DNA from: Rhodothermia bacterium
GTDB lineage: Bacteria; Bacteroidota; Rhodothermia; Balneolales; Balneolaceae
Direction of reading: 5' to 3'
DNA length: 64,000 nucleotides
Assembly (NCBI GenBank): GCA_030427885.1
Contig: JAUICM010000004.1
Location: forward strand, 62,001 to 126,000
In this document: positions 1 to 64,000 of the stretch, piece after piece
How the letters are laid out: each line of letters starts with the position of its first letter
How positions within the stretch are numbered: position 1 is the first letter of the stretch
Translations under genes and position numbers: made by a program
The notes under the pieces: model-generated
What the model was told of the DNA's origin: nothing
Databases searched by the model: none
What the model saw: only the letters and a program-made list of their open reading frames with translations

Positions 1-539
1 AGATATTAACAATGCTGTTTTTAGCAATGATTTTACAGTCTCCTTCTTTCAATCACGATGATTCAATTTACGATTTTCCCTTTGAGGATATCGATGGCAA
101 AGAAACCAGTCTTTCCGAGTATAAAGGTAAAGTGCTGCTTATCCTTAATGTCGCTTCAAAGTGTGGATATACTCCTCAATACGAAGGTTTGCAGGCTATT
201 TACGAAAAGTATAAAGATAAAGGTCTGGTAATCGTAGGTTTTCCAGCCAATAATTTTAAAGGCCAGGAGCCCGGAACAGAAGAAGAGATCAAAGAGTTTT
301 GTACACTCAATTACGGAGTTACGTTTCCTTTGGCATCTAAGGTTTCAGTTATTGGTGAAGACCAGGCGCCGTTGTTTGAGTACCTGACTTCGCTCTCAAA
401 TCCCGATTTCACGGGAGACATTGAGTGGAATTTTGAGAAGTTTCTTATTGACCGGGAGGGTAATCTGCAAAGAAGATTCAGAAGTGCCACAAAACCGGAA
501 AGCAAAGAGCTTATCAGCGCTATCGAGAAGTTGTTATAA
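1..539 (+). CDS. glutathione peroxidase (thiol peroxidase type), 5' end possibly cut by window edge
   Basis: Glutathione-peroxidase-fold protein that reduces hydroperoxides with thiols, in bacteria usually with thioredoxin as donor. The peroxidatic Cys is about residue 51 in the VASKCGYT motif (counted from the ATG at 12), followed by the FPANNF and GQEPG motifs and the WNF motif near residue 140. The tetrad Gln of the usual NQF motif is replaced by Asn here. The first in-frame ATG is at 12, but the frame is open to the window edge and the first residues (MLFLAMILQS) are hydrophobic. The true start may therefore lie upstream and add a signal peptide. It is a Cys, not a selenocysteine, enzyme. 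Family assignment is firm; start and location are uncertain. Confidence 0.9.
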   Translation, partial: ILTMLFLAMILQSPSFNHDDSIYDFPFEDIDGKETSLSEYKGKVLLILNVASKCGYTPQYEGLQAIYEKYKDKGLVIVGFPANNFKGQEPGTEEEIKEFCTLNYGVTFPLASKVSVIGEDQAPLFEYLTSLSNPDFTGDIEWNFEKFLIDREGNLQRRFRSATKPESKELISAIEKLL

Positions 540-564
540 TTCTGATAAATTTGTGGAAAAAATG

Positions 565-596
565 TTGACTTCCTTTTCGAACAGTCTGTATATTTG
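565..596 (+). promoter_or_regulatory. promoter of tRNA-Asp (Bacteroidota type)
   Basis: TATATTTG at 589-596 matches the TAnnTTTG -7 element. A TTG at 565-567 lies 21 bases upstream, as expected for a -33 element. The tRNA starts at 612. Confidence 0.65.
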
Positions 597-611
597 AGGC
601 TCTCGAAAAAA

Positions 612-685
612 GGTCCGGTAGTTCAGTTGGTTAGAACGCCTGCCTGTCACGCAGGAGGTCGAGGGTTCGAGTCCCTTCCGGATCG
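612..685 (+). tRNA. tRNA-Asp (anticodon GTC)
   Basis: The cloverleaf folds fully. Acceptor GGTCCGG pairs with CCGGATC (one G-U), the anticodon stem is CCTGC/GCAGG, and the loop CTGTCAC gives anticodon GTC. The T-arm carries GGTTCGAGTCC and the discriminator is G. CCA is not encoded (CAA follows). It has its own promoter upstream and a hairpin terminator downstream. Confidence 0.97.
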
Positions 686-695
686 CAAGAGTTTA

Positions 696-727
696 AAAGC
701 CTTTGAGTTTTCTCAAAGGCTTTTTTT
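696..727 (+). terminator. intrinsic terminator after tRNA-Asp
   Basis: GCCTTTGAG, a TTTT loop, CTCAAAGGC and a run of seven T. The hairpin also lies just beyond the end of the minus-strand lipoprotein gene (stop at 737) and may serve both strands. Confidence 0.85.
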
Positions 728-736
728 ATGTCCATA

Positions 737-1996
737 CTATTTATCAGTCAGAGCAACTGTTTTCAGGCCACCCAGTCCGGCAGCTACGATAAGTAATTTG
801 TTGCGATATGAAACATGATTCACAGATTCAAGATCCCCAAACTGAAGTTTTCCAAGCAATTCGGTTGTTATATTTTCTCCCGGAGAATAGTCTTCAAGGT
901 CTTTATTAGTTTCTGCAACATATACCCCGGCCTCTCCATTTGATATAAAAATTTTATCGTCATCCGCAGATGCAGCATTAGATGTAACAACATCGGGTGA
1001 CAAGCCCAAGGCTGCAGGATCAGGCAGAGGTATTGTCGATTTGATTTGTCCGGTAGTAAGGTCCATGATCTTAACACCTTCTTTTCCTGCTGCTATAATT
1101 GCAAGATGGTTTATGAGCTCTATCGTGTTTTTAGCTTCTGGTGTATACACACCTGCAACGGGATATTCAGAAGTGATACTAAAATTAGAACGGTTAATGA
1201 GTATTACAGATCCATTTTCGTCACCATTTGTATCTCCCTTAAGCACCGCTATGTATGAGCTGTTTACATCTACCCATCGTGCATCTTCAATTTCAACATA
1301 AGCTATTCGCTCATTAAGATTTTTATTATAAACCGATAGCCCTCCCGTGTTACCGCTGGTTGCATAGACCCTATCGCCAAAAAGAACAATAGAGTTTGCG
1401 GCATAACTAGGCAGGGAGACACTTGCAGTAGAGGCATCTTCGAGCTCAAAACTTACGAAGTCATAGCTGCGAATACCTGAACTGCTTATTTCTGTTGCTA
1501 TATCCGGGTTTGAGGTAGCAACGGCAGCATAGATCTTGTCAACATCAGCATGAACTGCGTTTATATCGGCGTCAAAGAAGGTGATGTTTGAGCGAATAGT
1601 AATGTTCTTTCCATTGCCGGATATCTGAGCAACATCAACGGCTCCAAGATAACCTGAGCCTTTCAAATTATAACTTATTAAAGACCTGGTGTTGTTGTCA
1701 TCACGGCTGATCATTGTTGCCTGAACAGGAGTCCCGTTGATTTCTGGAGGATAAAGCTCAGAGACCAATTTAAGGTCGAATTTAACTTTTCCAATTTTGG
1801 ACAGTGTATTTTCAGCGGCAGTCGTATCTACAGCAATATTCTCATCTTTCTCAGCATAGCGGCTAAGCAACGACTCTTCATTATTATTAATCTGGTACGA
1901 GTCGTCTTGTTTCTTTTCATTGTTCGAAGATGAGCACGAAGTAAAAACCACACTTATCGATGCTAACAAGATTAATGAATAAAGACTTTTCTTCAT
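737..1996 (-). CDS. lipoprotein with LVIVD-like beta-propeller repeats
   Basis: A signal peptide with lipobox (VVFTSC, then a Ser/Asn-rich linker) predicts a lipid-anchored envelope protein of 419 aa. The body is a series of roughly 40-residue beta-rich units with recurring patterns of the type 'hydrophobic-hydrophobic-A-A-G-x-x-G-(L/V)' (for example LAIIAAGKEGVKIMDL and LLIVAAGLGGLKTVAL), as in LVIVD-repeat propellers. No catalytic motif is seen. It stands alone, convergent with tRNA-Asp and divergent from mnmG. The ligand or partner cannot be inferred; a surface scaffold or binding role is likely. Confidence 0.7.
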   Translation of the reverse strand: MKKSLYSLILLASISVVFTSCSSSNNEKKQDDSYQINNNEESLLSRYAEKDENIAVDTTAAENTLSKIGKVKFDLKLVSELYPPEINGTPVQATMISRDDNNTRSLISYNLKGSGYLGAVDVAQISGNGKNITIRSNITFFDADINAVHADVDKIYAAVATSNPDIATEISSSGIRSYDFVSFELEDASTASVSLPSYAANSIVLFGDRVYATSGNTGGLSVYNKNLNERIAYVEIEDARWVDVNSSYIAVLKGDTNGDENGSVILINRSNFSITSEYPVAGVYTPEAKNTIELINHLAIIAAGKEGVKIMDLTTGQIKSTIPLPDPAALGLSPDVVTSNAASADDDKIFISNGEAGVYVAETNKDLEDYSPGENITTELLGKLQFGDLESVNHVSYRNKLLIVAAGLGGLKTVALTDK

Positions 1997-2085
1997 TGTA
2001 GTTTAATTGAATTGTTAATTGGCAACAGTTAGAACAAGCCTAAAGGGCTAATAATTTGCCTTTATTTCTTGGTTTCTAATTTACT

Positions 2086-2093
2086 TATCTTTG
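2086..2093 (+). promoter_or_regulatory. -7 promoter element upstream of mnmG
   Basis: TATCTTTG matches TAnnTTTG, 56 bases before the mnmG start. No well-spaced -33 TTG is evident; the nearest TTGs are 14 and 27 bases upstream. Confidence 0.5.
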
Positions 2094-2148
2094 TACTCTG
2101 ATATTTAAAGGTTAGTAAATTCTATAAGACAATAAAAAACAACGGTTA

Positions 2149-4035
2149 ATGTCCTCTATTTATCCTTCCTATGATGTTATTGTGGTTGGGGCAGGCCATG
2201 CCGGTAGCGAAGCTGCCGGTGCTGCTGCTCAACTGGGTGCAAAGACCTTACTTATAACTATGAACCTGGAGGCTATTGCTAAAATGTCCTGCAATCCCGC
2301 CATGGGTGGAGTGGCCAAAGGCCAGTTAGTAAGAGAAATCGATGCGCTTGGCGGTCTTTCTGGGATTGTCAGTGACGAGTCTGGAGTACAGTTCAGAATG
2401 CTGAATCGAAGTAAAGGCCCTGCTATGTGGAGTCCCCGTTGCCAGAGCGACCGGATGCTATATGCTCAAAAAATGAGAGAACATCTGGAAGAAAAAGAGA
2501 ACCTAAGCTTTAGGCAGGATAATGTAGTTGATCTGATTTCTGAAGATGGTAGGGTTATTGGGGTTATAACTCAGACAGGGCAAAAATTTTATTCTAAGTC
2601 TGTTGTGCTAACAAGCGGAACGTTTCTTAATGGCTTAATTCATATTGGAGAAAACCAATATGGGGGAGGCCGTTCTGGGGAAAGGGCTTCGGTTGGGATT
2701 TCTGCTGCTCTCGAGAAATTAGGATTCGAAATAGGGCGCTTGAAAACAGGAACCCCTCCAAGGGTTGATGGCAGATCTGTTGATTACTCTAAACTTGAAA
2801 TTCAGTACGGCGATGATGATGCGACGCCTTTCTCATTCATGACAGAGGGAGAACTTCTTTCAAGTAAGGATCAGATGACTTGCTGGATTGGGTACACCAA
2901 TGAGAGTGTACATGAAGTATTAAAAACGGGTTTTGACCGAAGTCCAATGTTTAATGGAAGGATCAAATCTATTGGTCCAAGGTATTGTCCAAGTATTGAG
3001 GATAAGATCAATCGTTTTGCAGATAAGGACCGGCATCAGTTATTTCTTGAGCCGGAAGGCTGGAACACCTATGAAATGTATTTGAATGGATTCTCAACAT
3101 CTTTGCCGGAAGAGACTCAGTACGAAGCTTTAAAAACGATACCCGGATTTGAGAATGTGGTAATGATCCGTCCGGGTTATGCAATTGAATACGACTACTT
3201 TCCTCCCCATCAGATCAAGAGGTCTCTGGAGACCAAACTTGTTGAAGGTCTGTTTTTTGCAGGACAGATCAACGGAACTACTGGTTATGAGGAAGCTGCT
3301 TGTCAGGGGTTAATGGCTGGCATCAATGCGGCCCTTAAAGTCCAGAATAAAGAACCGTTTATTCTTCAGCGCTCCGAAGCATATATCGGAGTATTGATCG
3401 ACGACCTTATTAATAAAGGCACGGAAGAGCCGTATAGAATGTTTACTTCCAGAGCTGAGCACCGGATTTTACTTCGCCAGGACAACGCAGATCTTAGACT
3501 AACAGAACTGGGACATCGTATCGGTCTTGCCAGCGATGAAAGAATGAATAGGTATCTAAAAAAGAAGGAAGCTATTGATAAGGTTCATAATTTGTTTATG
3601 AATACAACTGTGCGCCCCGAGCAAATGGATGAAATGCTCATCAAGAAGGGAACCAGCCCGCTATCTCAACCAGTTAAAGCGCATACAGTACTGTCTCGTC
3701 CGGAAATCTCGATTTCGGACATGCTTGAGCACGACTCAGAACTAAGTTTGGCAGTTACGGAGGCTACTAGCGACAAATATGCTATTGAAGAGGTCGAAAT
3801 ACAGATCAAGTACTCAGGCTACATTCAGAAGGAGTTTGAAATGGTTGAGGAGCTAAGCCGAAAAGAAAGCGCCGCTATTCCTGAGAAGATCGACTATTCT
3901 AAGATCAAGAGCCTTTCAACCGAAGGTTTTCAAAAGCTTAGCAAGATACGTCCGGAAACAATTGGTCAGGCCAGCAGGATAAGCGGGGTTTCTGCAAGCG
4001 ATGTTGCGGTACTCATGGTTTACCTAAAGAACTGA
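2149..4035 (+). CDS. mnmG: tRNA uridine-5-carboxymethylaminomethyl modification enzyme MnmG (GidA)
   Basis: FAD-dependent enzyme that works with MnmE to install (carboxymethyl)aminomethyl groups on wobble U34 of certain tRNAs, in the cytoplasm. The N-terminal dinucleotide-binding motif VVGAGHAGSEAA is at residues 11-22. CNPAMGG, GTFLNG and the PRYCPSIEDK motif follow, and then the C-terminal helical domain. Its length of 628 aa is typical. Its stop overlaps the rsmG start by one base, so the two genes are translationally coupled in the classic gidA-gidB pair that often sits near the replication origin. Confidence 0.98.
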   Translation: MSSIYPSYDVIVVGAGHAGSEAAGAAAQLGAKTLLITMNLEAIAKMSCNPAMGGVAKGQLVREIDALGGLSGIVSDESGVQFRMLNRSKGPAMWSPRCQSDRMLYAQKMREHLEEKENLSFRQDNVVDLISEDGRVIGVITQTGQKFYSKSVVLTSGTFLNGLIHIGENQYGGGRSGERASVGISAALEKLGFEIGRLKTGTPPRVDGRSVDYSKLEIQYGDDDATPFSFMTEGELLSSKDQMTCWIGYTNESVHEVLKTGFDRSPMFNGRIKSIGPRYCPSIEDKINRFADKDRHQLFLEPEGWNTYEMYLNGFSTSLPEETQYEALKTIPGFENVVMIRPGYAIEYDYFPPHQIKRSLETKLVEGLFFAGQINGTTGYEEAACQGLMAGINAALKVQNKEPFILQRSEAYIGVLIDDLINKGTEEPYRMFTSRAEHRILLRQDNADLRLTELGHRIGLASDERMNRYLKKKEAIDKVHNLFMNTTVRPEQMDEMLIKKGTSPLSQPVKAHTVLSRPEISISDMLEHDSELSLAVTEATSDKYAIEEVEIQIKYSGYIQKEFEMVEELSRKESAAIPEKIDYSKIKSLSTEGFQKLSKIRPETIGQASRISGVSASDVAVLMVYLKN

Positions 4036-4694
4036 TGTTTCACGTGAAACATGAAGTAAGTCATACCGAGATCAGCGCTGATGCTCTTCAGAAAGTAAAT
4101 GATCTTCTGTCAAAAAATACAGACAAGCTTTTTGAGTATGCCACTCAGCTATTATGGTGGAATCAAAAGGTAAATCTGGTGAGCAGAGATGTTTCACGTG
4201 AAACGGTGATGGAACACATTCGCCATTCTTTGTTGATCTCAAGTACTCAGGTGTTCGGGAAAGCCAGCTCGGTCATTGATACCGGAACAGGAGGGGGGCT
4301 TCCGGGGATCCCTCTTGCGATCTGTTTTCCTGATAAAGAATTTATTTTGAACGATATCGTATCAAAGAAAATAATGGCTGTTAAGCAAATAGGGATGAAG
4401 CTCGGCTTGAAAAATGTGAGAACGGTTTCCGACTCGATAGCAAAGCTCAAGGTTTCAAATGGAGATGTCATTGTGACAAAGCATGCGTTCAAGATCTGGG
4501 AACTCACTGGTTATTTACAGCAGGCAGATTGGATGAGTATCATCTTTCTGAAAGGAGAATCAGAAGCGGGTGAAGAGCTTGGTGAGGTAAAAGTGGAAGC
4601 AAAAATGACCATTACAAATCTCGACTCTGTCATAAAAGATGAGTTTTATAAAGGAAAGGCGATCGTAGAGTTGTCAAGGTTGAAGCATGAATAG
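4035..4694 (+). CDS. rsmG: 16S rRNA (guanine-N7)-methyltransferase RsmG (GidB)
   Basis: SAM-dependent methyltransferase that modifies G527 of 16S rRNA. The SAM-binding region VIDTGTGGGLPGIPLAI lies at about residues 79-95, and NLVSRDVSRET is a family motif upstream. The opening residues MFHVKH are dictated by a parS-like palindrome that overlaps the start codon. A second parS-like site encodes the VSRET segment. The gene overlaps the last base of mnmG and, by 8 bases, the WYL regulator downstream. Its length of 219 aa is normal for the family. Confidence 0.95.
   Translation: MFHVKHEVSHTEISADALQKVNDLLSKNTDKLFEYATQLLWWNQKVNLVSRDVSRETVMEHIRHSLLISSTQVFGKASSVIDTGTGGGLPGIPLAICFPDKEFILNDIVSKKIMAVKQIGMKLGLKNVRTVSDSIAKLKVSNGDVIVTKHAFKIWELTGYLQQADWMSIIFLKGESEAGEELGEVKVEAKMTITNLDSVIKDEFYKGKAIVELSRLKHE
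4036..4051. promoter_or_regulatory. parS: parS-like ParB-binding site (copy 1)
   Basis: TGTTTCACGTGAAACA is a perfect 16-bp palindrome identical to the widely conserved bacterial parS consensus. It overlaps the rsmG start codon. ParB would nucleate here to organise the origin region. parA and parB are not in the window. Confidence 0.85.
4190..4205. promoter_or_regulatory. parS: parS-like ParB-binding site (copy 2)
   Basis: TGTTTCACGTGAAACG matches 15 of 16 positions of the consensus, 154 bp from copy 1, inside the rsmG coding region. Confidence 0.75.
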
Positions 4695-5625
4695 CTCTGA
4701 AAGACGGCTGAAATTAATGTTGCTGTTACAGCAGCCCGGAAGAAAGCTTACTGTTGAGGAAATTGCCGATAAATTTGGAGTAAGCAGACGCACTATATTC
4801 AGAGATTTCAATGCTTTGCAGGAAATAAATGTACCAGTTACATGGGACAAGTACGCCGGATATGGTGTAATGCCAGGATATAAGGTTCCTCCCTTGATGT
4901 TCACCTCAAAGGAGCTGGCAACTATCTTGGTTGGATTGAATTTTGTAAAGTCTCAGGTTGATAAGCAGTTAGTTGAAGATGCCTCCGGAGTAGAGCTCAA
5001 AATTAAAAATGTACTTCCCGATGAGTTGAAAGATTTCATGTCTTCGCTTGAGTCCAGAACTATTGTGGATCCGTACCTTAAATTCGGAGGGGAAAAGAAG
5101 GAGGGGGGAGACTGGTATTTGTTGAGCAGCGCAATTGCCCAAAAGAAAAGAGTAGAGTTTAGTTACACGACCAAAGAAGGAGAAAAATCTACTCGAAAAG
5201 TTGACCCCTATATTCTCGTGTTTTATGAAGATCACTGGAATATGATCGGTAAATCTCATCTAAGAGGCGAGACCAGGAATTTTATACTCGATCGGATCGA
5301 AAACATCCGGATTTTAGAAGAAAAAATTAAACTGGAAAAGGATATCGATGTAGAGGGCCTGATTTTTAGATCTGACGATACTTCTCAAATCGTAAGGGTA
5401 CAAGTCGAAAAAAAGATTTGGGGCCGATTCCGGGCAAATTTACCGGCTAAAATTTTTAAGTCAGAAGAGAAAATACCTAAAATAATTCAGGTCTCGTTTA
5501 GGTTCGATAATTTGGACTTTCTAAACGAATGGCTTCTTCAGTTCGGGACCGGGATTAAAATTGAGTCACCAAAAGAGTTGAAAGAAAAAAGAGTGGCCCT
5601 TTTGAAAAAAATGTTTGAGCAATAA
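4687..5625 (+). CDS. WYL-domain transcriptional regulator (YafY/PafC-like)
   Basis: The N-terminal helix-turn-helix (about residues 5-60, LTVEEIADKFGVSRRTIFRDF) is of the HTH_11/DeoR-like kind. The central WYL domain (about residues 135-205) includes the region DPYILVFYEDHWNMIGKSHLRGETRNFILDRI. A C-terminal WCX-like extension (about residues 225-310) follows. WYL proteins sense nucleic-acid or nucleotide ligands and often control DNA-damage or defence genes. The gene overlaps rsmG by 8 bases and may be co-transcribed with it. Its target is unknown. It ends at a bidirectional terminator shared with gyrA. Confidence 0.85.
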   Translation: MNSSERRLKLMLLLQQPGRKLTVEEIADKFGVSRRTIFRDFNALQEINVPVTWDKYAGYGVMPGYKVPPLMFTSKELATILVGLNFVKSQVDKQLVEDASGVELKIKNVLPDELKDFMSSLESRTIVDPYLKFGGEKKEGGDWYLLSSAIAQKKRVEFSYTTKEGEKSTRKVDPYILVFYEDHWNMIGKSHLRGETRNFILDRIENIRILEEKIKLEKDIDVEGLIFRSDDTSQIVRVQVEKKIWGRFRANLPAKIFKSEEKIPKIIQVSFRFDNLDFLNEWLLQFGTGIKIESPKELKEKRVALLKKMFEQ

Positions 5626-5661
5626 AAAAATCCCACTCAAATTAATGAGTGGGATTTTTTA
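5623..5661. terminator. bidirectional terminator between the WYL regulator and gyrA
   Basis: AAAAAAATCCCACTCA, a six-base loop, then TGAGTGGGATTTTTT. The A-run and T-run flank a perfect stem, so it can stop transcription from both sides. Confidence 0.9.
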
Positions 5662-5681
5662 GTTTCACTTTTCAAAAGAGA

Positions 5682-8162
5682 TCAGGACTCTTCGTCTCCG
5701 CCTGAATCTGCTTCCGCATCTTCGTCCTCATTAACGACCCGGGTTACCGCAGCAATTGCTCCGTCAGAATCAAGTCTCATAATTCGGACGCCCTGAGTAT
5801 TTCTTCCCATGGTTCGAATACCGCCGCAACTCATTCGAATCACTTTACCTCTCTCGGTAATGATCATAAGATCGTCCGCATCCGTTACTTCTTTAAGTGC
5901 AATCAGCTCACCCGTTTTAGGTGTAATCTTTAATGTGATAACACCTTTTCCTCCACGGGACTGCTCACGGTAATCATCAACCATAGAACGTTTGCCATAT
6001 CCGTTTTCAGAGATAGCAAGAACGGTGGCTTCATGGGTATTTTTGATCACCACCATATCAACGATCTCACCATCTTTGCCAATATTCATTCCACGAACAC
6101 CGGAAGTATTACGGCCCATTTCGCGCACTTCACTTTCATGGAAGCGGATTGCACGTCCATTCTTGTTAGCCAGGATGATATTGCAATCACCATCGGTAAG
6201 TTCGGCAGCTAACAAGCTGTCTCCTTCCTTAATGTTAATGGCAATGATTCCATCTCTTCTTGGGCGGCTATAGGCTTCAAGAGTTGTTTTCTTGATCTGG
6301 CCATCCTGAGTACACATTATAATAGACTGTTTGTTAATGTACTCTTCATCGTCAAGAGTTTTAACAGGAACGAATGCCTTAATGTGGTCTTCCTTATCAA
6401 GTTCGATAAGGTTTACAATGGCCCGACCCCGAGCAAGGCGTCCGCCTTCAGGGATCTCATAAACTTTCAACCAGTAACATTTTCCTTTCTCAGTAAAGAA
6501 AAGAATGTAATTATGGTTGGTCGCTACAAACAAATGTTCTACGTATTCCTCGTCACGAGTAGTGGTTCCTTTCATTCCTTTACCACCACGACGCTGTCGA
6601 CGATAACCACTTACCGGCATTCGTTTAATGAAGCCTTTATTGGAAATGGTAACAACTACATCTTCATCAGCGATCATGTCCTCAACACTGAAATCTTCAG
6701 CTGAGTATACTACCTGAGTTCGTCGTGCATCACCGTAACGGGCTTTAAGGTCTTCAAGTTCTTCAACAATAATTGCAGTTTGTCTGCTGCGGTCAGATAA
6801 GATAATTCTGAATTCGGCGATCTTATCAACGATCTCTTTGTACTCAGTATCTATTTTATCTCTTTCCAGGCCGGTTAGTTTCTGGAGTCTCATTTCCAGA
6901 ATAGCCTTGGCCTGAATATCAGTCAGTGCAAATTTCTTACGAAGCTCAATATTAGCTTCATTAGGATTCTTGGATGCTCGGATGGTTTTGATAACCTCAT
7001 CCAGATTATCGAGAGCGATCTTTAAACCTTCAAGAATATGAGCCCGTGCTTCCGCGGCTTCGAGGTCGTATATGGTGCGACGAATAATGATCTCAATTCG
7101 ATGTTCAACATAGTGTTGAATCAACTCCTTTATCGCCATTACCTTAGGTCGTCCCTGGACCAGCGCCAGGTTGATAATTCCAAAGGTTGTCTGCATTTGG
7201 GTGTACTTATATAATTGATTTAGTACAACGCCAGCATTGGCAGATCTCTTCAGAATAATAACAATCCGCATTCCTTCACGGTCAGACTCATCACGAACCT
7301 CAGATATCTCTGTGATCTTCTCATGATTAACGAGTTCCGCGATCTTCTCGATCAGGGTGCTTTTATTCACCTGATATGGAATTTCAGTGATCACGATCTG
7401 TTCACGGCCACCACGAAGTTCTTCAGTACTTGCCCGGGCCCGGAGAGTTACTTTACCCCGTCCGGTTTCATACGCTTCTTTTACACCTTCATACCCATAG
7501 ATAATACCACCAGTCGGAAAATCCGGAGCAGTAATATGAGTCATCAGCTCTTTGGTTTCGATCTCGGGATTTCCGATGTAAGCTACAATACCATCAACCA
7601 CTTCCGGCAGATTGTGTGGAGCCATGTTGGTAGCCATACCCACGGCAATACCAGAGGATCCATTAACCAGTAGATTGGGAAGTGTACCCGGAAGTACTGT
7701 TGGCTCCTGAAGGGTGTCATCAAAGTTTGGCTGATAATCGACCGTCTCCTTATTAATATCATTCAGGAGCTCTTCCGCAATACGATCCATCCGAACCTCG
7801 GTATAACGCATAGCCGCAGCAGAGTCACCATCAACAGAACCAAAGTTACCCTGCCCATCCACAAGTGGATATCTCAGGGAAAAGTCCTGAACCATACGAA
7901 CGATAGTATCATAAACGGCAGAATCACCATGAGGGTGATACTTACCAAGAACCTCACCAACAATACGGGCACTTTTCTTGTATCCGCGATTGTGAAGCAT
8001 TCCAAGATCGTTCATGCCATATAGTGCACGTCTGTGAACAGGCTTCAGGCCATCTCTTACATCAGGTAAAGCACGGGAAACAATAACCGACATCGAATAA
8101 TCGATGTATGATGACTGCATTTCATCTTCAATGGTTATTGGTATAATTTTTTCTCTAGCCAT
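5682..8162 (-). CDS. gyrA: DNA gyrase subunit A
   Basis: Cleavage/religation subunit of DNA gyrase, which introduces negative supercoils together with GyrB. The catalytic Tyr is residue 120 (AAMRYTE). The quinolone-determining region reads [12 protein letters not shown], with Ser81 and Asp85 as in fluoroquinolone-sensitive enzymes. A GyrA-box (QRRGGKG) near residue 538 begins the C-terminal beta-pinwheel DNA-wrapping domain, and the tail is acidic. Its length of 826 aa is typical. It lies 39 bases downstream of gyrB on the same strand, so the two probably form an operon in the order gyrB-gyrA. Confidence 0.98.
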
Positions 8163-8201
8163 AAATCAGTTTCTTAAAATCTTATTCTGTGTAGATGAAT
8201 G

Positions 8202-10172
<1,971 letters not shown>

Positions 10173-10353
10173 TTAACGCCAGAAAATAGTGCTAATAAGA
10201 GCAAAAACAAAAAAAGGCAGGGTTAATATCGAAAAAAACTGAGATAAGAAGTTAGGGGTCAAATTTAGAATTTTTACCAAAGCGGTTTTAATGTGGATAA
10301 AGTGCGATTTTCGTGGAAAACTCAACTTTTGTGAATTTTGGTGTTCAAAAGCA

Positions 10354-10384
10354 TTGAATTTTGAGATTTATACCCCTATCTTTG
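10354..10384 (+). promoter_or_regulatory. promoter of the rpmB-rpmG-DUF4295 operon
   Basis: TTG at 10354-10356, a 20-base spacer and TATCTTTG at 10377-10384 fit the Bacteroidota TTG / TAnnTTTG pattern. The rpmB start follows 35 bases later. The rest of the gap (10140-10350) should hold the divergent gyrB promoter, but no clear element was picked out there. Confidence 0.65.
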
Positions 10385-10419
10385 GTGTCTATTTTCCAAA
10401 CGAAAAAATTAGAAAGACG

Positions 10420-10665
10420 ATGTCGCGAAGAGACGATATTACAGGTAAAAAAGCGATGAACGGTTTCCGTTCTTCTAAGTCTAATAATAAGACGAAGCAT
10501 CGCTTTCATTTAAACTTACAAAAAAGACGCTTCTACATTCCTGAAGAAGATAAGTGGATCACACTGAAAGTGTCTGCGAAAACGCTCAGAACTATCAATA
10601 AAAAAGGTATTACTGAAGTGTTGAAAGATGCTCGTCGAAAAGGAACCCTTTTAAAAGAAGTATAG
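10420..10665 (+). CDS. rpmB: 50S ribosomal protein L28
   Basis: Large-subunit protein bL28, 81 aa when started at the ATG at 10420 (MSRRDDITGKKAM). A longer open frame begins at 10291, but it would cross the predicted promoter and adds no family sequence. The family features are the N-terminal Thr-Gly-Lys segment, NNKTKHRF and the C-terminal LKVSAKTLRTINKKG. The lysine-rich composition is typical. It is first gene of a three-gene ribosomal operon. Confidence 0.96.
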   Translation: MSRRDDITGKKAMNGFRSSKSNNKTKHRFHLNLQKRRFYIPEEDKWITLKVSAKTLRTINKKGITEVLKDARRKGTLLKEV

Positions 10666-10668
10666 ACC

Positions 10669-10833
10669 ATGGCAAAAGGTAACAGAGTTCAGGTGATTTT
10701 GGAGTGTACTGAGAAACCAGGTTCTTCACGTTATGTGACTACCAAGAATCGTCGTACACAAACGGAACGCATGGAATTGAAAAAATACAATGCTGTTCTT
10801 CGTAAACATACCGTTCACAAAGAAATCAAATAG
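10669..10833 (+). CDS. rpmG: 50S ribosomal protein L33
   Basis: 54 aa, starting [15 protein letters not shown] and carrying [12 protein letters not shown] and [18 protein letters not shown], all signature segments of bL33. Only one Cys remains, so this is a zinc-free (C-minus) form. It starts three bases after the rpmB stop and is co-transcribed with its neighbours. Confidence 0.96.
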
Positions 10834-10841
10834 GTTGAGTA

Positions 10842-11012
10842 ATGGCTAAGAAACAAGTATTTGGTGCAGATGCACTGCAAGCAAAAATGTCTGCCAGAAG
10901 AATGGCAAAAGTTATAATCTCGACTAAGAATGAGAACGGTAAGTATTCTTACCGTGAAGCAATGGTAGATCAGGACAGCGTAAAAGACTTTATTCAGAAT
11001 AATAAAGCTTGA
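10842..11012 (+). CDS. DUF4295 family protein (Bacteroidota ribosome-associated small protein)
   Basis: 56 aa, basic, starting MAKKQVFGADALQAK. It is a DUF4295 member, a family found next to rpmG in Bacteroidota-type genomes. I recall that a Bacteroidota-specific ribosomal protein has been assigned to this family (bL38), but I cannot confirm it here. The position directly after L28 and L33 and before a strong terminator supports a ribosomal role. Confidence 0.85.
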   Translation: MAKKQVFGADALQAKMSARRMAKVIISTKNENGKYSYREAMVDQDSVKDFIQNNKA

Positions 11013-11036
11013 TAGCGTTTAGACTATGAAATTAAA

Positions 11037-11070
11037 GGTTACGCAAGCAGATTGCGTAGCCTTTTTTTTT
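11037..11070 (+). terminator. terminator of the rpmB-rpmG-DUF4295 operon
   Basis: GGTTACGCAA, a five-base loop, TTGCGTAGCC, then a run of nine T. Confidence 0.9.
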
Positions 11071-11101
11071 GCTTATTTTCCAACACCAAAGTTCAAAGAT
11101 C

Positions 11102-11560
11102 ATGAGTATTAAAGAACAAATTTTTGAAGACCTCAAAACAGCAATGAAAGTCAAAGAACAGGACCGGTTAAGAGTTCTGCGTTCTCTGAAGGCTAAGCTG
11201 ATGGAAAAGGAAATTGAAGAAAGAACCGGGGGAGAAGCCACTCTTTCTGATGAATCGGCTCTTCAGGTGCTTACTAAAGCAGCTAAACAAAGAAAAGAAT
11301 CCATCGATCAATTCGAACAGGGTGGTCGGGAGGACCTCGCTGCAAATGAGAGAATGGAGCTTGAGATCATTGAAGCATACCTCCCGGAAATGATGAGTGA
11401 GGATGAAGTCAGAAAGATCGTGAAAGAAAAAATTTCTGCAATGGGTGCAACCGGGCCTCAGGATATGGGTAAAGTAATGGGTCCATTGATGGGTCAGCTG
11501 AAAGGAAAAGCTGATGGATCGTTGGTTAGTAAACTGGTTAAAGAAGAATTAGCGGGGTAA
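11102..11560 (+). CDS. yqeY: GatB/YqeY domain protein
   Basis: 152 aa from the ATG at 11102 ([16 protein letters not shown]). An upstream in-frame start at 11069 would overlap the preceding terminator and is less likely. It has the all-helical YqeY fold related to the tail domain of GatB and GlnRS, with characteristic segments [29 protein letters not shown] and [18 protein letters not shown]. The role is probably in tRNA-dependent amidation or tRNA binding but is not proven. It begins a gene run continuing into the CvpA-like gene four bases downstream. Confidence 0.93.
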
Positions 11561-11564
11561 TACA

Positions 11565-12128
11565 ATGCATATTTTGGATCTCATAATAGCAATACCATTA
11601 TTGTACTTTGGATATAAAGGTGTTGTAAACGGAATAGTAAAAGAGGTCCTTAATATTCTGGGAATTACACTGGCGGTATTTCTCACATTTAAATATATGG
11701 ACGGACTGAGTATTCTTATACGTCCCTTTTTTGAGGATGAGTCGGCAGCTTATATCCCATTCCTGTCCGCAGCGCTATTGTTTATTGGTACAATGGGCGC
11801 AGTAGCGTTGATCGCTTATCTTACAAAAGAACTGCTTAAAGCAGTTAAATTGAATTTAGTAAACCGGATACTTGGTGCACTGTTTGGGGTTCTGAAAAGT
11901 GGAATGGTAATCAGCACTATTCTTCTTTTACTGGCTGGATTTAATGTGCCCAAAAAGGAAGCCCGTGACGCTTCACTATTATATCCCTATGTAATTTATC
12001 TTGGGCCATGGACCTATGAGGTGGTGGCCCTGATCTATCCCGGAGCAGAAGGTTTTACTGAGACGCTTCAGGAAAATTTAGATCAGTATAATCCTGTAGA
12101 AAACATTCCATTCTTAAACGATAATTAG
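11565..12128 (+). CDS. CvpA family membrane protein
   Basis: 187 aa with four predicted membrane helices (about residues 1-20, 27-45, 62-85 and 100-125), in the arrangement of the CvpA/colicin V production family. The opening segment LDLIIAIPLLYFGYKGVVNGIVKEVLNILG is characteristic. It is an inner-membrane protein of unclear biochemistry, linked in other bacteria to envelope homeostasis. It lies between yqeY and tyrS with very short gaps, so it is probably co-transcribed. Confidence 0.85.
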   Translation: MHILDLIIAIPLLYFGYKGVVNGIVKEVLNILGITLAVFLTFKYMDGLSILIRPFFEDESAAYIPFLSAALLFIGTMGAVALIAYLTKELLKAVKLNLVNRILGALFGVLKSGMVISTILLLLAGFNVPKKEARDASLLYPYVIYLGPWTYEVVALIYPGAEGFTETLQENLDQYNPVENIPFLNDN

Positions 12129-12131
12129 AAA

Positions 12132-13346
12132 ATGGCATTTCTTCCCGTAGAGGAGCAATTAGAGATCATTAAAAGAGGAACGGTTGAAATTGTTCCGGTT
12201 GAAGATCTGGTAGAAAAGCTCAAAAGATCAGTAAAAGAAAATAAACCACTTAAGATCAAACTAGGCGTTGACCCAACCCGACCCGATCTGCATTTGGGAC
12301 ACTCGGTAGTACTGCGAAAAATGCGCCAATTCCAGGATCTTGGCCACCATGCAATATTAATTATTGGTGGCTTTACCGCAATGATCGGCGATCCCACGGG
12401 TCAGAATACAACCCGGCCACCACTGACCGAGGAAGAAGTAGCAGAGAATGCGAAGTCTTATATCGAACAGGCGCAAAAGATCCTTGATACCACAAAGCTG
12501 GAGATCGTTAATAACAACGACTGGCTGGGTTCGATGAGTTTTATTGATGTCATAAGACTGACTTCAAAAACGACCGTGGCGAGGATGATTGAGCGTGATG
12601 ATTTCTCGAAAAGATTCAATAATAATGAGCCTATTTCTCTGCACGAATTTCTTTACCCATTAGCTCAGGGTCAGGACTCCGTTCATCTGGAAAATGACGT
12701 GGAGTTAGGAGGAACCGATCAGAAGTTTAATTTGCTGGTGGGACGTCAGCTTCAAAAAGACAGTGATATCGAGCCTCAGGTTTGTCTGATGATGCCGTTG
12801 CTGGTTGGCACGGATGGATCAGCAAAAATGTCGAAGTCATACGACAACTATATTGGTATTGATGAGAATCCTAATGATATGTACGGCAAGTCGTTATCGA
12901 TACCTGATGAGCTGATCTACAAATATTTTGAATTGGTTACAGATGTGCCTCTGGAGGAACTTCCCGGGATTCAAGAAAAAGCTGAAAGTGATCCAAGAAA
13001 TGCAAAGCATGATCTGGCATACGCTATCACCAAACTTTACCATGGAGAAGAAGCTGCTAAAGGTGCCCGAGAGCATTTCGAGCAAACCGTGATCAATAAA
13101 CAGGTTCCTGATTATGCTCCTGAATATCCAATTACAGCTGGTGAAGTAGTAAGAATCCTGGATATAATATCCGACCTGAACTTTTCATCCAGCAATGGTG
13201 AAACCAAGCGCTTAATTAAACAGGGCGGTGTAAGTATAGATGATGAAAAAGTAAGTGATATCGGCCTGGAATTGACATTGGAATCTGGTGAAGAGAAAGT
13301 CCTCAAGGTAGGTAAAAGAAAATACGCCGTACTTAAAGGAGCATGA
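12132..13346 (+). CDS. tyrS: tyrosyl-tRNA synthetase
   Basis: Class I aminoacyl-tRNA synthetase that charges tRNA-Tyr. HLGH is at residues 54-57 and KMSKS near 235, with [13 protein letters not shown] between them and LGGTDQKFN in the catalytic core. The C-terminal S4-like RNA-binding domain (about residues 340-404) includes [15 protein letters not shown]. At 404 aa it is of the TyrZ-like bacterial type. Its last bases overlap the exonuclease III start. Confidence 0.97.
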
Positions 13347-14113
13347 TGCTCAGAATTAGTTCATATAATATTAACGGAATCAGAGCAGCTCACAGAAAAG
13401 GTGTTATGGATTGGATCAGCGAAACAGATCCGGACATAATATGTTTTCAGGAATTGAAGGCAAATATAGATCAGGTTCCGGATGAGTTGAAAGCGCTCGA
13501 TTACCATGAAGTGTATCATATTGCGGAGAAAAAGGGATATTCTGGAGTAGCTGTATACAGTAAGATCCAGCCGGAGATCACGAACATTGGTATGGGTGTT
13601 GAATGGATCGATAATGAAGGGCGTGTGGTGATGGCGGAATTCGATAAGTTCAGGTTATTCTCAGTGTATGTACCAAGTGGTTCCAGTAGTGAGCTACGTC
13701 AGGATATGAAAATGAAATTCCTGGACGATTTCACGAGGTTTGGGAAACAATTCATTGGGGATGATAAGCCAACAGTTTTTTGTGGAGATTTTAACATCTG
13801 TCATACCGAGATCGACATACATAATCCGGCGCAACAACAGAATACATCCGGCTTCTTACCAGAAGAGCGGGAATGGTTTACAGATTTTCTGGACCTTGGA
13901 TATAATGATGTATTCAGAGAACTTCATCCCGGAGAGAAGGATTTGTACTCGTGGTGGAGTTACAGGGCTGCATCGAAGCAGAGAAATAAGGGCTGGAGAA
14001 TTGATTATCATCTCGCAACACCAGCGCTGGCCGAAAAAGCAAAAGCAGCGGTAATAGAAAAAGATTGGGATATGTCAGACCATGTACCTGTAACCATTGA
14101 TTATGATATCTAA
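13343..14113 (+). CDS. xth: exodeoxyribonuclease III (AP endonuclease)
   Basis: EEP-family nuclease that cleaves abasic sites and trims 3' ends in base-excision repair. Motifs in order: [12 protein letters not shown] (metal-binding Asn), CFQELKA (catalytic Glu), [23 protein letters not shown] and the C-terminal SDHVPV with the catalytic His. It has 256 aa, the usual length. The start overlaps the tyrS stop (ATGATG), so Met1 or Met2 may be used. Confidence 0.96.
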
Positions 14114-14124
14114 GGTTCGAATTG

Positions 14125-14144
14125 TTTGTTTAGTGCTAAACAAA
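14125..14144. promoter_or_regulatory. inverted repeat, candidate MarR operator
   Basis: TTTGTTTAG, a TG centre, then CTAAACAAA: perfect 9-bp arms, 15 bases before the start of a MarR-family gene. The position and symmetry suggest autoregulation by a dimeric MarR protein. Confidence 0.65.
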
Positions 14145-14159
14145 TAGCTTAATTGAAAA

Positions 14160-14606
14160 ATGCCTACACATTATAAAGGAACACAAAAACAGATCGATAC
14201 TCTGAATGCTTTCATCAAGATGACGAGAGCATCAGAAAGTATTAATGGAAGGTTGAGCCGCTCCCTTTCGTGCGAGAGTATTACAATGAGCCAATTTGGT
14301 ATTCTTGAGGCATTACTTCACATTGGGCCACAGAACCAGCGGGAACTAGGAAAAAAGATCCTTAAAAGTGGCGGAAATATAACATTGGTTATTGATAACC
14401 TGGAGAAAAGAGGATTTGTTACCAGGGAAACTGATCCCAGCGACCGGCGCGCTGTTATCATCAGTCTCACTAAAGAAGGCGAAAAGTTTATATCCGATTA
14501 TTTCCCGGTTCACCTTGAAAAAATTGTAGAAGAGTTTGCGGTTCTCAGCCCTGAGGAGTTGAAGGAGTTAGCTCGCTTATGTAAAAAAGTTGGCATTCAG
14601 GAATAA
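14160..14606 (+). CDS. MarR family transcriptional regulator
   Basis: 148 aa winged-helix dimeric regulator. The recognition region MSQFGILEALLHIGPQNQRELGKKILKSGGNITLVIDNLEKRGFV is followed by the wing RETDPSDRRAVIISLT and a C-terminal dimerisation helix. The pattern 'FGILEAL' with 'SGGNITLVIDNLEK' resembles the OhrR/MhqR-like part of the family, but a redox-active N-terminal Cys is not evident (Cys39 is in the SLSCES segment). A perfect inverted repeat just upstream is its likely operator. No obvious target gene is adjacent. Confidence 0.9.
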   Translation: MPTHYKGTQKQIDTLNAFIKMTRASESINGRLSRSLSCESITMSQFGILEALLHIGPQNQRELGKKILKSGGNITLVIDNLEKRGFVTRETDPSDRRAVIISLTKEGEKFISDYFPVHLEKIVEEFAVLSPEELKELARLCKKVGIQE

Positions 14607-14663
14607 TAAAAATCATCCCTGAGTGTTCTTGTAGCGAGTATAATTGACTCCATAAATCCCTCA

Positions 14664-14697
14664 GGGGGCGAGCTTGATCGGCTTGCTCCCTTTTCTT
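14664..14697. terminator. terminator after marR, next to the uvrB end
   Basis: GGGGGCGAGC, a seven-base loop, GCTTGCTCCC (with G-U pairs), then TTTTCTTTTA. It sits between convergent genes. Confidence 0.7.
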
Positions 14698-16752
14698 TTA
14701 TAGCTCCTTTCCCAGCTTTTCAATCTGGTCCCGAATGCGGGCCGCTTCTTCAAACTCCATATTCCTGGCAGCATGAAGCATGGTCTCTCGTAAATGCTCG
14801 ATCAATTTATCTTTGCTTTCAAAAGTAACTTCATGCATGGCGGGGCTCGCCTTATAATGAACTCCGTCCTCTGCCACCTTAATAGATTCAAGGTAATCCT
14901 GTTCAGCCTGTTTCTGAGCTTCCGCCTCGTAATCAAATTTCTGAGTGGAGATAAGAGAAGGATCAACCAACGGTTTTAGCTCTTTGGCAATGGTGGTCGG
15001 AGTGATACCATGTTTTTTATTGTAGTCAGCCTGTACTTTTCGACGGCGCTCTGTTTCATCGATCACTTTTTTCATGCTGTCCGTGATCTTATCGGCATAA
15101 AGGATCGCTTTTCCCTGAACATTACGCGCGGCACGTCCCACAATCTGGAAGAGGGAAGTAGCTGACCGAAGAAACCCTTCCTTATCGGCATCCATAATTG
15201 CTACAAGGCTTAATTCAGGAATGTCGATCCCTTCTCGAAGTAAGTTGATCCCCACCAACACATCAAAATCACCACGGCGGTATTTATAAAGTACTTCAAT
15301 ACGCTCTAAAGCGTCCAACTCACTATGCATATAGGCCGCGGAAATATTCAGGTTCTTAAGATATTCGCTCAGTTCCTCACTAAGTCGTTTTGTTAAAGTT
15401 ATCACCAGAACCCGTTCTTTCTTTGCGATACGATCTCTGATCTCATCTATAAGATCATCCACCTGGTTGGAGAGGGGACGAACCTCGAGCTCGGGCTCCA
15501 TTAAGCCGGTAGGACGAATGATCTGTTCTGCATAGACTCCGCCACTTTTTTCAAGTTCATAGTCACTTGGCGTAGCACTTACAAATATGGCTTGATTAAG
15601 ATTTCCTTCCCATTCGTCAAAAGTAAGGGGGCGGTTATCCATTGCTGACGGGAGTCGGAATCCGTGATCAACTAATTGAATTTTACGGGACCTATCTCCT
15701 CCATACATCGCTGAGATCTGTGGGATGGTCTGGTGACTTTCATCAACTACAACAAGATAATCTTCCGGAAAATAATCCATCAGGCAGAAGGGGCGCTCGC
15801 CGGGTTTTCGTGCACTGAGATATCGCGAGTAATTCTCAATACCGGAGCAATAGCCGATCTCCTGTATCATTTCAATATCAAAGAGGGTGCGTTGCTCCAG
15901 GCGTTTTGCTTCCAAAAATTTCTCCTCATCTATAAGGACCTTTGTTCGCCATTGAAGCTCTTCGCGTATTTGCTGAATGGATTGCTCCAGCCTCGCTTTG
16001 GTAGTTACATAATGGGAAGCCGGATAGATCTTGAATTCCTGAACTTCCTCAATAATGTTTCCGGTGTCCGTATCAAAAAGCTGAAGCGTCTCAATTTCAT
16101 CCCCCCACATAGTGATTCGTAATCCTTCATCAGAATAAGCAGGAAAAACATCGATAACATCCCCGCGAACCCGGAAAACTCCACGTCTGAAATCATGATC
16201 ATTACGTGTGTAATGAAGGTCTACCATATCATAGAGCAGTTTATTCCGGGGAATTTCCATTCCAGTACTCAGTGAAACTATAAGCTTGGCATACTCAGAA
16301 GGTGAGCCGATACCATAAATGCAACTCACTGAAGAAACGATGATGACATCCCTCCGGCCAGATAAAAGCGAACTGGTGGCACGAAGTCGTAAGCGCTGGA
16401 TCTCCTCATTTATCGAAAGATCTTTTTCAATGTATTTATCCTGTGCAGACAAATAGGCTTCTGGTTGGTAGTAATCGTAATACGAAATAAAAAACTCTAC
16501 ACGATTTTCAGGGAAGAAATCACTCAATTCTCGAAAAAGCTGTGCTGCAAGAGTTTTATTATGACTCATCACAAGTGTAGGTTTTTGAACCTGTTCTATT
16601 ACACTGGCTACAGTCCGCGTTTTACCTGACCCTGTGATACCTAAAAGAGTCTGAAACTTATCTCCTGCATTCAACCCTTCAGTAAGGTCCGCAATAGCGG
16701 TAGGTTGATCTCCGGCAGGTTTATACGGTGAATGAAGTTTGAATTCTGACAT
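14698..16752 (-). CDS. uvrB: excinuclease ABC subunit B
   Basis: DNA damage verification helicase of nucleotide excision repair, acting with UvrA and UvrC. The ATG at 16752 gives MSEFKLHSPYKPAGDQPTAI, the family N-terminus; an in-frame start 11 codons upstream is not supported by homology. Walker A GITGSGKT is at residues 38-45, the YYDYYQPEAY beta-hairpin region follows, then DESHQTIPQ (motif II), and SLFQIVGRAARN (motif VI). The C-terminal UVR motif that contacts UvrC spans about residues 650-684. It has 684 aa. No LexA-type box was recognised. Confidence 0.97.
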   Translation of the reverse strand: MSEFKLHSPYKPAGDQPTAIADLTEGLNAGDKFQTLLGITGSGKTRTVASVIEQVQKPTLVMSHNKTLAAQLFRELSDFFPENRVEFFISYYDYYQPEAYLSAQDKYIEKDLSINEEIQRLRLRATSSLLSGRRDVIIVSSVSCIYGIGSPSEYAKLIVSLSTGMEIPRNKLLYDMVDLHYTRNDHDFRRGVFRVRGDVIDVFPAYSDEGLRITMWGDEIETLQLFDTDTGNIIEEVQEFKIYPASHYVTTKARLEQSIQQIREELQWRTKVLIDEEKFLEAKRLEQRTLFDIEMIQEIGYCSGIENYSRYLSARKPGERPFCLMDYFPEDYLVVVDESHQTIPQISAMYGGDRSRKIQLVDHGFRLPSAMDNRPLTFDEWEGNLNQAIFVSATPSDYELEKSGGVYAEQIIRPTGLMEPELEVRPLSNQVDDLIDEIRDRIAKKERVLVITLTKRLSEELSEYLKNLNISAAYMHSELDALERIEVLYKYRRGDFDVLVGINLLREGIDIPELSLVAIMDADKEGFLRSATSLFQIVGRAARNVQGKAILYADKITDSMKKVIDETERRRKVQADYNKKHGITPTTIAKELKPLVDPSLISTQKFDYEAEAQKQAEQDYLESIKVAEDGVHYKASPAMHEVTFESKDKLIEHLRETMLHAARNMEFEEAARIRDQIEKLGKEL

Positions 16753-16930
16753 AATGAATAATCCCTTCCTTTGAACATTGAGCAAGCCGCAAGGTAACCG
16801 CTTTTACACTAAGGTTCATATAAGTAATTCAAAAAACATCCATAACAGAAGGTTTAAAACCACCTAAACTCTTACATGAATTATTCTTTATCTTCGGACT
16901 CACTCAAAACTCACTCGATAAAGCAAACGA

Positions 16931-18064
16931 ATGCCCCATCGACATAAAGAATTAGAAAGTCCCCGCAAAAGGATCGACGAGATCGATAAAGAAATCCTGG
17001 ATCTGCTGGCCGAAAGGGCCAAGACAGTTCAGGATGTGATCCGGGCTAAAGTGGAAAACAAATTGCCGGTATTCGTGCCTGAAAGGGAGATCGAGAAAAG
17101 TGAAGCGTTTAAAGCGATGGCAAAAGAAAGGGGTATCGACCCAGAGTGGGCAGAAGATTTTTTAAGGATGATCATGAGTTCATCCCGGGCAAGCCAGTCA
17201 CAAGAACGGTTTCCAATTGCGACAAGTGAACCAAAGCACATTCTGTACATAGGTGCAGAAGGGGGAATGGGAAAATTATACCGGCGAATGACAGAGCAGA
17301 CCGGGCATCACGTGTACAGTATTGATAAAGGGAACTGGCATGAGCTGGAAGAAATCTCAGAGAAGCTGGACATGGTGGTCGTTACCGTTCCGATTAATGT
17401 AACGGTAAATGTGATCAAGCGACTGGAAGGCAGGCTATCAAAGGATACGATCCTTGCAGATTTCACCAGTAATAAATCGGTACCGATCAATGCAATGCTG
17501 GAAACACATGAGGGTCCCGTTCTGGGACTTCACCCAATGCATGGTCCCGATGTGGAGAACCTTTCTAAGCAGTTGATGGTAGTGTGCAGGTCCCGGGATT
17601 CGGAAAGTTCAGAATGGTTTATAAGGCAGTGTGAACTATGGGGAATGAGGATCGTGGATGCAGATCCTGAAAAGCATGACCATGTAATGCACCTTGTACA
17701 GGGTTTGCGACATTTCGTGGCCTTACTTCACGGATCATTTATGGAGCATTATGATCTGAAACCCGCTGATATGCTTGACTATTCATCCCCTATTTATCGT
17801 GCCGAGCTGATGATGACAGGCAGGATCTTTGCCCAAAGTGCTGAGCTGTATGCTGATATCGTATTCGCCAATAAAGAGCGTCGTGAATTGCTTCTGAACT
17901 TTTTTGAGCATCACAAAAAGCTGGCCGAACTTGTTAAGAACAATGACAGGGAAGGGTTTATCCGGGAATTCGAAGGGGTAACCGACTTCTTTGGAAAGTT
18001 CGCAACTCAGGCCCTTACAGAATCAGGATATCTGATCAACCGTCTGGCGGACAGATTTGCATAA
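16931..18064 (+). CDS. tyrA: bifunctional chorismate mutase / prephenate dehydrogenase (T-protein)
   Basis: Fused enzyme that converts chorismate to prephenate and then to 4-hydroxyphenylpyruvate for tyrosine synthesis. Residues 1-90 form an AroQ-type chorismate mutase domain (RIDEIDKEILDLLAERAKTV, then the KLPVFVPEREIE region). Residues 100-377 form the prephenate dehydrogenase, with the NAD-binding motif GAEGGMGKLY at 108-117 and LGLHPMHGPD around residue 200 carrying the catalytic His. At 377 aa it matches the enterobacterial T-protein architecture closely. It is divergent from uvrB and stands alone, apart from other aromatic genes. Confidence 0.93.
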   Translation: MPHRHKELESPRKRIDEIDKEILDLLAERAKTVQDVIRAKVENKLPVFVPEREIEKSEAFKAMAKERGIDPEWAEDFLRMIMSSSRASQSQERFPIATSEPKHILYIGAEGGMGKLYRRMTEQTGHHVYSIDKGNWHELEEISEKLDMVVVTVPINVTVNVIKRLEGRLSKDTILADFTSNKSVPINAMLETHEGPVLGLHPMHGPDVENLSKQLMVVCRSRDSESSEWFIRQCELWGMRIVDADPEKHDHVMHLVQGLRHFVALLHGSFMEHYDLKPADMLDYSSPIYRAELMMTGRIFAQSAELYADIVFANKERRELLLNFFEHHKKLAELVKNNDREGFIREFEGVTDFFGKFATQALTESGYLINRLADRFA

Positions 18065-18074
18065 CAGAACCAAC

Positions 18075-18701
18075 TCAGACCAGTAGTTCTCCTTTGCCTT
18101 CGCGAACTAATTCAGGTTCACCGGTAGTCAGGTCGATTACAGTTGAAGCCTCGTTTCCGCCATATCCGGCATCAATCACAATATCAACAATATGCTTCCA
18201 TTTATCATAGATAAGGGAAGGGTCAGTGATATACTCAAGAACCTCGTCCTCACTTTTAATAGAAGTTGAAGCAATAGGGTTACCCAGCGCTCCAACCAGT
18301 TTCAGAGCAATGTTATTATCCGGAATTCTAATACCGACGGTTTTCTTTTTTCTGAAAACGGACGGCAGGTTATTACTTCCGGGAAGAATGAAAGTATATG
18401 GTCCCGGAAGAGAGCGCTTGAGTACTTTAAAAGTCTTGGTTTCTATCTGCGCTACATGATCTGAAAGGTTTTTTAAATCCGAGCAAATAAAAGAAAGGGG
18501 TGCTTTTTCCAGCTTAACGCCTTTAATTCGGGCCACTTTTTCTAAAGCCTTTTTATTGTGAAGGTCGCAACCTAAACCATACACAGTATCCGTCGGGAAT
18601 ATTACCAGCCCGCCATTTTTCATCACACTGGCGATATATTCGATCTTATCAGTGTCAGTATGTTCTTCGTATAGTCTGATCAGTTCTGCCGCCATATTCA
18701 T
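18075..18701 (-). CDS. Sua5/YciO/YrdC family protein (L-threonylcarbamoyladenylate synthase type)
   Basis: YrdC-fold protein, 208 aa. The diagnostic segment GGLVIFPTDTVYGLGCD lies near residues 30-46, KAPLSF comes later, and PLSFIC and NPIASTSIK are further family segments. Sua5/TsaC enzymes make the threonylcarbamoyl-AMP used for the t6A37 tRNA modification. Details (the IARIKGVKLEKAPLSF pattern) look closer to the YciO branch, whose activity is weaker or less settled. The start is ATG at 18701, or Met3 six bases later. It is convergent with tyrA. Confidence 0.85.
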   Translation of the reverse strand: MNMAAELIRLYEEHTDTDKIEYIASVMKNGGLVIFPTDTVYGLGCDLHNKKALEKVARIKGVKLEKAPLSFICSDLKNLSDHVAQIETKTFKVLKRSLPGPYTFILPGSNNLPSVFRKKKTVGIRIPDNNIALKLVGALGNPIASTSIKSEDEVLEYITDPSLIYDKWKHIVDIVIDAGYGGNEASTVIDLTTGEPELVREGKGELLV

Positions 18702-18854
18702 CCCTCAAGGTTAGTCGTTTAGTTATTATGCAGAAGATTTTCTCCGCAGTATAAAATCCATTCTTTTGGGCGAATCGCAAAATGATTTTTAATTATTTCT
18801 GAAGAAATGAAACTGAAAAAGTGAGCAGACAACTATATCTTAAAAATAAAAAAG

Positions 18855-19388
18855 TTGTTCAAAAACAAAACCTGGATCTACCAACACGATGAACCATTAA
18901 CCCGCTATTCCCTTGGTCAGGAAGGAGAAAATCCGTTGATCTGTTTTGGTATTAATCCGAGTACTGCCAGGCCTGAAGATCTGGATCCGACGGTAGCTTC
19001 AGTTGCAAGATATGCAGTTGCGCAAAATTATGATGGATGGATCATGTTCAACCTGTATCCGCAAAGGGCTACTAATCCGGATAAAATGCACAAGAACTTT
19101 CAGAAAGAGATCCACCAAAAGAATGTGGAAGTGATTGCCGAATTGGTTCATTCACTGCCGGATAAGCAAGCAGATATTTGGTGCGCATGGGGTACGCTTA
19201 TCGAAAAGCGGCCCTACCTCTCAAAGTGCTTAAAGGATATATACGATGTTCTTGCGGAGACCAGTTGCAGATATTTCACCCGGGGCAACATCTCCAGGGC
19301 AGGTCACCCGCATCACCCACTCTATCTCCGCAAAGAATCCCCCATGGATGAGTTTGATGTCCGGAAGTATGTAGCCGAAAAGTTATAA
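18855..19388 (+). CDS. DUF1643 family protein
   Basis: 177 aa, matching DUF1643 by the segments FGINPSTA, LDPTV, NLYPQRATNP and DIWCAWG near the centre. The family has a uracil-glycosylase-like look (GINPSTA resembles the UDG motif 1), but no activity is established. The first usable start in this frame is TTG at 18855; a stop lies at 18822 and no ATG is available until deep in the domain, so a TTG start is the most economical reading. It is divergent from the YrdC-family gene. Confidence 0.75.
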   Translation: MFKNKTWIYQHDEPLTRYSLGQEGENPLICFGINPSTARPEDLDPTVASVARYAVAQNYDGWIMFNLYPQRATNPDKMHKNFQKEIHQKNVEVIAELVHSLPDKQADIWCAWGTLIEKRPYLSKCLKDIYDVLAETSCRYFTRGNISRAGHPHHPLYLRKESPMDEFDVRKYVAEKL

Positions 19389-19395
19389 GTCAACT

Positions 19396-19665
19396 TCAGC
19401 AGTTTTTGCGGAGCTTCTCCAAAAGAACGATCACTGAGTCCGGATATGCATCACTCATACCAAGGGCATGATCAGCGGCGGCGGCAACATTATAATCTGA
19501 ACTTTGAGCCTGCATAACCAGCGCGGTATAAAGAGTCTCGGAAATGTAAGGTTCAACCATTCTTTCAACATAAGACCAGTCGTAATCAGAACAAATTATA
19601 GTTGGGTGAGAACTGTAACAGCCTGTGATGAAAGGGATAAGGAGAACCGGTATAAATCGTTTCAT
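19396..19665 (-). CDS. small lipoprotein of unknown function
   Basis: 89 aa. The signal sequence ends in a lipobox (FITGC) at residues 12-16. The mature part has two further Cys residues, one near the lipidated end and one at the C-terminal residue. No family recognised. It is convergent with the DUF1643 gene and divergent from the pilin-like gene. Confidence 0.6.
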   Translation of the reverse strand: MKRFIPVLLIPFITGCYSSHPTIICSDYDWSYVERMVEPYISETLYTALVMQAQSSDYNVAAAADHALGMSDAYPDSVIVLLEKLRKNC

Positions 19666-19758
19666 GATAAAATTTAAAAAAATCTAATTTCAAAAAAGGT
19701 TGAAATCTCAGAGTTTTGTCTGCCGAAAAGGTTAATAAAAGCATAAAGGTACAATACA

Positions 19759-20199
19759 ATGGGTCAACAACAGATGATGACAGTCATCCTGGTTACGATT
19801 GTAGTTGGTTTAGCGGCAGCAGTTGCAATGTCAACATTCGGGTCACAGGCAGAACAGGCAAATCTTGACGCAGTCAGAGTAGATTTGCAAAATATGGCGT
19901 CTCAGATGCAGTCATATTTTCAAAAACCGCAACAATTAGGCGGTGGTGGCAACTCCTTTACGGGAGTCACTTTCTACAATTTCAATTTTGCAGCGGATAC
20001 TATAAATGCAGCAGGAACGATGGCACAAAACGAGAATGGAATTTACCAGATCCAGTCAGTTTCAGCTGAGGAAGTCGTGGTATACGGTTATCCTGTAATG
20101 GACGGACAAGTGAACTTCTCAAACGTGACAACAACTCCATTAACGCTTCAGGCAGTGATCTCGGAAGGAGATATCAGTTCTGAGTTTTTATCCCAGTAA
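19759..20199 (+). CDS. pilin-like protein with very short leader
   Basis: 146 aa. MGQQQMMTVILVTIVVGLAAAVAMSTF forms an immediate hydrophobic N-terminal helix (residues 7-27), followed by an amphipathic stretch and a beta-rich, Asn/Thr-rich domain with no Cys. This is the lollipop layout of pilins and pseudopilins. The canonical type IV FTLxE motif is missing; instead a Gly is followed by QQQ and the helix. No assembly genes are adjacent. I infer a surface filament subunit or pseudopilin, but it could be a simple membrane-anchored exported protein. Confidence 0.5.
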   Translation: MGQQQMMTVILVTIVVGLAAAVAMSTFGSQAEQANLDAVRVDLQNMASQMQSYFQKPQQLGGGGNSFTGVTFYNFNFAADTINAAGTMAQNENGIYQIQSVSAEEVVVYGYPVMDGQVNFSNVTTTPLTLQAVISEGDISSEFLSQ

Positions 20200-20206
20200 C
20201 AGATAG

Positions 20207-20578
20207 CTAGAAGGGGAGCTCGTCGTCGAGATCATCAAATTCATTCGTATCGATCTCAAAGCCCTGAGTACTTGGTGGTGGAGGTGATCCGGGCACATTT
20301 TGTCCGCCACTGCCATGCTCAACTTTCCATGCTTTAACATCGGTGTACCAATTGCCATTATACTCACGGCTTTGTAAGTCGATATATACAGTTACATCAA
20401 GGCCCTGCTCAACCGCATGTTGATCAATGTTGTCGCCCCATTGCGTAATACAAACCTTACGGGGGTATTTACCGGGAATCTCGAGGATGAAATCACGCTT
20501 TCGCCAGGTGCCATTCTTTCCCTCTCCCGACTGTTCTTTGAGTATCTGTATTACTTTACCGGCAAGCTTAAGCTCCAT
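20207..20578 (-). CDS. DUF3127 family OB-fold protein
   Basis: 123 aa from the ATG at 20578 (MELKLAGKVIQILKEQSGEG). A longer frame to 20689 begins with unrelated sequence. The DUF3127 core (residues 1-85) is a small OB-like barrel with the family segment WRKRDFILEIPGKYPRK. The C-terminal tail is Gly/Pro-rich and ends in an acidic DDLDDELPF, which strongly resembles the acidic C-terminal tip of single-stranded DNA-binding protein. It is a Bacteroidota-type family; an SSB-like nucleic-acid role is plausible but unproven. Confidence 0.8.
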   Translation of the reverse strand: MELKLAGKVIQILKEQSGEGKNGTWRKRDFILEIPGKYPRKVCITQWGDNIDQHAVEQGLDVTVYIDLQSREYNGNWYTDVKAWKVEHGSGGQNVPGSPPPPSTQGFEIDTNEFDDLDDELPF

Positions 20579-20731
20579 ATCAGTACGGATTGTTTTTTTA
20601 AAGTTTATGAATTGTAAGGGTATTGTAAGGCAGAAACAACCGCTCAAGAAAGGGTTATAATATTTATAAAAAGGGTTCAGGTCTCGCAAAAAATGGAGTT
20701 TTTCAGTATATAACCGAACAGGCTAAAGCTT

Positions 20732-23700
20732 ATGCGGAATACCCGGTTATTATTCAGAACGATCTGTGCCCTTTTTTTATCATCAGGTATGATGAGTTGT
20801 GTATATGCACAAGTTCCGTCATTTACAGCTACTCACTACAACAGTGATAACATAGGCCTTTCTCACAATACGGTACTAAGCATTGCAGAAGACCAACAGG
20901 GCTTTATCTGGGTAAGTACCATGGACGGACTGAACCGTTTTGATGGTAAGAAAGTAAAGATCTACCGCAATAATCCGGATGACAGCACAAGTATCTCAGA
21001 TAGTTTTATTCATGGGGTAAATGTACTTAAAGATGGCCGTTTATGGATTGGTACCAGAGACGGAGGAGTTAGTATACTTGATCCTGTTACTGATAAAATA
21101 GAACGGATCGTTCATGATCCGGGTGATAAATATTCAATACCGGATGCTCCCACAAACCTGGTATTCGAAGATTCTGAAGGGAGCTTTTGGATCGGTTTTT
21201 TCGACAGCAGCGTTGGTTTGTTTGATCTGGAGAAGAAGCATTTTAAAACAGCAGTACTAGAAGAGCAATTTACAGGTGAGATCATTCGATCCGTAAATTC
21301 GGTTATTGAATTCAACGATGGTAGTTTTCTGATCACTTCTCTGTTTGGCATATACTACATAGAGTCAGAAGAACTCAATGACTTTAGGGAAGATCCGGTG
21401 CTTAATAACAAGATCAATGTTATTCCTGTGATCTATTCTCTCTCGAGCCCAAAACCCAATACCATCATAGCATATAAAGATAACAGAGACGCCATTTGGG
21501 TTGAAATGTTGCCGGAGGGATTTCACCCATTGGATCCGGAGCTTATGCCTTCAAAACTAAGAGAAAGTATTCTTACGGGAGTGGCACGTAATTCGGTTGA
21601 AAAGATAATTGTTGAAAGGAGTGGGTATATCATTAAGGGAGGAGGAGATGGAAATGTAGAAGTGATCGATACCGAAACCCGGGAAAGATGGCAGCAAAAA
21701 TTAATTGAACAGGATGCGCCCCTGGGAACAGCAAAACTTTTTGAAGACAAGGAAGGAAATATTTGGTTCGGAAGCTGGGGAAATGGCTTCTTTCATCTGA
21801 AAGAAAAGAAAGGAATCGATCTGATCAACAGAGGAACTGGAGCGACACAACTCCCCTCAAATTTCATGCTTTCTTTTGAAGATGGCGAGAATGGTTTATG
21901 GATCGGAATGGGAGATGGTCTGTCGTTCTGGCTTGATGGAACTCCTCAAAGTTCACTTCGAAACCAAAGATCATTTGCAGAGAAAAGTATCTGGAATATT
22001 GAGCGGGATGATCTCGGTTTATGGCTGGCAACAAGGATAGATGGCCTGAATTTCATCTCAAATGAGGAGATCGGATCAAACCGTTTAAGGGCAAAGGAAT
22101 TTAATCCGAATAATAGTTTTTTGCTGAACCGCCATGTTCATCAGGTTCTCAGAGATAGCCGGGGTTGGTTGTGGCTTGGTTATGAAGGTCAGGGTATACA
22201 GATACTTAAGAATGTGGAATCGTGGCTGGAAGGAGAGCCGGCAAATGTGGTACATCTGACTACAGAAGGTACAGAACCACGGATCAATAGTATGAAGATC
22301 AGAAAGATCGTTGAGGACGATGATGGTAATATCTGGATAGGAAGTAATGATAATGGAGCAAATTATCTGACCATTAGGGAAAGCGAGATCTCAGGAGTCG
22401 TTCATTTTGGTACCGCTGACGATGCTGATATTCAGATAAGTCACAATAACGTTCGAAACATCCTTCAACAAAATGATAGTACTTTTTGGCTGGCAACCTA
22501 TGGAGGGGGTATTCACAGGTGGGTAAAGGGTTCAAAAACAACAGATCATTTCACAACAAATAACGGCCTTGCAAATAACAGTACCTACGGAATACTTAAA
22601 GATGAGGATCCGGGCCTGATATGGATAAGCACAAACAATGGGCTCTCAAGACTGGATACCGAAACACTTCGGTTTACCAATTACACAACAGCCGACGGGC
22701 TTCAGAATAATGAATTCAACACCGGCGCATATTTCAAAAGGAAGAACGGAGATCTGGTTTTTGGGGGAGTGAACGGGTTCAATATTATCGATACCAAAGC
22801 GCTGACAGTGAATCATGAAATTCCGCCGGTCTACATAACAGGTACAAACCTCTTCAACAAGCCCTATCACAAAGATTCCACTGCACTATTCAATAAATCA
22901 CTGGAATTAACACACGATGAAAATTTTCTGTCCTTTGAATTTGCTGCGCTGGACTACGAAGACCCAACGGCAAATGAATACGCCTATAAAATGGAAGGGG
23001 TTGATCCGGATTGGGTGTATTCCGGAAATCGTAATTTTGCAGATTACCCCAACCTGGTTCCGGGTAATTATACATTTAGAGTAAAGGCCGCGAATAGTGA
23101 TGGATACTGGAACGAGGAAGGTGCATCATTAGCAATAACAATTTATCCTCCGTGGTGGCAGTCAACCTGGTTCAGAGTGCTTTTCATCACTGTATTACTG
23201 GCTTCTATCATTGGCTCGGTACGATACTTTTCTCAGCGAAAGCTTAGGCAGCAGATCAGGAAAATGGAGATCGAGAACAGATTGAGAAATGAGCGTGAAA
23301 GGATATCAAGAGACCTCCATGACCATGTAGGAGCACAGCTTGCCAATATTATATCGGGACTGAGCCTGGTAGATAAGTACAATGAATTTGAGCAGAAAGA
23401 TAAATCTCAGAGCCTGATGCATTCGCTGAAAGGTGATGCAGAAGTAACGATAAAGCAATTGCGGGAAACAATATGGGCGCTGAATCAAAGTGAGCTGGAT
23501 CTGGAATCATTTTCAGAGCATTTACGTGCTTATTTTAAAAACCAAAGCGCACTTACTGAAAGTCTGAAGATCAATTTGACAATTAATGAGGCGAAACCTA
23601 CCAAACTAAGTTCAACACAGGCACTGAACCTGTTTCGAATTATCCAGGAAGCATCTCAGAATACGCTCAAATATGCTGGGGCCGAAAACCTGGATATTAA

Positions 23701-23887
23701 CTTTGAAAGGCAAAACGGAATGCTGATCGTGTCCGTAAAAGATGACGGGGAGTTTAAAGGAGATCAGTCGGACTTCAATGGAGGGTATGGAATGAAAAAC
23801 ATGAGTAAAAGGGCTCACGAGATCGGAGGGAAAGTAGAAGTGAATACAGGAAATGGAACAGAAGTGATTGTAAGGGTAAAGATCTAA
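20732..23887 (+). CDS. two-component sensor histidine kinase with beta-propeller sensor domain
   Basis: 1051 aa. A signal peptide (about residues 1-27) is followed by periplasmic two-component-regulator propeller repeats (WIGTRDGGV, IWVSTMDGL, IWIGSNDNG and similar, about residues 35-670). A Y_Y_Y domain lies near residues 740-805 and one membrane helix at about 813-835. The HisKA_3-type dimerisation domain has the phospho-acceptor His near residue 863 (RDLHDHVGAQL), and a HATPase domain ends the protein. Unlike HTCS hybrids, no receiver or AraC domain is fused; the partner is the NarL-type regulator 60 bases downstream. Ligand unknown. Confidence 0.92.
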   Translation: MRNTRLLFRTICALFLSSGMMSCVYAQVPSFTATHYNSDNIGLSHNTVLSIAEDQQGFIWVSTMDGLNRFDGKKVKIYRNNPDDSTSISDSFIHGVNVLKDGRLWIGTRDGGVSILDPVTDKIERIVHDPGDKYSIPDAPTNLVFEDSEGSFWIGFFDSSVGLFDLEKKHFKTAVLEEQFTGEIIRSVNSVIEFNDGSFLITSLFGIYYIESEELNDFREDPVLNNKINVIPVIYSLSSPKPNTIIAYKDNRDAIWVEMLPEGFHPLDPELMPSKLRESILTGVARNSVEKIIVERSGYIIKGGGDGNVEVIDTETRERWQQKLIEQDAPLGTAKLFEDKEGNIWFGSWGNGFFHLKEKKGIDLINRGTGATQLPSNFMLSFEDGENGLWIGMGDGLSFWLDGTPQSSLRNQRSFAEKSIWNIERDDLGLWLATRIDGLNFISNEEIGSNRLRAKEFNPNNSFLLNRHVHQVLRDSRGWLWLGYEGQGIQILKNVESWLEGEPANVVHLTTEGTEPRINSMKIRKIVEDDDGNIWIGSNDNGANYLTIRESEISGVVHFGTADDADIQISHNNVRNILQQNDSTFWLATYGGGIHRWVKGSKTTDHFTTNNGLANNSTYGILKDEDPGLIWISTNNGLSRLDTETLRFTNYTTADGLQNNEFNTGAYFKRKNGDLVFGGVNGFNIIDTKALTVNHEIPPVYITGTNLFNKPYHKDSTALFNKSLELTHDENFLSFEFAALDYEDPTANEYAYKMEGVDPDWVYSGNRNFADYPNLVPGNYTFRVKAANSDGYWNEEGASLAITIYPPWWQSTWFRVLFITVLLASIIGSVRYFSQRKLRQQIRKMEIENRLRNERERISRDLHDHVGAQLANIISGLSLVDKYNEFEQKDKSQSLMHSLKGDAEVTIKQLRETIWALNQSELDLESFSEHLRAYFKNQSALTESLKINLTINEAKPTKLSSTQALNLFRIIQEASQNTLKYAGAENLDINFERQNGMLIVSVKDDGEFKGDQSDFNGGYGMKNMSKRAHEIGGKVEVNTGNGTEVIVRVKI

Positions 23888-23947
23888 TGAAAAATGCGGA
23901 TCACAAATACCAATTTCGGGCTATTGGCTGATAGCAGAATTTGAACG

Positions 23948-24655
23948 ATGTTATCTGAAAGAAAACAGATTATGGAACAGAATACAGAAGAAAGGCTGCG
24001 GGTGAGTATTGTGGAGGATCACGACATCTTTCGTAAAAGATTAAGTGAATTGCTCAACTTTTATAATGAATTGGATCTGGTACTTGTTGCGAGTTCAGCA
24101 GAGGATTTCTTCGAGAAGTTGGAGAGATATAAAGAAGAGGAGCTTCCCCAGGTTATTCTGATGGACATTGAACTTCCGGGGATCTCCGGTATCGAGGCTA
24201 CATTCAGATTGAAGGAAGACAAACATGATGTTGATATCATCATGTTTACTGTATTTGAAGATGATGAACGAATCTTTGAATCCATTCAGGTTGGCGCAGC
24301 TGGGTATTTATTGAAAGATACCCCAATTGATGACGTGGTCAACTCAATAAAGGAGATACGGCAGGGAGGCTCTCCAATATCCCCTTCTATAGCCCGAAAG
24401 CTTCTTACCATGGTGAAGACCGGAGAAAAGCCGAACTCTAAAAGCAATCCTGAAGAGGTGCCATTCGATCTTAGTCCCGCAGAGATAAAAATACTGGAAC
24501 ACGTTGTTCAGGGAAAAACAAATAAGGAAATAGCAGAAGATGTATTCCTTAGTCCATGGACCATAAAAACGCACATTAAAAATATCTACAAGAAAATGCA
24601 GGTTAATTCCAGGGCGGCAGCCGTCCGGCTTGCACTGAAGCGTAAGATAGTATAA
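23948..24655 (+). CDS. LuxR/NarL family response regulator
   Basis: 235 aa. The receiver domain has its phospho-acceptor Asp near residue 73 (LMDIELPG) and Lys in the LLKDTP motif. The C-terminal LuxR-type HTH (about residues 170-232) reads LSPAEIKILEHVVQGKTNKEIAEDVFLSPWTIKTHIKNIYKKM. Starts at 23948 or at the in-frame ATG at 23972 are both possible. It is the obvious cognate partner of the kinase just upstream. The secreted protein gene that follows is a candidate target. Confidence 0.92.
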   Translation: MLSERKQIMEQNTEERLRVSIVEDHDIFRKRLSELLNFYNELDLVLVASSAEDFFEKLERYKEEELPQVILMDIELPGISGIEATFRLKEDKHDVDIIMFTVFEDDERIFESIQVGAAGYLLKDTPIDDVVNSIKEIRQGGSPISPSIARKLLTMVKTGEKPNSKSNPEEVPFDLSPAEIKILEHVVQGKTNKEIAEDVFLSPWTIKTHIKNIYKKMQVNSRAAAVRLALKRKIV

Positions 24656-24780
24656 GGGGGATTTTACCCCATTCGGGGGATTTATTTGCCGGGCTTAAAA
24701 AAGGAAATTGATAGCTGTAAACCAGGTTTGTACTCCAGGGTACAGAGCGGTATTCAATAATCATTTTCAATTTAAGCAGT

Positions 24781-26964
24781 ATGAAAAAAGCAACGTTACT
24801 ATTGGTATTAATAACTGTGCTATCCGGGGTAGCATCAGCTCAGCAACAGGTTGATAAGCAGATCAATGAAAAATATTTAAGTCCGCAACACAAAGCCTTT
24901 TTGTACCAGGTATCTCCTGAGATGAAAAATGCGGACGATTGGGTCAGGGCGCAATACGATGCGGCAAATAAGATCAAAAGAACAATAGATAAGCCAAAAA
25001 TGGCGCTCAGCACAGATACCAGCTGGGGTTACAGTGAAGCAAAAGCGGTATTGGATTCAATGTACCGTGCCCAGACCTTCTCTCAGCGTTACTATGACGG
25101 TGATACGACCAATTTCGTGTATTACAACAACGAATATCAGTGGCATGCTGATAGCATGAGATGGGACCCGAAACGTCTGCAAACCAGTTATTATAGTGAA
25201 GGGGGATATGGAGACAGTACTGTGACATGGTTCTACCAATATGGCTCTAATGAACCATATATCGGTCAGAAAAATATCGCACCAAAAGAACCGTCTGAGG
25301 GAGCTGATAACGAGACCATATGGGTATACTGGGATCCAACAAATGGCTGGGCGTCAGGTAGCAAAGTGCTGTACTGGACCAATGATAATGGCTGGGACAC
25401 ACTTAGAAAGTCATACAATCTGGACTTTGATACAAAAGAATATATCCTGGACTCAATACAGCGAAATTTCTATGAAGAAGATTATTATGGAAGTGAGTAC
25501 GAGAGCTATCAGAACGGTGAGCTTTATTCCTGGCAGTTCCAGGTTGAGACTCCGGAATATATCAGGAGTGAGTACAAGTATTATTACGACGGAGAATTAA
25601 GCAGCTGGAATTACGAGTACACCAAAATTGATGGTGACGGAAGATATATTTATTCGATAAGTAAAGAGTATGACTCTGAAACAATGGAGCTGGTTGGGGA
25701 AGACAGTCTGCATTTTACCTATAAAGATGACGACACACTAACAGAAGCCATGGGATACAGCTGGGACTCAGACACAGAGGAATGGGTTTTGGTTCAGGCC
25801 TATAACAGTTACCAGCATTTTCATGAAGGGGCAGAGCAGTTTGTATCAGATTCTGTAGTTATTTTCGGGGTTGAATATGACGAAGAAGCCATGGAAAATA
25901 TGATCACCAGAGTGGAGATCAAGTCAGAGATGGACTATGACGAAGTGGGCAATCAGATCGAAGTTAGAAACTATTCTATCATCAATGACACACTCCGGAT
26001 GGCGGGCAGAACAGTGCGCGAGTTTCAGGAAATCAGTGGCTACCAGGCACAAACAAAACAGGAAACCTGGGTTCGTGATTTTGCTACCGGAGAATTATAC
26101 CTGGGCAGCTTATATGAGAATATTTATACCTCAGAAGGAGCAATAACCGTACGTAAGAACTTTAGTTTCTCAGCTGCAGGTGATACCACCTATGGCACAG
26201 TTGAGCAAACAGAAACGCTGGGTGACGGGGCTACAGCCAGGGTAACATTCGGTTGGGATTACACTCTGAAGGAGTTAGTACTTAAGAGCTTCTATATATA
26301 CAGCAGGAGAATTACCGGGGGTGAGGGGAATTCATTCAACCAAACCTCAAACATTTCATTTGACAGTTTTGGCAATATGTCTGCCAATAGAAGTATGAGC
26401 GGATATAATGGCCATCCCGGGGTATTCAATGACGGGCCGATCCCGATCGAGATGGGAGATACGGTAAGTATTTTTGTAAGTGCGATGAGTCAGGATATGA
26501 CCATTCCGGAAGTGGAAGTCTCGAATATGCCATCATCTGCGACATTCGACCCGGAGACAAGGCATTTCTTTTGGATTGTTGATGAAGAATCTCCGGCGCC
26601 AATGACCTACAAAGCAATCAGGGGAGAAAAATATGTTACAGCAGAAGTGGAGTTTCTGGCAGGTGAATTTACAGTCAGCGCAGAAGAAAATACATCACCT
26701 GAGAGATTTCAATTAAACCAGAACTATCCAAATCCTTTCAACCCTGCAACGGTGATAAGTTATCAGCTGGGAGTGAACAGCCAGGTTTCACTTAAGGTCT
26801 ACAACTTATTAGGACAAGAAGTAGCGACACTGGTGAATTCCAGAATGAGCGCCGGTGTACATCAGGTGAAATTTGATGCATCACAATTGGCAAGCGGCGT
26901 ATATATTTACCGCATTGAAGCTGGTAGCTTCACTCAAACCAAGAAAATGATGCTTATTAAATAG
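24781..26964 (+). CDS. secreted protein with type IX (T9SS) C-terminal sorting domain
   Basis: 727 aa. A signal peptide (residues 1-20, ending SGVASAQ) precedes a long Tyr/Trp/Asp-rich, beta-rich body with many tyrosine-containing repeats (for example YNNEYQWHADSM and SYNLDFDTKEYILDS). A C-terminal sorting tail covers the last 80-85 residues (SPERFQLNQNYPNPFNPAT, then VYNLLGQEVATLV and GVYIYRIEAG). Such tails direct export by the type IX system and surface attachment. The body is not assigned to an enzyme family. It follows the two-component pair by 125 bases and ends at a strong terminator. Confidence 0.85.
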   Translation: MKKATLLLVLITVLSGVASAQQQVDKQINEKYLSPQHKAFLYQVSPEMKNADDWVRAQYDAANKIKRTIDKPKMALSTDTSWGYSEAKAVLDSMYRAQTFSQRYYDGDTTNFVYYNNEYQWHADSMRWDPKRLQTSYYSEGGYGDSTVTWFYQYGSNEPYIGQKNIAPKEPSEGADNETIWVYWDPTNGWASGSKVLYWTNDNGWDTLRKSYNLDFDTKEYILDSIQRNFYEEDYYGSEYESYQNGELYSWQFQVETPEYIRSEYKYYYDGELSSWNYEYTKIDGDGRYIYSISKEYDSETMELVGEDSLHFTYKDDDTLTEAMGYSWDSDTEEWVLVQAYNSYQHFHEGAEQFVSDSVVIFGVEYDEEAMENMITRVEIKSEMDYDEVGNQIEVRNYSIINDTLRMAGRTVREFQEISGYQAQTKQETWVRDFATGELYLGSLYENIYTSEGAITVRKNFSFSAAGDTTYGTVEQTETLGDGATARVTFGWDYTLKELVLKSFYIYSRRITGGEGNSFNQTSNISFDSFGNMSANRSMSGYNGHPGVFNDGPIPIEMGDTVSIFVSAMSQDMTIPEVEVSNMPSSATFDPETRHFFWIVDEESPAPMTYKAIRGEKYVTAEVEFLAGEFTVSAEENTSPERFQLNQNYPNPFNPATVISYQLGVNSQVSLKVYNLLGQEVATLVNSRMSAGVHQVKFDASQLASGVYIYRIEAGSFTQTKKMMLIK

Positions 26965-26986
26965 AACAGATTGATTTATACAAAAA

Positions 26987-27020
26987 AGGGAGCTGATCAG
27001 CGTTGGTCAGCTCTTTTTTT
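26987..27020 (+). terminator. terminator after the T9SS protein gene
   Basis: GAGCTGATC, a short loop and GGTCAGCTC (one wobble pair), then a run of eight T. It ends at the last base of the convergent VOC gene. Confidence 0.85.
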
Positions 27021-28087
27021 TATCCCTTCATCCGGTTTATACTGAATGCCCTCAACATCCAGTTTGGAAGTGGTTTTTTAGGGTCTCTTTTTGTCATATC
27101 AATGAAGAGGCCTAATTTTTTAGCCACAGGTACCTTGTGTGTTTCAACGAACTCGATCCAGGTTCCATCAGGATCTTCAATATAGGTGAACCTCCCGGCA
27201 GCATCGCCCATATCAAAACTATTTGCGCTATCTACAGTGAAAGGGAATCCTTTAGTTTCGCACTCTTCTTTAAGTGCATCCATTCCCTGAACATCGAAAC
27301 AAAGATGAATAAACCCAAGATCCCCCCAATACCGATTCTCAAAGATCTTCTTTGGAGTTCTTCTTTTGTCGAGTACCTGAACCAGCTCGATCTCGGTAGG
27401 TCCGAATAAATTACTGAAACCACCATCACGCAGTTTACTGTGACGAAGTAATACTCTTCTGAATTTCAGATCGCCGCCCGCTATACCTTCGAGGTCATCA
27501 AACGTGTCACTCACATCATAGACAACCTCATCATAGCCCAGGATGTCCTGGTAAAGTGAAAATGACTTATCAATATCCGATGAGCCAATAACTGCGCCGG
27601 AAACACCGCCGGTGGTTTTACGTTCATTTTTCTTGAACCAGCCGAGGCCTTTCACCACGTTAAAAATATTTCCATTGAGATCTTTAACGAAGAAGTTCAG
27701 ATCCCCGGCAGGATTTTCTTTGAGAGAGGTAAGCACATCAAGTCCGGCCATATTGAACTGCTCATAGGTTTCTTCAACATCCACAGATTTTATCTTACAA
27801 CAATTGATACCCAGATCACCGAGCTGAACTTCAAAATCGGGAGCAACAGGAGTTCGGCTGGTATACTGCCAGATCTCAAAACCCCCACCGCCACGCATAC
27901 TCAGGGTCAGTATGGCACGACGATCATGAGGCTTTCCTCCAGTATATGGCAGCATCAGGTCTGCTGTAGCAGCATCGTCAAAAACTTTGATATCCATTCC
28001 AAAATATTCCCGGTACCAATCAGTAGCCTCAAGAACATTAGGATTTCCAATTCCTATTTGCTGAATGCCTGAAATTATTTTTTCCAT
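27020..28087 (-). CDS. VOC superfamily (glyoxalase/dioxygenase-like) protein
   Basis: 355 aa with two tandem vicinal-oxygen-chelate modules: residues 1-155 (IQQIGIGNPNVLEATDWYREYFG) and 165-355 (GAVIGSSDIDKSFSLYQDILGYDEVVYDV, ending YIEDPDGTWIEFVETHKV). The Glu of the final WIEFVE and the His of FIHLCFDV are positioned like metal ligands of extradiol dioxygenases and HPPD-like enzymes. The substrate is not evident. It opens a minus-strand group but is separated from the upstream TlpA-like gene by 33 bases. Confidence 0.8.
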   Translation of the reverse strand: MEKIISGIQQIGIGNPNVLEATDWYREYFGMDIKVFDDAATADLMLPYTGGKPHDRRAILTLSMRGGGGFEIWQYTSRTPVAPDFEVQLGDLGINCCKIKSVDVEETYEQFNMAGLDVLTSLKENPAGDLNFFVKDLNGNIFNVVKGLGWFKKNERKTTGGVSGAVIGSSDIDKSFSLYQDILGYDEVVYDVSDTFDDLEGIAGGDLKFRRVLLRHSKLRDGGFSNLFGPTEIELVQVLDKRRTPKKIFENRYWGDLGFIHLCFDVQGMDALKEECETKGFPFTVDSANSFDMGDAAGRFTYIEDPDGTWIEFVETHKVPVAKKLGLFIDMTKRDPKKPLPNWMLRAFSINRMKG

Positions 28088-28120
28088 AGAACGCTGATGA
28101 ATAAGGTCTGTGATTAGAGC

Positions 28121-28717
28121 TTATAAACTAAGAAGAAATTCGCGGAAGCCCTCAGTGTTATATTTAGCCATTCCTCTTTTTTCTGACACGATATAGCCCT
28201 CGGGAGAGATGATATAGGTGGTAGGAACAACCGTACTGCTATACACGCCGGGCATTCTTCCGGCCGGAAAGTAAAGAGGCATGGTAAACTCTTTTCGCTT
28301 CATGAATTCCCGGGCTTTTGCGTGATCTTCATCCAGAGAGAGCATGATAAAAACGATATCGGGATTGTCCTCCAGTTTCTCATACAGTCCCTGGATATTC
28401 GGCATTTCGGCAATACACGGTGGGCACCAGGTTGCCCAGAAATTCATGAAGATGGTCTTACCCTCAAAATCTTCCAGAGAAATACGGGTTCCTTCGGCGT
28501 CGTAGACAGGAAAATCAAGCGCAGCCTTTTTAAAGTCAGACTCTACTAATTCTGTATCAGGCTGAAAAATACCTGTTGCCAGCAGAACTCTCTGTAATCC
28601 ACCGATAACTTCAGTGTGCAATCCGGTGAGATACAGAACGGCGCCGATCGCAATGATCAATCCCCACTCAATGAACTCCCGCTTCAGTTTTTTCTTTGGC
28701 TTCTTTGTCTCGGTCAT
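28121..28717 (-). CDS. TlpA-like membrane-anchored thioredoxin family protein
   Basis: 198 aa. A basic N-terminus and one membrane helix (about residues 17-34) are followed by a thioredoxin-fold domain with the redox pair Cys98/Cys101 in WATWCPPC and the cis-Pro segment VVPTTYI. It is an extracytoplasmic thiol-disulfide oxidoreductase, commonly reducing apocytochromes or metal-centre proteins. Its start overlaps the nitroreductase stop by four bases (ATGA), so the two are translationally coupled. Confidence 0.9.
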
Positions 28718-29382
28718 AGGAAAGAAGCGATCTCGTCAAGAGGTTTCTTGGTGATATCCGGGACTTTGACACCATCAGCTGGATATCCAACCACTAACAA
28801 TAAGAATGGTTTCTCATGATCTGGACGCTGCATGATCTGGTTTAGAAAACCCATAGGACTTGGAGTATGGGTCAGCGTTGCCAGCCCGGCATTGTGGAGA
28901 GCAGTGATCAGCATTCCGGTGGCTATTCCAACCGATTCCTTTACGTAATAGTGCTTCTCTTTATTTCCATCTTTATCCAGATGAAAACTCTGCGCAAATA
29001 TTCCGATCAGGTAAGGTGCCTCTTCAAGAAAGGGTTTATGTTCGTCGGTTTCGAAAGGTTTGAGGTCTTCCAGCCAGTCTTCAGGAGCGCGGCGGTTATA
29101 AAACTCATGTTCTTCCTCTTCAGCTGCAACTCGGATCTTCTTCTTAATGTTCGGATCAGAGATCACGGCAAAATGCCAGGGCTGTTTATTTGCTCCGTTT
29201 GGTGCTGTCCCGGCGGATAAAATACATTTTTCAATTACCTGTCTTGGTACAGGTCTGGTTGAGAATTCCCGAACCGTGCGACGTTTTCTGATAAGTTCAT
29301 AGAACTCTTCGGCCCGGCGTTTCATTTCAGATTCAGGGTACTCTGTGTAAGTATTAAGGGGTACAAAACTGGATTCGGTCAT
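28714..29382 (-). CDS. nitroreductase family protein
   Basis: 222 aa FMN-binding nitroreductase-fold protein. [13 protein letters not shown] lies near residues 33-45, [17 protein letters not shown] around 57-73 is the flavin-contact segment, and the glycine-rich region [26 protein letters not shown] follows near residue 160. Resemblance to the iodotyrosine deiodinase-like branch is possible ([14 protein letters not shown]). Substrate unknown. It is coupled to the TlpA-like gene downstream. Confidence 0.9.
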
Positions 29383-29460
29383 AAAAAAGGTTGGTTTATA
29401 CCGGAAAGGTAGGAAAGTAAAACCTTTATTGAGACTCGAAAAGTTGTTATAACATCTGAA

Positions 29461-29883
29461 TCATTTTACACCGGATCCTTTGGCCAGCCACCACGGGTGA
29501 ATCTCCACTTCCAGTCGTCCCGCTTTAACCATGGGATCCTGAGTTGCAAGACGTCTGGCTTCGTCCAAAGTGGCTACATTATACACTGAAAATCCGCGAA
29601 TAGAGCTGTCATCTCCGGTGGGGCCATTAAGGTTGATGATGCCTTCTTCGTATAATCCTCCGAGGTAAGCCAGGTGTTTTTCCTGGAGAATAGCGGCTTC
29701 TTCCTCACTCTGATCTCGGTTTGGGCCGCTCTTGAGAAAGACTATAAAATACTTCTGCATTGTGATCTTTTCTCCTTCCCATTCCATTTCAAAGGTTTCG
29801 GGCTTTTGAGCGGTGTCAGCTTCTTGAGAAAAAGCAGGTATTGCTGTAAGAAAGGTCAAAAGGAGTAATAAGAATTGCTTCAT
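29461..29883 (-). CDS. exported YciI-like protein
   Basis: 140 aa. A signal peptide (residues 1-19, ending AIPAFSQ) precedes a YCII-like ferredoxin-fold domain: YFIVFLKSGPNRDQSEEEAAILQEKHLAYLGGLYEEG, then the GFSVYNVATLDEARRLATQDPMVKAGRLEVEIHPW segment with the conserved Asp-Pro. Family function is unsettled. An exported member is less usual. It stands as a single gene. Confidence 0.85.
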   Translation of the reverse strand: MKQFLLLLLTFLTAIPAFSQEADTAQKPETFEMEWEGEKITMQKYFIVFLKSGPNRDQSEEEAAILQEKHLAYLGGLYEEGIINLNGPTGDDSSIRGFSVYNVATLDEARRLATQDPMVKAGRLEVEIHPWWLAKGSGVK

Positions 29884-29941
29884 AGGATCAAAGTTAAGTT
29901 CATAGATCTGAATTTAGAGGGAAGGAGAAAAATTTCAACCT

Positions 29942-32050
29942 TTAATTATGAAAGTTGAGCCACTCTATCTGTTCATTCATCCGCTCTTTGTACCGCGCTC
30001 TGAGACTCATTTCTTGAATCGAATGAACCCATTTTTCTGCCAGCTCAAATTCGTGAAGATAGATAAGCTTGTCTGTGATCGATTCATAAATATCAAACCA
30101 GTCCTGATCCAGTGGGCGATCAATAGCGATGGACGAAAACTCAAGAAACAAAAGATCATTCTCCAGATCCAGCGCCTCAGCTATAATCAACATTTGAACC
30201 GGGGTATTCAATCTTGAAAAGGCCGAGGAATCAGGAAGTTTCTTCTGGTAACGTGCATTCAGTAAAGTGCTCCAGTTTAACAGGTCTTCCCGCATTTGAT
30301 ATGAGTATTTGAACTGACGGGCAGAAGTCGTATCAATTTCAGGCTTGAAGAAAAGCATTGTTTCTCTGGCTGAGTTCCAGTCTCCCGACAAGGCAAAAGC
30401 ATCTGCTTTAAGGATCCCAAATATCAGTAAAGAATCTTCCTGTCCAAAAGAATCCAAAACGGCAGCATAATTGCCAGCAAGAAGTTCGGAGCGGATCCAC
30501 TCCTGTTTAACTAAAAGATTTTGTGGGTCAAGGTCATGAAGATCGCTAATAGCGTTATATCGGTTCGATTCGTTTTCCTGAGCAAGTGCAAGCTGATAAT
30601 CATCCCAGAGCTCCAGTTCAGGTGTAACAGCATGTGGACAAAATCTTTGGAAAAGAGAGCGTTGACTAAAGATGAGCGAAGAAACCTGGCGATCAACGGA
30701 GTCGATCTTAACAGGCGGAAGAGTTGCCACCCAGCGGGTAACAAGCGTGTCAAATGGGATCCCGTATGCTTCCTCAAAATCAGCAGAGGGGTAGGCCATC
30801 TTAAATTGCTCAGCAGGGTAGTTATTCAATAAATAGCTCACAAATGACCCGGCAGTGGTATAACTGATAGCCGATGCGCTGAAGTAAAAGCCTCCAACTC
30901 CTAAAGAAGATTGCATTTCATCAACAGTAGGGTAGGGTGGTTCAGCGGCAATGATCTGATCCAGTGTGGACTCGGGCGAAGCATTTGCGGCAATAGCTTC
31001 GGCGATACCTTCAATCAGGCCGATACTTTTGCTTCCATTATACAGCCAGTTACCAAATTGTTTGGAAATAGCATGAACCATTTCATGTTTGAGAACCCCG
31101 TTTAGCTGCTGTTTTGCAATGTGAAGCTGATCCTGTTCCAGCCAGATGGGCACATAGCTGGTAAACTTTGCTCCAACCAGTTTTTTCTTTTGCCAGGCAT
31201 TGGCATAAAGGAAGCTTTCGATCTTTTGTCCACCGGGCCATTCAATATTCAGTTTCTTTGTGATTTGTTGGAAATGAAACTCATGACGTTCTGCCCAGTA
31301 GGCGATCTCATCTTCTGAGTAAGCCTCTTCCGCATAGTAGATATCGAAATGTTCTGTTTTGAGCTCCCGGAATTCCTGCTTCAGATAACTTCTTGGGGTG
31401 ATCACTCCAAGGTTTGCTAATTGACTATATGAAACCACTAAAAGGATAAAAGCTATAACAAGAATGGCTTTTGCTTTAACGCTACGTCTCCATTCAGATG
31501 CCCACCAAAATAACATGATCCAAAGGAAGGTGATGACCCGGAAAAAGAAAAGAGAACCCGTAACCCGGACAGATTCATCATAAATAGGGCCGGGCCAGAC
31601 TCCCCACACGTGATTGTAGAAATAAACCTGAGGAAGAGTGAAGAACTCGATCATCCAAATGCCACCGGCCACGAAAAGGATCAGCAGAATAGTAAGAAGT
31701 GTTGGTAGAGGGGTATACATTTTTTTGAAAAACCGGCCAATGCTCAGGCCAAAATACACGGAGGGAACGGGCACCCAAATCCAGAAGCCAATACCATCCC
31801 ATGTCAGGCAGCCACTTAACAAAGAGTAAAAGAACAAAGGCAGCCCGAATAAGTATAGTCGTAATAAAATCTCTGCACTGAGCTCGAAATAATTGGAGAC
31901 ATTGAACTTTGAAGCCCGGATCCCTGCCCAAAAGCACCCGAATGTAGCGGCGATCAAGGCGGATTCGAAATGGAAATCCCGCAAAAGAGGGACAGGTAGT
32001 AAAAGAGCCCCAAAAATCAGGGGGAGTAAATATTTGCGGAGCTGTTTCAT
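29942..32050 (-). CDS. polytopic membrane protein with gluzincin-like metallopeptidase domain
   Basis: 702 aa. The N-terminal third holds about seven hydrophobic helices (residues 10-215). A peptidase-MA-like domain follows with HEMVH at about residues 322-326 and, about 25 residues on, GLIEGIAEA supplying a Glu ligand, the zinc-binding pattern of gluzincins (M1/M61-like). The remaining 300 residues look helical and TPR-like. I infer a membrane-bound protease facing the periplasm; the substrate is unknown. No close family name is claimed. Confidence 0.65.
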   Translation of the reverse strand: MKQLRKYLLPLIFGALLLPVPLLRDFHFESALIAATFGCFWAGIRASKFNVSNYFELSAEILLRLYLFGLPLFFYSLLSGCLTWDGIGFWIWVPVPSVYFGLSIGRFFKKMYTPLPTLLTILLILFVAGGIWMIEFFTLPQVYFYNHVWGVWPGPIYDESVRVTGSLFFFRVITFLWIMLFWWASEWRRSVKAKAILVIAFILLVVSYSQLANLGVITPRSYLKQEFRELKTEHFDIYYAEEAYSEDEIAYWAERHEFHFQQITKKLNIEWPGGQKIESFLYANAWQKKKLVGAKFTSYVPIWLEQDQLHIAKQQLNGVLKHEMVHAISKQFGNWLYNGSKSIGLIEGIAEAIAANASPESTLDQIIAAEPPYPTVDEMQSSLGVGGFYFSASAISYTTAGSFVSYLLNNYPAEQFKMAYPSADFEEAYGIPFDTLVTRWVATLPPVKIDSVDRQVSSLIFSQRSLFQRFCPHAVTPELELWDDYQLALAQENESNRYNAISDLHDLDPQNLLVKQEWIRSELLAGNYAAVLDSFGQEDSLLIFGILKADAFALSGDWNSARETMLFFKPEIDTTSARQFKYSYQMREDLLNWSTLLNARYQKKLPDSSAFSRLNTPVQMLIIAEALDLENDLLFLEFSSIAIDRPLDQDWFDIYESITDKLIYLHEFELAEKWVHSIQEMSLRARYKERMNEQIEWLNFHN

Positions 32051-32090
32051 AGGAATCGGATTTAACTCCCAAACATAAATGCTCTTTTAC

Positions 32091-32474
32091 TTAATAACTA
32101 GCTATGCCATAACAAAAAACCCACCAGATCAGCACGGGCTGTATGGGTAAGCGCAGCAGGGTGATCCAGGTAAACAGATCAAAACCGCGTCGTTTTCTGG
32201 CTTTAAGAAACATGTCAATATTAGCAGGGAAAACGGCAAGTAGGAGAATGATAAGTCCCCAGGCAGCGAAGAACCGCATTTCAGGAAACAGGTACCCGAT
32301 TCCACCGGCCACCTCAGCAACTCCGCTCCAGAAAACCATAGCGTTATGAAATGGAATATAATCGGGCATGATTCGGATAAAAACATCAGGTTTTATGAAA
32401 TGCATAGTTCCTGTGAAAAGAAAAAGCCCGGCGAACAGGTAAATATTAATATCCTGTGATAGTAGAGTGTCCAT
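32091..32474 (-). CDS. DoxX-like small membrane protein
   Basis: 127 aa with four membrane helices and the DoxX/DoxD-like opening (FLFTGTMHFIKPDVFIRIMPDYIPFH, then WSGVAEVAGGIGYLFP). Function is not established for this subgroup. It lies between the proline dehydrogenase terminator and the membrane peptidase gene. Confidence 0.8.
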   Translation of the reverse strand: MDTLLSQDINIYLFAGLFLFTGTMHFIKPDVFIRIMPDYIPFHNAMVFWSGVAEVAGGIGYLFPEMRFFAAWGLIILLLAVFPANIDMFLKARKRRGFDLFTWITLLRLPIQPVLIWWVFCYGIASY

Positions 32475-32492
32475 GTAAATGGCTTAATAAAT

Positions 32493-32521
32493 AAAAAAGC
32501 CCGGGAGTTCCGGGCTTTAAG
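32493..32521 (-). terminator. terminator after proline dehydrogenase
   Basis: On the minus strand AAAGCCCGG, a short loop, CCGGGCTTTTTT. It lies directly after the stop codon at 32523. Confidence 0.85.
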
Positions 32522-32522
32522 A

Positions 32523-33461
32523 TCATTTTTTGAACATGGCTGTGAGCACGAAGAACACGTTTTCCTTGCGCTCCATCAATCGGCGACTGAAATATGGGAA
32601 CCAGTCAGTGCCAAAGGGAACATACACCCGGGTACAATAACCGAGCTGTGTAAGGTCAACCATGGTCTTTTCGCGAAGGCCGTAAAGCATCTGGATCTCA
32701 AAACTTTTCTTATCGATCGCGTTTTGTCCCGCATAATCACGTAACCAGTTGATAAGCTCATCATCATGGGTTCCAAAACGGGGAAAAGCTGTTTTCTCAA
32801 GAAGCACTTTAGCGTATTCTTTAAAAGCGACCCGGATCTTCGGCATACTTTGAATCGCAATATCAGCAGGTTCTTTATACGCACCTTTTACCAGGCGTAC
32901 ATCCGCGCCCATTTCAGCGAGTTCATTAATGTCATCTTTTGTTCGATGAAGCATGGCCTGGATCACGATACCCACATGTTTACCATATTTGGCGAACGCT
33001 TCCTTAAAAATATCGATCGTAACCTGAGTATAATCGCTACCCTCCATATCGATACGGACAAACTGGTCATGTTTTTGGGCAACATCCAGCAGTTTGAACA
33101 GATTGTCACGGCAGTAGTCACGGTCGATATCAAGGCCCATCATAGTAAGTTTGATGGAAATACTACTCACCAATTCATGAGTATTGATTCCCTTCAGAAG
33201 ATCGATATAAGCTTCAACCGTAGCGTCGGCTTCCTTTCGATCCTTCACATTTTCACCCAGGAGATCAAGAGTAAGCTTGAGGTCTTTAGCGTTCAGGTAC
33301 TGAGCTTTTCCAACTGATTTTTCAAACGACTCGCCGGCTACGAATCTTTTTGCAAGTATAAAAGGTAGTTTCATTCTCAAATTTTTAAGGTGGCTCCAAA
33401 AATAAGGAATGTCACCATTTTCTTCATCATCCAAAAAAGCCTGTAACGTATCAAAAAACAA
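32523..33461 (-). CDS. proline dehydrogenase
   Basis: Monofunctional flavoenzyme that oxidises proline to pyrroline-5-carboxylate. RFVAGES at residues 38-44, SIKLTMMGLDID, the VRIDMEGSDYT flavin region, LVKGAYKEPA, TFGTHD-like (RFGTHDDELI) and FEIQMLYGLRE are in family order, ending with YFSRRLMERKENV. From the TTG at 33461 it has 312 aa, near the length of known short PRODH enzymes. The first ATG (33377) would remove conserved N-terminal residues, so the TTG start is preferred. No P5C dehydrogenase is adjacent. Confidence 0.92.
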   Translation of the reverse strand: MFFDTLQAFLDDEENGDIPYFWSHLKNLRMKLPFILAKRFVAGESFEKSVGKAQYLNAKDLKLTLDLLGENVKDRKEADATVEAYIDLLKGINTHELVSSISIKLTMMGLDIDRDYCRDNLFKLLDVAQKHDQFVRIDMEGSDYTQVTIDIFKEAFAKYGKHVGIVIQAMLHRTKDDINELAEMGADVRLVKGAYKEPADIAIQSMPKIRVAFKEYAKVLLEKTAFPRFGTHDDELINWLRDYAGQNAIDKKSFEIQMLYGLREKTMVDLTQLGYCTRVYVPFGTDWFPYFSRRLMERKENVFFVLTAMFKK

Positions 33462-33493
33462 TTCGTCTAAAATTTGGTGTATGAAACTTAACT

Positions 33494-33520
33494 AACACGG
33501 GAGCGTAGCGCACTCGTGTT
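33494..33520 (+). other. leader hairpin upstream of the DUF4097 gene
   Basis: AACACGGGAG ... ACTCGTGTT can fold into an imperfect hairpin 13 bases before the start codon. There is no T-run, so it is not a terminator. Any control function is a guess. Confidence 0.3.
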
Positions 33521-33532
33521 CAACCAAACAAA

Positions 33533-34459
33533 ATGGATATGGAAACATTGAAAAAGATAATATCAAGAGCTACAGGGATCGCAATAGTAACAGCAGCTAT
33601 TCTTTCAACCGGTAATGTTCAGGCTCAGTACAGAACAGAACAATTTTCTGTTTCTGATGATGTGGAAGTGGATGTAAAAACCTCAGGAGGAAGTATCGAG
33701 GTGTATGGCGACAACAGAGACGAGGTTGTAGTTGAAATGTATGTAACAAGAAGAGGAAAAGAACTTGATGCAGACGACACAGATCTTAAGGACTGGGAGA
33801 TCAAGATCGAGAAGCAGGGAAATAAAGTATATGCCTATGCAAAAAGAGAAGGGCGTAGCTGGGGAAGAGACAATTTCAGTATTTCGTTCAAAGTATATAC
33901 TCCCGTTAAAGCAACTACAGAACTGAGAACATCTGGTGGCAGTATCGAGCTGGGAAATTTGATAGGGTACCAGTCAGCTAAGACCTCTGGCGGAAGTATC
34001 AGAGCAGAGAAAATTGGTGGGGATGTTGAGCTCAGAACTTCAGGAGGTTCCATCACAATTAATGATGTGGAAGGAGCAGTAGATGCAAATACTTCAGGCG
34101 GAAGGATAAAAGCCGAAGATATCACGGGCGGTATCACGGCGAAAACTTCAGGAGGTAGCATAGACCTCGAAGGAGTTTCAGGTAATATTGAAGCTAAAAC
34201 CAGTGGCGGATCCATCGATGTTGAAGCACTGGACCCAAAAGACTTTATCGAACTGAGAACATCAGGTGGAAGTATCAGTGTGACTGTACCAAAAGATCGT
34301 GGGTACGATATTGATCTGGATGGAAACAGAGTTCGTGCAGACCTTGAGAATTTTAAAGGAGAATACGAGAGAGATGAAATAGAGGGAACATTAAATGGTG
34401 GCGGAACAAAACTCTACGCGAAAACCTCAGGGGGCTCGGTAAATTTGAGATATTTGTAA
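33533..34459 (+). CDS. exported DUF4097-type beta-solenoid protein
   Basis: 308 aa. A signal peptide (about residues 1-33, ending NVQAQ) is followed by nine copies of a (K/R)TSGGSI-like core spaced roughly every 20-40 residues (VKTSGGSIEV, LRTSGGSIEL, AKTSGGSIRA and so on, one as TSGGRI). This is the pattern of DUF4097 adhesin-like parallel beta-helices. Either ATG (33533 or 33539) may be used. The location is probably periplasmic or surface; the partner is unknown. It ends near a hairpin terminator. Confidence 0.8.
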   Translation: MDMETLKKIISRATGIAIVTAAILSTGNVQAQYRTEQFSVSDDVEVDVKTSGGSIEVYGDNRDEVVVEMYVTRRGKELDADDTDLKDWEIKIEKQGNKVYAYAKREGRSWGRDNFSISFKVYTPVKATTELRTSGGSIELGNLIGYQSAKTSGGSIRAEKIGGDVELRTSGGSITINDVEGAVDANTSGGRIKAEDITGGITAKTSGGSIDLEGVSGNIEAKTSGGSIDVEALDPKDFIELRTSGGSISVTVPKDRGYDIDLDGNRVRADLENFKGEYERDEIEGTLNGGGTKLYAKTSGGSVNLRYL

Positions 34460-34500
34460 ACCCATGTTTAACTCCAAGATTAGTTAGTTACAAAGCCACA

Positions 34501-34530
34501 AGGCGGGGGATAGTATCCTCCGCCTTTTCT
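34501..34530 (+). terminator. terminator after the DUF4097 gene
   Basis: AGGCGGGGGA, a five-base loop, TCCTCCGCCTTTTCTTTT. Confidence 0.75.
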
Positions 34531-34637
34531 TTTCGGGTGAACCTGGTCAAATCCTTTAACATGGCTTTCTCATCAAAAAGCGGTATTTTTCCGGGAACTA
34601 TTAAAGCAGACGGGAATTTATACTTCACCTGATCTAA

Positions 34638-34838
34638 ATGACGGAAAACGAACGACCAAGCTTCGAAGAGGCATTAAAGGAACTGGAATCGATTGTAGAA
34701 AGGCTGGAAGATGCAGAGATCACGCTGGAAGAATCAGTTGAACTCTACGAAAAAGGCCTGGAACTGTCTAAGTTTTGTAATGAGATCCTCGAAAAAGCCG
34801 AGCTCCGGATCGAGCAGGTGAACGAAGCACAAGAATAG
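34638..34838 (+). CDS. xseB: exodeoxyribonuclease VII small subunit
   Basis: 66 aa with the family pattern SFEEALKELESIVERLEDAEITLEESVELYEKGLELSKFC. It is the small helical subunit that binds the XseA large subunit. xseA is not in the window. It starts a two-gene unit with dxs 15 bases downstream, a common bacterial arrangement. Confidence 0.95.
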   Translation: MTENERPSFEEALKELESIVERLEDAEITLEESVELYEKGLELSKFCNEILEKAELRIEQVNEAQE

Positions 34839-34852
34839 TTAGTTATCGCTGC

Positions 34853-36772
34853 ATGGAACAAAAAGAATATATCCCAACACCGGGCCCTTTACTGGCAGAA
34901 ATAAACTCTCCGGAAGACCTTAAAAAGCTGGAGCCTTCTCAGCTTCAGGAAGTCAGTGACGAGTTGCGCCAATACATTGTTGACATAGTATCAGTATATG
35001 GGGGCCATTTTGGAGCAAGTCTTGGAGTTGTAGAGCTGACCACAGCACTGCACTATGTATATGATTCTCCAAAAGACAGTATCGTGTGGGATGTCGGGCA
35101 TCAGGCATACGGGCATAAGATCCTGACCGGACGAAGAGAAAAGTTCCATACCAATCGAAAATACAAAGGGATCTCAGGATTTCCGAAACGCAGCGAAAGC
35201 GAGCACGATGCTTTTGGTGTAGGACATTCATCTACTTCTATATCAGCTGCACTTGGTATGGCAGTGGCCAACGACCTGGATAAAACCAATAGTAAGGTTA
35301 TCGCGATTATAGGCGATGGTGCTATGACTGGCGGACAGGCATTTGAAGCTCTGAATAACGCCGGTGCAATGAAAAGCGATGTACTCGTTATCCTGAACGA
35401 CAACCGCATGTCGATAGACCCGAATGTAGGCGCACTTAAAGAATATTTAGCCGACCTGACCAGCAGCAGGACTTTCAATAAACTTCGGGATGAAGTGTAT
35501 GATCTGCTTGGGCACTTCCGTTCAGCAGGGGAGAAAATGAGGAAAGTTGCTTCCCGCCTTGAATCCGCAATGATGGCTGCTTTGACACCAGGTTCTTTAT
35601 TCCGTTCTCTGGGTTTTAAATATTATGGCCCGATGGATGGTCATGATGTGAATGGTCTCAGAAAGACACTGGAAGACCTTAAAGAAATTAAAGGGCCAAA
35701 ACTCCTTCATATTGTTACAGTGAAAGGAAAAGGTTTTGCTCCTGCAGAAAGAGAGCAAACAAAATGGCACGCCCAGAGCAGTCCTTTTGATAAGATCACG
35801 GGTAAATCACTGGCGCCATCAAACAAAGTTAAGAAGGCCCCAAAGTATCAGGATGTATTTGGTGACGCTTTGGTAGAATTAGCTGAGCAAGACGAACGCA
35901 TTGTAAGCATGACTCCTGCGATGCCATCCGGTTCGAGCCTCTGGCCGATGATGAATAAATTCCCGGACAGAGCATTTGATGTAGGTATCGCTGAACAACA
36001 TGCGGTTACTTTTGCGGCAGGATTGGCAACCAAGGGCAAAAAAGCATTTTGTGCGATCTATTCTACCTTCCTTCAGCGTGGATATGATCAGTTAGTTCAT
36101 GATGTGGCCATTCAAAAATTACCGGTGGTGTTCTGTATTGACCGGGCGGGAGTTGCCGGCGCTGATGGCCCTACTCACCACGGGGCTTACGATACTGCAT
36201 ACATGAGAACCGTTCCTAATATGGTGATCTCATCTCCACTGAACGAGCAGGATCTTCGGGATATGATGTTTACCGCTTCCAAATATGAGGAAGCTTCATG
36301 GGCGATACGATATCCCCGCGGAGAATCAACCGGAATGGACATCCGCGAAGGCTTTGAAATGATGGAGATCGGTAAAGGAATTTGCCTGAAAGAAGGGGAA
36401 GGCGTTGCGGTTCTCAGTTTTGGCCCGATCGGTAAATATGTGACCGAAGCATCAGAAACACTTTCTGAAGAAGGCATTATGATTGGTCATTATGATATGC
36501 GCTTTGCCAAACCGATCGACGAAGAGCTTCTCGATGAAATCTGCCAGAAGTATGATCACATCGTAACCCTGGAAGACGGGGCAAGACTGGGCGGATTTGG
36601 AAGTGCGGTAGCTGAATATATTTCAGAAAAAGAGAGCAGGCCAAGCCTCACCATTATGGGGCTACCTGACCGTGTAATCGAGCACGGAACCCAGGAAGAG
36701 CTGCACGCCGAAGTGGGTATTGATGCAAATAACTTAATCAAAATTGTTAAGGCAAGATTGGTAGATATCTAA
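34853..36772 (+). CDS. dxs: 1-deoxy-D-xylulose-5-phosphate synthase
   Basis: Thiamine-diphosphate enzyme that makes DXP from pyruvate and glyceraldehyde-3-phosphate, the first step of the MEP isoprenoid route. GHQAYGHKILTGR and GVGHSSTSISAALGMA, then the ThDP motif GDGAMTGGQAFEALNNAG, lie in the first domain. GIAEQHAVTFAAGLA carries the catalytic Glu, and RAGVAGADGPTHHGAYD follows. The C-terminal domain ends normally. It has 639 aa. It is paired with xseB. Confidence 0.97.
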   Translation: MEQKEYIPTPGPLLAEINSPEDLKKLEPSQLQEVSDELRQYIVDIVSVYGGHFGASLGVVELTTALHYVYDSPKDSIVWDVGHQAYGHKILTGRREKFHTNRKYKGISGFPKRSESEHDAFGVGHSSTSISAALGMAVANDLDKTNSKVIAIIGDGAMTGGQAFEALNNAGAMKSDVLVILNDNRMSIDPNVGALKEYLADLTSSRTFNKLRDEVYDLLGHFRSAGEKMRKVASRLESAMMAALTPGSLFRSLGFKYYGPMDGHDVNGLRKTLEDLKEIKGPKLLHIVTVKGKGFAPAEREQTKWHAQSSPFDKITGKSLAPSNKVKKAPKYQDVFGDALVELAEQDERIVSMTPAMPSGSSLWPMMNKFPDRAFDVGIAEQHAVTFAAGLATKGKKAFCAIYSTFLQRGYDQLVHDVAIQKLPVVFCIDRAGVAGADGPTHHGAYDTAYMRTVPNMVISSPLNEQDLRDMMFTASKYEEASWAIRYPRGESTGMDIREGFEMMEIGKGICLKEGEGVAVLSFGPIGKYVTEASETLSEEGIMIGHYDMRFAKPIDEELLDEICQKYDHIVTLEDGARLGGFGSAVAEYISEKESRPSLTIMGLPDRVIEHGTQEELHAEVGIDANNLIKIVKARLVDI

Positions 36773-36788
36773 ATTAGATTAAAATGAT

Positions 36789-37685
36789 ATGAAGCTTAAA
36801 CATTGCTCTATTATTATATTATTAGGGCTGAGCTATTCATGTGGAATTAACTGGGGAGAGAATGGGAAAAAAGAGGTCACGGGTATTGTGTATGATACTT
36901 TTGAGGGTGAAAAAATATTTGCAGAATTAAGTGAGTTCAGCATCGGTGGGAGACCAGTAAAAATCAACGATGAAGGAGAGTTTGAAATTAATATTCAACC
37001 GGGTGAGTATCATTTAAGAATTAGAAGCCAATATTTTCATAACCTTGACAGCACGATAGTAATTGGGGAAAAAACCAACAACGTAGATATAAAAGTAAAA
37101 AGCTTGTTAGATAACTACTATTCCTTTTATGTGGGTAAAGTATGGAGTTTTAAATATTCTTCGGGAGATAGATCATATGGGATAACCACAAGAGAAACCA
37201 CTTCAACCATCGACTTTGAAATCGTAAAAGAAATTGTATCAAGTACCGAGAATGACACAACATACATTGCTCAGGTGCAAATAAATGGTACGGAGGTACG
37301 GACTGATGATTACACAGGTGAAAGTACAACAGATAGCGTTCAGAAATCAGGTACACTCACTATTTTAGTATCGGGGGAGACAGTCACATACTCTAGTATT
37401 CCTACAGTGGAATATTTTGACTTTAATAAAATAAGAGGGGCGTACTTTGAAGGAGATTACGTAAATTTTGATTCTGATAATTTTATCTTTCATGATGGTT
37501 TAAGTATTCCCTTAAAGCACAAATATCCAAAGGCAGTATCGAAGGGAAGAAAAATAAATGCCTATTATCATTACTATTCTCCTCCAGTTTTTATAACACT
37601 TACGCCCGGTAAAGGTATATCTGAATTTTACTATTTTGATGGTGGTCATCATTATTGGTGGGAAAGTTTTTCACTAGCTAATTAA
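36789..37685 (+). CDS. lipoprotein of unknown function with carboxypeptidase-regulatory-like N-terminus
   Basis: 298 aa. A lipobox (LSYSC, Cys18) predicts a lipid anchor. Residues 30-105 look like a CarboxypepD_reg/CNA-B-like beta-sandwich (VTGIVYDTFEGEKIFAEL, then GEFEINIQPGEYHLRIRS). The rest is beta-rich with a KVWSFKYSSGDRSYG segment, reminiscent of other Bacteroidota outer lipoproteins, and no catalytic motif is visible. It lies 16 bases after dxs but is A/T-richer and is probably an independent gene. Confidence 0.6.
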   Translation: MKLKHCSIIILLGLSYSCGINWGENGKKEVTGIVYDTFEGEKIFAELSEFSIGGRPVKINDEGEFEINIQPGEYHLRIRSQYFHNLDSTIVIGEKTNNVDIKVKSLLDNYYSFYVGKVWSFKYSSGDRSYGITTRETTSTIDFEIVKEIVSSTENDTTYIAQVQINGTEVRTDDYTGESTTDSVQKSGTLTILVSGETVTYSSIPTVEYFDFNKIRGAYFEGDYVNFDSDNFIFHDGLSIPLKHKYPKAVSKGRKINAYYHYYSPPVFITLTPGKGISEFYYFDGGHHYWWESFSLAN

Positions 37686-37746
37686 TTTGGAATAAATTCA
37701 AAAAACATAATTATAAACTGAAACTGATATTCATAAAGATAGAGCA

Positions 37747-38748
37747 GTGACTTACACCCTCTCCGACTTCGATTATCATCTGCCTGAAGAACTGATCGCT
37801 CAGTCCCCGGCGCACCCCAGAGATCACGCCCGCTTGCTGGTCTATGACAGGAAGACTAAGGAAATAACCGACGATTATTTCTACAATCTCGGAAAGTACC
37901 TCCATCCCAAAACTACCCTGGTGGTAAACAACAGCAAAGTGGAGAAGTGTCGTTTGATGTTTGATGGGGGAAAGAAAGAACTTTTTGTCACCTCTGTTCG
38001 AAACAATAATACTATTGAGGCACTTGTGCGACCCGGTAAGAAATTCAGAGAAGGTAAAGAAGTAGTATTGGCGGAGGGAATCACGGCAAAAGTAACCCAC
38101 GTTGCTGAAGACGGGCTCAGAACCATCATCCTTTCCCAAGATCTTGATGCGCCGGAATTAGAGCCCTTTAAATACACCCCATTTCCTCCTTATATCGAAC
38201 AGGATGAGTCGTTGGCGGGGGAATATCAGACTGTGTATGCTAAAGATCTGGGGAGTAAAGCAGCCCCAACGGCTGGACTTCATTTCACTGATGAGCTGAT
38301 ACATAAACTGGAAGTGCAGGGAATTCATAAAACGGAAGTAACCTTACATGTTGGATTAGGAACCTTTGCTCCTGTAAAAACCGAGGATCTTGATGATCAT
38401 GTGATGCATAGTGAGTGGTATCAATTGGATGAAAATACAGCGGCAGAGTTAAACGCCTCCAGACATATCACGGCAGTTGGTACAACCAGTGTCAGGGTGA
38501 TCGAATCTATCGCTGATATGAACCGGAAGTTCAAAGCAGGAAGTGGTGATACCGATATTTTCATAACGCCCGGATACACATTTAAGGCAGTCGATTCGCT
38601 GATCACGAATTTCCATCTGCCAAAAAGTACCCTGCTTATGCTGGTATCTGCACTGATGGGATTTGAGGAAATGCACCGTATTTATGAGCACGCTATCAAA
38701 GAACGATATCGATTCTATTCCTTTGGCGACGCGATGCTGATTCGCTGA
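37747..38748 (+). CDS. queA: S-adenosylmethionine:tRNA ribosyltransferase-isomerase QueA
   Basis: Transfers and isomerises the ribosyl group of SAM onto preQ1-tRNA to give epoxyqueuosine. Family segments: FDYHLPEELIAQSPAHPRDHARLL, KAAPTAGLHFT, TLHVGLGTFAPV and FHLPKSTLLMLVSALMG. It has 333 aa. The start is GTG at 37747 (MTYTLSDFDYHLP); no better ATG is in frame. It is a single gene. Confidence 0.96.
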   Translation: MTYTLSDFDYHLPEELIAQSPAHPRDHARLLVYDRKTKEITDDYFYNLGKYLHPKTTLVVNNSKVEKCRLMFDGGKKELFVTSVRNNNTIEALVRPGKKFREGKEVVLAEGITAKVTHVAEDGLRTIILSQDLDAPELEPFKYTPFPPYIEQDESLAGEYQTVYAKDLGSKAAPTAGLHFTDELIHKLEVQGIHKTEVTLHVGLGTFAPVKTEDLDDHVMHSEWYQLDENTAAELNASRHITAVGTTSVRVIESIADMNRKFKAGSGDTDIFITPGYTFKAVDSLITNFHLPKSTLLMLVSALMGFEEMHRIYEHAIKERYRFYSFGDAMLIR

Positions 38749-38776
38749 GAAATCTGTTAAATGTTATTATAAAAAG

Positions 38777-38889
38777 CTCCGTAACGGAGATTTATTAAGA
38801 GGAAAAGCGCTTTTGTTGACTGGGGCTCAACACGATAAATGTTTTTAACTTTATCGTTACCAAATCACCTTAAAAAATTAGTATCTTTG
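38777..38889 (+). promoter_or_regulatory. promoter region of the nqr operon
   Basis: TATCTTTG at 38882-38889 is a good -7 element, leaving a leader of about 105 bases before nqrA. CTCCGT-A-ACGGAG at 38777-38789 is a perfect 13-base palindrome further upstream that could bind a regulator. No clear -33 TTG is at the usual distance. Confidence 0.5.
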
Positions 38890-39000
38890 CTAGCCTTGAA
38901 TTAAAGCTGGAACCTGTTTCTGAATTTAATTCGGTAAGTACTTCATTCTGGAATGGTGTGCTTAACAATATTCAATTAATCGATTATTTGAATTATCGTA

Positions 39001-40362
39001 ATGTCTGACGTGATTAAGATCAAACGCGGCGTTGATATCAAACTTGTTGGGGAAGCGGAAAAGGTATTTGCTCCTGCAAAACAAGTAGAGACAATCGCTA
39101 TAAAACCAGATGATTTTCACGGGGTAAGATTGAAGCTTTCTGTTAAGGAAGGTGATGAAGTCAAAGCTGGTACCCCTCTGCTCTTCAATAAAGACAATGA
39201 ACAAGTAAAATTCTGCTCCCCTGTTAGTGGCGAAGTTGCACAGATCGTTCGTGGTGCAAAGCGAAGAATTCTCGAAGTTCGTGTATTAGCAGATAAAGAA
39301 ATTAACTATGAGGATTTCGGTGCAGCCGATCCGATCTCACTGGATCGTGAAGAGATCATAAATAAGCTGACTGCCTCAGGATGCTGGGCTTTCTTTAAGC
39401 AACGCCCTTATAATGTGGTTGCTAACCCTTCAGCTCAGCCGAAAGCTATATTTATTTCAGGATTTGATTCAGCCCCGCTCGCACCCGATCTGGGGCTTTT
39501 GCTTGATGGACAGGAAAAAGAGTTTCAGGCAGGGATCAACGCACTGGCTAAGTTAACACCTGGTCAGGTACATCTTGGGCTGAATGCTGATAAGGCAGCC
39601 GGAAGAACTCTTTCCGGAGTGAAGGGCGTAAAAGTTACAAAATATGCCGGGCCCCATCCCGCAGGACTGGTTGGAGTTCAGATAGCACAACTCGACCCAA
39701 TTAATAAGGGTGAGAAAGTGTGGACCATCAATCCGGAGCATGTGGTTATTATTGGTCGTCTGTTCCTCGAAGGTAAATTTGATGCAAGAATCAATATTGC
39801 AGTTACCGGCGCAGAAGTAAAAGAGGCGAAGTACCACTCAACAATAGTTGGGGCTCCGATCAAGAATTTTGTTGAGGGAAACACTTCAGACAAGAAAAAC
39901 AGGCTTATCAGCGGTAATGTTCTTACCGGCACAAAAGTAGATGCAGACGGATATCTGGGCATTTATGACCGTCAGGTTACTGTTATCGAAGAAGGTGAGG
40001 ATCCTGAGATGTTTGGGTGGTTGATACCAAAGCCTGACAAATTCAGCATCTCAAGAACGTTGCCATCCTGGTTCCAGCGTAAGATCGGGGAAGTGACCTA
40101 CAACCTGGACACGAACATGCATGGTGAACCCCGTGCGTTTGTAGTGACTGGCGAATATGAAAAAGTTTTCCCGTTTGATATTTATCCGGTTCAGCTGTTG
40201 AAAGCGATTATTACAAATGACATTGAGGCAATGGAGAACCTGGGTATATACGAGGTTGTTGAAGAAGACTTTGCACTATGTGAAGTAGTATGTACATCGA
40301 AGACAGATGTTCAGAAGTTGGTTCGCCAGGGGCTTGACCTGATGAAGGAAGAATTAGGCTAA
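39001..40362 (+). CDS. nqrA: Na+-translocating NADH-quinone reductase subunit A
   Basis: Cytoplasmic-side subunit of the Na+-NQR respiratory complex, with a role in quinone interaction. The opening IKIKRGVDIKLVGEAEK and the following lipoyl-like region (VKEGDEVKAGTPLLFNKD) are family features, as is GGRP-like GASP substitution in the middle. It has 453 aa, the usual length. It heads an uninterrupted six-gene operon nqrABCDEF with gaps of 2-26 bases. Confidence 0.97.
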   Translation: MSDVIKIKRGVDIKLVGEAEKVFAPAKQVETIAIKPDDFHGVRLKLSVKEGDEVKAGTPLLFNKDNEQVKFCSPVSGEVAQIVRGAKRRILEVRVLADKEINYEDFGAADPISLDREEIINKLTASGCWAFFKQRPYNVVANPSAQPKAIFISGFDSAPLAPDLGLLLDGQEKEFQAGINALAKLTPGQVHLGLNADKAAGRTLSGVKGVKVTKYAGPHPAGLVGVQIAQLDPINKGEKVWTINPEHVVIIGRLFLEGKFDARINIAVTGAEVKEAKYHSTIVGAPIKNFVEGNTSDKKNRLISGNVLTGTKVDADGYLGIYDRQVTVIEEGEDPEMFGWLIPKPDKFSISRTLPSWFQRKIGEVTYNLDTNMHGEPRAFVVTGEYEKVFPFDIYPVQLLKAIITNDIEAMENLGIYEVVEEDFALCEVVCTSKTDVQKLVRQGLDLMKEELG

Positions 40363-40376
40363 AGGGAATAGTAAGA

Positions 40377-41570
40377 ATGAAAGCACTACATAATTTTATT
40401 GAGTCAAAGCTAAAGCCCCCTTTTGATGAAGGCGGAAAGCTGCATAAATACTGGCCAGTATATGATGGTCTGTATACATTTTTGTTTGTACCGGGACACA
40501 CCGCTCACAGCGGAGCACACATTCGTGATGGTATTGACCTGAAAAGAACCATGAATACCGTGATCATGGCACTGGTTCCTACATTACTGTTTGGAATGTG
40601 GAACGTCGGATATCAGCATTATGGAGCATTAGGTATTGATGCTACATTCTTTGAGCAGTTCCTTTTCGGGGCGATCAAGGTGCTACCAATGGTAGTGGTA
40701 TCCTATGGTGTGGGTCTTGGTATCGAATTTCTGTTCTGTGTTATAAAAGGGCACAGTATTGAGGAAGGGTTCCTGGTTACAGGTATGTTGATCCCGCTCA
40801 TAATGCCCGTCGATCTGCCTCTATGGATGCTTGCTCTTTCAACTGCATTTGCGGTAGTGATCGGAAAGGAAGTGTTCGGCGGAACCGGAATGAATATTTT
40901 TAACCCGGCGCTATTGGCCCGGGCCTTTGCCTTCTTTGCATATCCTTCATTTATGTCAGGTGATTCTGTATGGATCAACACTTCAGTAAAAGAGGGTCAG
41001 GCAGTGGTTGATGGATTTTCAGGAGCTACTGCTCTTGGCGACCTGGCAACAACCGGAGCAACAAACTACTCTCCACTGGAAATGTTTCTAGGAACGATTC
41101 CCGGATCCGTAGGTGAGACTTCAGTTCTTTTGATCCTTTTAGGAGCAGGATTATTGATTTTCACAGGAATTGGGAGCTGGAAAATCATGCTTAGTGCTGT
41201 TGTCGGCGGAACCGTAATGGGATTAATATTCAACACATTTGCCCCCTACGCGCTTAGCCCGGAACAACAGGCATTTATGGCCGTTCCTTTCTGGCAGCAA
41301 CTAATGCTTGGGGGATTTGCATTCGGTGTGGTTTATATGGCAACGGATCCTGTTTCCGGCTCACAAACAGACACAGGAAAATGGATATATGGATTCCTGA
41401 TAGGATTCCTGGCGATCATGATCCGTGTATTCAACCCGGCATATCCGGAAGGGGTGATGCTCGCGATCTTGTTTATGAATACCATGGCGCCACTGATCGA
41501 TCATTATGTAATTCAGGCGAATATTAAAAAGCGTAAGAAACGTGCAGAACTTAAAACTGCAGGAGCATAA
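40377..41570 (+). CDS. nqrB: Na+-translocating NADH-quinone reductase subunit B
   Basis: Integral membrane subunit that carries covalently bound FMN and contributes to the Na+ path. The flavinylation motif DGFSGAT ends at Thr218, the residue expected to receive FMN from ApbE. About ten membrane helices, with ARAFAFFAYPSFMSGD and the RnfD-like GGTGMNIFNPALLARA segment. It has 397 aa. Confidence 0.97.
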   Translation: MKALHNFIESKLKPPFDEGGKLHKYWPVYDGLYTFLFVPGHTAHSGAHIRDGIDLKRTMNTVIMALVPTLLFGMWNVGYQHYGALGIDATFFEQFLFGAIKVLPMVVVSYGVGLGIEFLFCVIKGHSIEEGFLVTGMLIPLIMPVDLPLWMLALSTAFAVVIGKEVFGGTGMNIFNPALLARAFAFFAYPSFMSGDSVWINTSVKEGQAVVDGFSGATALGDLATTGATNYSPLEMFLGTIPGSVGETSVLLILLGAGLLIFTGIGSWKIMLSAVVGGTVMGLIFNTFAPYALSPEQQAFMAVPFWQQLMLGGFAFGVVYMATDPVSGSQTDTGKWIYGFLIGFLAIMIRVFNPAYPEGVMLAILFMNTMAPLIDHYVIQANIKKRKKRAELKTAGA

Positions 41571-41572
41571 TC

Positions 41573-42292
41573 ATGGATGTAAATAAGAATAGCTACACAT
41601 TTATATTTGCCTCTATCATGGTTGTAATTATTGCGGCCCTGCTTTCATTTGCGGCCACAACATTAAAGCCATTTCAGGACAGCAATATTGCACAGGAAAA
41701 GATGCAGAGCATACTCAGTTCCATTGAAGTGGAAGCTACCCGTGAAGAAGCCGCAAGTCTTTACCCTGAGTATGTTAAAGAAGAGCTTGTACTGACCGAT
41801 AATAAAGTTCAGGATGGAGTAGAGGCTTTTGGTGTGGATATGCTAAAAGAAGTTCGAAAGCCCGTACTCGAGCGTCAGGCTCCTCTGTACGTAGCCCAGA
41901 AAGATGGCGAAACCTATTATGTAATTCCTTTACAGGGAACAGGGCTTTGGGGACCGATCTGGGGATACATCTCAATTGAAAGTGATCTTTCCACAGTACA
42001 TGGAGCTGTATTCGATCACAGAGGGGAAACACCTGGACTGGGAGCAGAGATCACAACAGATGGTTTTGAGCAGCAATTCAAGGGTAAAAAGATCCTGGAT
42101 GACAATGGGAACCTGATTGGGATAGATGTAAGAAAGGGGGATGCATCCTCTGCAAACGAAGTTGATGGCATAAGCGGTGGTACTATCACCTCCGATGGAG
42201 TTGAGCGAATGATCGCTGATTGTCTGAAGGCTTATATCCCGTTTTTGAAAGAGTATTCAAGTTCGCAAACCACGACAAGTTCTGAACTGTAA
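41573..42292 (+). CDS. nqrC: Na+-translocating NADH-quinone reductase subunit C
   Basis: One N-terminal membrane helix (residues 8-30) and a periplasmic FMN-binding domain. The flavinylation motif is DGISGGTIT with Thr204 as acceptor; the usual Ala of SGAT is Gly here. GLWGPIWGYI and GETPGLGAEI are further family segments. It has 239 aa. It starts two bases after nqrB. Confidence 0.96.
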   Translation: MDVNKNSYTFIFASIMVVIIAALLSFAATTLKPFQDSNIAQEKMQSILSSIEVEATREEAASLYPEYVKEELVLTDNKVQDGVEAFGVDMLKEVRKPVLERQAPLYVAQKDGETYYVIPLQGTGLWGPIWGYISIESDLSTVHGAVFDHRGETPGLGAEITTDGFEQQFKGKKILDDNGNLIGIDVRKGDASSANEVDGISGGTITSDGVERMIADCLKAYIPFLKEYSSSQTTTSSEL

Positions 42293-42310
42293 GGTTTAAA
42301 TTTCAACATT

Positions 42311-43006
42311 ATGGCAGAAGTTTTAGAAAAAGAAGTAGTAGAAGAAAAAGTTGAGAAGAAGGCTAGTGAGCCCCTTTTCAGCAAGAAGAACAGAAAGCTG
42401 ATCAGCGATCCGTTCAATGACAATAACCCGATCACCGTTCAGGTACTGGGTATTTGTTCTGCATTGGCGATCACGGTTAAACTGTATCCCGCTATTGTAA
42501 TGGCGATATCAGTAATGTTTGTGGTAGCTGCGGGTAACGTGATCATCTCAATAATGAGGAATCTGATCCCAAACCGTATTCGTATCATCGTTCAGTTGGT
42601 GGTAGTTGCAGCTTTGGTAGTACTTGTAGATCAGGTCTTGAAAGCATTTGTATATGATATCTCGAAAGAACTTTCGGTATTTGTTGGTCTTATCATCACC
42701 AACTGTATCATCATGGGCCGGCTTGAGGCATTTGCACTTGGCAATACCCCATGGAAATCATTTCTGGATGGTTTAGGTAACGCATTTGGTTATGGTGTGA
42801 TCCTGATCATAGTAGCCTTCTTCCGGGAGCTATTCGGATCTGGCGAACTGCTGGGAATGCGAATCATCCCAGACAGCTGGTATATCGCTAATGGAGGGTT
42901 CTATAGTAACAACGGATTTATGTTACTTCCACCAATGGCACTTATCACCGTAGGGATCATTATTTGGGTGCAGCGCTCCAGAAACACAAAACTGATCGAG
43001 GAGTAA
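42311..43006 (+). CDS. nqrD: Na+-translocating NADH-quinone reductase subunit D
   Basis: Six-helix membrane subunit (RnfE/NqrD family) that forms, with NqrE, the intramembrane iron-sulfur site. The conserved Cys in ITNCIIMGRLEAFA is present, as is a second in LGICSALAIT. A charged N-terminal extension of about 35 residues (MAEVLEKEVVEEKVEKKA) precedes the first helix and is unusual in length. It has 231 aa. Confidence 0.96.
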   Translation: MAEVLEKEVVEEKVEKKASEPLFSKKNRKLISDPFNDNNPITVQVLGICSALAITVKLYPAIVMAISVMFVVAAGNVIISIMRNLIPNRIRIIVQLVVVAALVVLVDQVLKAFVYDISKELSVFVGLIITNCIIMGRLEAFALGNTPWKSFLDGLGNAFGYGVILIIVAFFRELFGSGELLGMRIIPDSWYIANGGFYSNNGFMLLPPMALITVGIIIWVQRSRNTKLIEE

Positions 43007-43012
43007 TCAACA

Positions 43013-43630
43013 ATGCAAGAGCTTATTAATTTATTTGTAAAATCTATTTTTGTTGAGAATATGATCTTTGCCTATTTCTTAGGCATGTGTTCATATCTCG
43101 CCGTTTCTAAAAAAGTATCTACCGCCGTAGGACTTGGAGCAGCAGTTATATTTGTGCTTTCAATTACAGTGCCGGTAAACTATTTATTACAGAACTATGT
43201 ACTTAAGGAAGGCGCGTTAACATGGATAAGTACTGAGTTTGCAGCGGTGGATCTGAGTTTCCTCTCATTCATTCTCTTTATCGCAGTGATCGCATCTATG
43301 GTACAGCTGGTGGAAATGATCGTAGAGAAATTTGCTCCGGCCCTGTACAACTCCCTGGGTATTTTCCTTCCGCTTATTGCGGTGAATTGTGCCATTCTTG
43401 GTGGGTCACTTTTTATGCAGGAAAGAAATTTCACTACAATCAGTGAAGCAGGTGTATATGGTTTTGGAAGTGGAATAGGTTGGTTTTTGGCAATCGTGGC
43501 AATTGCAGCGATCCGCGAAAAGATCCAGTATTCTAATGTCCCGGCTCCGCTTAAAGGCTTGGGGATTACATTTATTGTAACTGGCTTGATGGGTATCGCC
43601 TTCATGTCGTTCATGGGAATCAAGTTATAA
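43013..43630 (+). CDS. nqrE: Na+-translocating NADH-quinone reductase subunit E
   Basis: Six-helix membrane subunit, partner of NqrD. Conserved Cys in [14 protein letters not shown] and [13 protein letters not shown] are placed as ligands of the shared 2Fe-2S centre. The opening [23 protein letters not shown] is diagnostic. It has 205 aa. It starts seven bases after nqrD. Confidence 0.97.
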
Positions 43631-43656
43631 TCATTTAGCAAGAAGAGTTTTAAACA

Positions 43657-44970
43657 ATGATATTAGCAGCAACTACTTTGATCGTTATTACCAGTATTAT
43701 CGTTTTTCTAACGATGGTCCTGCTATTGGTGTCTATTCTTTTGGGAGCGAAATCCGTTCTGGCTCCGTCTGGTCCGGTTAAGATCAAGATCAATGGTGAG
43801 AAAGAAATAGAAGTGGATTCCGGAGGAACTCTGTTGAGCACCCTCGGTAATAACAAGATATTCTTACCATCAGCCTGTGGGGGAGGAGGAACATGTATCC
43901 AGTGTACCTGCCAGGTATTGAGCGGTGGTGGTGGGATCCTTCCTACTGAAACACCTCACTTTACCAGAAAAGAGCAGGAGAATAACTGGAGACTTGGTTG
44001 CCAGGTTAAGGTAAAAGAAGACATGGAGATCAAGATACCTGAAGAGGTATTTGGGATCAAAAAGTGGGAAGCTAAAGTAGTTTCAAACTATAACGTTGCA
44101 TCCTTCATTAAAGAATTTATCGTTGAGATTCCGGAGGATATGGACTACAAAGCAGGTGGCTATATCCAGATCGAGATTCCGGAATGTACGGTTGACTACA
44201 AAGACATTGACATTACAGCTCATCCTAAAGAGCATCCAGGCGAGCCAGACAAGTTCCAGCTTGAGTGGGATAAATTTGGACTTTGGGATCTCAAGATGGT
44301 AAACGACGAATTAGTAGAACGTGCATATTCTATGGCCAGCTATCCTGCAGAAGGACGCAAGATCATGTTGAATGTTCGTGTGGCTACTCCGCCATGGGAT
44401 CGTTCAAAAAATGGCTGGATGGATGTAAATCCAGGTATAGCTTCTTCCTATATTTTCTCAAGAAAACCAGGGGATACCGTAACTATTTCAGGTCCTTATG
44501 GTGAGTTCTTCATTAATGAGAAGTCAGAATCTGAGATGCTGTATATCGGTGGTGGTGCCGGAATGGCTCCGATGCGTTCGCACTTATATCACCTTTTCAA
44601 AACCCTCGAAACAGGACGTAAAGTAACCTACTGGTATGGTGGCCGTTCCAAACGAGAGTTGTTCTATCTGGATCACTTCCGGGAACTGGAAGAGAAATTC
44701 GACAACTTTAAATTCTACGTTGTTCTTTCTGAGCCTTTGGAAGAAGATAACTGGGTAGAAAAGAAAGATACAGATGATGAAGAAGGTGATGGATTCCTCG
44801 GATTTGTTCACCAGGCAGTTATTGATCAATACCTGAGTAAACATCCTGAACCGGAAGAGATCGAGTTCTATTTCTGCGGACCTCCGCTGATGAACCAGGC
44901 GGTTCTCAAAATGTGCGACGAATGGGGCGTACCTGAAGAGAACGTTTCCTTCGATGATTTCGGAGGCTAA
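43657..44970 (+). CDS. nqrF: Na+-translocating NADH-quinone reductase subunit F (NADH-oxidising)
   Basis: Electron entry subunit. One N-terminal helix (residues 5-30) is followed by a ferredoxin domain with Cys74, Cys80, Cys83 and Cys115 binding 2Fe-2S, a spacing typical of NqrF. The FAD domain has the motif RAYSMASYP, and the NADH domain ends in FYFCGPPLMNQAVLKM and the C-terminal FDDFGG. It has 437 aa. It is the last gene of the operon and ends at a strong terminator. Confidence 0.97.
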   Translation: MILAATTLIVITSIIVFLTMVLLLVSILLGAKSVLAPSGPVKIKINGEKEIEVDSGGTLLSTLGNNKIFLPSACGGGGTCIQCTCQVLSGGGGILPTETPHFTRKEQENNWRLGCQVKVKEDMEIKIPEEVFGIKKWEAKVVSNYNVASFIKEFIVEIPEDMDYKAGGYIQIEIPECTVDYKDIDITAHPKEHPGEPDKFQLEWDKFGLWDLKMVNDELVERAYSMASYPAEGRKIMLNVRVATPPWDRSKNGWMDVNPGIASSYIFSRKPGDTVTISGPYGEFFINEKSESEMLYIGGGAGMAPMRSHLYHLFKTLETGRKVTYWYGGRSKRELFYLDHFRELEEKFDNFKFYVVLSEPLEEDNWVEKKDTDDEEGDGFLGFVHQAVIDQYLSKHPEPEEIEFYFCGPPLMNQAVLKMCDEWGVPEENVSFDDFGG

Positions 44971-44976
44971 AATTTT

Positions 44977-45012
44977 AAAAGCCCTGCATACTTCAATATG
45001 CAGGGCTTTTTT
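44977..45012 (+). terminator. terminator of the nqr operon
   Basis: AAAAGCCCTGCATA, a six-base loop, TATGCAGGGCTTTTTT. Confidence 0.9.
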
Positions 45013-45107
45013 GTGCCACAGATTTTTCTGGTCCGGGGAAAGCCAACTCTTGAGAGGGGTGTAAAGGGTGTGTACATTATGGGAATAAATTTCTGAGCTC
45101 TAACCAA

Positions 45108-46115
45108 ATGAAACATAGATTTTTCTTAGCAACCGCTCTGCTGCTTATCATATCCTGCACCGGGGACAAAGAACCGGTTATGGTAGAGAATTCAGGAAGA
45201 GCACAGGGATCCACATATCAGATCAAATACATCACCGACAAAGGGCGGAATTATTCGGAAGAAATAGAACGGATATTCAGAGAGATCGATCTTTCGATGA
45301 GTACATATATCCCGGAATCTGAAATTTCAGCATTGAACAAAGGTGGAGTTTGGGTAGAAATAGATCCCATGTTTCAGAAGGTACTTCAGCGTTCAATCGA
45401 AATAGCAGAAGAAACAAATGGTGATTTCGATCCTACGGTTGGCCCGCTGGTGGCACTTTGGGGGTTTGGCTTCGAAAAGGTTCGGGGCGATGTGGGTCCG
45501 GATAGAATAGCTAAAGTAAAAGCAAAAACCGGATTCAGGAAAATAGAACAGAAAGATAGCAAAGCGAGAATACCCGAAGGATTTTCGATCGATTTTAATG
45601 CTATAGCACAGGGATTTACGGTAGATCATATTGCTGAATACCTGGAATCGCAGGGTATTCAGAGTTATATGGTTGAAGTAGGTGGTGAGGTAAGAACGAA
45701 AGGAAAGAATGCAAAAGGAAAGATATGGACCATCGGTGTTGATAAACCCCAAAGTACCATCGATAGGGAAGAAAGATTTCAGTTTATACTCGAGTTGAAT
45801 AATGCAGCACTGGCCACCTCAGGTAACTACCGTAAATTCTGGGTAGATGAGGAAACGGGGCTCAAATACTCTCACACAATCGACCCACACACAGGTGTAC
45901 CGGCCAGAAACCGATTATTGAGCGCTTCTTTGGTCGCTCCCGAAACAATGGATGCAGATGCTTATGCAACAGTATGTATGGTTCGGGGCCTGGAAGGATG
46001 TAAGGAGTTACTGGGCAGTAAGCCGGATCTGGAAGGCTATCTGGTGTTCACCGATGAAGATGGTGAATGGCAAACCTTTATCTCAGAAGGGTTTCAGTCT
46101 TACATAGTTGACTGA
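45108..46115 (+). CDS. apbE: FAD:protein FMN transferase (ApbE)
   Basis: Periplasmic lipoprotein (lipobox ending at Cys17, LLIISC) that attaches FMN to Thr in NqrB and NqrC. Family segments: AQGSTYQIKY near residue 33, DLSMSTYIPESEIS, FDPTVGPLVALWGFG, DFNAIAQGFTVDHIA, VEVGGEVRTKG and ATSGNYRKFW. The metal-site region SHTIDPHTG and the AxxMDADAYAT motif close the domain. It has 335 aa. It lies directly after the nqr terminator, so it is functionally linked but separately transcribed. Confidence 0.96.
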   Translation: MKHRFFLATALLLIISCTGDKEPVMVENSGRAQGSTYQIKYITDKGRNYSEEIERIFREIDLSMSTYIPESEISALNKGGVWVEIDPMFQKVLQRSIEIAEETNGDFDPTVGPLVALWGFGFEKVRGDVGPDRIAKVKAKTGFRKIEQKDSKARIPEGFSIDFNAIAQGFTVDHIAEYLESQGIQSYMVEVGGEVRTKGKNAKGKIWTIGVDKPQSTIDREERFQFILELNNAALATSGNYRKFWVDEETGLKYSHTIDPHTGVPARNRLLSASLVAPETMDADAYATVCMVRGLEGCKELLGSKPDLEGYLVFTDEDGEWQTFISEGFQSYIVD

Positions 46116-46144
46116 AAAAGGAATAGCTTAAGGGAAGAGAAATC

Positions 46145-46387
46145 TCAGGCAACGAATGGGGTAAATTCCTCGTCAGCTCTTTTCTGTGAGTCACTTTTAC
46201 ACTTCTCATCTGGTCTGGCACCACAAAAGCTACAGGCTTCTCCCTCTTTATTCAGAAATGGACTGTTACTTGCACAGGTACCGGCAAACTCGCCATTCTT
46301 TTTAACCAGAATTTTGATAGCAATACCTGCAAAACCAATGCCGATCAATACAATGCCAAGTCCGAGTGTAATTAAAAAAGTATTCAT
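46145..46387 (-). CDS. small membrane cysteine protein, possible NqrM-type Na+-NQR maturation factor
   Basis: 80 aa with one N-terminal membrane helix (residues 3-25) followed by four Cys (38, 52, 55 and 63) in GTCASNSPFLNKEGEACSFCGARPDEKC. Vibrio NqrM is a similarly small one-helix protein with four Cys, encoded next to apbE and needed to build the NqrD/NqrE iron site. The size, topology, Cys count and place next to apbE fit that role here. The Cys spacing is not the same, so I infer the function and do not claim clear homology. It is convergent with apbE, with a 29-base gap. Confidence 0.6.
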   Translation of the reverse strand: MNTFLITLGLGIVLIGIGFAGIAIKILVKKNGEFAGTCASNSPFLNKEGEACSFCGARPDEKCKSDSQKRADEEFTPFVA

Positions 46388-46485
46388 GATAGTCTCCCTT
46401 CAAATAGATACTAAAGATCGTGATTTAATGAGCTAACATCAATGAAATGAATACAAATTCAGATGCTTATGATCGATACAATTAC

Positions 46486-46493
46486 TATATTTG
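46486..46493 (+). promoter_or_regulatory. -7 promoter element of tRNA-Arg
   Basis: TATATTTG matches TAnnTTTG and lies 11 bases before the tRNA, as for tRNA-Asp earlier in the window. Confidence 0.55.
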
Positions 46494-46504
46494 GCGTCCA
46501 TTTT

Positions 46505-46581
46505 GCGCCCGTAGCTCAACTGGATAGAGTACCAGGTTTCGGCCCTGGGGGTTGGGGGTTCGAACCCCTCCGGGCGTACCA
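46505..46581 (+). tRNA. tRNA-Arg (anticodon TCG), likely island attachment gene
   Basis: The acceptor GCGCCCG pairs with CGGGCGT (a G1-U72 wobble). D-stem GCTC/GAGT, anticodon stem CCAGG/CCTGG and loop TTTCGGC give anticodon TCG. The T-arm is GGGGGTTCGAACCCCTC (one G-U), the discriminator is A, and CCA is encoded (46579-46581). The gene marks the boundary between core chromosome and the A/T-rich accessory island. Confidence 0.95.
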
Positions 46582-46588
46582 TCTAAGG

Positions 46589-46627
46589 AAGCCAAGTGTA
46601 ACAAAATGTTATGCTTGGCTTTTTTAT
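46589..46627 (+). terminator. terminator after tRNA-Arg
   Basis: AAGCCAAG(TGTAAC), an AAAA loop, (TGTTAT)GCTTGGCTT, then a T-run. Confidence 0.8.
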
Positions 46628-46635
46628 TTTCGTGC

Positions 46636-46658
46636 AATTGTACAGTTTTTGTACAATT
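46636..46658. repeat. 9-bp inverted repeat at the island left end
   Basis: AATTGTACA, five bases, TGTACAATT: perfect arms, 55 bases after the tRNA. It could be a recombinase or regulator binding site. No second copy was found in the window. Confidence 0.4.
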
Positions 46659-46767
46659 TCTATAAGATAGTGAGGTTATTGTAAGTGTCAACAAAAAAGG
46701 GTTATAGCAAACTTAAACAACAGGATATATGGAGTTATCCAATAAGCAGATAGTTTGACAAACAATT

Positions 46768-48969
46768 TTAAGGGTTGAGATATTTAAAAGATTGATATGG
46801 AATATTTTCATAGAACTTTAAATATGTATCAATTTCCTGAATTTCAGCTTTAAGCAATAACTCGTTATAGTCTTTTAAATCATCTTCGATTTTTTTTATT
46901 TCAGCTTGATAATCTTTTTCTAAACTATCCACACACTCATCAAGAAAGGATTGTGTATTTCTCCAATAAGGTTCTATATACTCATTAATAATTCGATTGT
47001 AATATCCATCTTCGTTTAGATGTTTTACTACTTGTTTAGCTAGTCTTGATTTCCAACTTTCTCCGAAAATCGCTTTAACAACAAAACCAACAATTGCGCC
47101 AATAGCTATGAAAATAGTAATAGGCCCCCCGATTGCTGCAATGAAAGAAGCGGCGGAGCCAACTCCCCCAACACTAATTCCTATTGCTGAAAGTAGAGAA
47201 ACAAGCTTTGCCGTCACAATATAGCCGCCTAAATTGCCTAAAGTCGAAGCCCAAAAAGCGAAAGCACTTGCAGTAGCTAGTCCAGTTAATCCCCCTGCAA
47301 AAGATCCATAAGCATCGAATGTAGGGGCAATTTTTACATCAAGTTGCGAATTAATTTTTTCGAAATGATCATTATAATTACTGACATACTCATTAACATG
47401 CTGAGAAAAAGCTTCAGAATTTGTTTCTAAAATGACTCGTAATTTATCATTCAATAAATCAGATATGTAGCTAATGATAAGGTTCGAGGCTTCTTTTTTA
47501 TTATTGTAGTTATCGTCAATTTTGGACTGAACAAAATCTTTTTCAACAACTTCATTATAGACTTTTTTCCAACTCTCTTTACACTCTTTCTCAAGTTCTG
47601 AAACTTTAATTTTTAAGTTAACGAATGCGCTTTCAATTTCTTCCTTTCTAACGGGTTCTTCTGCGACCAATTTTTCCAAGAAGTTTCTTAGGGCTTCCTT
47701 TTGATTTAAAATTGAAGTCTTATATTGAAGTAGTTTCTTCAAATCATTTATTCTAGAATCAATGAACTCTTTGATTAATGAATAAGATGCAGGAATTTTA
47801 AGTTTGGGTAATTTGATATTGAGGAACAAATAAAGCTTTTTCTCCAAAGCCTTTCTTCTCCTCTCTATTTCAAAGTAAAATGGACTTATTCTATTTGCTA
47901 ATAGTTCAGGGGTAATTCCTGAGGTTTGTTGTTCAATTTTCCTTGTTGATTCAAAATCTTTGATATAGTTATAGAACCTATTAGAAGACCGGTCAATGAT
48001 TTTTTCAATTTCAGCGTCGCTAATTCCTTGGTGTGCATGAGAAGCAATAAGAATTAAGTTATCCAGCGCTGATTCTACTTTTACCCCTCCTGAATGATAC
48101 TTAAGTCGATTAATTAAGGAATTAATATACGTTAAGTCCTTCGAGTCTATGAACCCTTTCGTATCACTTAAATAAATTAAGGAATCAAATTCAGAAAGAA
48201 CGGTATCTGCTTTTAAAGCATTAATATCATCTTCAGATTCTGCATTGCCAGGGGCATCACAAAGTATTACTGAATCTAGTATTTTAGCATTTGAATATAG
48301 GACTGCAACCAAGGGTTCGGAGTCTTGAGGAGCATTATCAATAGAATACTTAGAGAGAGTAGCTTTATTACCTGTTTCAATTATCCAATCGTCTGAAATT
48401 TGGTTTGCTAAAAACTTATCAATTGAAAAATTTTTATTAAAAATAATAACATCATCTTTATCTGTCTTCAGTTTGTATTTGCTATGGACTACAAATGTTA
48501 CCAATGCAGTTTCTGGTTGGTAGCCACTATTTAATACTTCATCGCAAAGTAATTTATTTATTAGGAATGATTTACCGGAGTCAAATTGTCCTCGTAGGCA
48601 TACTATAGGGGGCTTAAGAGACTTAGTTATATGAGACCTTAGGGAATCTATACTCTTCAACTCGGATTTATTAAAGGCTATCTCGGCGAGATTAGCATTG
48701 ATATAATTATCCGTAAGATTGGCTTTGTCGAATAATTCAGAATATGGATTTGACCAAATTTCGTTGAACCCCTCCGTTTCTTGAAAAAAATAGTTTATAT
48801 CAACTCCCAAGGCATTACTAACATAGAATAAGTGCTCTGCAGAAATTGATTTTAAATTAAAATCATCACTTTCATATTTGGATATTTGGCCCTGAGAAAT
48901 GCCAGATCTCTCAGAAAGGTCTTTCTGATTCATTCTGGCATTTTCCCGAGCCTTTCTAATCTTATTCAT
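46768..48969 (-). CDS. XRE-type HTH fused to a dynamin-like GTPase
   Basis: 733 aa from the ATG at 48969 (MNKIRKARENARMNQKDL); an open extension to 49080 has no family sequence. Residues 3-62 are a Cro/CI-type helix-turn-helix. A dynamin-family GTPase domain follows, with P-loop GQFDSGKS at 127-134 and the G3 motif DAPG (CDAPGNAES) near residue 240. The rest is long coiled-coil helices with two hydrophobic segments at residues 551-635 (Gly/Ala-rich), as in membrane-inserting bacterial dynamins, and a C-terminal coiled coil. The G4 motif is not classical. It is first gene of the island and alone on the minus strand. Bacterial dynamins protect envelopes and some serve in phage defence; the HTH fusion suggests self-regulation or DNA-linked control. 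Confidence 0.75.
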   Translation of the reverse strand: MNKIRKARENARMNQKDLSERSGISQGQISKYESDDFNLKSISAEHLFYVSNALGVDINYFFQETEGFNEIWSNPYSELFDKANLTDNYINANLAEIAFNKSELKSIDSLRSHITKSLKPPIVCLRGQFDSGKSFLINKLLCDEVLNSGYQPETALVTFVVHSKYKLKTDKDDVIIFNKNFSIDKFLANQISDDWIIETGNKATLSKYSIDNAPQDSEPLVAVLYSNAKILDSVILCDAPGNAESEDDINALKADTVLSEFDSLIYLSDTKGFIDSKDLTYINSLINRLKYHSGGVKVESALDNLILIASHAHQGISDAEIEKIIDRSSNRFYNYIKDFESTRKIEQQTSGITPELLANRISPFYFEIERRRKALEKKLYLFLNIKLPKLKIPASYSLIKEFIDSRINDLKKLLQYKTSILNQKEALRNFLEKLVAEEPVRKEEIESAFVNLKIKVSELEKECKESWKKVYNEVVEKDFVQSKIDDNYNNKKEASNLIISYISDLLNDKLRVILETNSEAFSQHVNEYVSNYNDHFEKINSQLDVKIAPTFDAYGSFAGGLTGLATASAFAFWASTLGNLGGYIVTAKLVSLLSAIGISVGGVGSAASFIAAIGGPITIFIAIGAIVGFVVKAIFGESWKSRLAKQVVKHLNEDGYYNRIINEYIEPYWRNTQSFLDECVDSLEKDYQAEIKKIEDDLKDYNELLLKAEIQEIDTYLKFYENIPYQSFKYLNP

Positions 48970-49419
48970 TAAAGTTAAGAACTGATTTAATATTTGATGG
49001 AGTTGATAATTATGCACCACTGATCTAATAAACAAAAACCAAAAATAGAGTAGTGCTCCCTCCCTTTTTTCTTTTCGCAAGAAATAATAAGAAGAGGACT
49101 TCTCATTTTTCTGATTCCAGAATAATTATTTGTATCTGTTTAGCAATAGTTAAAATTGCACCAGCAATTATGAGTACTTTTTTCATGAGTTTTAGGAGTT
49201 TGATGAAAATTGACCTAAGAAATATATTGAATTATAATATTCTTACACAAATATTTTTTATACATAATTTTCTTTTCGTAATAATTTATTGAGTTAAAGA
49301 TGTTTTGGCCCAAATAAATGGAAGGAATCGAGCTCACTTTCCACCTCACAAAGACACCCCCCATAAGCGCTGGGGTTTAAAAGCACCCCCGCCATTAAAC
49401 TTTAACTAAAATCAAAACA
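48970..49419. other. non-coding stretch between the dynamin gene and the 115-aa gene
   Basis: 450 bases, very A/T-rich at first. It holds a weak small minus-strand ORF (separate entry) and, at 49340-49400, a C-rich leader with CCCC-ATAAGCGCT-GGGG that can form a small hairpin just before the 115-aa gene. Divergent promoters are expected here; no consensus -7 element was found. Confidence 0.5.
49103..49186 (-). CDS. possible 27-aa hydrophobic peptide
   Basis: The ATG at 49186 opens a frame reading MKKVLIIAGAILTIAKQIQI followed by IILESEK and a stop. One membrane-spanning helix with a basic start is predicted. It lies 133 bases upstream of the dynamin-like gene on the same strand. No ribosome-binding sequence is visible. 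It could be a small membrane peptide or toxin-like gene, or chance. Confidence 0.3.
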   Translation of the reverse strand: MKKVLIIAGAILTIAKQIQIIILESEK

Positions 49420-49767
49420 ATGGTAAAAATCGTAGACTTTAAAACTAGAGAAAACGAAATGGGAGAGGACTTCAACGTTCTCATTCTTGAAGGTGGTTTG
49501 GAAACTGTAAGAAGTGAAGCAGGTAATCTGTATTTCACTGCTAGAAGAGCAGGGGTTCCTTGCACCTTTACCCAAGAACGATGTCAGGAATTGATTGGCG
49601 AAGAATTGCCAGGGAGTATTCGAAAGGTTCCTTGTGAGCCTTATGAGTATTCGATTCCAGAGTCAGGTGAAAAGGTCATACTTCATCACAAGTATGAATA
49701 TCAAAATGCGCCAGCAACTGTCGAAGACCACGTTTTCTCAGAAGATGAGGAACTTGTTGACGAGTAA
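49420..49767 (+). CDS. conserved mobile-element-associated protein of unknown function
   Basis: 115 aa, acidic. It reads VKIVDFKTRENEMGEDFNVLILEGGLETVRSE, then FTARRAGVPCTFTQERCQELIGEELPG. I take it as a member of a small family that travels with DUF3871 in Bacteroidota mobile elements, on the basis of memory of such contexts and not a database match. Beta-rich, with two Cys. It is separated from the DUF3871 gene by a hairpin terminator. No activity is suggested. Confidence 0.65.
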   Translation: MVKIVDFKTRENEMGEDFNVLILEGGLETVRSEAGNLYFTARRAGVPCTFTQERCQELIGEELPGSIRKVPCEPYEYSIPESGEKVILHHKYEYQNAPATVEDHVFSEDEELVDE

Positions 49768-49788
49768 TCAATCCTTAACCCAATGAAA

Positions 49789-49825
49789 GGCAGGTAGTCC
49801 AGCAACTATCTGCCTTTTTTATTTT
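49789..49825 (+). terminator. terminator/attenuator after the 115-aa gene
   Basis: GGCAGGTAGT, a six-base loop, ACTATCTGCC, then TTTTTTATTTT. It lies only 18 bases before the DUF3871 start. Confidence 0.85.
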
Positions 49826-49843
49826 AATCAAACCAAACAAATT

Positions 49844-50812
49844 ATGAATACAATAACTGATGTATCCCTGAATGGTGTTCAAGAAGTAGTGAATGAAGCA
49901 TCACCATTTATTGAGGCTAATACAGAGAAAGTCGAGCTACAAGAATTAGCAGAGGAGCAGATAATTCCTGTCTATGTGAAAGACAATGAACCTCTAATCT
50001 CACATGCAGAATTTATAGATCTGGCCATAGGAGTCACTCATCATATTCTAGAAGGTGAACTCATTGAGGAACCAGATATTAGAGTCTCACATCCTGTAAA
50101 GGGGCGAATACCTGAAGCAAAAGGTAAACCTGCTGATCAGCTTGAAGAGCATGAGAAAACCATTTACAGCCAAAGAATGGCTTTTGTGATCAGAATTCCT
50201 TCCATCACCAAAGAGGTGAATGGGAATAGTATTTCATTAGTAGTGGGAGGGATTAAGTCTTACCACGAGGACAACTTAAATCGTACTAAGGGTGCACCAG
50301 AGCATTTCAGGATCTTTGTAGGCTTCCTCAATAAAGTATGCACCAATCTGTGTATCTGGAATGAGGGTTATTCCAAGCTTATTACAGTAAACAATACTCG
50401 AAGCCTGGAATCTGAAATCTATCATTTGGTGAGAGATTTCAACTACTCTGTACTTCCTGATATGTTTTCTGAGCTTGGCTCTTTTGAGCTTCAAGAGCAT
50501 CAATTTGCTCAGCTCATTGGCAGGGCCAGATTGTATCAGTACCTCCCAAGAAGTAAGAAACAGCAACTTCCTGAGCTACTACTCAATGATACTCAAATTG
50601 CAATGATAGCAAAGGAGTTCTACAAGAATAAAGAATTTGGTTGTCAGAGTGATGGATCTATTGATCTATGGAGCTTGTACAACCTGTTCACTGAAGCTAA
50701 CAAGTCTTCCTATATAGACACCTTTTTGGACAGGGGAGTTAATGCTTATTCCTTTATAAAGGGGTTGGCAGAGTCAGTTCAAACCCAAGGGGATTTCTGG
50801 TTTATCAAATAA
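49844..50812 (+). CDS. DUF3871 family protein
   Basis: 322 aa. The family core (about residues 55-320) includes ISHAEFIDLAIGVTHHILEG, ESFRVSHPVKGRIPEAKGKPADQL-like and FVIRIPSITKEVNGNSISLVVGGIKSYHEDNLN. DUF3871 members are carried on Bacteroidota mobile elements and resemble DUF932-type proteins of plasmids and phages. The role may be anti-restriction-like or replication-linked but is not established. It ends at a hairpin terminator. This gene is one of the markers that the region is a mobile island. Confidence 0.8.
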   Translation: MNTITDVSLNGVQEVVNEASPFIEANTEKVELQELAEEQIIPVYVKDNEPLISHAEFIDLAIGVTHHILEGELIEEPDIRVSHPVKGRIPEAKGKPADQLEEHEKTIYSQRMAFVIRIPSITKEVNGNSISLVVGGIKSYHEDNLNRTKGAPEHFRIFVGFLNKVCTNLCIWNEGYSKLITVNNTRSLESEIYHLVRDFNYSVLPDMFSELGSFELQEHQFAQLIGRARLYQYLPRSKKQQLPELLLNDTQIAMIAKEFYKNKEFGCQSDGSIDLWSLYNLFTEANKSSYIDTFLDRGVNAYSFIKGLAESVQTQGDFWFIK

Positions 50813-50912
50813 CTGAGTGTGTGAATTTGTGAACCAGCCTTCACCCCCCACATTTTAGCCTACAAGTTGCTGAATACTCAATTCGTCCATTATACATTAT
50901 AACACTAACATC

Positions 50913-50946
50913 AATGACAGGTACTAAAAATGCCTGTCATTTTTTA
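50913..50946 (+). terminator. terminator after the DUF3871 gene
   Basis: AATGACAGG, an eleven-base loop, CCTGTCATT and a T-run. It overlaps the first codons of an over-long reading of the next gene. Confidence 0.8.
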
Positions 50947-50956
50947 TTTCCAAAAG

Positions 50957-51199
50957 ATGCAGAAACTGAAATATGTAAGTGACTACAGCCTGTTAGTTCA
51001 TAGTTCTAGAATAGGCTTAGTACGAATTAAATGTCCTTTCAGAGTCATAGTGACTAAAACTGAATCAGATCTTGAATTCAGAAGCAAACAAACAGTAAAC
51101 AGGGTTCATCAATCTCAGAACCACAAACTTGAATATGAAATTAATGGTGCTCTTTACCCATATAGCACTTTTAGAATTTTACTAAGGAGAATACAATGA
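50957..51199 (+). CDS. small protein of unknown function, coupled to the RadC-type gene
   Basis: 80 aa from the ATG at 50957 (MQKLKYVSDYSLLVHSSRIG). An upstream in-frame start at 50930 lies inside the preceding terminator and is rejected. It has two beta-rich halves with several basic residues and one Cys. Its stop overlaps the start of the RadC-type gene (ATGA), so the two are translationally coupled. Not recognised. Confidence 0.6.
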   Translation: MQKLKYVSDYSLLVHSSRIGLVRIKCPFRVIVTKTESDLEFRSKQTVNRVHQSQNHKLEYEINGALYPYSTFRILLRRIQ

Positions 51200-51669
51200 T
51201 AGAACTTCCAGAAAACATCATTCTATCTGAAAATATTCCTTATTGTAGCATTAAGTATTCAATGAATGTTGATGTTAATAGTTTACCTCAGGTAACCAGT
51301 CCGGAGAAGGCGTATGAGTACTTACTTCAGATATGGGATATGGATACCATAAACTACAAAGAAGAGTTTGTAGTGCTGTTACTCAATAATGCCAAAAGAG
51401 TGCTTGGCTGGGCAAAGATTAGTTCAGGTGGAAGTAGTGCTACAATAGTAGAACCGGCAATGGTTTTTCAGGTGGCGTTGCTTACTCACGCAAGTTCTAT
51501 CATTCTTGCTCACAATCATCCAAGTGGAAGGATGGAGGCTTCCATGTCAGATATAGCACTGACAAAGAAAATTGCTAGGATTGGAAATTTAATGAGTATT
51601 GAAGTAGATGATCACCTTATAATTTCGTCTGCTTTGTTTACCTCGTTGAGGAGAAAAGAACTTTTTTAA
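51196..51669 (+). CDS. RadC-type JAB/MPN domain protein
   Basis: 157 aa. JAMM metal motif: Glu near residue 57 (KEEFVVLLLN), His106 and His108 in HNHPSGRMEAS, and Asp119. This is the accessory-region RadC form, without the N-terminal helix-hairpin-helix domain of chromosomal RadC. Such proteins are common on mobile elements near phage-defence and anti-restriction genes; deubiquitinase-like or DNA-linked roles have been suggested, none settled. It is coupled to the 80-aa gene upstream. Confidence 0.88.
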   Translation: MIELPENIILSENIPYCSIKYSMNVDVNSLPQVTSPEKAYEYLLQIWDMDTINYKEEFVVLLLNNAKRVLGWAKISSGGSSATIVEPAMVFQVALLTHASSIILAHNHPSGRMEASMSDIALTKKIARIGNLMSIEVDDHLIISSALFTSLRRKELF

Positions 51670-51789
51670 ACAGAATACTCGTTGGCTGAAAACTACATAG
51701 ATGTTCTCTTATAAGTAGAGTAATTTTCCTTTAAAAACCGTTTATTATAATGGTTGCAAAGCAAATCTCTAATTTTATTATCAGATAGT

Positions 51790-52104
51790 ATGAAGGGAGC
51801 AATACTATTAGCTGGGGTGTTTAGTTTTTTGGGGATGACTGAAATGCCTATTGGGTACTATACTTTTTTAAGAATCTATCTTACAATAATTAGTGGAGTA
51901 ATAGTTGTAAATGAACTCTCGAAGGAGAATAAAGTTACTGGTAAGGTCATTATGTTTACGGTTATAGGAATAGTATTTAATCCAATATTACCAGTTTATT
52001 TACATGATAAAGAATTATGGAGCCTAATTGATTTAATTGTTGGCGCTGTAATGTTAATTGAGGGTTTAAAACGAAAGAATGTAAAGGATGTCAATATCAG
52101 TTAA
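51790..52104 (+). CDS. small membrane protein (DUF6804-like)
   Basis: 104 aa from the ATG at 51790 (MKGAILLAGVFSFLGM); an upstream TTG at 51754 is less likely. Four predicted helices, with the motif PIGYYTFLRIY near residue 20, a pattern of DUF6804-type small membrane proteins that accompany accessory genes. Its end overlaps the TerB/J-domain gene by 17 bases, suggesting co-expression with the block that follows. Confidence 0.6.
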   Translation: MKGAILLAGVFSFLGMTEMPIGYYTFLRIYLTIISGVIVVNELSKENKVTGKVIMFTVIGIVFNPILPVYLHDKELWSLIDLIVGAVMLIEGLKRKNVKDVNIS

Positions 52105-52840
52105 CCTTAGCAAAGTTCTGGCGTTAATAAGCGTTGGTTTTAAAACCTATGGAATTGCTACTTCAATTCTATTGACCTGGTTAATGAAGGCTGATGGGAA
52201 AACATCAACTGATGAGCTTAAAATTCTCGACGACTATTTGCGTCAATTTGGACTTGAAGAAAATAGGGCTCTGATCTTCAAAATTGTTGATGACTTCGAC
52301 TATGATAGTATAGAATTTGCATCTGAAGTTCTTCGAAGAGAGCTGACAATAGAAGGAAAGAGACTTACAATGGATCTATTTTTGGGAATGGTAGTCGCTG
52401 ATGGATATATCACTTTTACCGAGATGTATGTGATCGAGTTCATTGCAGATTTATTTGGGTACTCTCCAGAAGTGTTAAATCAGATTTTTATTGAAGCAAC
52501 TGGCAGGCCAAAACTGGATCATGGTAACCCCAGTTCGAAGTTATGGTGGGAGAATAGAAATAAAAGATCATCTTATGAACGGAATGAGAAGCAAGAACAA
52601 GAAAAAAATAAGCAACAAAGCGCTTATGGGAACACAACTTCCCTTAAGAGGCAGCAGTCCTTTGCAATACTTGGGTTAGATGTTTCTGCAACACAAAAAG
52701 AGATAAAAGATGCGTTTAGGCTTTTATCGAAAATTCATCACCCAGATCGTTTTCACAAATTGGGAGATGAAGCCAAAAAGAGTGCCAATAAAACATATAT
52801 ACGGATTAAGGATGCGTATGAATATTTGATGACAGCATGA
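52088..52840 (+). CDS. TerB-domain protein with C-terminal J domain (DjlA-like)
   Basis: 250 aa. A TerB-like helical domain (about residues 25-140, WLMKADGKTSTDELKILDDYLRQFG, then GMVVADGYITFTEMYVIEFIADLFG) is followed by a charged linker and a J domain from residue 190 to the end, with HPD at 218-220 (KIHHPDRFHKLGDEA). The layout equals DjlA without its membrane anchor. J domains recruit DnaK. It overlaps its neighbours on both sides: 17 bases with the small membrane gene, 4 bases (ATGA) with the J-like gene. It is taken as an accessory part of the TerB/ATPase/helicase block. Confidence 0.82.
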   Translation: MSISVNLSKVLALISVGFKTYGIATSILLTWLMKADGKTSTDELKILDDYLRQFGLEENRALIFKIVDDFDYDSIEFASEVLRRELTIEGKRLTMDLFLGMVVADGYITFTEMYVIEFIADLFGYSPEVLNQIFIEATGRPKLDHGNPSSKLWWENRNKRSSYERNEKQEQEKNKQQSAYGNTTSLKRQQSFAILGLDVSATQKEIKDAFRLLSKIHHPDRFHKLGDEAKKSANKTYIRIKDAYEYLMTA

Positions 52841-53838
52841 AAAATTTATATAAGAGCTTAAATATTAATCCGAATGCTTCAGTAGCTGAGATTCAAAGAG
52901 CAGTAAAAACGGCAGTTGGCTCTTCATCCTCAATTGATGCTGAATATGTATTATTGAACAATGACAGAAGAAGGGTATTTGATCGATGTAATGATACTCT
53001 TATAAATATAGGAAAGCTTAGATCGAATCTTGGGTTGGAAAGAGGGGGAAACTGGGTAAGTCAGAACTTTACTGGGTATACATTCAAGGCGACAAGGAAT
53101 GGGTCAATAATTGATGAGATTATCAATCAGCCTCGTAACAGAAGAGTAGATTTCAATCAAACGGGAGCAAGAGATGAAGCATCAAAAACCTCAGAATCAA
53201 AATCTGGAATTGAAGTAAGGGGGGAGCCGGCACTTTCACCTGGGGGACAGGCTTTTCTATTTCTTATCACAATCTTGGTTATAGGGATAATAGTTATAGG
53301 CTATATGGAAGAGGATAACTTATCAAACTCCAATTCTTATACTGGGCAATCTAGTTCCCCCTCAATATCTGGTTCCGAACAAAATAATTTACCAGGAGTG
53401 ATTGCTGAACAGCCTGATGAGAATGTATTTAACAAGCAGCCAAGTCCACTCCCTGTTAATGGGTATGTTCGTAATTATACGTCGAGAGAAGCCTTAGCTC
53501 CTTTAGAAATACATGTCCCAAGGTTTTCGAATCACTACTTTGTAAAGCTTGAAAATTATTATTCAGGAAGTATAGATTTTATAATTTTTATTCGAGGCGG
53601 ACAGTTTGTAGAAGTTGAAGTACCTTTAGGTACTTATATAATAAAATATGCAACAGGTAAAGACTGGTACGGTGTTGTAGACTTATTCGGTCCTGGTGAC
53701 ATGACTAGAAAATATAAAGCAGAAGATATTTTCGTTTTCAAAGAAGAGTACTACCAGTACACCGGATACACAATTGAATTAATTGAACAAGTTGGGGGAA
53801 ATCTTAGAACAAGCCAATTATCAGATAGTGATTGGTAA
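52837..53838 (+). CDS. membrane protein with degenerate J-like N-terminus
   Basis: 333 aa. Residues 1-55 resemble a J domain (LYKSLNINPNASVAEIQRAVKTA, then LLNNDRRRVFDRC) but the HPD motif is missing. Residues 138-157 form one membrane helix. The last 150 residues make a beta-rich domain with the segments FVKLENYYSGSIDFIIFIRGG and YIIKYATGKDWYG. It is coupled to the TerB/J-domain gene by a four-base overlap. A gap of 134 bases separates it from the TerB-N/TerB-C gene. Function unknown; likely a membrane partner of the co-chaperone gene. Confidence 0.65.
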   Translation: MKNLYKSLNINPNASVAEIQRAVKTAVGSSSSIDAEYVLLNNDRRRVFDRCNDTLINIGKLRSNLGLERGGNWVSQNFTGYTFKATRNGSIIDEIINQPRNRRVDFNQTGARDEASKTSESKSGIEVRGEPALSPGGQAFLFLITILVIGIIVIGYMEEDNLSNSNSYTGQSSSPSISGSEQNNLPGVIAEQPDENVFNKQPSPLPVNGYVRNYTSREALAPLEIHVPRFSNHYFVKLENYYSGSIDFIIFIRGGQFVEVEVPLGTYIIKYATGKDWYGVVDLFGPGDMTRKYKAEDIFVFKEEYYQYTGYTIELIEQVGGNLRTSQLSDSDW

Positions 53839-53972
53839 ACTAACTAAAAATAATAAGTGATTAATGTAATCTGGTCTAGTAAGTGAGAGCTTGGCTAAGA
53901 ATTAAATATTTGATTTTTTTTATCTATACTGAGTGCTGAAACAGTATAATAGACAATAAGAACTGTTTAGTA

Positions 53973-56312
53973 ATGGGTACATTCTTAATAGTTTGCTTTA
54001 TTTGCTTCATTATATATCAGATATTTAAATCTGATGGAAGTCGGACTTTAGATAGGCCTAGTGAAAGAAAGCAAGTTGAGCATGGCTCACGAAATAAATC
54101 GGTAAATAATTTATATAGTTCCAATAATGAACCTAAGGCTTCTAGAGGTTCATTTTCGCATATTGATAAAATAGCAAGTGGAGAGAGAACTCAGAAATTA
54201 ACTACTAATTCAGACATACTGTGGGTTAGAAAAGATAGACCAATAAAAATTCAAGGCTATCATTTGGTTGAGGGCTTGATATATGTTGGTGAGAATTTGT
54301 CTACAATCGATAGCAGAAGTTACTGGAGAGAAGTTGAGCCATCTCTAGTTAACCCAAAACTTAGGGTTAATAAGCAAAATCCGGATTATGAAGGAAAGTC
54401 GTTAGGATATTGGTCATCTTATAAAACGATCTCTAAGGAAGCTAGGGCCGCATATTTGGAGTGGTTGGCTAGCAATCGAGATGATCCTGCAACTCCAATA
54501 GGGTTTGTTTTTTTATACTATTATGGATTAGAAAGAAGAGTTTTGTATGACATTGAGAGTTGGGGCGATAAATATGGTGAGCTTCCTTTAATTATTGAAG
54601 AAGTTAAAAGGCTTAGAAATATTTATTCTGATAATTCTTCATTCGAGCGATATAGCCGATCATTTCTTGAGTACTTAACATTTCAGGATGATATAGGAAA
54701 TAAGCTTATTGAAGCAGTAAATCAGGAAGAGTTAGACTACACAAAGTATGAGAATTCTTACTATGAGGCAGGTCTGAACTTTAGATTGGTTTTAGCATAT
54801 TACTCATTAAATCAAATCCCTCTTCCACCTAGAGTGGCTTTAAAATGGGGTATTTGGAATAAGTCCTTGAGGACTCCAGCAACTAGATGTAAAAAGGAAT
54901 TCCAGAAATTATTTGAGGAAAAGTATAAAGAAAGGTTCGGCAAAGGAGACATCGTAAAGCCTAACAAAAAGAAAATTTTCTTTTCCTATCATCCTGCCAG
55001 TAATTCATTTGGATACCAGAATCGGTTTAAACTAGATATCGACATTCCAGATTTGTTGAATTTGGAAAGTAAGCCACGAAAATATTATTCGATTGTTGAA
55101 GAATGTATATATGAGCTTGATGCTTACAGTAGGAGATTAGGTAGGGGGGCTGATCCGAACGACATTCAGGCATTGTCACAACTTCCAAAAAGATTATTAG
55201 TGGATAAAATTGATCAAAGTTTGCGTTTGTTTATTGAAGAAGTAGAATCAGATTTAACTAATGATTTGTTTGTTTTTAAAAATTCTGCGGATTTAATCAA
55301 ACTTTGGAATAAGGGCGTTGATTCAAAGTTGACTAAAAAGGAATCTGTAGAAATGGCTCAATTCTTTTCAAAGTTTGACCTAGGGCTTGAACCCGATGCT
55401 AGATTCGATAATTCTAAAGTAGAATCAGGTAATGGGGTAATTTTCTTTAAAGTTGAAGGATGGCTCTCACCAAAGAAACCATCAAAGGAATACAAGTCAG
55501 CACTTACTATATTGCACCTTAGTGTTGTAGTAGGTCTGGCAGATGGTGTTTTCAAGAAAGAGGAGAAAGACTATTTAGAATCTTATATCGAAGAGCTTTT
55601 TAAACTAACAGGGGAAGAAAAAAAGCGTCTCCACTGCTACTTAGTCTGGTTAGAACAAAGTGATCCAACTGTAAGAGGGTTGAAATCTAAGCTAGACCAA
55701 ATGACTTATAGGGATAAGGAATCTATTCTTTTCTATTTAGTTAAGCTTTCTGATGCTGATGGGTATATACACCCCAAAGAAGTAGAAATGCTACAGAAAT
55801 TGGCAAATATTTTTGAGATTGATAAACAGAAAGTATTTAGTCTAATTCATTCAGTTCAGGCCAATGATGACGAACCAATATTGGTTAAGAATAAAGATGA
55901 AGCGATAGGATACCGCCTTCCTACGCAGCCTAATGTAAATGAATTAAATAAGGATACTATAACGAAAACATTGAAAGAGACAGAAGAAATTCAAAGTATT
56001 TTGAGTGATATTTTCAATAACGAAGATGATGAAATTCAAACCCCAGAACCAAAGACGGAACAAGCTGATAAAGTTGGTAAACCACTACTTGCTATTGATG
56101 AATACCATTCTAATCTCCTTTCTAAGTTACTCGAAAAAGACGAATGGGACAGAGATGAATATGAAGAACTTTGTTCTGAACTTAATTTGTTTCCCGAAGG
56201 TGCTTTAGAGATTATAAATGAATCATCTTTTAACGCTTACGATGATGAACTGCTCATTGATAACGGTGTGATTATTATTAACAGAGAACTCTTACAAATC
56301 AATAATGGCTAG
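53973..56312 (+). CDS. membrane-anchored TerB-N/TerB-C protein (Shango SngA-like)
   Basis: 779 aa. An N-terminal membrane helix (residues 2-18) precedes a TerB-N domain at about 70-290 (WVRKDRPIKIQGYHLVEGLIYVGE, then YLEWLASNRDDPATPIGFVFLYYYGLERR). A TerB domain with two metal-type repeats (VVGLADGVFKKEEKDYLESYIEEL and KLSDADGYIHPKEVEMLQKLANIF) lies at about 505-640, and an acidic TerB-C region follows. Proteins of this layout occur with ATPase and helicase genes in the Shango anti-phage system. The stop overlaps the ATPase start by eight bases, so the two are translationally coupled. Confidence 0.85.
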   Translation: MGTFLIVCFICFIIYQIFKSDGSRTLDRPSERKQVEHGSRNKSVNNLYSSNNEPKASRGSFSHIDKIASGERTQKLTTNSDILWVRKDRPIKIQGYHLVEGLIYVGENLSTIDSRSYWREVEPSLVNPKLRVNKQNPDYEGKSLGYWSSYKTISKEARAAYLEWLASNRDDPATPIGFVFLYYYGLERRVLYDIESWGDKYGELPLIIEEVKRLRNIYSDNSSFERYSRSFLEYLTFQDDIGNKLIEAVNQEELDYTKYENSYYEAGLNFRLVLAYYSLNQIPLPPRVALKWGIWNKSLRTPATRCKKEFQKLFEEKYKERFGKGDIVKPNKKKIFFSYHPASNSFGYQNRFKLDIDIPDLLNLESKPRKYYSIVEECIYELDAYSRRLGRGADPNDIQALSQLPKRLLVDKIDQSLRLFIEEVESDLTNDLFVFKNSADLIKLWNKGVDSKLTKKESVEMAQFFSKFDLGLEPDARFDNSKVESGNGVIFFKVEGWLSPKKPSKEYKSALTILHLSVVVGLADGVFKKEEKDYLESYIEELFKLTGEEKKRLHCYLVWLEQSDPTVRGLKSKLDQMTYRDKESILFYLVKLSDADGYIHPKEVEMLQKLANIFEIDKQKVFSLIHSVQANDDEPILVKNKDEAIGYRLPTQPNVNELNKDTITKTLKETEEIQSILSDIFNNEDDEIQTPEPKTEQADKVGKPLLAIDEYHSNLLSKLLEKDEWDRDEYEELCSELNLFPEGALEIINESSFNAYDDELLIDNGVIIINRELLQINNG

Positions 56313-57621
56313 TAACAGAATAAAAGCAAAAGAAAAAGATGCTATTCTACAATCATTACGTGCAGGAGTAGTACCAAGTATTGGACTACAACACATACAA
56401 GTTGGCCGGAATGAAGAAATCAAAGCGTTGATCAAGGATATTGATCGAATCAATTCAGGAGGGTCGGCCATTCGTTTTATTATTGGAGAGTATGGGGCTG
56501 GAAAAACCTTTTTCCTTCATCTAATCCGAACGATCAGTCATCAAAAAAATCTGGTTACTATACATGCTGACCTTGCTCCAGATCGAAGAGTACATGCCTC
56601 TGCTGGTCAAGCGCGTAATTTGTATGCTGAGCTAATGAAAAATATGGCTACCAGAACAAAACCTGAGGGTAGTGCTTTATCGAACTTAGTTGAGAAGTTT
56701 ATTAGCAAGGCAATGAATGATGCCCGAACTAGCGATAAGAGTGTTGACAGCATCATACATGATAAGCTTGAAAAAGTAAAAGAAATGGTGGGTGGATATG
56801 ATTTCGCTGAGGTGATTAATTCATACTGGGAAGGTCATAATACTGGAAACGAGGAATTAAAAAGTGACGCAATTAGATGGCTTCGTGCGGAATTTTCAAC
56901 AAAAACAGATGCTAGAAACGCCCTTGGTGTCCGAACAATCATTGATGACACCAATGTGTATGATCAATTGAAGTTACTAGCTCTTTTTGTTCAAATTGCA
57001 GGTTATGATGGTTTGATGATCGGGCTGGATGAGATGGTAAACCTTTACAAGCTCAACAGTGGTGTTGCCCGGAGAAATAATTATGAACAAATCCTACGAA
57101 TTCTGAATGACTGCCTGCAAGGCAATGTTTCTGGTTTTGGATTTATTCTGAATGGCACACCTGACTTCATGATGGATACCCGCAAAGGCTTATATAGCTA
57201 TGATGCTTTACAAACTCGCTTAGCGGAAAACAGGTTTGCTGCAATTGCGGGGGTCAGAGATTTAAGTGGCCCCATAATCAGACTGAACAACCTTCAGCCA
57301 GAGGACATCTACATTCTTTTGAAAAATATTCGGCATGTATTTGCTGAAGGAATCCAAAGTGACTATTTAATTCCTGATGAAGCTTTAGAAGCATTTTTAA
57401 AGCACTGTCAAAAGCAAGTTGGAGAAGCCTATTTTCAAACTCCAAGGAATACAATACGCGCCTTTGTAGACTTGTTATCCATTTTAGAGCAAAACCCAAA
57501 TCTGGATTGGAAACAACTATTAGGAGCAGTAGAAATTGAACAAGACAAAGGACAAAAACTTTCTGATTTAGAAGAAGTTATTGATGATGAAGATGACGAG
57601 TTGTCTGATTTCAGCCTTTAA
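56305..57621 (+). CDS. BrxD-like P-loop ATPase (Shango SngB-like)
   Basis: 438 aa AAA-type ATPase of the DUF2791/BrxD kind. Walker A GEYGAGKT is at residues 61-68 and Walker B LMIGLDE near 238-243, with the family opening ESLRAGVVP-like (LQSLRAGVVPSIGLQHIQVGR). BrxD-type ATPases pair with BrxHI helicases in type 2 BREX; here no PglX/PglZ is present and the partner is TerB, as in Shango. It overlaps the TerB gene and is followed two bases later by the helicase. Confidence 0.85.
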   Translation: MASNRIKAKEKDAILQSLRAGVVPSIGLQHIQVGRNEEIKALIKDIDRINSGGSAIRFIIGEYGAGKTFFLHLIRTISHQKNLVTIHADLAPDRRVHASAGQARNLYAELMKNMATRTKPEGSALSNLVEKFISKAMNDARTSDKSVDSIIHDKLEKVKEMVGGYDFAEVINSYWEGHNTGNEELKSDAIRWLRAEFSTKTDARNALGVRTIIDDTNVYDQLKLLALFVQIAGYDGLMIGLDEMVNLYKLNSGVARRNNYEQILRILNDCLQGNVSGFGFILNGTPDFMMDTRKGLYSYDALQTRLAENRFAAIAGVRDLSGPIIRLNNLQPEDIYILLKNIRHVFAEGIQSDYLIPDEALEAFLKHCQKQVGEAYFQTPRNTIRAFVDLLSILEQNPNLDWKQLLGAVEIEQDKGQKLSDLEEVIDDEDDELSDFSL

Positions 57622-57623
57622 AA

Positions 57624-59813
57624 ATGTCCATATCAGAAGAAAATAGATCCAACTCATTTGAATTGCTCGAAGAATCAATTCAACGATGGATCTGGAAAGA
57701 AAATTGGGCCCAGTTAAGAGATATTCAAGAGGAGGCAATACCATTAATACTGGAGGCAAAAAAAGATTTAATAATTGCGTCAGCAACCGCAAGTGGTAAA
57801 ACAGAAGCCGCATTTCTTCCCATTCTTTCAAACTGTATAACTGCAAGTTCAAGTGGGGTATTTGCTTTATATGTCGCTCCCCTTAAAGCATTGATAACAG
57901 ATCAAACATCTCGGTTAGAAGAAATTGCTCGTTATTCAAATACTGCTATAACTCCCTGGCATGGAGATGTCAGCCAGAACAAAAAAACAACTTTAATAAA
58001 AAATCCCAGTGGGGTTTTGCTCATTACCCCGGAATCTCTGGAGTCTGTATTCATTAATCATGGAACAAAGTTAAGGCATCTATTCTCAAATCTTTCCTAT
58101 GTTGTTATTGATGAGATGCATTCTTTCATTGGAGTAGAGAGAGGCAAACAATTACAATCACTTTTACAAAGGCTCGAAATTGTAGTTGGGAAAAATATCC
58201 CAAGAATCGGATTAAGTGCAACTTTAGGAGACCGTCAACTAGCCAAAAAATTTCTTCGTTGTACAGAAAACACTGATCAAATTGAGTACATAGAATCAAC
58301 ATCGTTTAAAAGTAATTTGAAACTACAGCTCAAGGGCTTTGTTAGTAAGAAGCCAGATTTGAATGCTGAGTCCATTGAGCTTCCCCCCTCTTATCATATT
58401 ACTGAACACTTATTCCAAAAACTAAGAGGTTCACACAATCTTATTTTTGCTAACTCAAGAAGCAATGTCGAATTATATGCCGATTTACTTCGTCAAAAAT
58501 GTGACCAAGAGAAAGTCCCATTGGAGTTTTATCCCCATCATGGAAACTTGTCGAAAAGTCTAAGAGAACATGTTGAAGCTGAATTAAAAAATAAATCCAA
58601 ACCCTCTTCCGCAGTCTGTACAACTACCTTAGAAATGGGAATCGATATTGGATCTGTAAAAAGTATCGCTCAGATTGGGTGTCCTCCAAGCGTGGCCAGT
58701 ATGAAGCAGCGTTTGGGAAGATCTGGAAGAAGAGATGAGGCTTCAATACTAAGAATGTACCAGATCGAGGCAGAGGTTGACAAACAAACTTCTATTCAGG
58801 ACAAGCTTCGAGCTGGCCTGGTTCAATCGGTTGCAATGACAAATTTAATGTTAGAAAAATGGGTTGAACCACCAAATTTAGACAACTTGCATTTATCAAC
58901 CCTTGTACAGCAAATACTTTCGATTATTGCCCAATATGGAGGTATAAGGGCAACGGAACTTTGGTATATATTGATTGAAAAAGGTGTTTTTAGTGGAATA
59001 AACAAACAAGATTTTAAGGAGCTGTTAACAAAACTGGGGCAGGATGAAATAATTACCCAGCAAAGCGACAAAACTTTAACTCTTGGAATAAAAGGCGAAA
59101 GTGTTGTTGGGCACTACTCTTTTTATGCGGTTTTTAAAACACCCGAGGAGTATACGATAATAGCTAACGGTAAGAATTTAGGATCATTGCCTGTGGAATT
59201 CCCTTTGATTGAGGGTACCTTTATAATCTTTGGAGGCAAAAGATGGGTTATTAAATCTATTGATGATGAGAAAAAGATCATTGAATTAGTTCGTTCCAAA
59301 GGCGGAAAACCACCCATTTTTAACGGCGAAGGACTTGGGGTTCATGATGAAATCCGCAAGGGTATGAGACTAGTTTATATGGATAGTTCAGTACCAATAT
59401 ACCTCGATTCCGTTGCTTCTGAGCTACTACAAGAAGGAAGAAAGTATTTTAATTACTATGATCTTGGTTCCTCAATGATCATAGATGATGGTGGTTCACT
59501 TTTATTTTTTCCGTGGAAAGGAACAACAATTATGAACACACTTCAGATACTGTTCGCCATGAATGGATTACAAGCGACAAATGAGGGGATTGCTATTTCG
59601 ATAGCTGGTATTACTCAAAAAGAATTTAACACATTATTGAATAAGATCTCTAAGACATCAGAAAGTGAGTTATTTGCCTTCTTGAAAAAGGTTAAAAACA
59701 AGGAAGTAGAAAAATATGATCACCTACTCCCTGAACAACTATTAACACTTTGTTATCAATCAAGATCTATTAACCTTGCAAATACTATTAGATTTTTACA
59801 CTCATACATCTAA
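57624..59813 (+). CDS. Lhr/BrxHI-like superfamily II helicase (Shango SngC-like)
   Basis: 729 aa. Helicase motifs: Walker A SATASGKT at residues 53-60, APLKAL, DEMH at about 163-166, SAT (LSATLGD), FANSRSNVE and the arginine-finger motif QRLGRSGRR near 362-370. The C-terminal half carries Lhr-type extra domains. It is taken as an ATP-driven DNA translocase or helicase with the neighbouring ATPase. The start is two bases after the ATPase gene. Resemblance to BrxHI is inferred from motif order and neighbour type. Confidence 0.87.
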   Translation: MSISEENRSNSFELLEESIQRWIWKENWAQLRDIQEEAIPLILEAKKDLIIASATASGKTEAAFLPILSNCITASSSGVFALYVAPLKALITDQTSRLEEIARYSNTAITPWHGDVSQNKKTTLIKNPSGVLLITPESLESVFINHGTKLRHLFSNLSYVVIDEMHSFIGVERGKQLQSLLQRLEIVVGKNIPRIGLSATLGDRQLAKKFLRCTENTDQIEYIESTSFKSNLKLQLKGFVSKKPDLNAESIELPPSYHITEHLFQKLRGSHNLIFANSRSNVELYADLLRQKCDQEKVPLEFYPHHGNLSKSLREHVEAELKNKSKPSSAVCTTTLEMGIDIGSVKSIAQIGCPPSVASMKQRLGRSGRRDEASILRMYQIEAEVDKQTSIQDKLRAGLVQSVAMTNLMLEKWVEPPNLDNLHLSTLVQQILSIIAQYGGIRATELWYILIEKGVFSGINKQDFKELLTKLGQDEIITQQSDKTLTLGIKGESVVGHYSFYAVFKTPEEYTIIANGKNLGSLPVEFPLIEGTFIIFGGKRWVIKSIDDEKKIIELVRSKGGKPPIFNGEGLGVHDEIRKGMRLVYMDSSVPIYLDSVASELLQEGRKYFNYYDLGSSMIIDDGGSLLFFPWKGTTIMNTLQILFAMNGLQATNEGIAISIAGITQKEFNTLLNKISKTSESELFAFLKKVKNKEVEKYDHLLPEQLLTLCYQSRSINLANTIRFLHSYI

Positions 59814-59822
59814 TTACCTTAT

Positions 59823-60677
59823 ATGCTGGTTGCTAAAAATGAATTTAACCAAGAATGCTTTGCTTGGAATACAAGTAAATCGGAGGGATCTTTTTTTTGT
59901 CGCGACTGTAATGAACAAGTCGTATTGAAAAAAGGAAAGATTAGGGAACACCATTTTGCTCATAAAGCTTACAGTAAGTGCTCTAGTAATGTTGGCGAAT
60001 CAAATATTCATTATAAATGCAAAAGGGAACTTTATACTGCTTTAACGAAACAAGAAAACTGTTCAAGCTGCTTTATGGAACTTAAAGTAGGCCCACTAAG
60101 ACCGGATATTTGCCTTAGAATAAATGGCAGACCGGTAGTCATTGAAGTTCAGAGAAGTTCCATTGATATAGACGTTATTATTAAGAGAACGCGCTATTAT
60201 TCGAATTACAAAAGGGAAAATATTTTTGTCCTTTGGATATTACCTAACGAGAGTGTGTTAAAGACCAGGTTTAGTAAAAAGCACAACAAAAAACTTACTT
60301 ACCCAAAAAGCTGGCAACTTTTTCTACATCAAATGTATTTCGGAAGAATTTACATTTGGAGTCATAACTCCTTTGTTAAACCTCTCCACCTATCAAAATT
60401 TGAATTTTATGTTGAAGAAGGGAACTGGGTAGAAGAAAGCCCTGAAGAGTTCCACAATACCAATTGGTATAACAATCAAGTGGGGTATGCAAATTATGGA
60501 GGATATAAGAAGACTTCAAAAACACAGTACCTGTCAATACCTCCAATAAACAAGGAGAACCAACTAATGGATATCTCAAAAGATTTCCATTTTGAAGGTC
60601 GATCTGAATTGGTTCAAAAAAACTGGGATGTTCCTTCAGCTAATTTGCTAATTGATAGACAATCCAAATGGTGGTAG
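59823..60677 (+). CDS. CoiA-like PD-(D/E)XK nuclease domain protein
   Basis: 284 aa. The N-terminal zinc-finger-like part (CRDC at 26-29, then HHFAHKAYSKC) is followed by a restriction-nuclease-like domain (RPDICLRINGRPVVIEVQRS, with Asp95, Glu108 and Gln110 as candidate catalytic residues). This is the arrangement of CoiA, a competence-linked nuclease-family protein. It starts nine bases after the helicase stop and is on the same strand. It may be a nuclease effector or an extra partner of the Shango-like core; an unrelated competence role is also possible. Confidence 0.72.
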   Translation: MLVAKNEFNQECFAWNTSKSEGSFFCRDCNEQVVLKKGKIREHHFAHKAYSKCSSNVGESNIHYKCKRELYTALTKQENCSSCFMELKVGPLRPDICLRINGRPVVIEVQRSSIDIDVIIKRTRYYSNYKRENIFVLWILPNESVLKTRFSKKHNKKLTYPKSWQLFLHQMYFGRIYIWSHNSFVKPLHLSKFEFYVEEGNWVEESPEEFHNTNWYNNQVGYANYGGYKKTSKTQYLSIPPINKENQLMDISKDFHFEGRSELVQKNWDVPSANLLIDRQSKWW

Positions 60678-60690
60678 TAACCTATTTAAT

Positions 60691-61584
60691 TTAGATAATG
60701 TAGGATGGCCTAAAAATTACTTCCAGAGTGTAACTGACTATTTCAATATGTGGTTCTAGTCTAGCATAATTAATTATGTCCTCACTCATTTTTTGCGCAC
60801 CACCATGAACAAGAATACCACGAGGTATCCTATTAGTTTCTTCTTTAAGTAATCTCATGTAGTGTCGTAATTGATCAATAGATTGATGACTTGGCCCATA
60901 CTGTTTGCATTCTACAATTACTGGATTATCCCTTTTGTCAATCAGAAGTACATCCAAGCGACTTCTATCCCTAAATACTTTTTCCCGGATCTTAGAATCT
61001 GGGTGTGGAAGTAAACCATCTTCTAAATAATTGGGATAATTAGAAATGTAATCAGACAATGCTTTTTCATACTTAAATTTTCCTAAAAGGCTAACCCAAT
61101 TAGTTGGATCATTCATCAAGTTTTTGATTTCATCAATTGAAAATGAGCTAACTCTTGAAATAGTATTCCTAAGTTCACCAGTTGTGAGTGTATTAGAACT
61201 CGGTAATTGGATCACCAAATCTTGATCATCTGGTCCTACCGTTAAATCCCATCTTACAAAAATCCTCCTCCCCATTTCTCCATCTTTTTCCAGTTCGCTT
61301 ACAGGAACTAAAGGGTTCCATTCATCATCATCTATCGCCTTACCTGTTATCTGGCCTATTCTTCCAATCCTGTGTCCTTGTAAAGCAACAATAACATGAT
61401 CGCCGATTTTCATTTCTTTAAGAGCTTTTCTAGCGACACTCCACCCTCTGTCTTTGGCTTTTCCACCCATATAAAACCCCCATTCACTGTACCACCCAAC
61501 TGCAACGCATTGATTCTTATACCAGCGCTGCCACATGCCTGGATATTTGTTTTCCATACAGTTTACTTTCCAAAGCGCACTCAT
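60691..61584 (-). CDS. EVE-like domain fused to NucS-like PD-(D/E)XK endonuclease
   Basis: 297 aa. Residues 1-125 resemble an EVE/PUA-like reader of modified bases (WKVNCMENKYPGMWQRW, then KEMKIGDHVIVALQGHRIGRIGQITG). Residues 160-297 form a NucS/EndoMS-like nuclease with Asp211, Glu225 and Lys227 (RSRLDVLL, VIVECKQYG) and the Q238-LRH-Y242 motif. It starts inside the end of the glycosylase gene (four-base ATGA overlap), so the two are one transcription unit. A modification-dependent DNA nuclease is the inferred role. It is convergent with the CoiA-like gene. Confidence 0.78.
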   Translation of the reverse strand: MSALWKVNCMENKYPGMWQRWYKNQCVAVGWYSEWGFYMGGKAKDRGWSVARKALKEMKIGDHVIVALQGHRIGRIGQITGKAIDDDEWNPLVPVSELEKDGEMGRRIFVRWDLTVGPDDQDLVIQLPSSNTLTTGELRNTISRVSSFSIDEIKNLMNDPTNWVSLLGKFKYEKALSDYISNYPNYLEDGLLPHPDSKIREKVFRDRSRLDVLLIDKRDNPVIVECKQYGPSHQSIDQLRHYMRLLKEETNRIPRGILVHGGAQKMSEDIINYARLEPHIEIVSYTLEVIFRPSYII

Positions 61585-62081
61585 TGATCCTCAATAACTT
61601 TCATAAGTTCAAACCAGTATTCTTCATCCCAAAATGCGTTAGCAGCACCCGATGTTGACGGCAAAATAAAAACTCGGATTCCTGCTAATCTTTCTGTAAA
61701 CAAACCATAGCCTATTTTCTTTGTGTTCCCATTCAGACCGAGCGCCCAGGCCGCTGATTTCTTGCCATTGAATGCCACAACAGTAGGTTTATATTTCTCA
61801 AGTTTAGAAATAAAGCCGCTAACATTAAAAGCCTGATTACTTAATGAGCTATCTGACCCAAATTGTGTTTTCACCAAGTCTGTTATTCCTATCCTAAAGT
61901 CCAATAATTTTGGATATTCCTGAGGGTCTAGAGAATATGGTGTTAATCCAATTTTGAAGAGAATTGAGTAAAACTTGTTTCCTGGGCCAGCATAATATGC
62001 ATCCATTTGCATTGATGTTGAACCTACTGCTGTACCGCAAAAAATTACTTTTAATCCCGGTTTCAAAAGATCAGATAACAT
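61581..62081 (-). CDS. Mug-family mismatch-specific DNA glycosylase (uracil-glycosylase fold)
   Basis: 166 aa. UDG-fold protein of the Mug group: motif 1 region VIFCGTAVGS (residues 13-21), AGPGNKFYSIL, IGITDLVKTQFG and motif B-like LPSTSGAANAFWDEEYW. E. coli Mug has INPG with a catalytic Asn at the motif 1 site; here the site reads GTAVG with no Asn, as in a distinct subgroup that I recall having GTAAG-type motifs. Substrate therefore uncertain. It is coupled to the EVE-nuclease gene. Confidence 0.82.
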   Translation of the reverse strand: MLSDLLKPGLKVIFCGTAVGSTSMQMDAYYAGPGNKFYSILFKIGLTPYSLDPQEYPKLLDFRIGITDLVKTQFGSDSSLSNQAFNVSGFISKLEKYKPTVVAFNGKKSAAWALGLNGNTKKIGYGLFTERLAGIRVFILPSTSGAANAFWDEEYWFELMKVIEDQ

Positions 62082-62108
62082 TGGGGAAGCATCTTTGTTC
62101 TAAATGCT

Positions 62109-62131
62109 CTAGGTAGAAATTTTCTACCTAG
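62109..62131. promoter_or_regulatory. 23-bp palindrome upstream of the glycosylase gene
   Basis: CTAGGTAGAAA, a central T, TTTCTACCTAG: perfect 11-bp arms, 28 bases before the glycosylase start. It lacks a T-run, so it is more like an operator than a terminator. The remaining gap to 62358 shows no other feature. Confidence 0.55.
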
Positions 62132-62358
62132 AATTCAAATTCTTTGAAGGCTTTGAATAAATACTGATAGGATATTGCTCGAAAACCTAATTATCCACCT
62201 AAGACGTCTAAAATTTATTGATTTCGTTCAAATCATAGTAGATATAGTACAACCTTGAGTTTTTAGCTTCAGCGTGTTCATATTAGTGTGAGTAAAATAT
62301 TTCAGAGTCTATAAAAGAAAGGTATCGTTTGCTGTCAAAAATTAATTGATAGTTTCAG

Positions 62359-62610
62359 TTACAAGTTCTTTACATATTCAAACCTACTCTCAACTTCCTC
62401 AATCAACTCGCTCATCTTCATACCCAGTGAAAGTGCTACAAGCATAAGAGATTGTGCGGTAGGGTTTTTGATCCCTCTCTCTATTTCTGAAATATAAACG
62501 GCACTGGTATCACACCTCTCAGCCAGTTCTTCTTGAGTAAGATTTCTATCGACCCTCAATTCCTTGATGGTTTCTCCAATGGCAATATTTAATCCTTCCA
62601 CTTTTTTCAC
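62359..62610 (-). CDS. XRE family small transcriptional regulator
   Basis: 83 aa, almost entirely a Cro/CI HTH: IGETIKELRVDRNLTQEELAERCDTSAVYISEIERGIKNPTAQSLMLVALSLGM. It is divergent from the 92-aa gene that follows (66-base gap), so a repressor acting on the shared region is likely. The candidate operators are the 16-bp palindrome at the 92-aa gene start or the 23-bp palindrome upstream of the glycosylase. Confidence 0.88.
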   Translation of the reverse strand: MKKVEGLNIAIGETIKELRVDRNLTQEELAERCDTSAVYISEIERGIKNPTAQSLMLVALSLGMKMSELIEEVESRFEYVKNL

Positions 62611-62661
62611 TTGCCAATCTTAAAGCGGATGGATAGCTTAAACCATAAACTATAGCATTAG

Positions 62662-62677
62662 TAATTATATATAATTA
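62662..62677. promoter_or_regulatory. 16-bp A/T palindrome at the start of the 92-aa gene
   Basis: TAATTATATATAATTA is a perfect palindrome that ends on the A of the ATG at 62677. It lies between the divergent XRE and 92-aa genes and could be a repressor site or an A/T-rich accident. Confidence 0.4.
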
Positions 62678-62955
62678 TGTCCTTTTTTAAGCAAATATTC
62701 GCAGGTAAAAGCCAAAAAGAACAAATTGCAGATACTATATATGATAGTCTAAGGAAGTGCGCTTTAGAGGTATACAAAAAAGAGGGGGATCACATGATGA
62801 CCGGAGCGTTAATTCAAGCAAGTGTTGTAGAATTAGCAGAGAGCCTTAAAAAATCATATACGCTTCGTAGTAAAGAATTAGGCTTGAGCCGTGATGAAAT
62901 TGATAAAATAACACATAATGCTTGTAAGAAAATCCTCTCCCAGATATTGGAGTGA
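62677..62955 (+). CDS. small helical protein of unknown function
   Basis: 92 aa, helix-rich and basic near the start (MSFFKQIFAGKSQKEQIADTI). The middle segment AELAESLKK is amphipathic. No family recognised. It is divergent from the XRE repressor and 31 bases upstream of the membrane-anchored 134-aa gene, so the three may be a regulated unit. Confidence 0.55.
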   Translation: MSFFKQIFAGKSQKEQIADTIYDSLRKCALEVYKKEGDHMMTGALIQASVVELAESLKKSYTLRSKELGLSRDEIDKITHNACKKILSQILE

Positions 62956-62986
62956 GATAGACATAAAATTTTAGAGGCTAATTAAT

Positions 62987-63391
62987 ATGATTTGGACGCT
63001 CGCAATAATTGTTGTTGTGATTTTTGGAGTAAAATTCTTCAAAGATTACACGAGTCAAGCAAATGAAATCGCAAGTTCCGGTGGTATGAAAATAAGATAC
63101 TCTATTTTAATAAATAGAATTATCAGTGATGACTATAGGAATCAGGTTGTTGATCAGGGTAATAATTTTATTGTGGTGGGTTATAATAGCCATGGTGGTA
63201 GTTATTGGTTTGATATCTCTGAAAATTTTGGGGGAGTCACCATTAAGTACTATTCAAAAAATATCGCTAAGGATTTCGAAGTTGTACGTGAATTTGACGT
63301 AAATGAAAATCAAAATGCAATGTATGAGATATTCAAAGAAGATTTGGTACAGGCAAATACTAGAATTCTTAAAAATTTAAAGAATCGTTGA
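62987..63391 (+). CDS. small single-helix membrane protein of unknown function
   Basis: 134 aa. An N-terminal helix (residues 2-20) is followed by a beta-rich domain (NNFIVVGYNSHGGSYWFDISENFGG, then the FEVVREFDVNENQN segment). Not recognised. It ends at a C-rich hairpin terminator. Confidence 0.55.
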   Translation: MIWTLAIIVVVIFGVKFFKDYTSQANEIASSGGMKIRYSILINRIISDDYRNQVVDQGNNFIVVGYNSHGGSYWFDISENFGGVTIKYYSKNIAKDFEVVREFDVNENQNAMYEIFKEDLVQANTRILKNLKNR

Positions 63392-63394
63392 GGC

Positions 63395-63434
63395 ACCCCA
63401 CCCCTAGATAGTCCTAAGGGTGGGGTACCCTTTT
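63395..63434 (+). terminator. terminator after the 134-aa gene
   Basis: ACCCCACCC, a 14-base loop, GGGTGGGGT, then a weak T-run (ACCCTTTT). Confidence 0.6.
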
Positions 63435-63535
63435 AGTCAATGTTATACATGCTTTACTTTTGGATATTTCTTTAAAATTTTTTCCACTAACACTACACTC
63501 GGTACATGTTTTTTCAGTATTGAGTAAGCGGGTTT

Positions 63536-64000
63536 TCAACTACTTGAATAAAATATTCCTTCGGCCCTCCTGGATCTGTTTAATCCACAGGATTTTAACT
63601 TAACATAAAAGTCCCTGTCGCCGAGTACATTAAACCCATTCTCTTTACAATGTAAAAGATACTTCTCATGTAACTCGGAAGCCCTAGCGGGTAAAGTTAC
63701 TTCTTTAAATAAGTCCGATTCAATAAAAGAGTGAACAGTATCAGTGCTTTGCTTATACCATTCCAATATTTGATCAGAGCTCTCACAAGGGCTGAAAGCT
63801 TCTTGTTCTTCCAGCCTGACAAGCCCCTCCAAAATCCAGTTCATAATTCCCGGAAGTTCGGTAGCAATAATTTCTTCAGCCAAATGCTTATTACGTTCAT
63901 CTTTTGGAATGTATTCATCAAACGGAACGATTAAAAAGCGTCTATAAAAGCCTTCTGAAGTATCATTAGTTTCTGGGAGTTCATTACAATTGAATGCTAA
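63536..64000 (-). CDS. P4-family phage/plasmid primase-helicase, partial (5' end beyond the window)
   Basis: 155 codons are visible, in frame to base 64000. The segment near the window edge reads FNCNELPETNDTSEGFYRRFLIVPF, typical of the C-terminal SF3 helicase domain of P4 alpha/D5-like primases. It continues with a winged-helix-like tail (EWYKQSTDTVHSFIESDLF, then GDRDFYVKLKSCGLNRSRRAEGIFY). No ATG starts the frame inside the window: a TTG at 63883 is only an internal codon. This is the replication module of a mobile element and shows that the island continues to the right. Confidence 0.85.
   Translation of the reverse strand, partial: LAFNCNELPETNDTSEGFYRRFLIVPFDEYIPKDERNKHLAEEIIATELPGIMNWILEGLVRLEEQEAFSPCESSDQILEWYKQSTDTVHSFIESDLFKEVTLPARASELHEKYLLHCKENGFNVLGDRDFYVKLKSCGLNRSRRAEGIFYSSS

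Follow-up and report, generated by a model that had tools for sequence, protein, structure and literature searches.

An XRE helix-turn-helix fused to a bacterial dynamin in a rare mobile family with a possible role in anti-phage defence

Judged from its sequence, the product of a single-copy gene of a Rhodothermia bacterium is a bacterial dynamin with an N-terminal XRE-type helix-turn-helix (HTH). The gene lies in a window of 64,000 nucleotides (the whole stretch of DNA that was analysed; contig JAUICM010000004.1), and a genome search returned no second copy. Here we trace this HTH-dynamin through its domains, its relatives and their promoters, several of which carry operator-like dyads. The interpretation that we favour, with confidence that is evenly balanced, is that of a rare mobile single-chain dynamin with a built-in XRE repressor, most likely a self-controlling anti-phage membrane effector.

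Domain architecture of the HTH-dynamin

The gene and the parts of its product were assigned to the following positions:

46768..48969, (-) strand: HTH-dynamin gene (open reading frame and translation, 733 aa, ATG at 48969)
48787..48960, (-) strand: XRE helix-turn-helix, residues 4-61 (PF01381 HTH_3, E 7.2e-11)
48121..48597, (-) strand: dynamin GTPase domain, residues 125-283 (PF00350 Dynamin_N, E 4.1e-8)
48568..48591, (-) strand: P-loop GQFDSGKS, residues 127-134 (G127, D130, G132 and K133 invariant in 10 of 10 family members)
48247..48258, (-) strand: G3 motif DAPG, residues 238-241 (D238, P240 and G241 invariant in 10 members)
47053..47319, (-) strand: Gly/Ala-rich hydrophobic paddle, residues 551-639 (conserved; presumed membrane contact)

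The HTH_3 match scores 42.4 bits against a Pfam cut-off of 23 bits and assigns the N-terminal domain to the Cro/C1 type; HTH_19 is likewise above its cut-off, and R8, S30, E33 and G55 are invariant in an alignment of ten family members. A sequence-only reading of the window had placed an XRE domain at residues 3-62, and the profile recovers it there. The same reading had described the part that follows as a dynamin-like GTPase with the motifs GQFDSGKS and DAPG. Both motifs are present as noted and Dynamin_N scores 33.9 bits, above its cut-off of 27 bits. Together with the G2 threonine T154, which is invariant in the ten family members, the P-loop and the DxPG form of G3 place the protein in the dynamin GTPase superfamily. 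The G4 motif N/TKxD was not recovered, as the aligned position is degenerate across the family and reads SHA, SQA or TRSD. Since this motif is generally variable, its degeneration weakens the claim on GTP more than the superfamily assignment, and GTP is not certain to be the substrate.

Two Gly/Ala-rich membrane-type segments had been proposed as well. The two segments correspond reasonably well to a single paddle in two parts (bipartite), because a continuous hydrophobic stretch (residues 580-639, Kyte-Doolittle above 1.4) lies inside the conserved paddle, of which F551, N579-L580-G581, Y583 and G614-G615-P616 are invariant in the ten members. Residues 396-703, which cover stalk and paddle, match the PADLOC profiles LeoBC (E 6e-12) and LeoA (E 2e-10), and a dynamin profile built from seven family members matched Nostoc BDLP1, Campylobacter DLP1, mitofusin and IniA in the PDB. 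An AlphaFold (AF2) model from a two-row alignment only has a mean pLDDT of 39.9, with the HTH part alone being confident (pLDDT 74-79 for residues 1-30). The model is too poor to use, so that the assignment of the dynamin fold rests on sequence profiles. Pfam matches to FliD_C, DUF445 and Gtr1_RagA were below cut-off and were disregarded.

Distribution and genomic settings of the fusion

The query for homologues was the dynamin part without the HTH (from residue 66), and the sequence upstream of each hit was then inspected for an HTH. Homologues without the fusion had been named as a possible refutation of its significance; an N-terminal HTH was found in all distinct full-length or near-full-length relatives. 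The fusion is present in a Bacteroidota genome from the family of the source organism (G020, 33% identity), on plasmids of Carboxydocella (Clostridia), Acinetobacter, Lactiplantibacillus and Lactococcus, in four P2-like phages of Vibrio, in two further Bacillota genomes and in an SXT/R391-type element (ICE) of E. coli, the protein of which is 60% identical to the Vibrio protein over its whole length. The family was found in 2 of 394 Bacteroidota, 3 of 348 Bacillota and 4 of 5,426 E. coli genomes. Pfam detects the HTH significantly in six of the seven relatives scanned, and that of Vibrio is visible by alignment only. Ordinary dynamins, which gave weak matches of E 1e-10 to 1e-14, carried no HTH. 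A scan of viral contigs with six queries returned the Vibrio phage copy as the sole find, and one XRE protein from a scan of close-relative contigs was unrelated and discarded.

Across the family, pairs of proteins with higher identity in the HTH also have higher identity in the dynamin part (Mantel r 0.83-0.88, p ≤0.0002), and this holds with clades collapsed (r 0.65, p 0.004). As the two parts diverge in step and every full-length relative has the fusion, it looks like one old event that was inherited as a unit, and the HTH-dynamins accordingly look like one old, rare and horizontally moving family across three bacterial phyla. The alternative of a local recombination or an annotation artefact is refuted by this conservation: the same architecture with correlated divergence in three phyla leaves it practically no probability. 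Individual copies do depart from the common plan. The Acinetobacter plasmid copy (L008:2187-4333) is apparently split, with a main frame that stops within the paddle and a small next frame that resembles the missing C-terminal end. Two Lactococcus plasmid copies (L016:3357-5366 and L017:2534-4561) have a short unrelated stretch in place of the conserved paddle, suggesting paddle variants or decay; the third copy (L015) does not share this replacement.

In the window, the gene is accompanied by the following features:

46505..46581, (+) strand: tRNA-Arg (TCG anticodon), island boundary (ARAGORN)
46563..46579, (+) strand: attL AACCCCTCCGGGCGTAC, exact 17-bp repeat and copy of the tRNA 3' end
53973..59813, (+) strand: Shango anti-phage system, complete, in the same element (PADLOC)
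63536..64000, (-) strand: D5-type helicase, C-terminal part (Pox_D5 E 0.0065, below the curated cut-off)

The second copy of the repeat, attR, lies outside the window, 20.9 kb downstream at the equivalent of 67512-67528 (L021:3512-3528), where it adjoins a tyrosine recombinase (L021:2157-3377); an HTH_17 protein is also part of the element. The frame of the D5-type helicase runs past the window into L021:1-1014 and contains GTGANGKS. An att repeat in a tRNA, a tyrosine recombinase and a D5-type helicase together mark a P4-like satellite or integrative element. The two repeats enclose a complete integrative element that occupies about 21 kb at tRNA-Arg and carries the HTH-dynamin gene at its tRNA side as the first gene after the tRNA, in agreement with the earlier placement at the tRNA end of an island. 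At the boundary of the element, G+C drops from about 0.44 to 0.34. Three related genomes that lack a full-length HTH-dynamin keep the left flank (nqr-apbE-tRNA-Arg); an empty att site was sought in them, but their right side is unlike the right flank of the window and none was demonstrated.

The Shango system of the element consists of SngA (53973-56312, E 3.7e-74), SngB (56305-57621, E 7.7e-180) and SngC (57624-59813, E 3.6e-264), and Shango has been experimentally tested as an anti-phage system (PMC10250203). We rejected the HTH-dynamin as a member of its operon, as it lies on the opposite strand about 5 kb off and Shango is complete without it. No partner gene adjoins the HTH-dynamin of the window. 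Further cargo surrounds Shango. On its 5' side, a TerB-DnaJ protein (52088-52840) and a J-domain-like membrane protein (52837-53838) are possibly accessory. On the other side, the adjoining region 59823-62081 encodes CoiA-nuclease-like, NucS-C-like and uracil-DNA-glycosylase-superfamily proteins, which are possible further defence cargo. A small separate XRE regulator of 83 aa (62359-62610) in the same element is a candidate element control gene.

Relatives occupy known defence or variable hotspots and almost all of them are found on mobile elements. The Vibrio phage copy lies between gpA and portal, a position known as a P2 phage defence hotspot (PMC9122126), and in the SXT/R391-type element of E. 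coli the gene is flanked by traN on one side and ssb/bet on the other, a site that corresponds to hotspot HS4, traN-s063 (PMC3850215). Such contexts would fit the pattern of mobile defence cargo, with the qualification that hotspots also hold other cargo. In combination, the neighbouring Shango system, the P2 and SXT/R391 hotspots and the similarity to LeoBC and LeoA point, by association, to a putative anti-phage role of the HTH-dynamin. Alternatively, the protein could serve the stability or housekeeping of the mobile element itself, by excision or copy-number control or by membrane anchoring in transfer, as plasmids, phage, ICE and integrative islands carry almost all relatives. However, these carriers are of unrelated types with differing replication and transfer machinery, and the gene sits in cargo hotspots and is missing from most related elements, as its presence in just four of the E. 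coli genomes illustrates; we therefore regard a housekeeping function as improbable. In G020 (L043:4747-11963), too, the HTH-dynamin gene has an integrative element as its neighbour: it is oriented divergently to an integrase gene that has a prim-pol/D5 gene next to it.

Several relatives are accompanied by further genes. The Vibrio locus (L009:4554-7450) and the E. coli ICE locus (L056:11689-14752) have a common downstream membrane-anchored partner of 179 and 172 aa, respectively (32% identical, E 2e-19). The operon of the E. coli ICE opens with an 80-aa Gly/Ala-rich hydrophobic protein. Two Bacillota genomes (L041:2774-7448 and L042:9819-14481) have a common operon composed of the HTH-dynamin, a 278-aa unknown protein, a Tox-GHH nuclease-like protein with a hydrophobic C-terminal part and an SMI1/KNR4-family protein. 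On a Lactococcus plasmid (L017:2534-10190), two HTH-dynamin genes flank the PADLOC candidate system PDC-M09 (PDC-M09AB), of which PDC-M09A resembles LeoBC over one segment (E 1e-8). The partner genes are unrelated between lineages, and their presence suggests that neighbours adjust the outcome of HTH-dynamin action in other lineages. They could also indicate a toxin-antitoxin-like arrangement, in which the HTH represses its own gene, a partner neutralises the protein, and loss or interference by a phage frees a membrane-disrupting dynamin that causes abortive infection. The partner common to Vibrio and E. coli would agree with this arrangement, as would the conserved gene, the Tox-GHH nuclease-like gene and the SMI1/KNR4-family gene that follow the Bacillota copies. 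Still, the absence of an adjacent partner in the window and the lack of relationship between the partners of different lineages make it an unlikely explanation for the family.

Promoter dyads and autoregulation

The region upstream of the gene in the window was scanned for operators in the same way as the promoters of its relatives:

48970..49419, (-) strand: presumed promoter/operator region, intergenic (dyad scans with shuffles, no significant operator)

The Vibrio promoter supplied the first dyad pattern, AGAC-N6-GTCT, which is 14 bp long. This pattern occurs twice in the 11.8 kb of the Vibrio locus with a chance mean of 0.16, a count that is not independent because the pattern was taken from this very promoter. 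The E. coli locus provides the independent test, and here the pattern again occurs twice in 26 kb (chance mean 0.32). All four matches lie directly upstream of the HTH-dynamin gene or its operon. When both promoters are aligned, three dyad positions exactly 30 bp apart are arranged around a TTGACA -35 box, the middle one being degenerate in Vibrio and the third in E. coli. The two promoters sit in unrelated elements, and apart from the HTH of the dynamin itself the two operons share no evident DNA-binding domain. The promoter of Carboxydocella, where the recognition helix differs, has two 14-bp dyads of a different pattern read off this promoter, ATGC-N6-GCAT, which are again exactly 30 bp apart. 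A single ATGC-N6-GCAT is found in genome G504, in a long palindrome that adjoins the -35 box; with one occurrence in 15 kb against 0.4 expected, it is notable for its position alone. In Lactococcus, a perfect palindrome follows directly after the -10 box. These arrangements support autoregulation by the fused HTH as a probable property of the relatives and of the family.

Self-repression had already been proposed for the HTH-dynamin of the window, together with release upon phage infection and action on the membrane. The tandem dyads of the relatives, which resemble operators, speak for self-repression, whereas the promoter of the window itself has no significant dyad (p 0.29, dyad scan against shuffles). 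A tandem dyad with a score of 16.5 at the far upstream end of its region reached p 0.025 among ten tests; it lies next to the divergent gene and was not taken as an operator. The tandem-dyad test gave nothing significant in G020, Acinetobacter, Lactiplantibacillus and G474, including a suggestive repeat of G020, TGTATTCATA, for which p was 0.54. Short sequences were shuffled to obtain all these significance values, and the geometry of the dyads had been noticed before its test.

A different role of the HTH is conceivable as a sensor or tether of foreign DNA: phage or plasmid DNA would be held at the membrane, and the dynamin would block its entry, replication or segregation. A DNA-binding membrane protein could tether DNA, family members are located in hotspots and on plasmids, and the promoter of the window without a clear operator would be compatible with such a function. 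On the other hand, within loci of 11.8-26 kb the dyads of Vibrio and E. coli match nowhere except at the promoter of the HTH-dynamin gene itself, which is what autoregulation predicts. We give the tether little credence.

A possible switch and its relation to known systems

DNA binding by the HTH-dynamin, a switch by titration to the membrane, defence activity and a phage as the trigger are what we infer from the combined evidence, and they could be connected as follows. In the unstimulated cell, the dynamin body would multimerise the protein, the HTH ends would occupy operator dyads at the promoter of the HTH-dynamin gene, and expression would stay low. With a period of 30 bp, the dyads are about three helical turns apart and would face roughly the same side of the DNA, an arrangement that would suit an oligomer. 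Infection or membrane damage would recruit the dynamin part to the inner membrane, where it would assemble with GTP, and release of the protein from the DNA would lift the repression. The larger amount of protein made from the freed promoter would reinforce the response. Action on the membrane could either delay lysis, as with DynA, or disrupt the membrane fatally and thereby stop the infection. In its most far-reaching form, this would be an immune switch of a new class: a single dynamin chain would act as repressor, sensor of the membrane state and effector, oligomerise on tandem operators spaced by 30 bp at its own promoter and swap DNA for membrane under envelope attack. We put this forward tentatively, as a possibility on the less likely side.

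Among the systems that come to mind, the closest logic is that of the proline dehydrogenase PutA, in which a repressor domain is fused to a membrane-acting enzyme and leaves the operator upon recruitment to the membrane. The domains of PutA, a ribbon-helix-helix and a flavoenzyme with a metabolic trigger, are unrelated to those of the HTH-dynamin. DynA of Bacillus subtilis, which consists of two fused dynamin units and to our knowledge has no HTH, is set apart from the HTH-dynamin by this description. Moreover, it is a chromosomal host dynamin, unlike the HTH-dynamin, which is borne by mobile elements. DynA has been reported to protect at the population level against phages through delayed lysis (PMC8844932). 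The Eleos system (LeoABC; LeoA, LeoB and LeoC of ETEC) likewise comprises bacterial dynamin-like proteins on a mobile island, with similarity in stalk and paddle. However, Eleos is a pair of adjacent dynamin genes (LeoA and LeoBC) without a DNA-binding domain, whereas the HTH-dynamin is one gene with an N-terminal XRE HTH. Membership in Eleos was rejected, as the region holds no second dynamin and the genome has just one further Dynamin_N frame, a short one outside this region. We know of no DNA-binding domain in Nostoc BDLP1 and Campylobacter DLP1. Both rank high among the PDB entries that the family profile matches (2J68, E 1.2e-10 and 5OWV, E 4.4e-6, respectively), mainly over the GTPase and neck region. 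In the anti-phage system PD-lambda-2, an XRE HTH is fused to an effector (Xre-peptidase; PMC9519451). There, a toxin-antitoxin-like operon encodes the effector, a peptidase, in contrast to the dynamin of the family described here. Fusions of XRE domains to effectors are thus already known in defence; what the HTH-dynamin appears to add is the combination of XRE and dynamin, and a family with this fusion was not found described in the literature searched.

Bacterial dynamins are membrane remodellers and some are phage-defence proteins, but how they are switched is largely an open question. What raises the HTH-dynamin above the ordinary is that its regulation is directly testable: a built-in repressor and operators that can be read from the sequence make the switching of a dynamin accessible to experiment. 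In conclusion, a single chain of the HTH-dynamin would connect transcription with a membrane GTPase, comparable to PutA in metabolism but as part of mobile defence cargo.

Follow-up and report, generated by a model that had tools for sequence, protein, structure and literature searches.

A TerB-J protein and an HPD-less J-like membrane protein encoded by overlapping genes upstream of a Shango system

Described J-protein systems and the gene pair of the window

The mitochondrial proteins Pam16 (Tim16) and Pam18 (Tim14) are described as an HPD-less J-like protein and an HPD-bearing J protein that act at a membrane on one Hsp70, forming a stable complex through their J-like and J domains that lowers Hsp70 stimulation (PMC2695266, PMC13254874). 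A 2026 review calls this tandem enigmatic and raises the question of why J proteins lacking the HPD motif are retained (PMC13254874). In E. coli, DjlA is described as a membrane co-chaperone of DnaK that induces Rcs only with a working J domain and a membrane location, for which foreign transmembrane (TM) helices suffice; the role of its TerB domain is described as unknown (PMC11709261). CbpM is likewise presented as an operon-encoded regulator of a bacterial J protein, CbpA (PMC8215388). A full-text literature search, covering titles and the starts of abstracts, with few subscription journals among them, returned no description of a bacterial J/pseudo-J pair; as far as these searches show, the arrangement is known from mitochondria and is not described in bacteria.

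The window, a stretch of 64,000 nucleotides (genome G000, contig C8, 62001-126000), carries two overlapping genes on the + strand. A sequence-only reading had taken them to encode a TerB protein with an HPD-bearing J domain and a membrane protein, which open reading frames, Pfam and one predicted TM helix confirm. The first gene (52088-52840) encodes P0001, a DjlA-like co-chaperone of 250 aa with a TerB domain at residues 24-131 (52157-52480; PF05099, E 7.5e-9) and a J domain at residues 192-248 (52661-52831; PF00226, E 2.5e-10), the latter scoring 40.8 bits and thus above the Pfam cut-off of 27.8. Its HPD motif, H218-P219-D220 (52739-52747), is read from the sequence and falls in invariant columns of alignment A8. 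TerB followed by a C-terminal J domain is the order of DjlA, as both Pfam and NCBIfam indicate, and the NCBIfam DjlA model matches P0001 at model positions 61-261 of 267 (E 1.5e-14, under the model's cut-off). The second gene (52837-53838), which shares 4 nt (ATGA) with the first, encodes P0002, a protein of 333 aa that was resolved by homology of its parts into a pseudo-J module, a TM segment and a predicted extracytoplasmic beta domain; as a whole it gave no match at E<=1 to any Pfam, NCBIfam or PADLOC model.

The genes of this region follow one another on the + strand in the order RadC-like (51196), DUF6804 (51754), P0001, P0002, SngA, SngB, SngC and CoiA-like (59823), with a tRNA-Arg gene upstream at 46505 and several accessory genes between it and this run. 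The DUF6804 gene (51754-52104; open reading frame, PF20619, E 6.5e-20) shares 17 nt with the start of P0001 and may belong to the same operon. This overlap, together with that between P0001 and P0002, makes it very likely that P0001 and P0002 are co-translated. By eye, a 770-aa protein near the tRNA-Arg gene (46768-49080) has a helix-turn-helix-like start and the look of a dynamin-like GTPase, and beyond the Shango genes the minus strand (60691-62081) encodes a NucS-like PD-(D/E)XK protein and a probable mismatch uracil-DNA glycosylase-like protein.

P0001 differs from DjlA as described (PMC11709261) in its lack of an N-terminal membrane segment, its start being directly the TerB domain in alignment A8. 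The frame is open for 251 aa, just one codon more upstream, and therefore leaves no room for an upstream extension of the protein. A TerB-J match at 1e-6 was found in 17 of 296 phylum genomes, the window genome included; alignment A8 was built from P0001 and these phylum TerB-J proteins. Among the 16 others, one (from genome G059, of a different class in the same phylum) is paired, four (L024, L027, L032 and L034) were dropped because no TerB region could be seen by eye, and 11 remain, unpaired in the sense that the short flanks fetched with them hold no second J-like ORF. All 11 carry a Gly-rich hydrophobic N-terminal segment of the DjlA type, which is missing from both P0001 and the TerB-J protein of G059. 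It therefore seems that the anchor of P0001 is supplied in trans; the start of P0001 is mildly hydrophobic (1.62, window from residue 10) and might touch the membrane by itself. No plasmid match to P0001 was found at 1e-5.

The shortened J-like module and the outer domain of P0002

The start of P0002 had also been read as J-like without an HPD motif, and this holds up in sequence comparisons. The HPD motif occurs nowhere in the protein, and its start falls on the J domain when it is aligned with proteins of J-TM-CTD architecture (CTD, the C-terminal domain described below). A profile of nine HPD J domains, with no window sequence among them, matched P0002 at 15.5 bits, with an E-value of 0.003 in a set of 3949 sequences (for the whole protein, 13.3 bits and E 0.015), the aligned part being residues 2-23 only; of 2000 shuffled control sequences, 1496 gave a reported score, none of them above 5.7 bits. 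A profile-profile comparison supported the J ancestry with a probability of 94.6% over 24 columns.

A homologue of the module is encoded by the second gene of the G059 pair (L033:1757-2143), the sole other non-HPD ORF at P0002's J-profile level among 1948 ORFs. Its product, a protein of 129 aa with an HPD-less J and a C-terminal TM segment, shares 32% identity with P0002 over 66 residues (z 12.4, with none of 2000 shuffles scoring as well). Identical residues occupy 23 of 83 alignment columns, among them L39-L40-N41, R44-R46 and D49. The G059 protein also resembles the HPD-bearing J domain found in L002 (z 10.3, again with none of 2000 shuffles reaching that score) and matches Pfam DnaJ at E 0.0017, below the cut-off. 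Searched alone, the G059 pseudo-J gave one unrelated match among PDB chains (E 0.67) and, against plasmids, DnaJ at E 0.3 and nothing else. A two-row profile of P0002 and the G059 protein was compared with all PDB chains, yielding 26 distinct sequences at E<=1, all 26 of them J proteins and 25 so by name; the matches are weak one by one (best E 0.017). One of them, 2cug (mKIAA0962), which we take to be a J protein, aligned over the helix I-II region and again over the 'LLN..RR..D' (helix III) stretch, leaving a gap of ~15 residues across the HPD region.

The distance from the start of helix II to the 'LLN' motif is 14 residues in P0002 and 13 in the G059 protein, against 24 (L020) and 29 (L004) in the HPD J domains counted. 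The HPD motif and its flanks were therefore deleted, not merely mutated, with a deletion of about 10-16 residues as counted from the alignments. This sets P0002 apart from Pam16, in which the HPD is described as replaced in place (PMC13254874). Together, the J profile, the G059 homologue and the PDB profile search show, by sequence comparison, that residues 1-66 of P0002 (52837-53034) descend from a J domain. Between the J domain of P0001 and the pseudo-J there is no measurable similarity (z 0.0), so that the two are not the outcome of a recent duplication. The J-fold check that the sequence-only reading had proposed for residues 1-60, run as an unguided AlphaFold model of residues 1-74 alone, gave a pLDDT of 55.8, with helices at 3-7, 16-27 and 33-64 in J-domain order at low confidence and no structural match, the sole PDB entry at E<=10 having E 6.3. 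Alignments A5 and A6 placed the J halves wrongly and were kept out of the folding.

Behind this module, a TM helix is predicted at about residues 138-159 (53248-53313) from hydropathy and from a helix at 135-161 in the model. Four K/R residues precede it and none lies within the 30 residues after it, a bias that suggests an N-in/C-out topology. The CTD, residues 205-333 (53449-53835), was recognised by tblastn and in the structure model, in which it forms a beta sandwich, most of it modelled with a pLDDT of about 90. TTR/CnaB-like domains are among its structural matches; the best match of any kind has Z 7.6 (rmsd 3.1, 85 residues aligned), a level that common arrangements also reach, and by sequence it found nothing in the PDB below E 0.5. 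Using tblastn, the CTD was found in 5 plasmid records, 2 same-order relatives and 12 loci in genome contigs (12 of 57 candidate stretches confirmed), giving 18 distinct loci when the two Acinetobacter plasmids with the identical protein WP_171285021.1 are counted once. No CTD beyond G299 itself was found among 118 genomes of the phylum of G299, and viral contigs held no match to either the pseudo-J profile or the CTD profile; among phages, one unannotated contig has a CTD match.

The CTD occurs in several architectures. It follows an HPD J domain and a TM segment in L003, L004, L009 and L020 and, in broken frames, in L002 and L010; a zinc ribbon and a TM segment in L012, L013 and L015; and a TM segment without a J domain in L011, L014 and L016. 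It is lipoprotein-like in L017 and fused to a retropepsin-like protease in L007. The Acinetobacter protein WP_171285021.1 has the architecture and outer domain of P0002 (42% identity over residues 202-329), differing in its intact HPD J domain (Pfam E 6.4e-19) and in having no TerB-J partner annotated beside it. At least 9 of the 18 loci tie the CTD to the Hsp70 system, either through an HPD J domain (L003, L004, L009, L020, L002 and L010), an Hsp70 gene nearby (L011 and L017) or an adjoining TerB-J gene (L012); the other nine show no such tie among the sequence listed. An unnamed envelope domain found across phyla is thereby linked to the Hsp70 system.

This spread of architectures bears on the possibility that the J-like N-terminus of P0002 has decayed into a functionless remnant and that the protein acts through its outer domain. 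J-free CTD proteins such as L011, L014 and L016 exist, and the intact J domain of relatives that share this CTD means that the ancestor could have had an HPD motif. Yet the same shortened form is found in G059, a member of another class, and must therefore be an old form rather than the product of local decay, for which reason we consider a functionless remnant distinctly improbable.

Three CTD loci have neighbourhoods of their own. In a Poribacteria MAG (L011:4149-10579), an Hsp70-like gene (855 aa), genes for proteins of 413 and 627 aa and the TM-CTD gene stand in a row, a possible Hsp70-centred envelope operon. The 413- and 627-aa proteins have similar 'NPFHILGA...PR.R' starts, J-like by eye and HPD-less; with hhalign their probability was 1.2% when compared to the J profile and 0.2% when compared to the pseudo-J pair, so they were not counted as pseudo-J. 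In Thiomicrospira (L014:5046-14908), the CTD gene lies among several Ser/Thr protein kinase genes, with FHA-like and TolQ-like genes by eye, and in a Psychrobacter MAG (L017:225-5212) the gene for the CTD lipoprotein-like protein faces genes for an AAA ATPase and an Hsp70-like protein (864 aa) on the opposite strand.

Recurrence of the pair and its relation to Shango

That a working and a degenerate J module stand side by side as a gene pair, as the sequence-only reading had put it, is matched in G059, where a TerB-J gene is followed by the HPD-less J gene with a similar overlap (8 nt). No DUF6804-sized counterpart lies in front of the G059 pair. Upstream of it is a gene with a weak, below-cut-off likeness to HEPN_Swt1, and IS3-like transposase genes (by eye) follow ~5 kb downstream (L065:4498-5829 and 12454-13649), so the G059 pair may likewise be part of a mobile region. 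A third setting is provided by L012, in which a zinc ribbon-TM-CTD gene is followed by a TerB-J gene starting at its stop or within about 17 nt after it. A TerB-J protein is thus combined with a membrane partner of the form pseudo-J-TM-CTD in the window, pseudo-J-TM in G059 and zinc ribbon-TM-CTD in L012; since the G059 partner lacks the CTD and the L012 partner lacks the pseudo-J, the three settings share just a TM partner and a TerB-J protein.

In its strict form the pair is rare: of the 296 genomes drawn from the phylum, 2 have it. No new pair was found in four further draws, which partly overlap: 159 genomes of the class of G059, with the pair in G059 alone; 128 of the window genome's own order; 229 gammaproteobacteria (0 of 229); and 82 of the phylum of G300. 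In the own-order draw, the window genome and G825 were matched, and in the phylum of G300 the match was G841; the proteins of G825 and G841 are ordinary DnaJ. The phylum search with the pseudo-J gave matches in 6 of 296 genomes, full-length in the window genome and G059, at E 0.006 in G166 and at E 0.009 in G047; the remaining candidates, G272 and G180, turned out to be HPD J proteins. Rarity, and a place among accessory genes after a tRNA-Arg gene, would fit two unrelated envelope-stress genes brought together by chance in a variable island. Because the overlapping pair recurs in G059 and a third variant exists in L012, we regard a chance association as extremely improbable.

Downstream of the pair lies a complete Shango system on the same strand: sngA, 134 nt after P0002 (53973-56312; TerB_N, TerB and TerB_C; PADLOC E 3.7e-74), sngB (56305-57621; E 7.7e-180) and sngC (57624-59813; E 3.6e-264). 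The sequence-only reading had noted TerB domains in both the pair and this core protein; TerB is present in P0001 and SngA and absent from P0002, and the P0001 and SngA TerB domains have no significant BLASTP similarity (best E 1.9). Shared strand, the short distance, the completeness of SngABC and TerB in both could make the pair an accessory part of this anti-phage system. SngB was found in 14 of 296 phylum genomes, the window genome included, and none of the 13 other Shango loci, one of which (G148) is a distant SngB match, had a P0001 or P0002 match (tblastn, E<=0.1) or a J domain (profile, ORFs of 60 aa or more); five of these 13 stretches are short upstream, L054 ending inside or just before sngA and L055, L058, L056 and L053 having about 1.0 to 4.3 kb. 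Moreover, G059 carries the pair without Shango, and the three Shango genes alone are reported to protect P. aeruginosa (PMC10250203). The tie that had been drawn between the pair and the downstream TerB core is thus not upheld: the absence of pair genes from the 13 loci indicates that the pair is a direct neighbour of Shango and not part of it, and an accessory role in Shango appears very unlikely.

A putative membrane-docked co-chaperone

When the gene of a TM-less TerB-J protein overlaps one for a TM protein that starts with a disabled J, the arrangement looks like DjlA split in two. The reading that we favour, with confidence about evenly divided, is a split, membrane-docked J co-chaperone resembling Pam16/Pam18, in which P0001 would be the working half and P0002 the docking half. 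P0001 would activate DnaK as a DjlA-like TerB-J protein minus its own membrane segment. P0002 would dock it at the inner membrane, with the shortened J-like module in the cytoplasm and the TTR/CnaB-like domain outside; with the HPD loop and the residues flanking it deleted, its pseudo-J would not be expected to activate DnaK. The two proteins are probably made together through their overlapping genes. Since Pam16 is described as stably binding Pam18 through its J-like domain, the pseudo-J offers a natural docking site and most likely binds P0001, keeping the working J at the membrane. The likeness to Pam16/Pam18 rests on the generic J relation and the pair arrangement, and the window pair differs in having its TM segment on the HPD-less partner, a TerB domain on the J partner and an outer beta domain.

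The main role of the pseudo-J could instead be inhibition, keeping P0001 from recruiting DnaK as CbpM acts on CbpA, with docking secondary. Pam16 is reported to lower Pam18-stimulated mtHsp70 ATPase activity in vitro (PMC2695266), CbpM is described as an operon-encoded J-domain blocker (PMC8215388), and the P0001 and P0002 genes overlap. CbpM differs from P0002, however, in that PMC8215388 does not describe it as J-like or as a membrane protein; the inhibition by yeast Pam16 is itself judged not critical (PMC13254874), and the missing membrane segment of the paired TerB-J proteins points to docking as the function needed. We therefore think a primarily inhibitory role unlikely.

Within the split co-chaperone reading, P0002 may control P0001 as well as dock it. 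The outer domain may act as a sensor of, or a binding site for, something in the envelope, and its state might set the activity of P0001, much as Pam16 binds and restrains Pam18; control of DnaK recruitment by a disabled J, the idea put forward in the sequence-only reading, is plausible on this comparison. A more specific version, which we advance tentatively and with less confidence than docking itself, is a J/pseudo-J heterodimer of the Pam18/Pam16 type that carries an envelope signal: the TTR-like outer domain, acting through one TM helix and the disabled J, would position or release the TerB-J protein and so decide where the single full-length DnaK acts. If true, this heterodimer would represent the switch of the mitochondrial import motor in a bacterial form, either convergent or ancestral. 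With two genes and a small J-like partner, such a bacterial system would allow the reason for retaining HPD-less J proteins to be tested with purified components and DnaK, and the role of TerB could be sought in the same pair. The partner Hsp70 would be the housekeeping DnaK. The Hsp70 set of the host consists of one full-length DnaK, one shorter Hsp70-like match and one match below cut-off, and its Pfam J domains are two, those of DnaJ and P0001.
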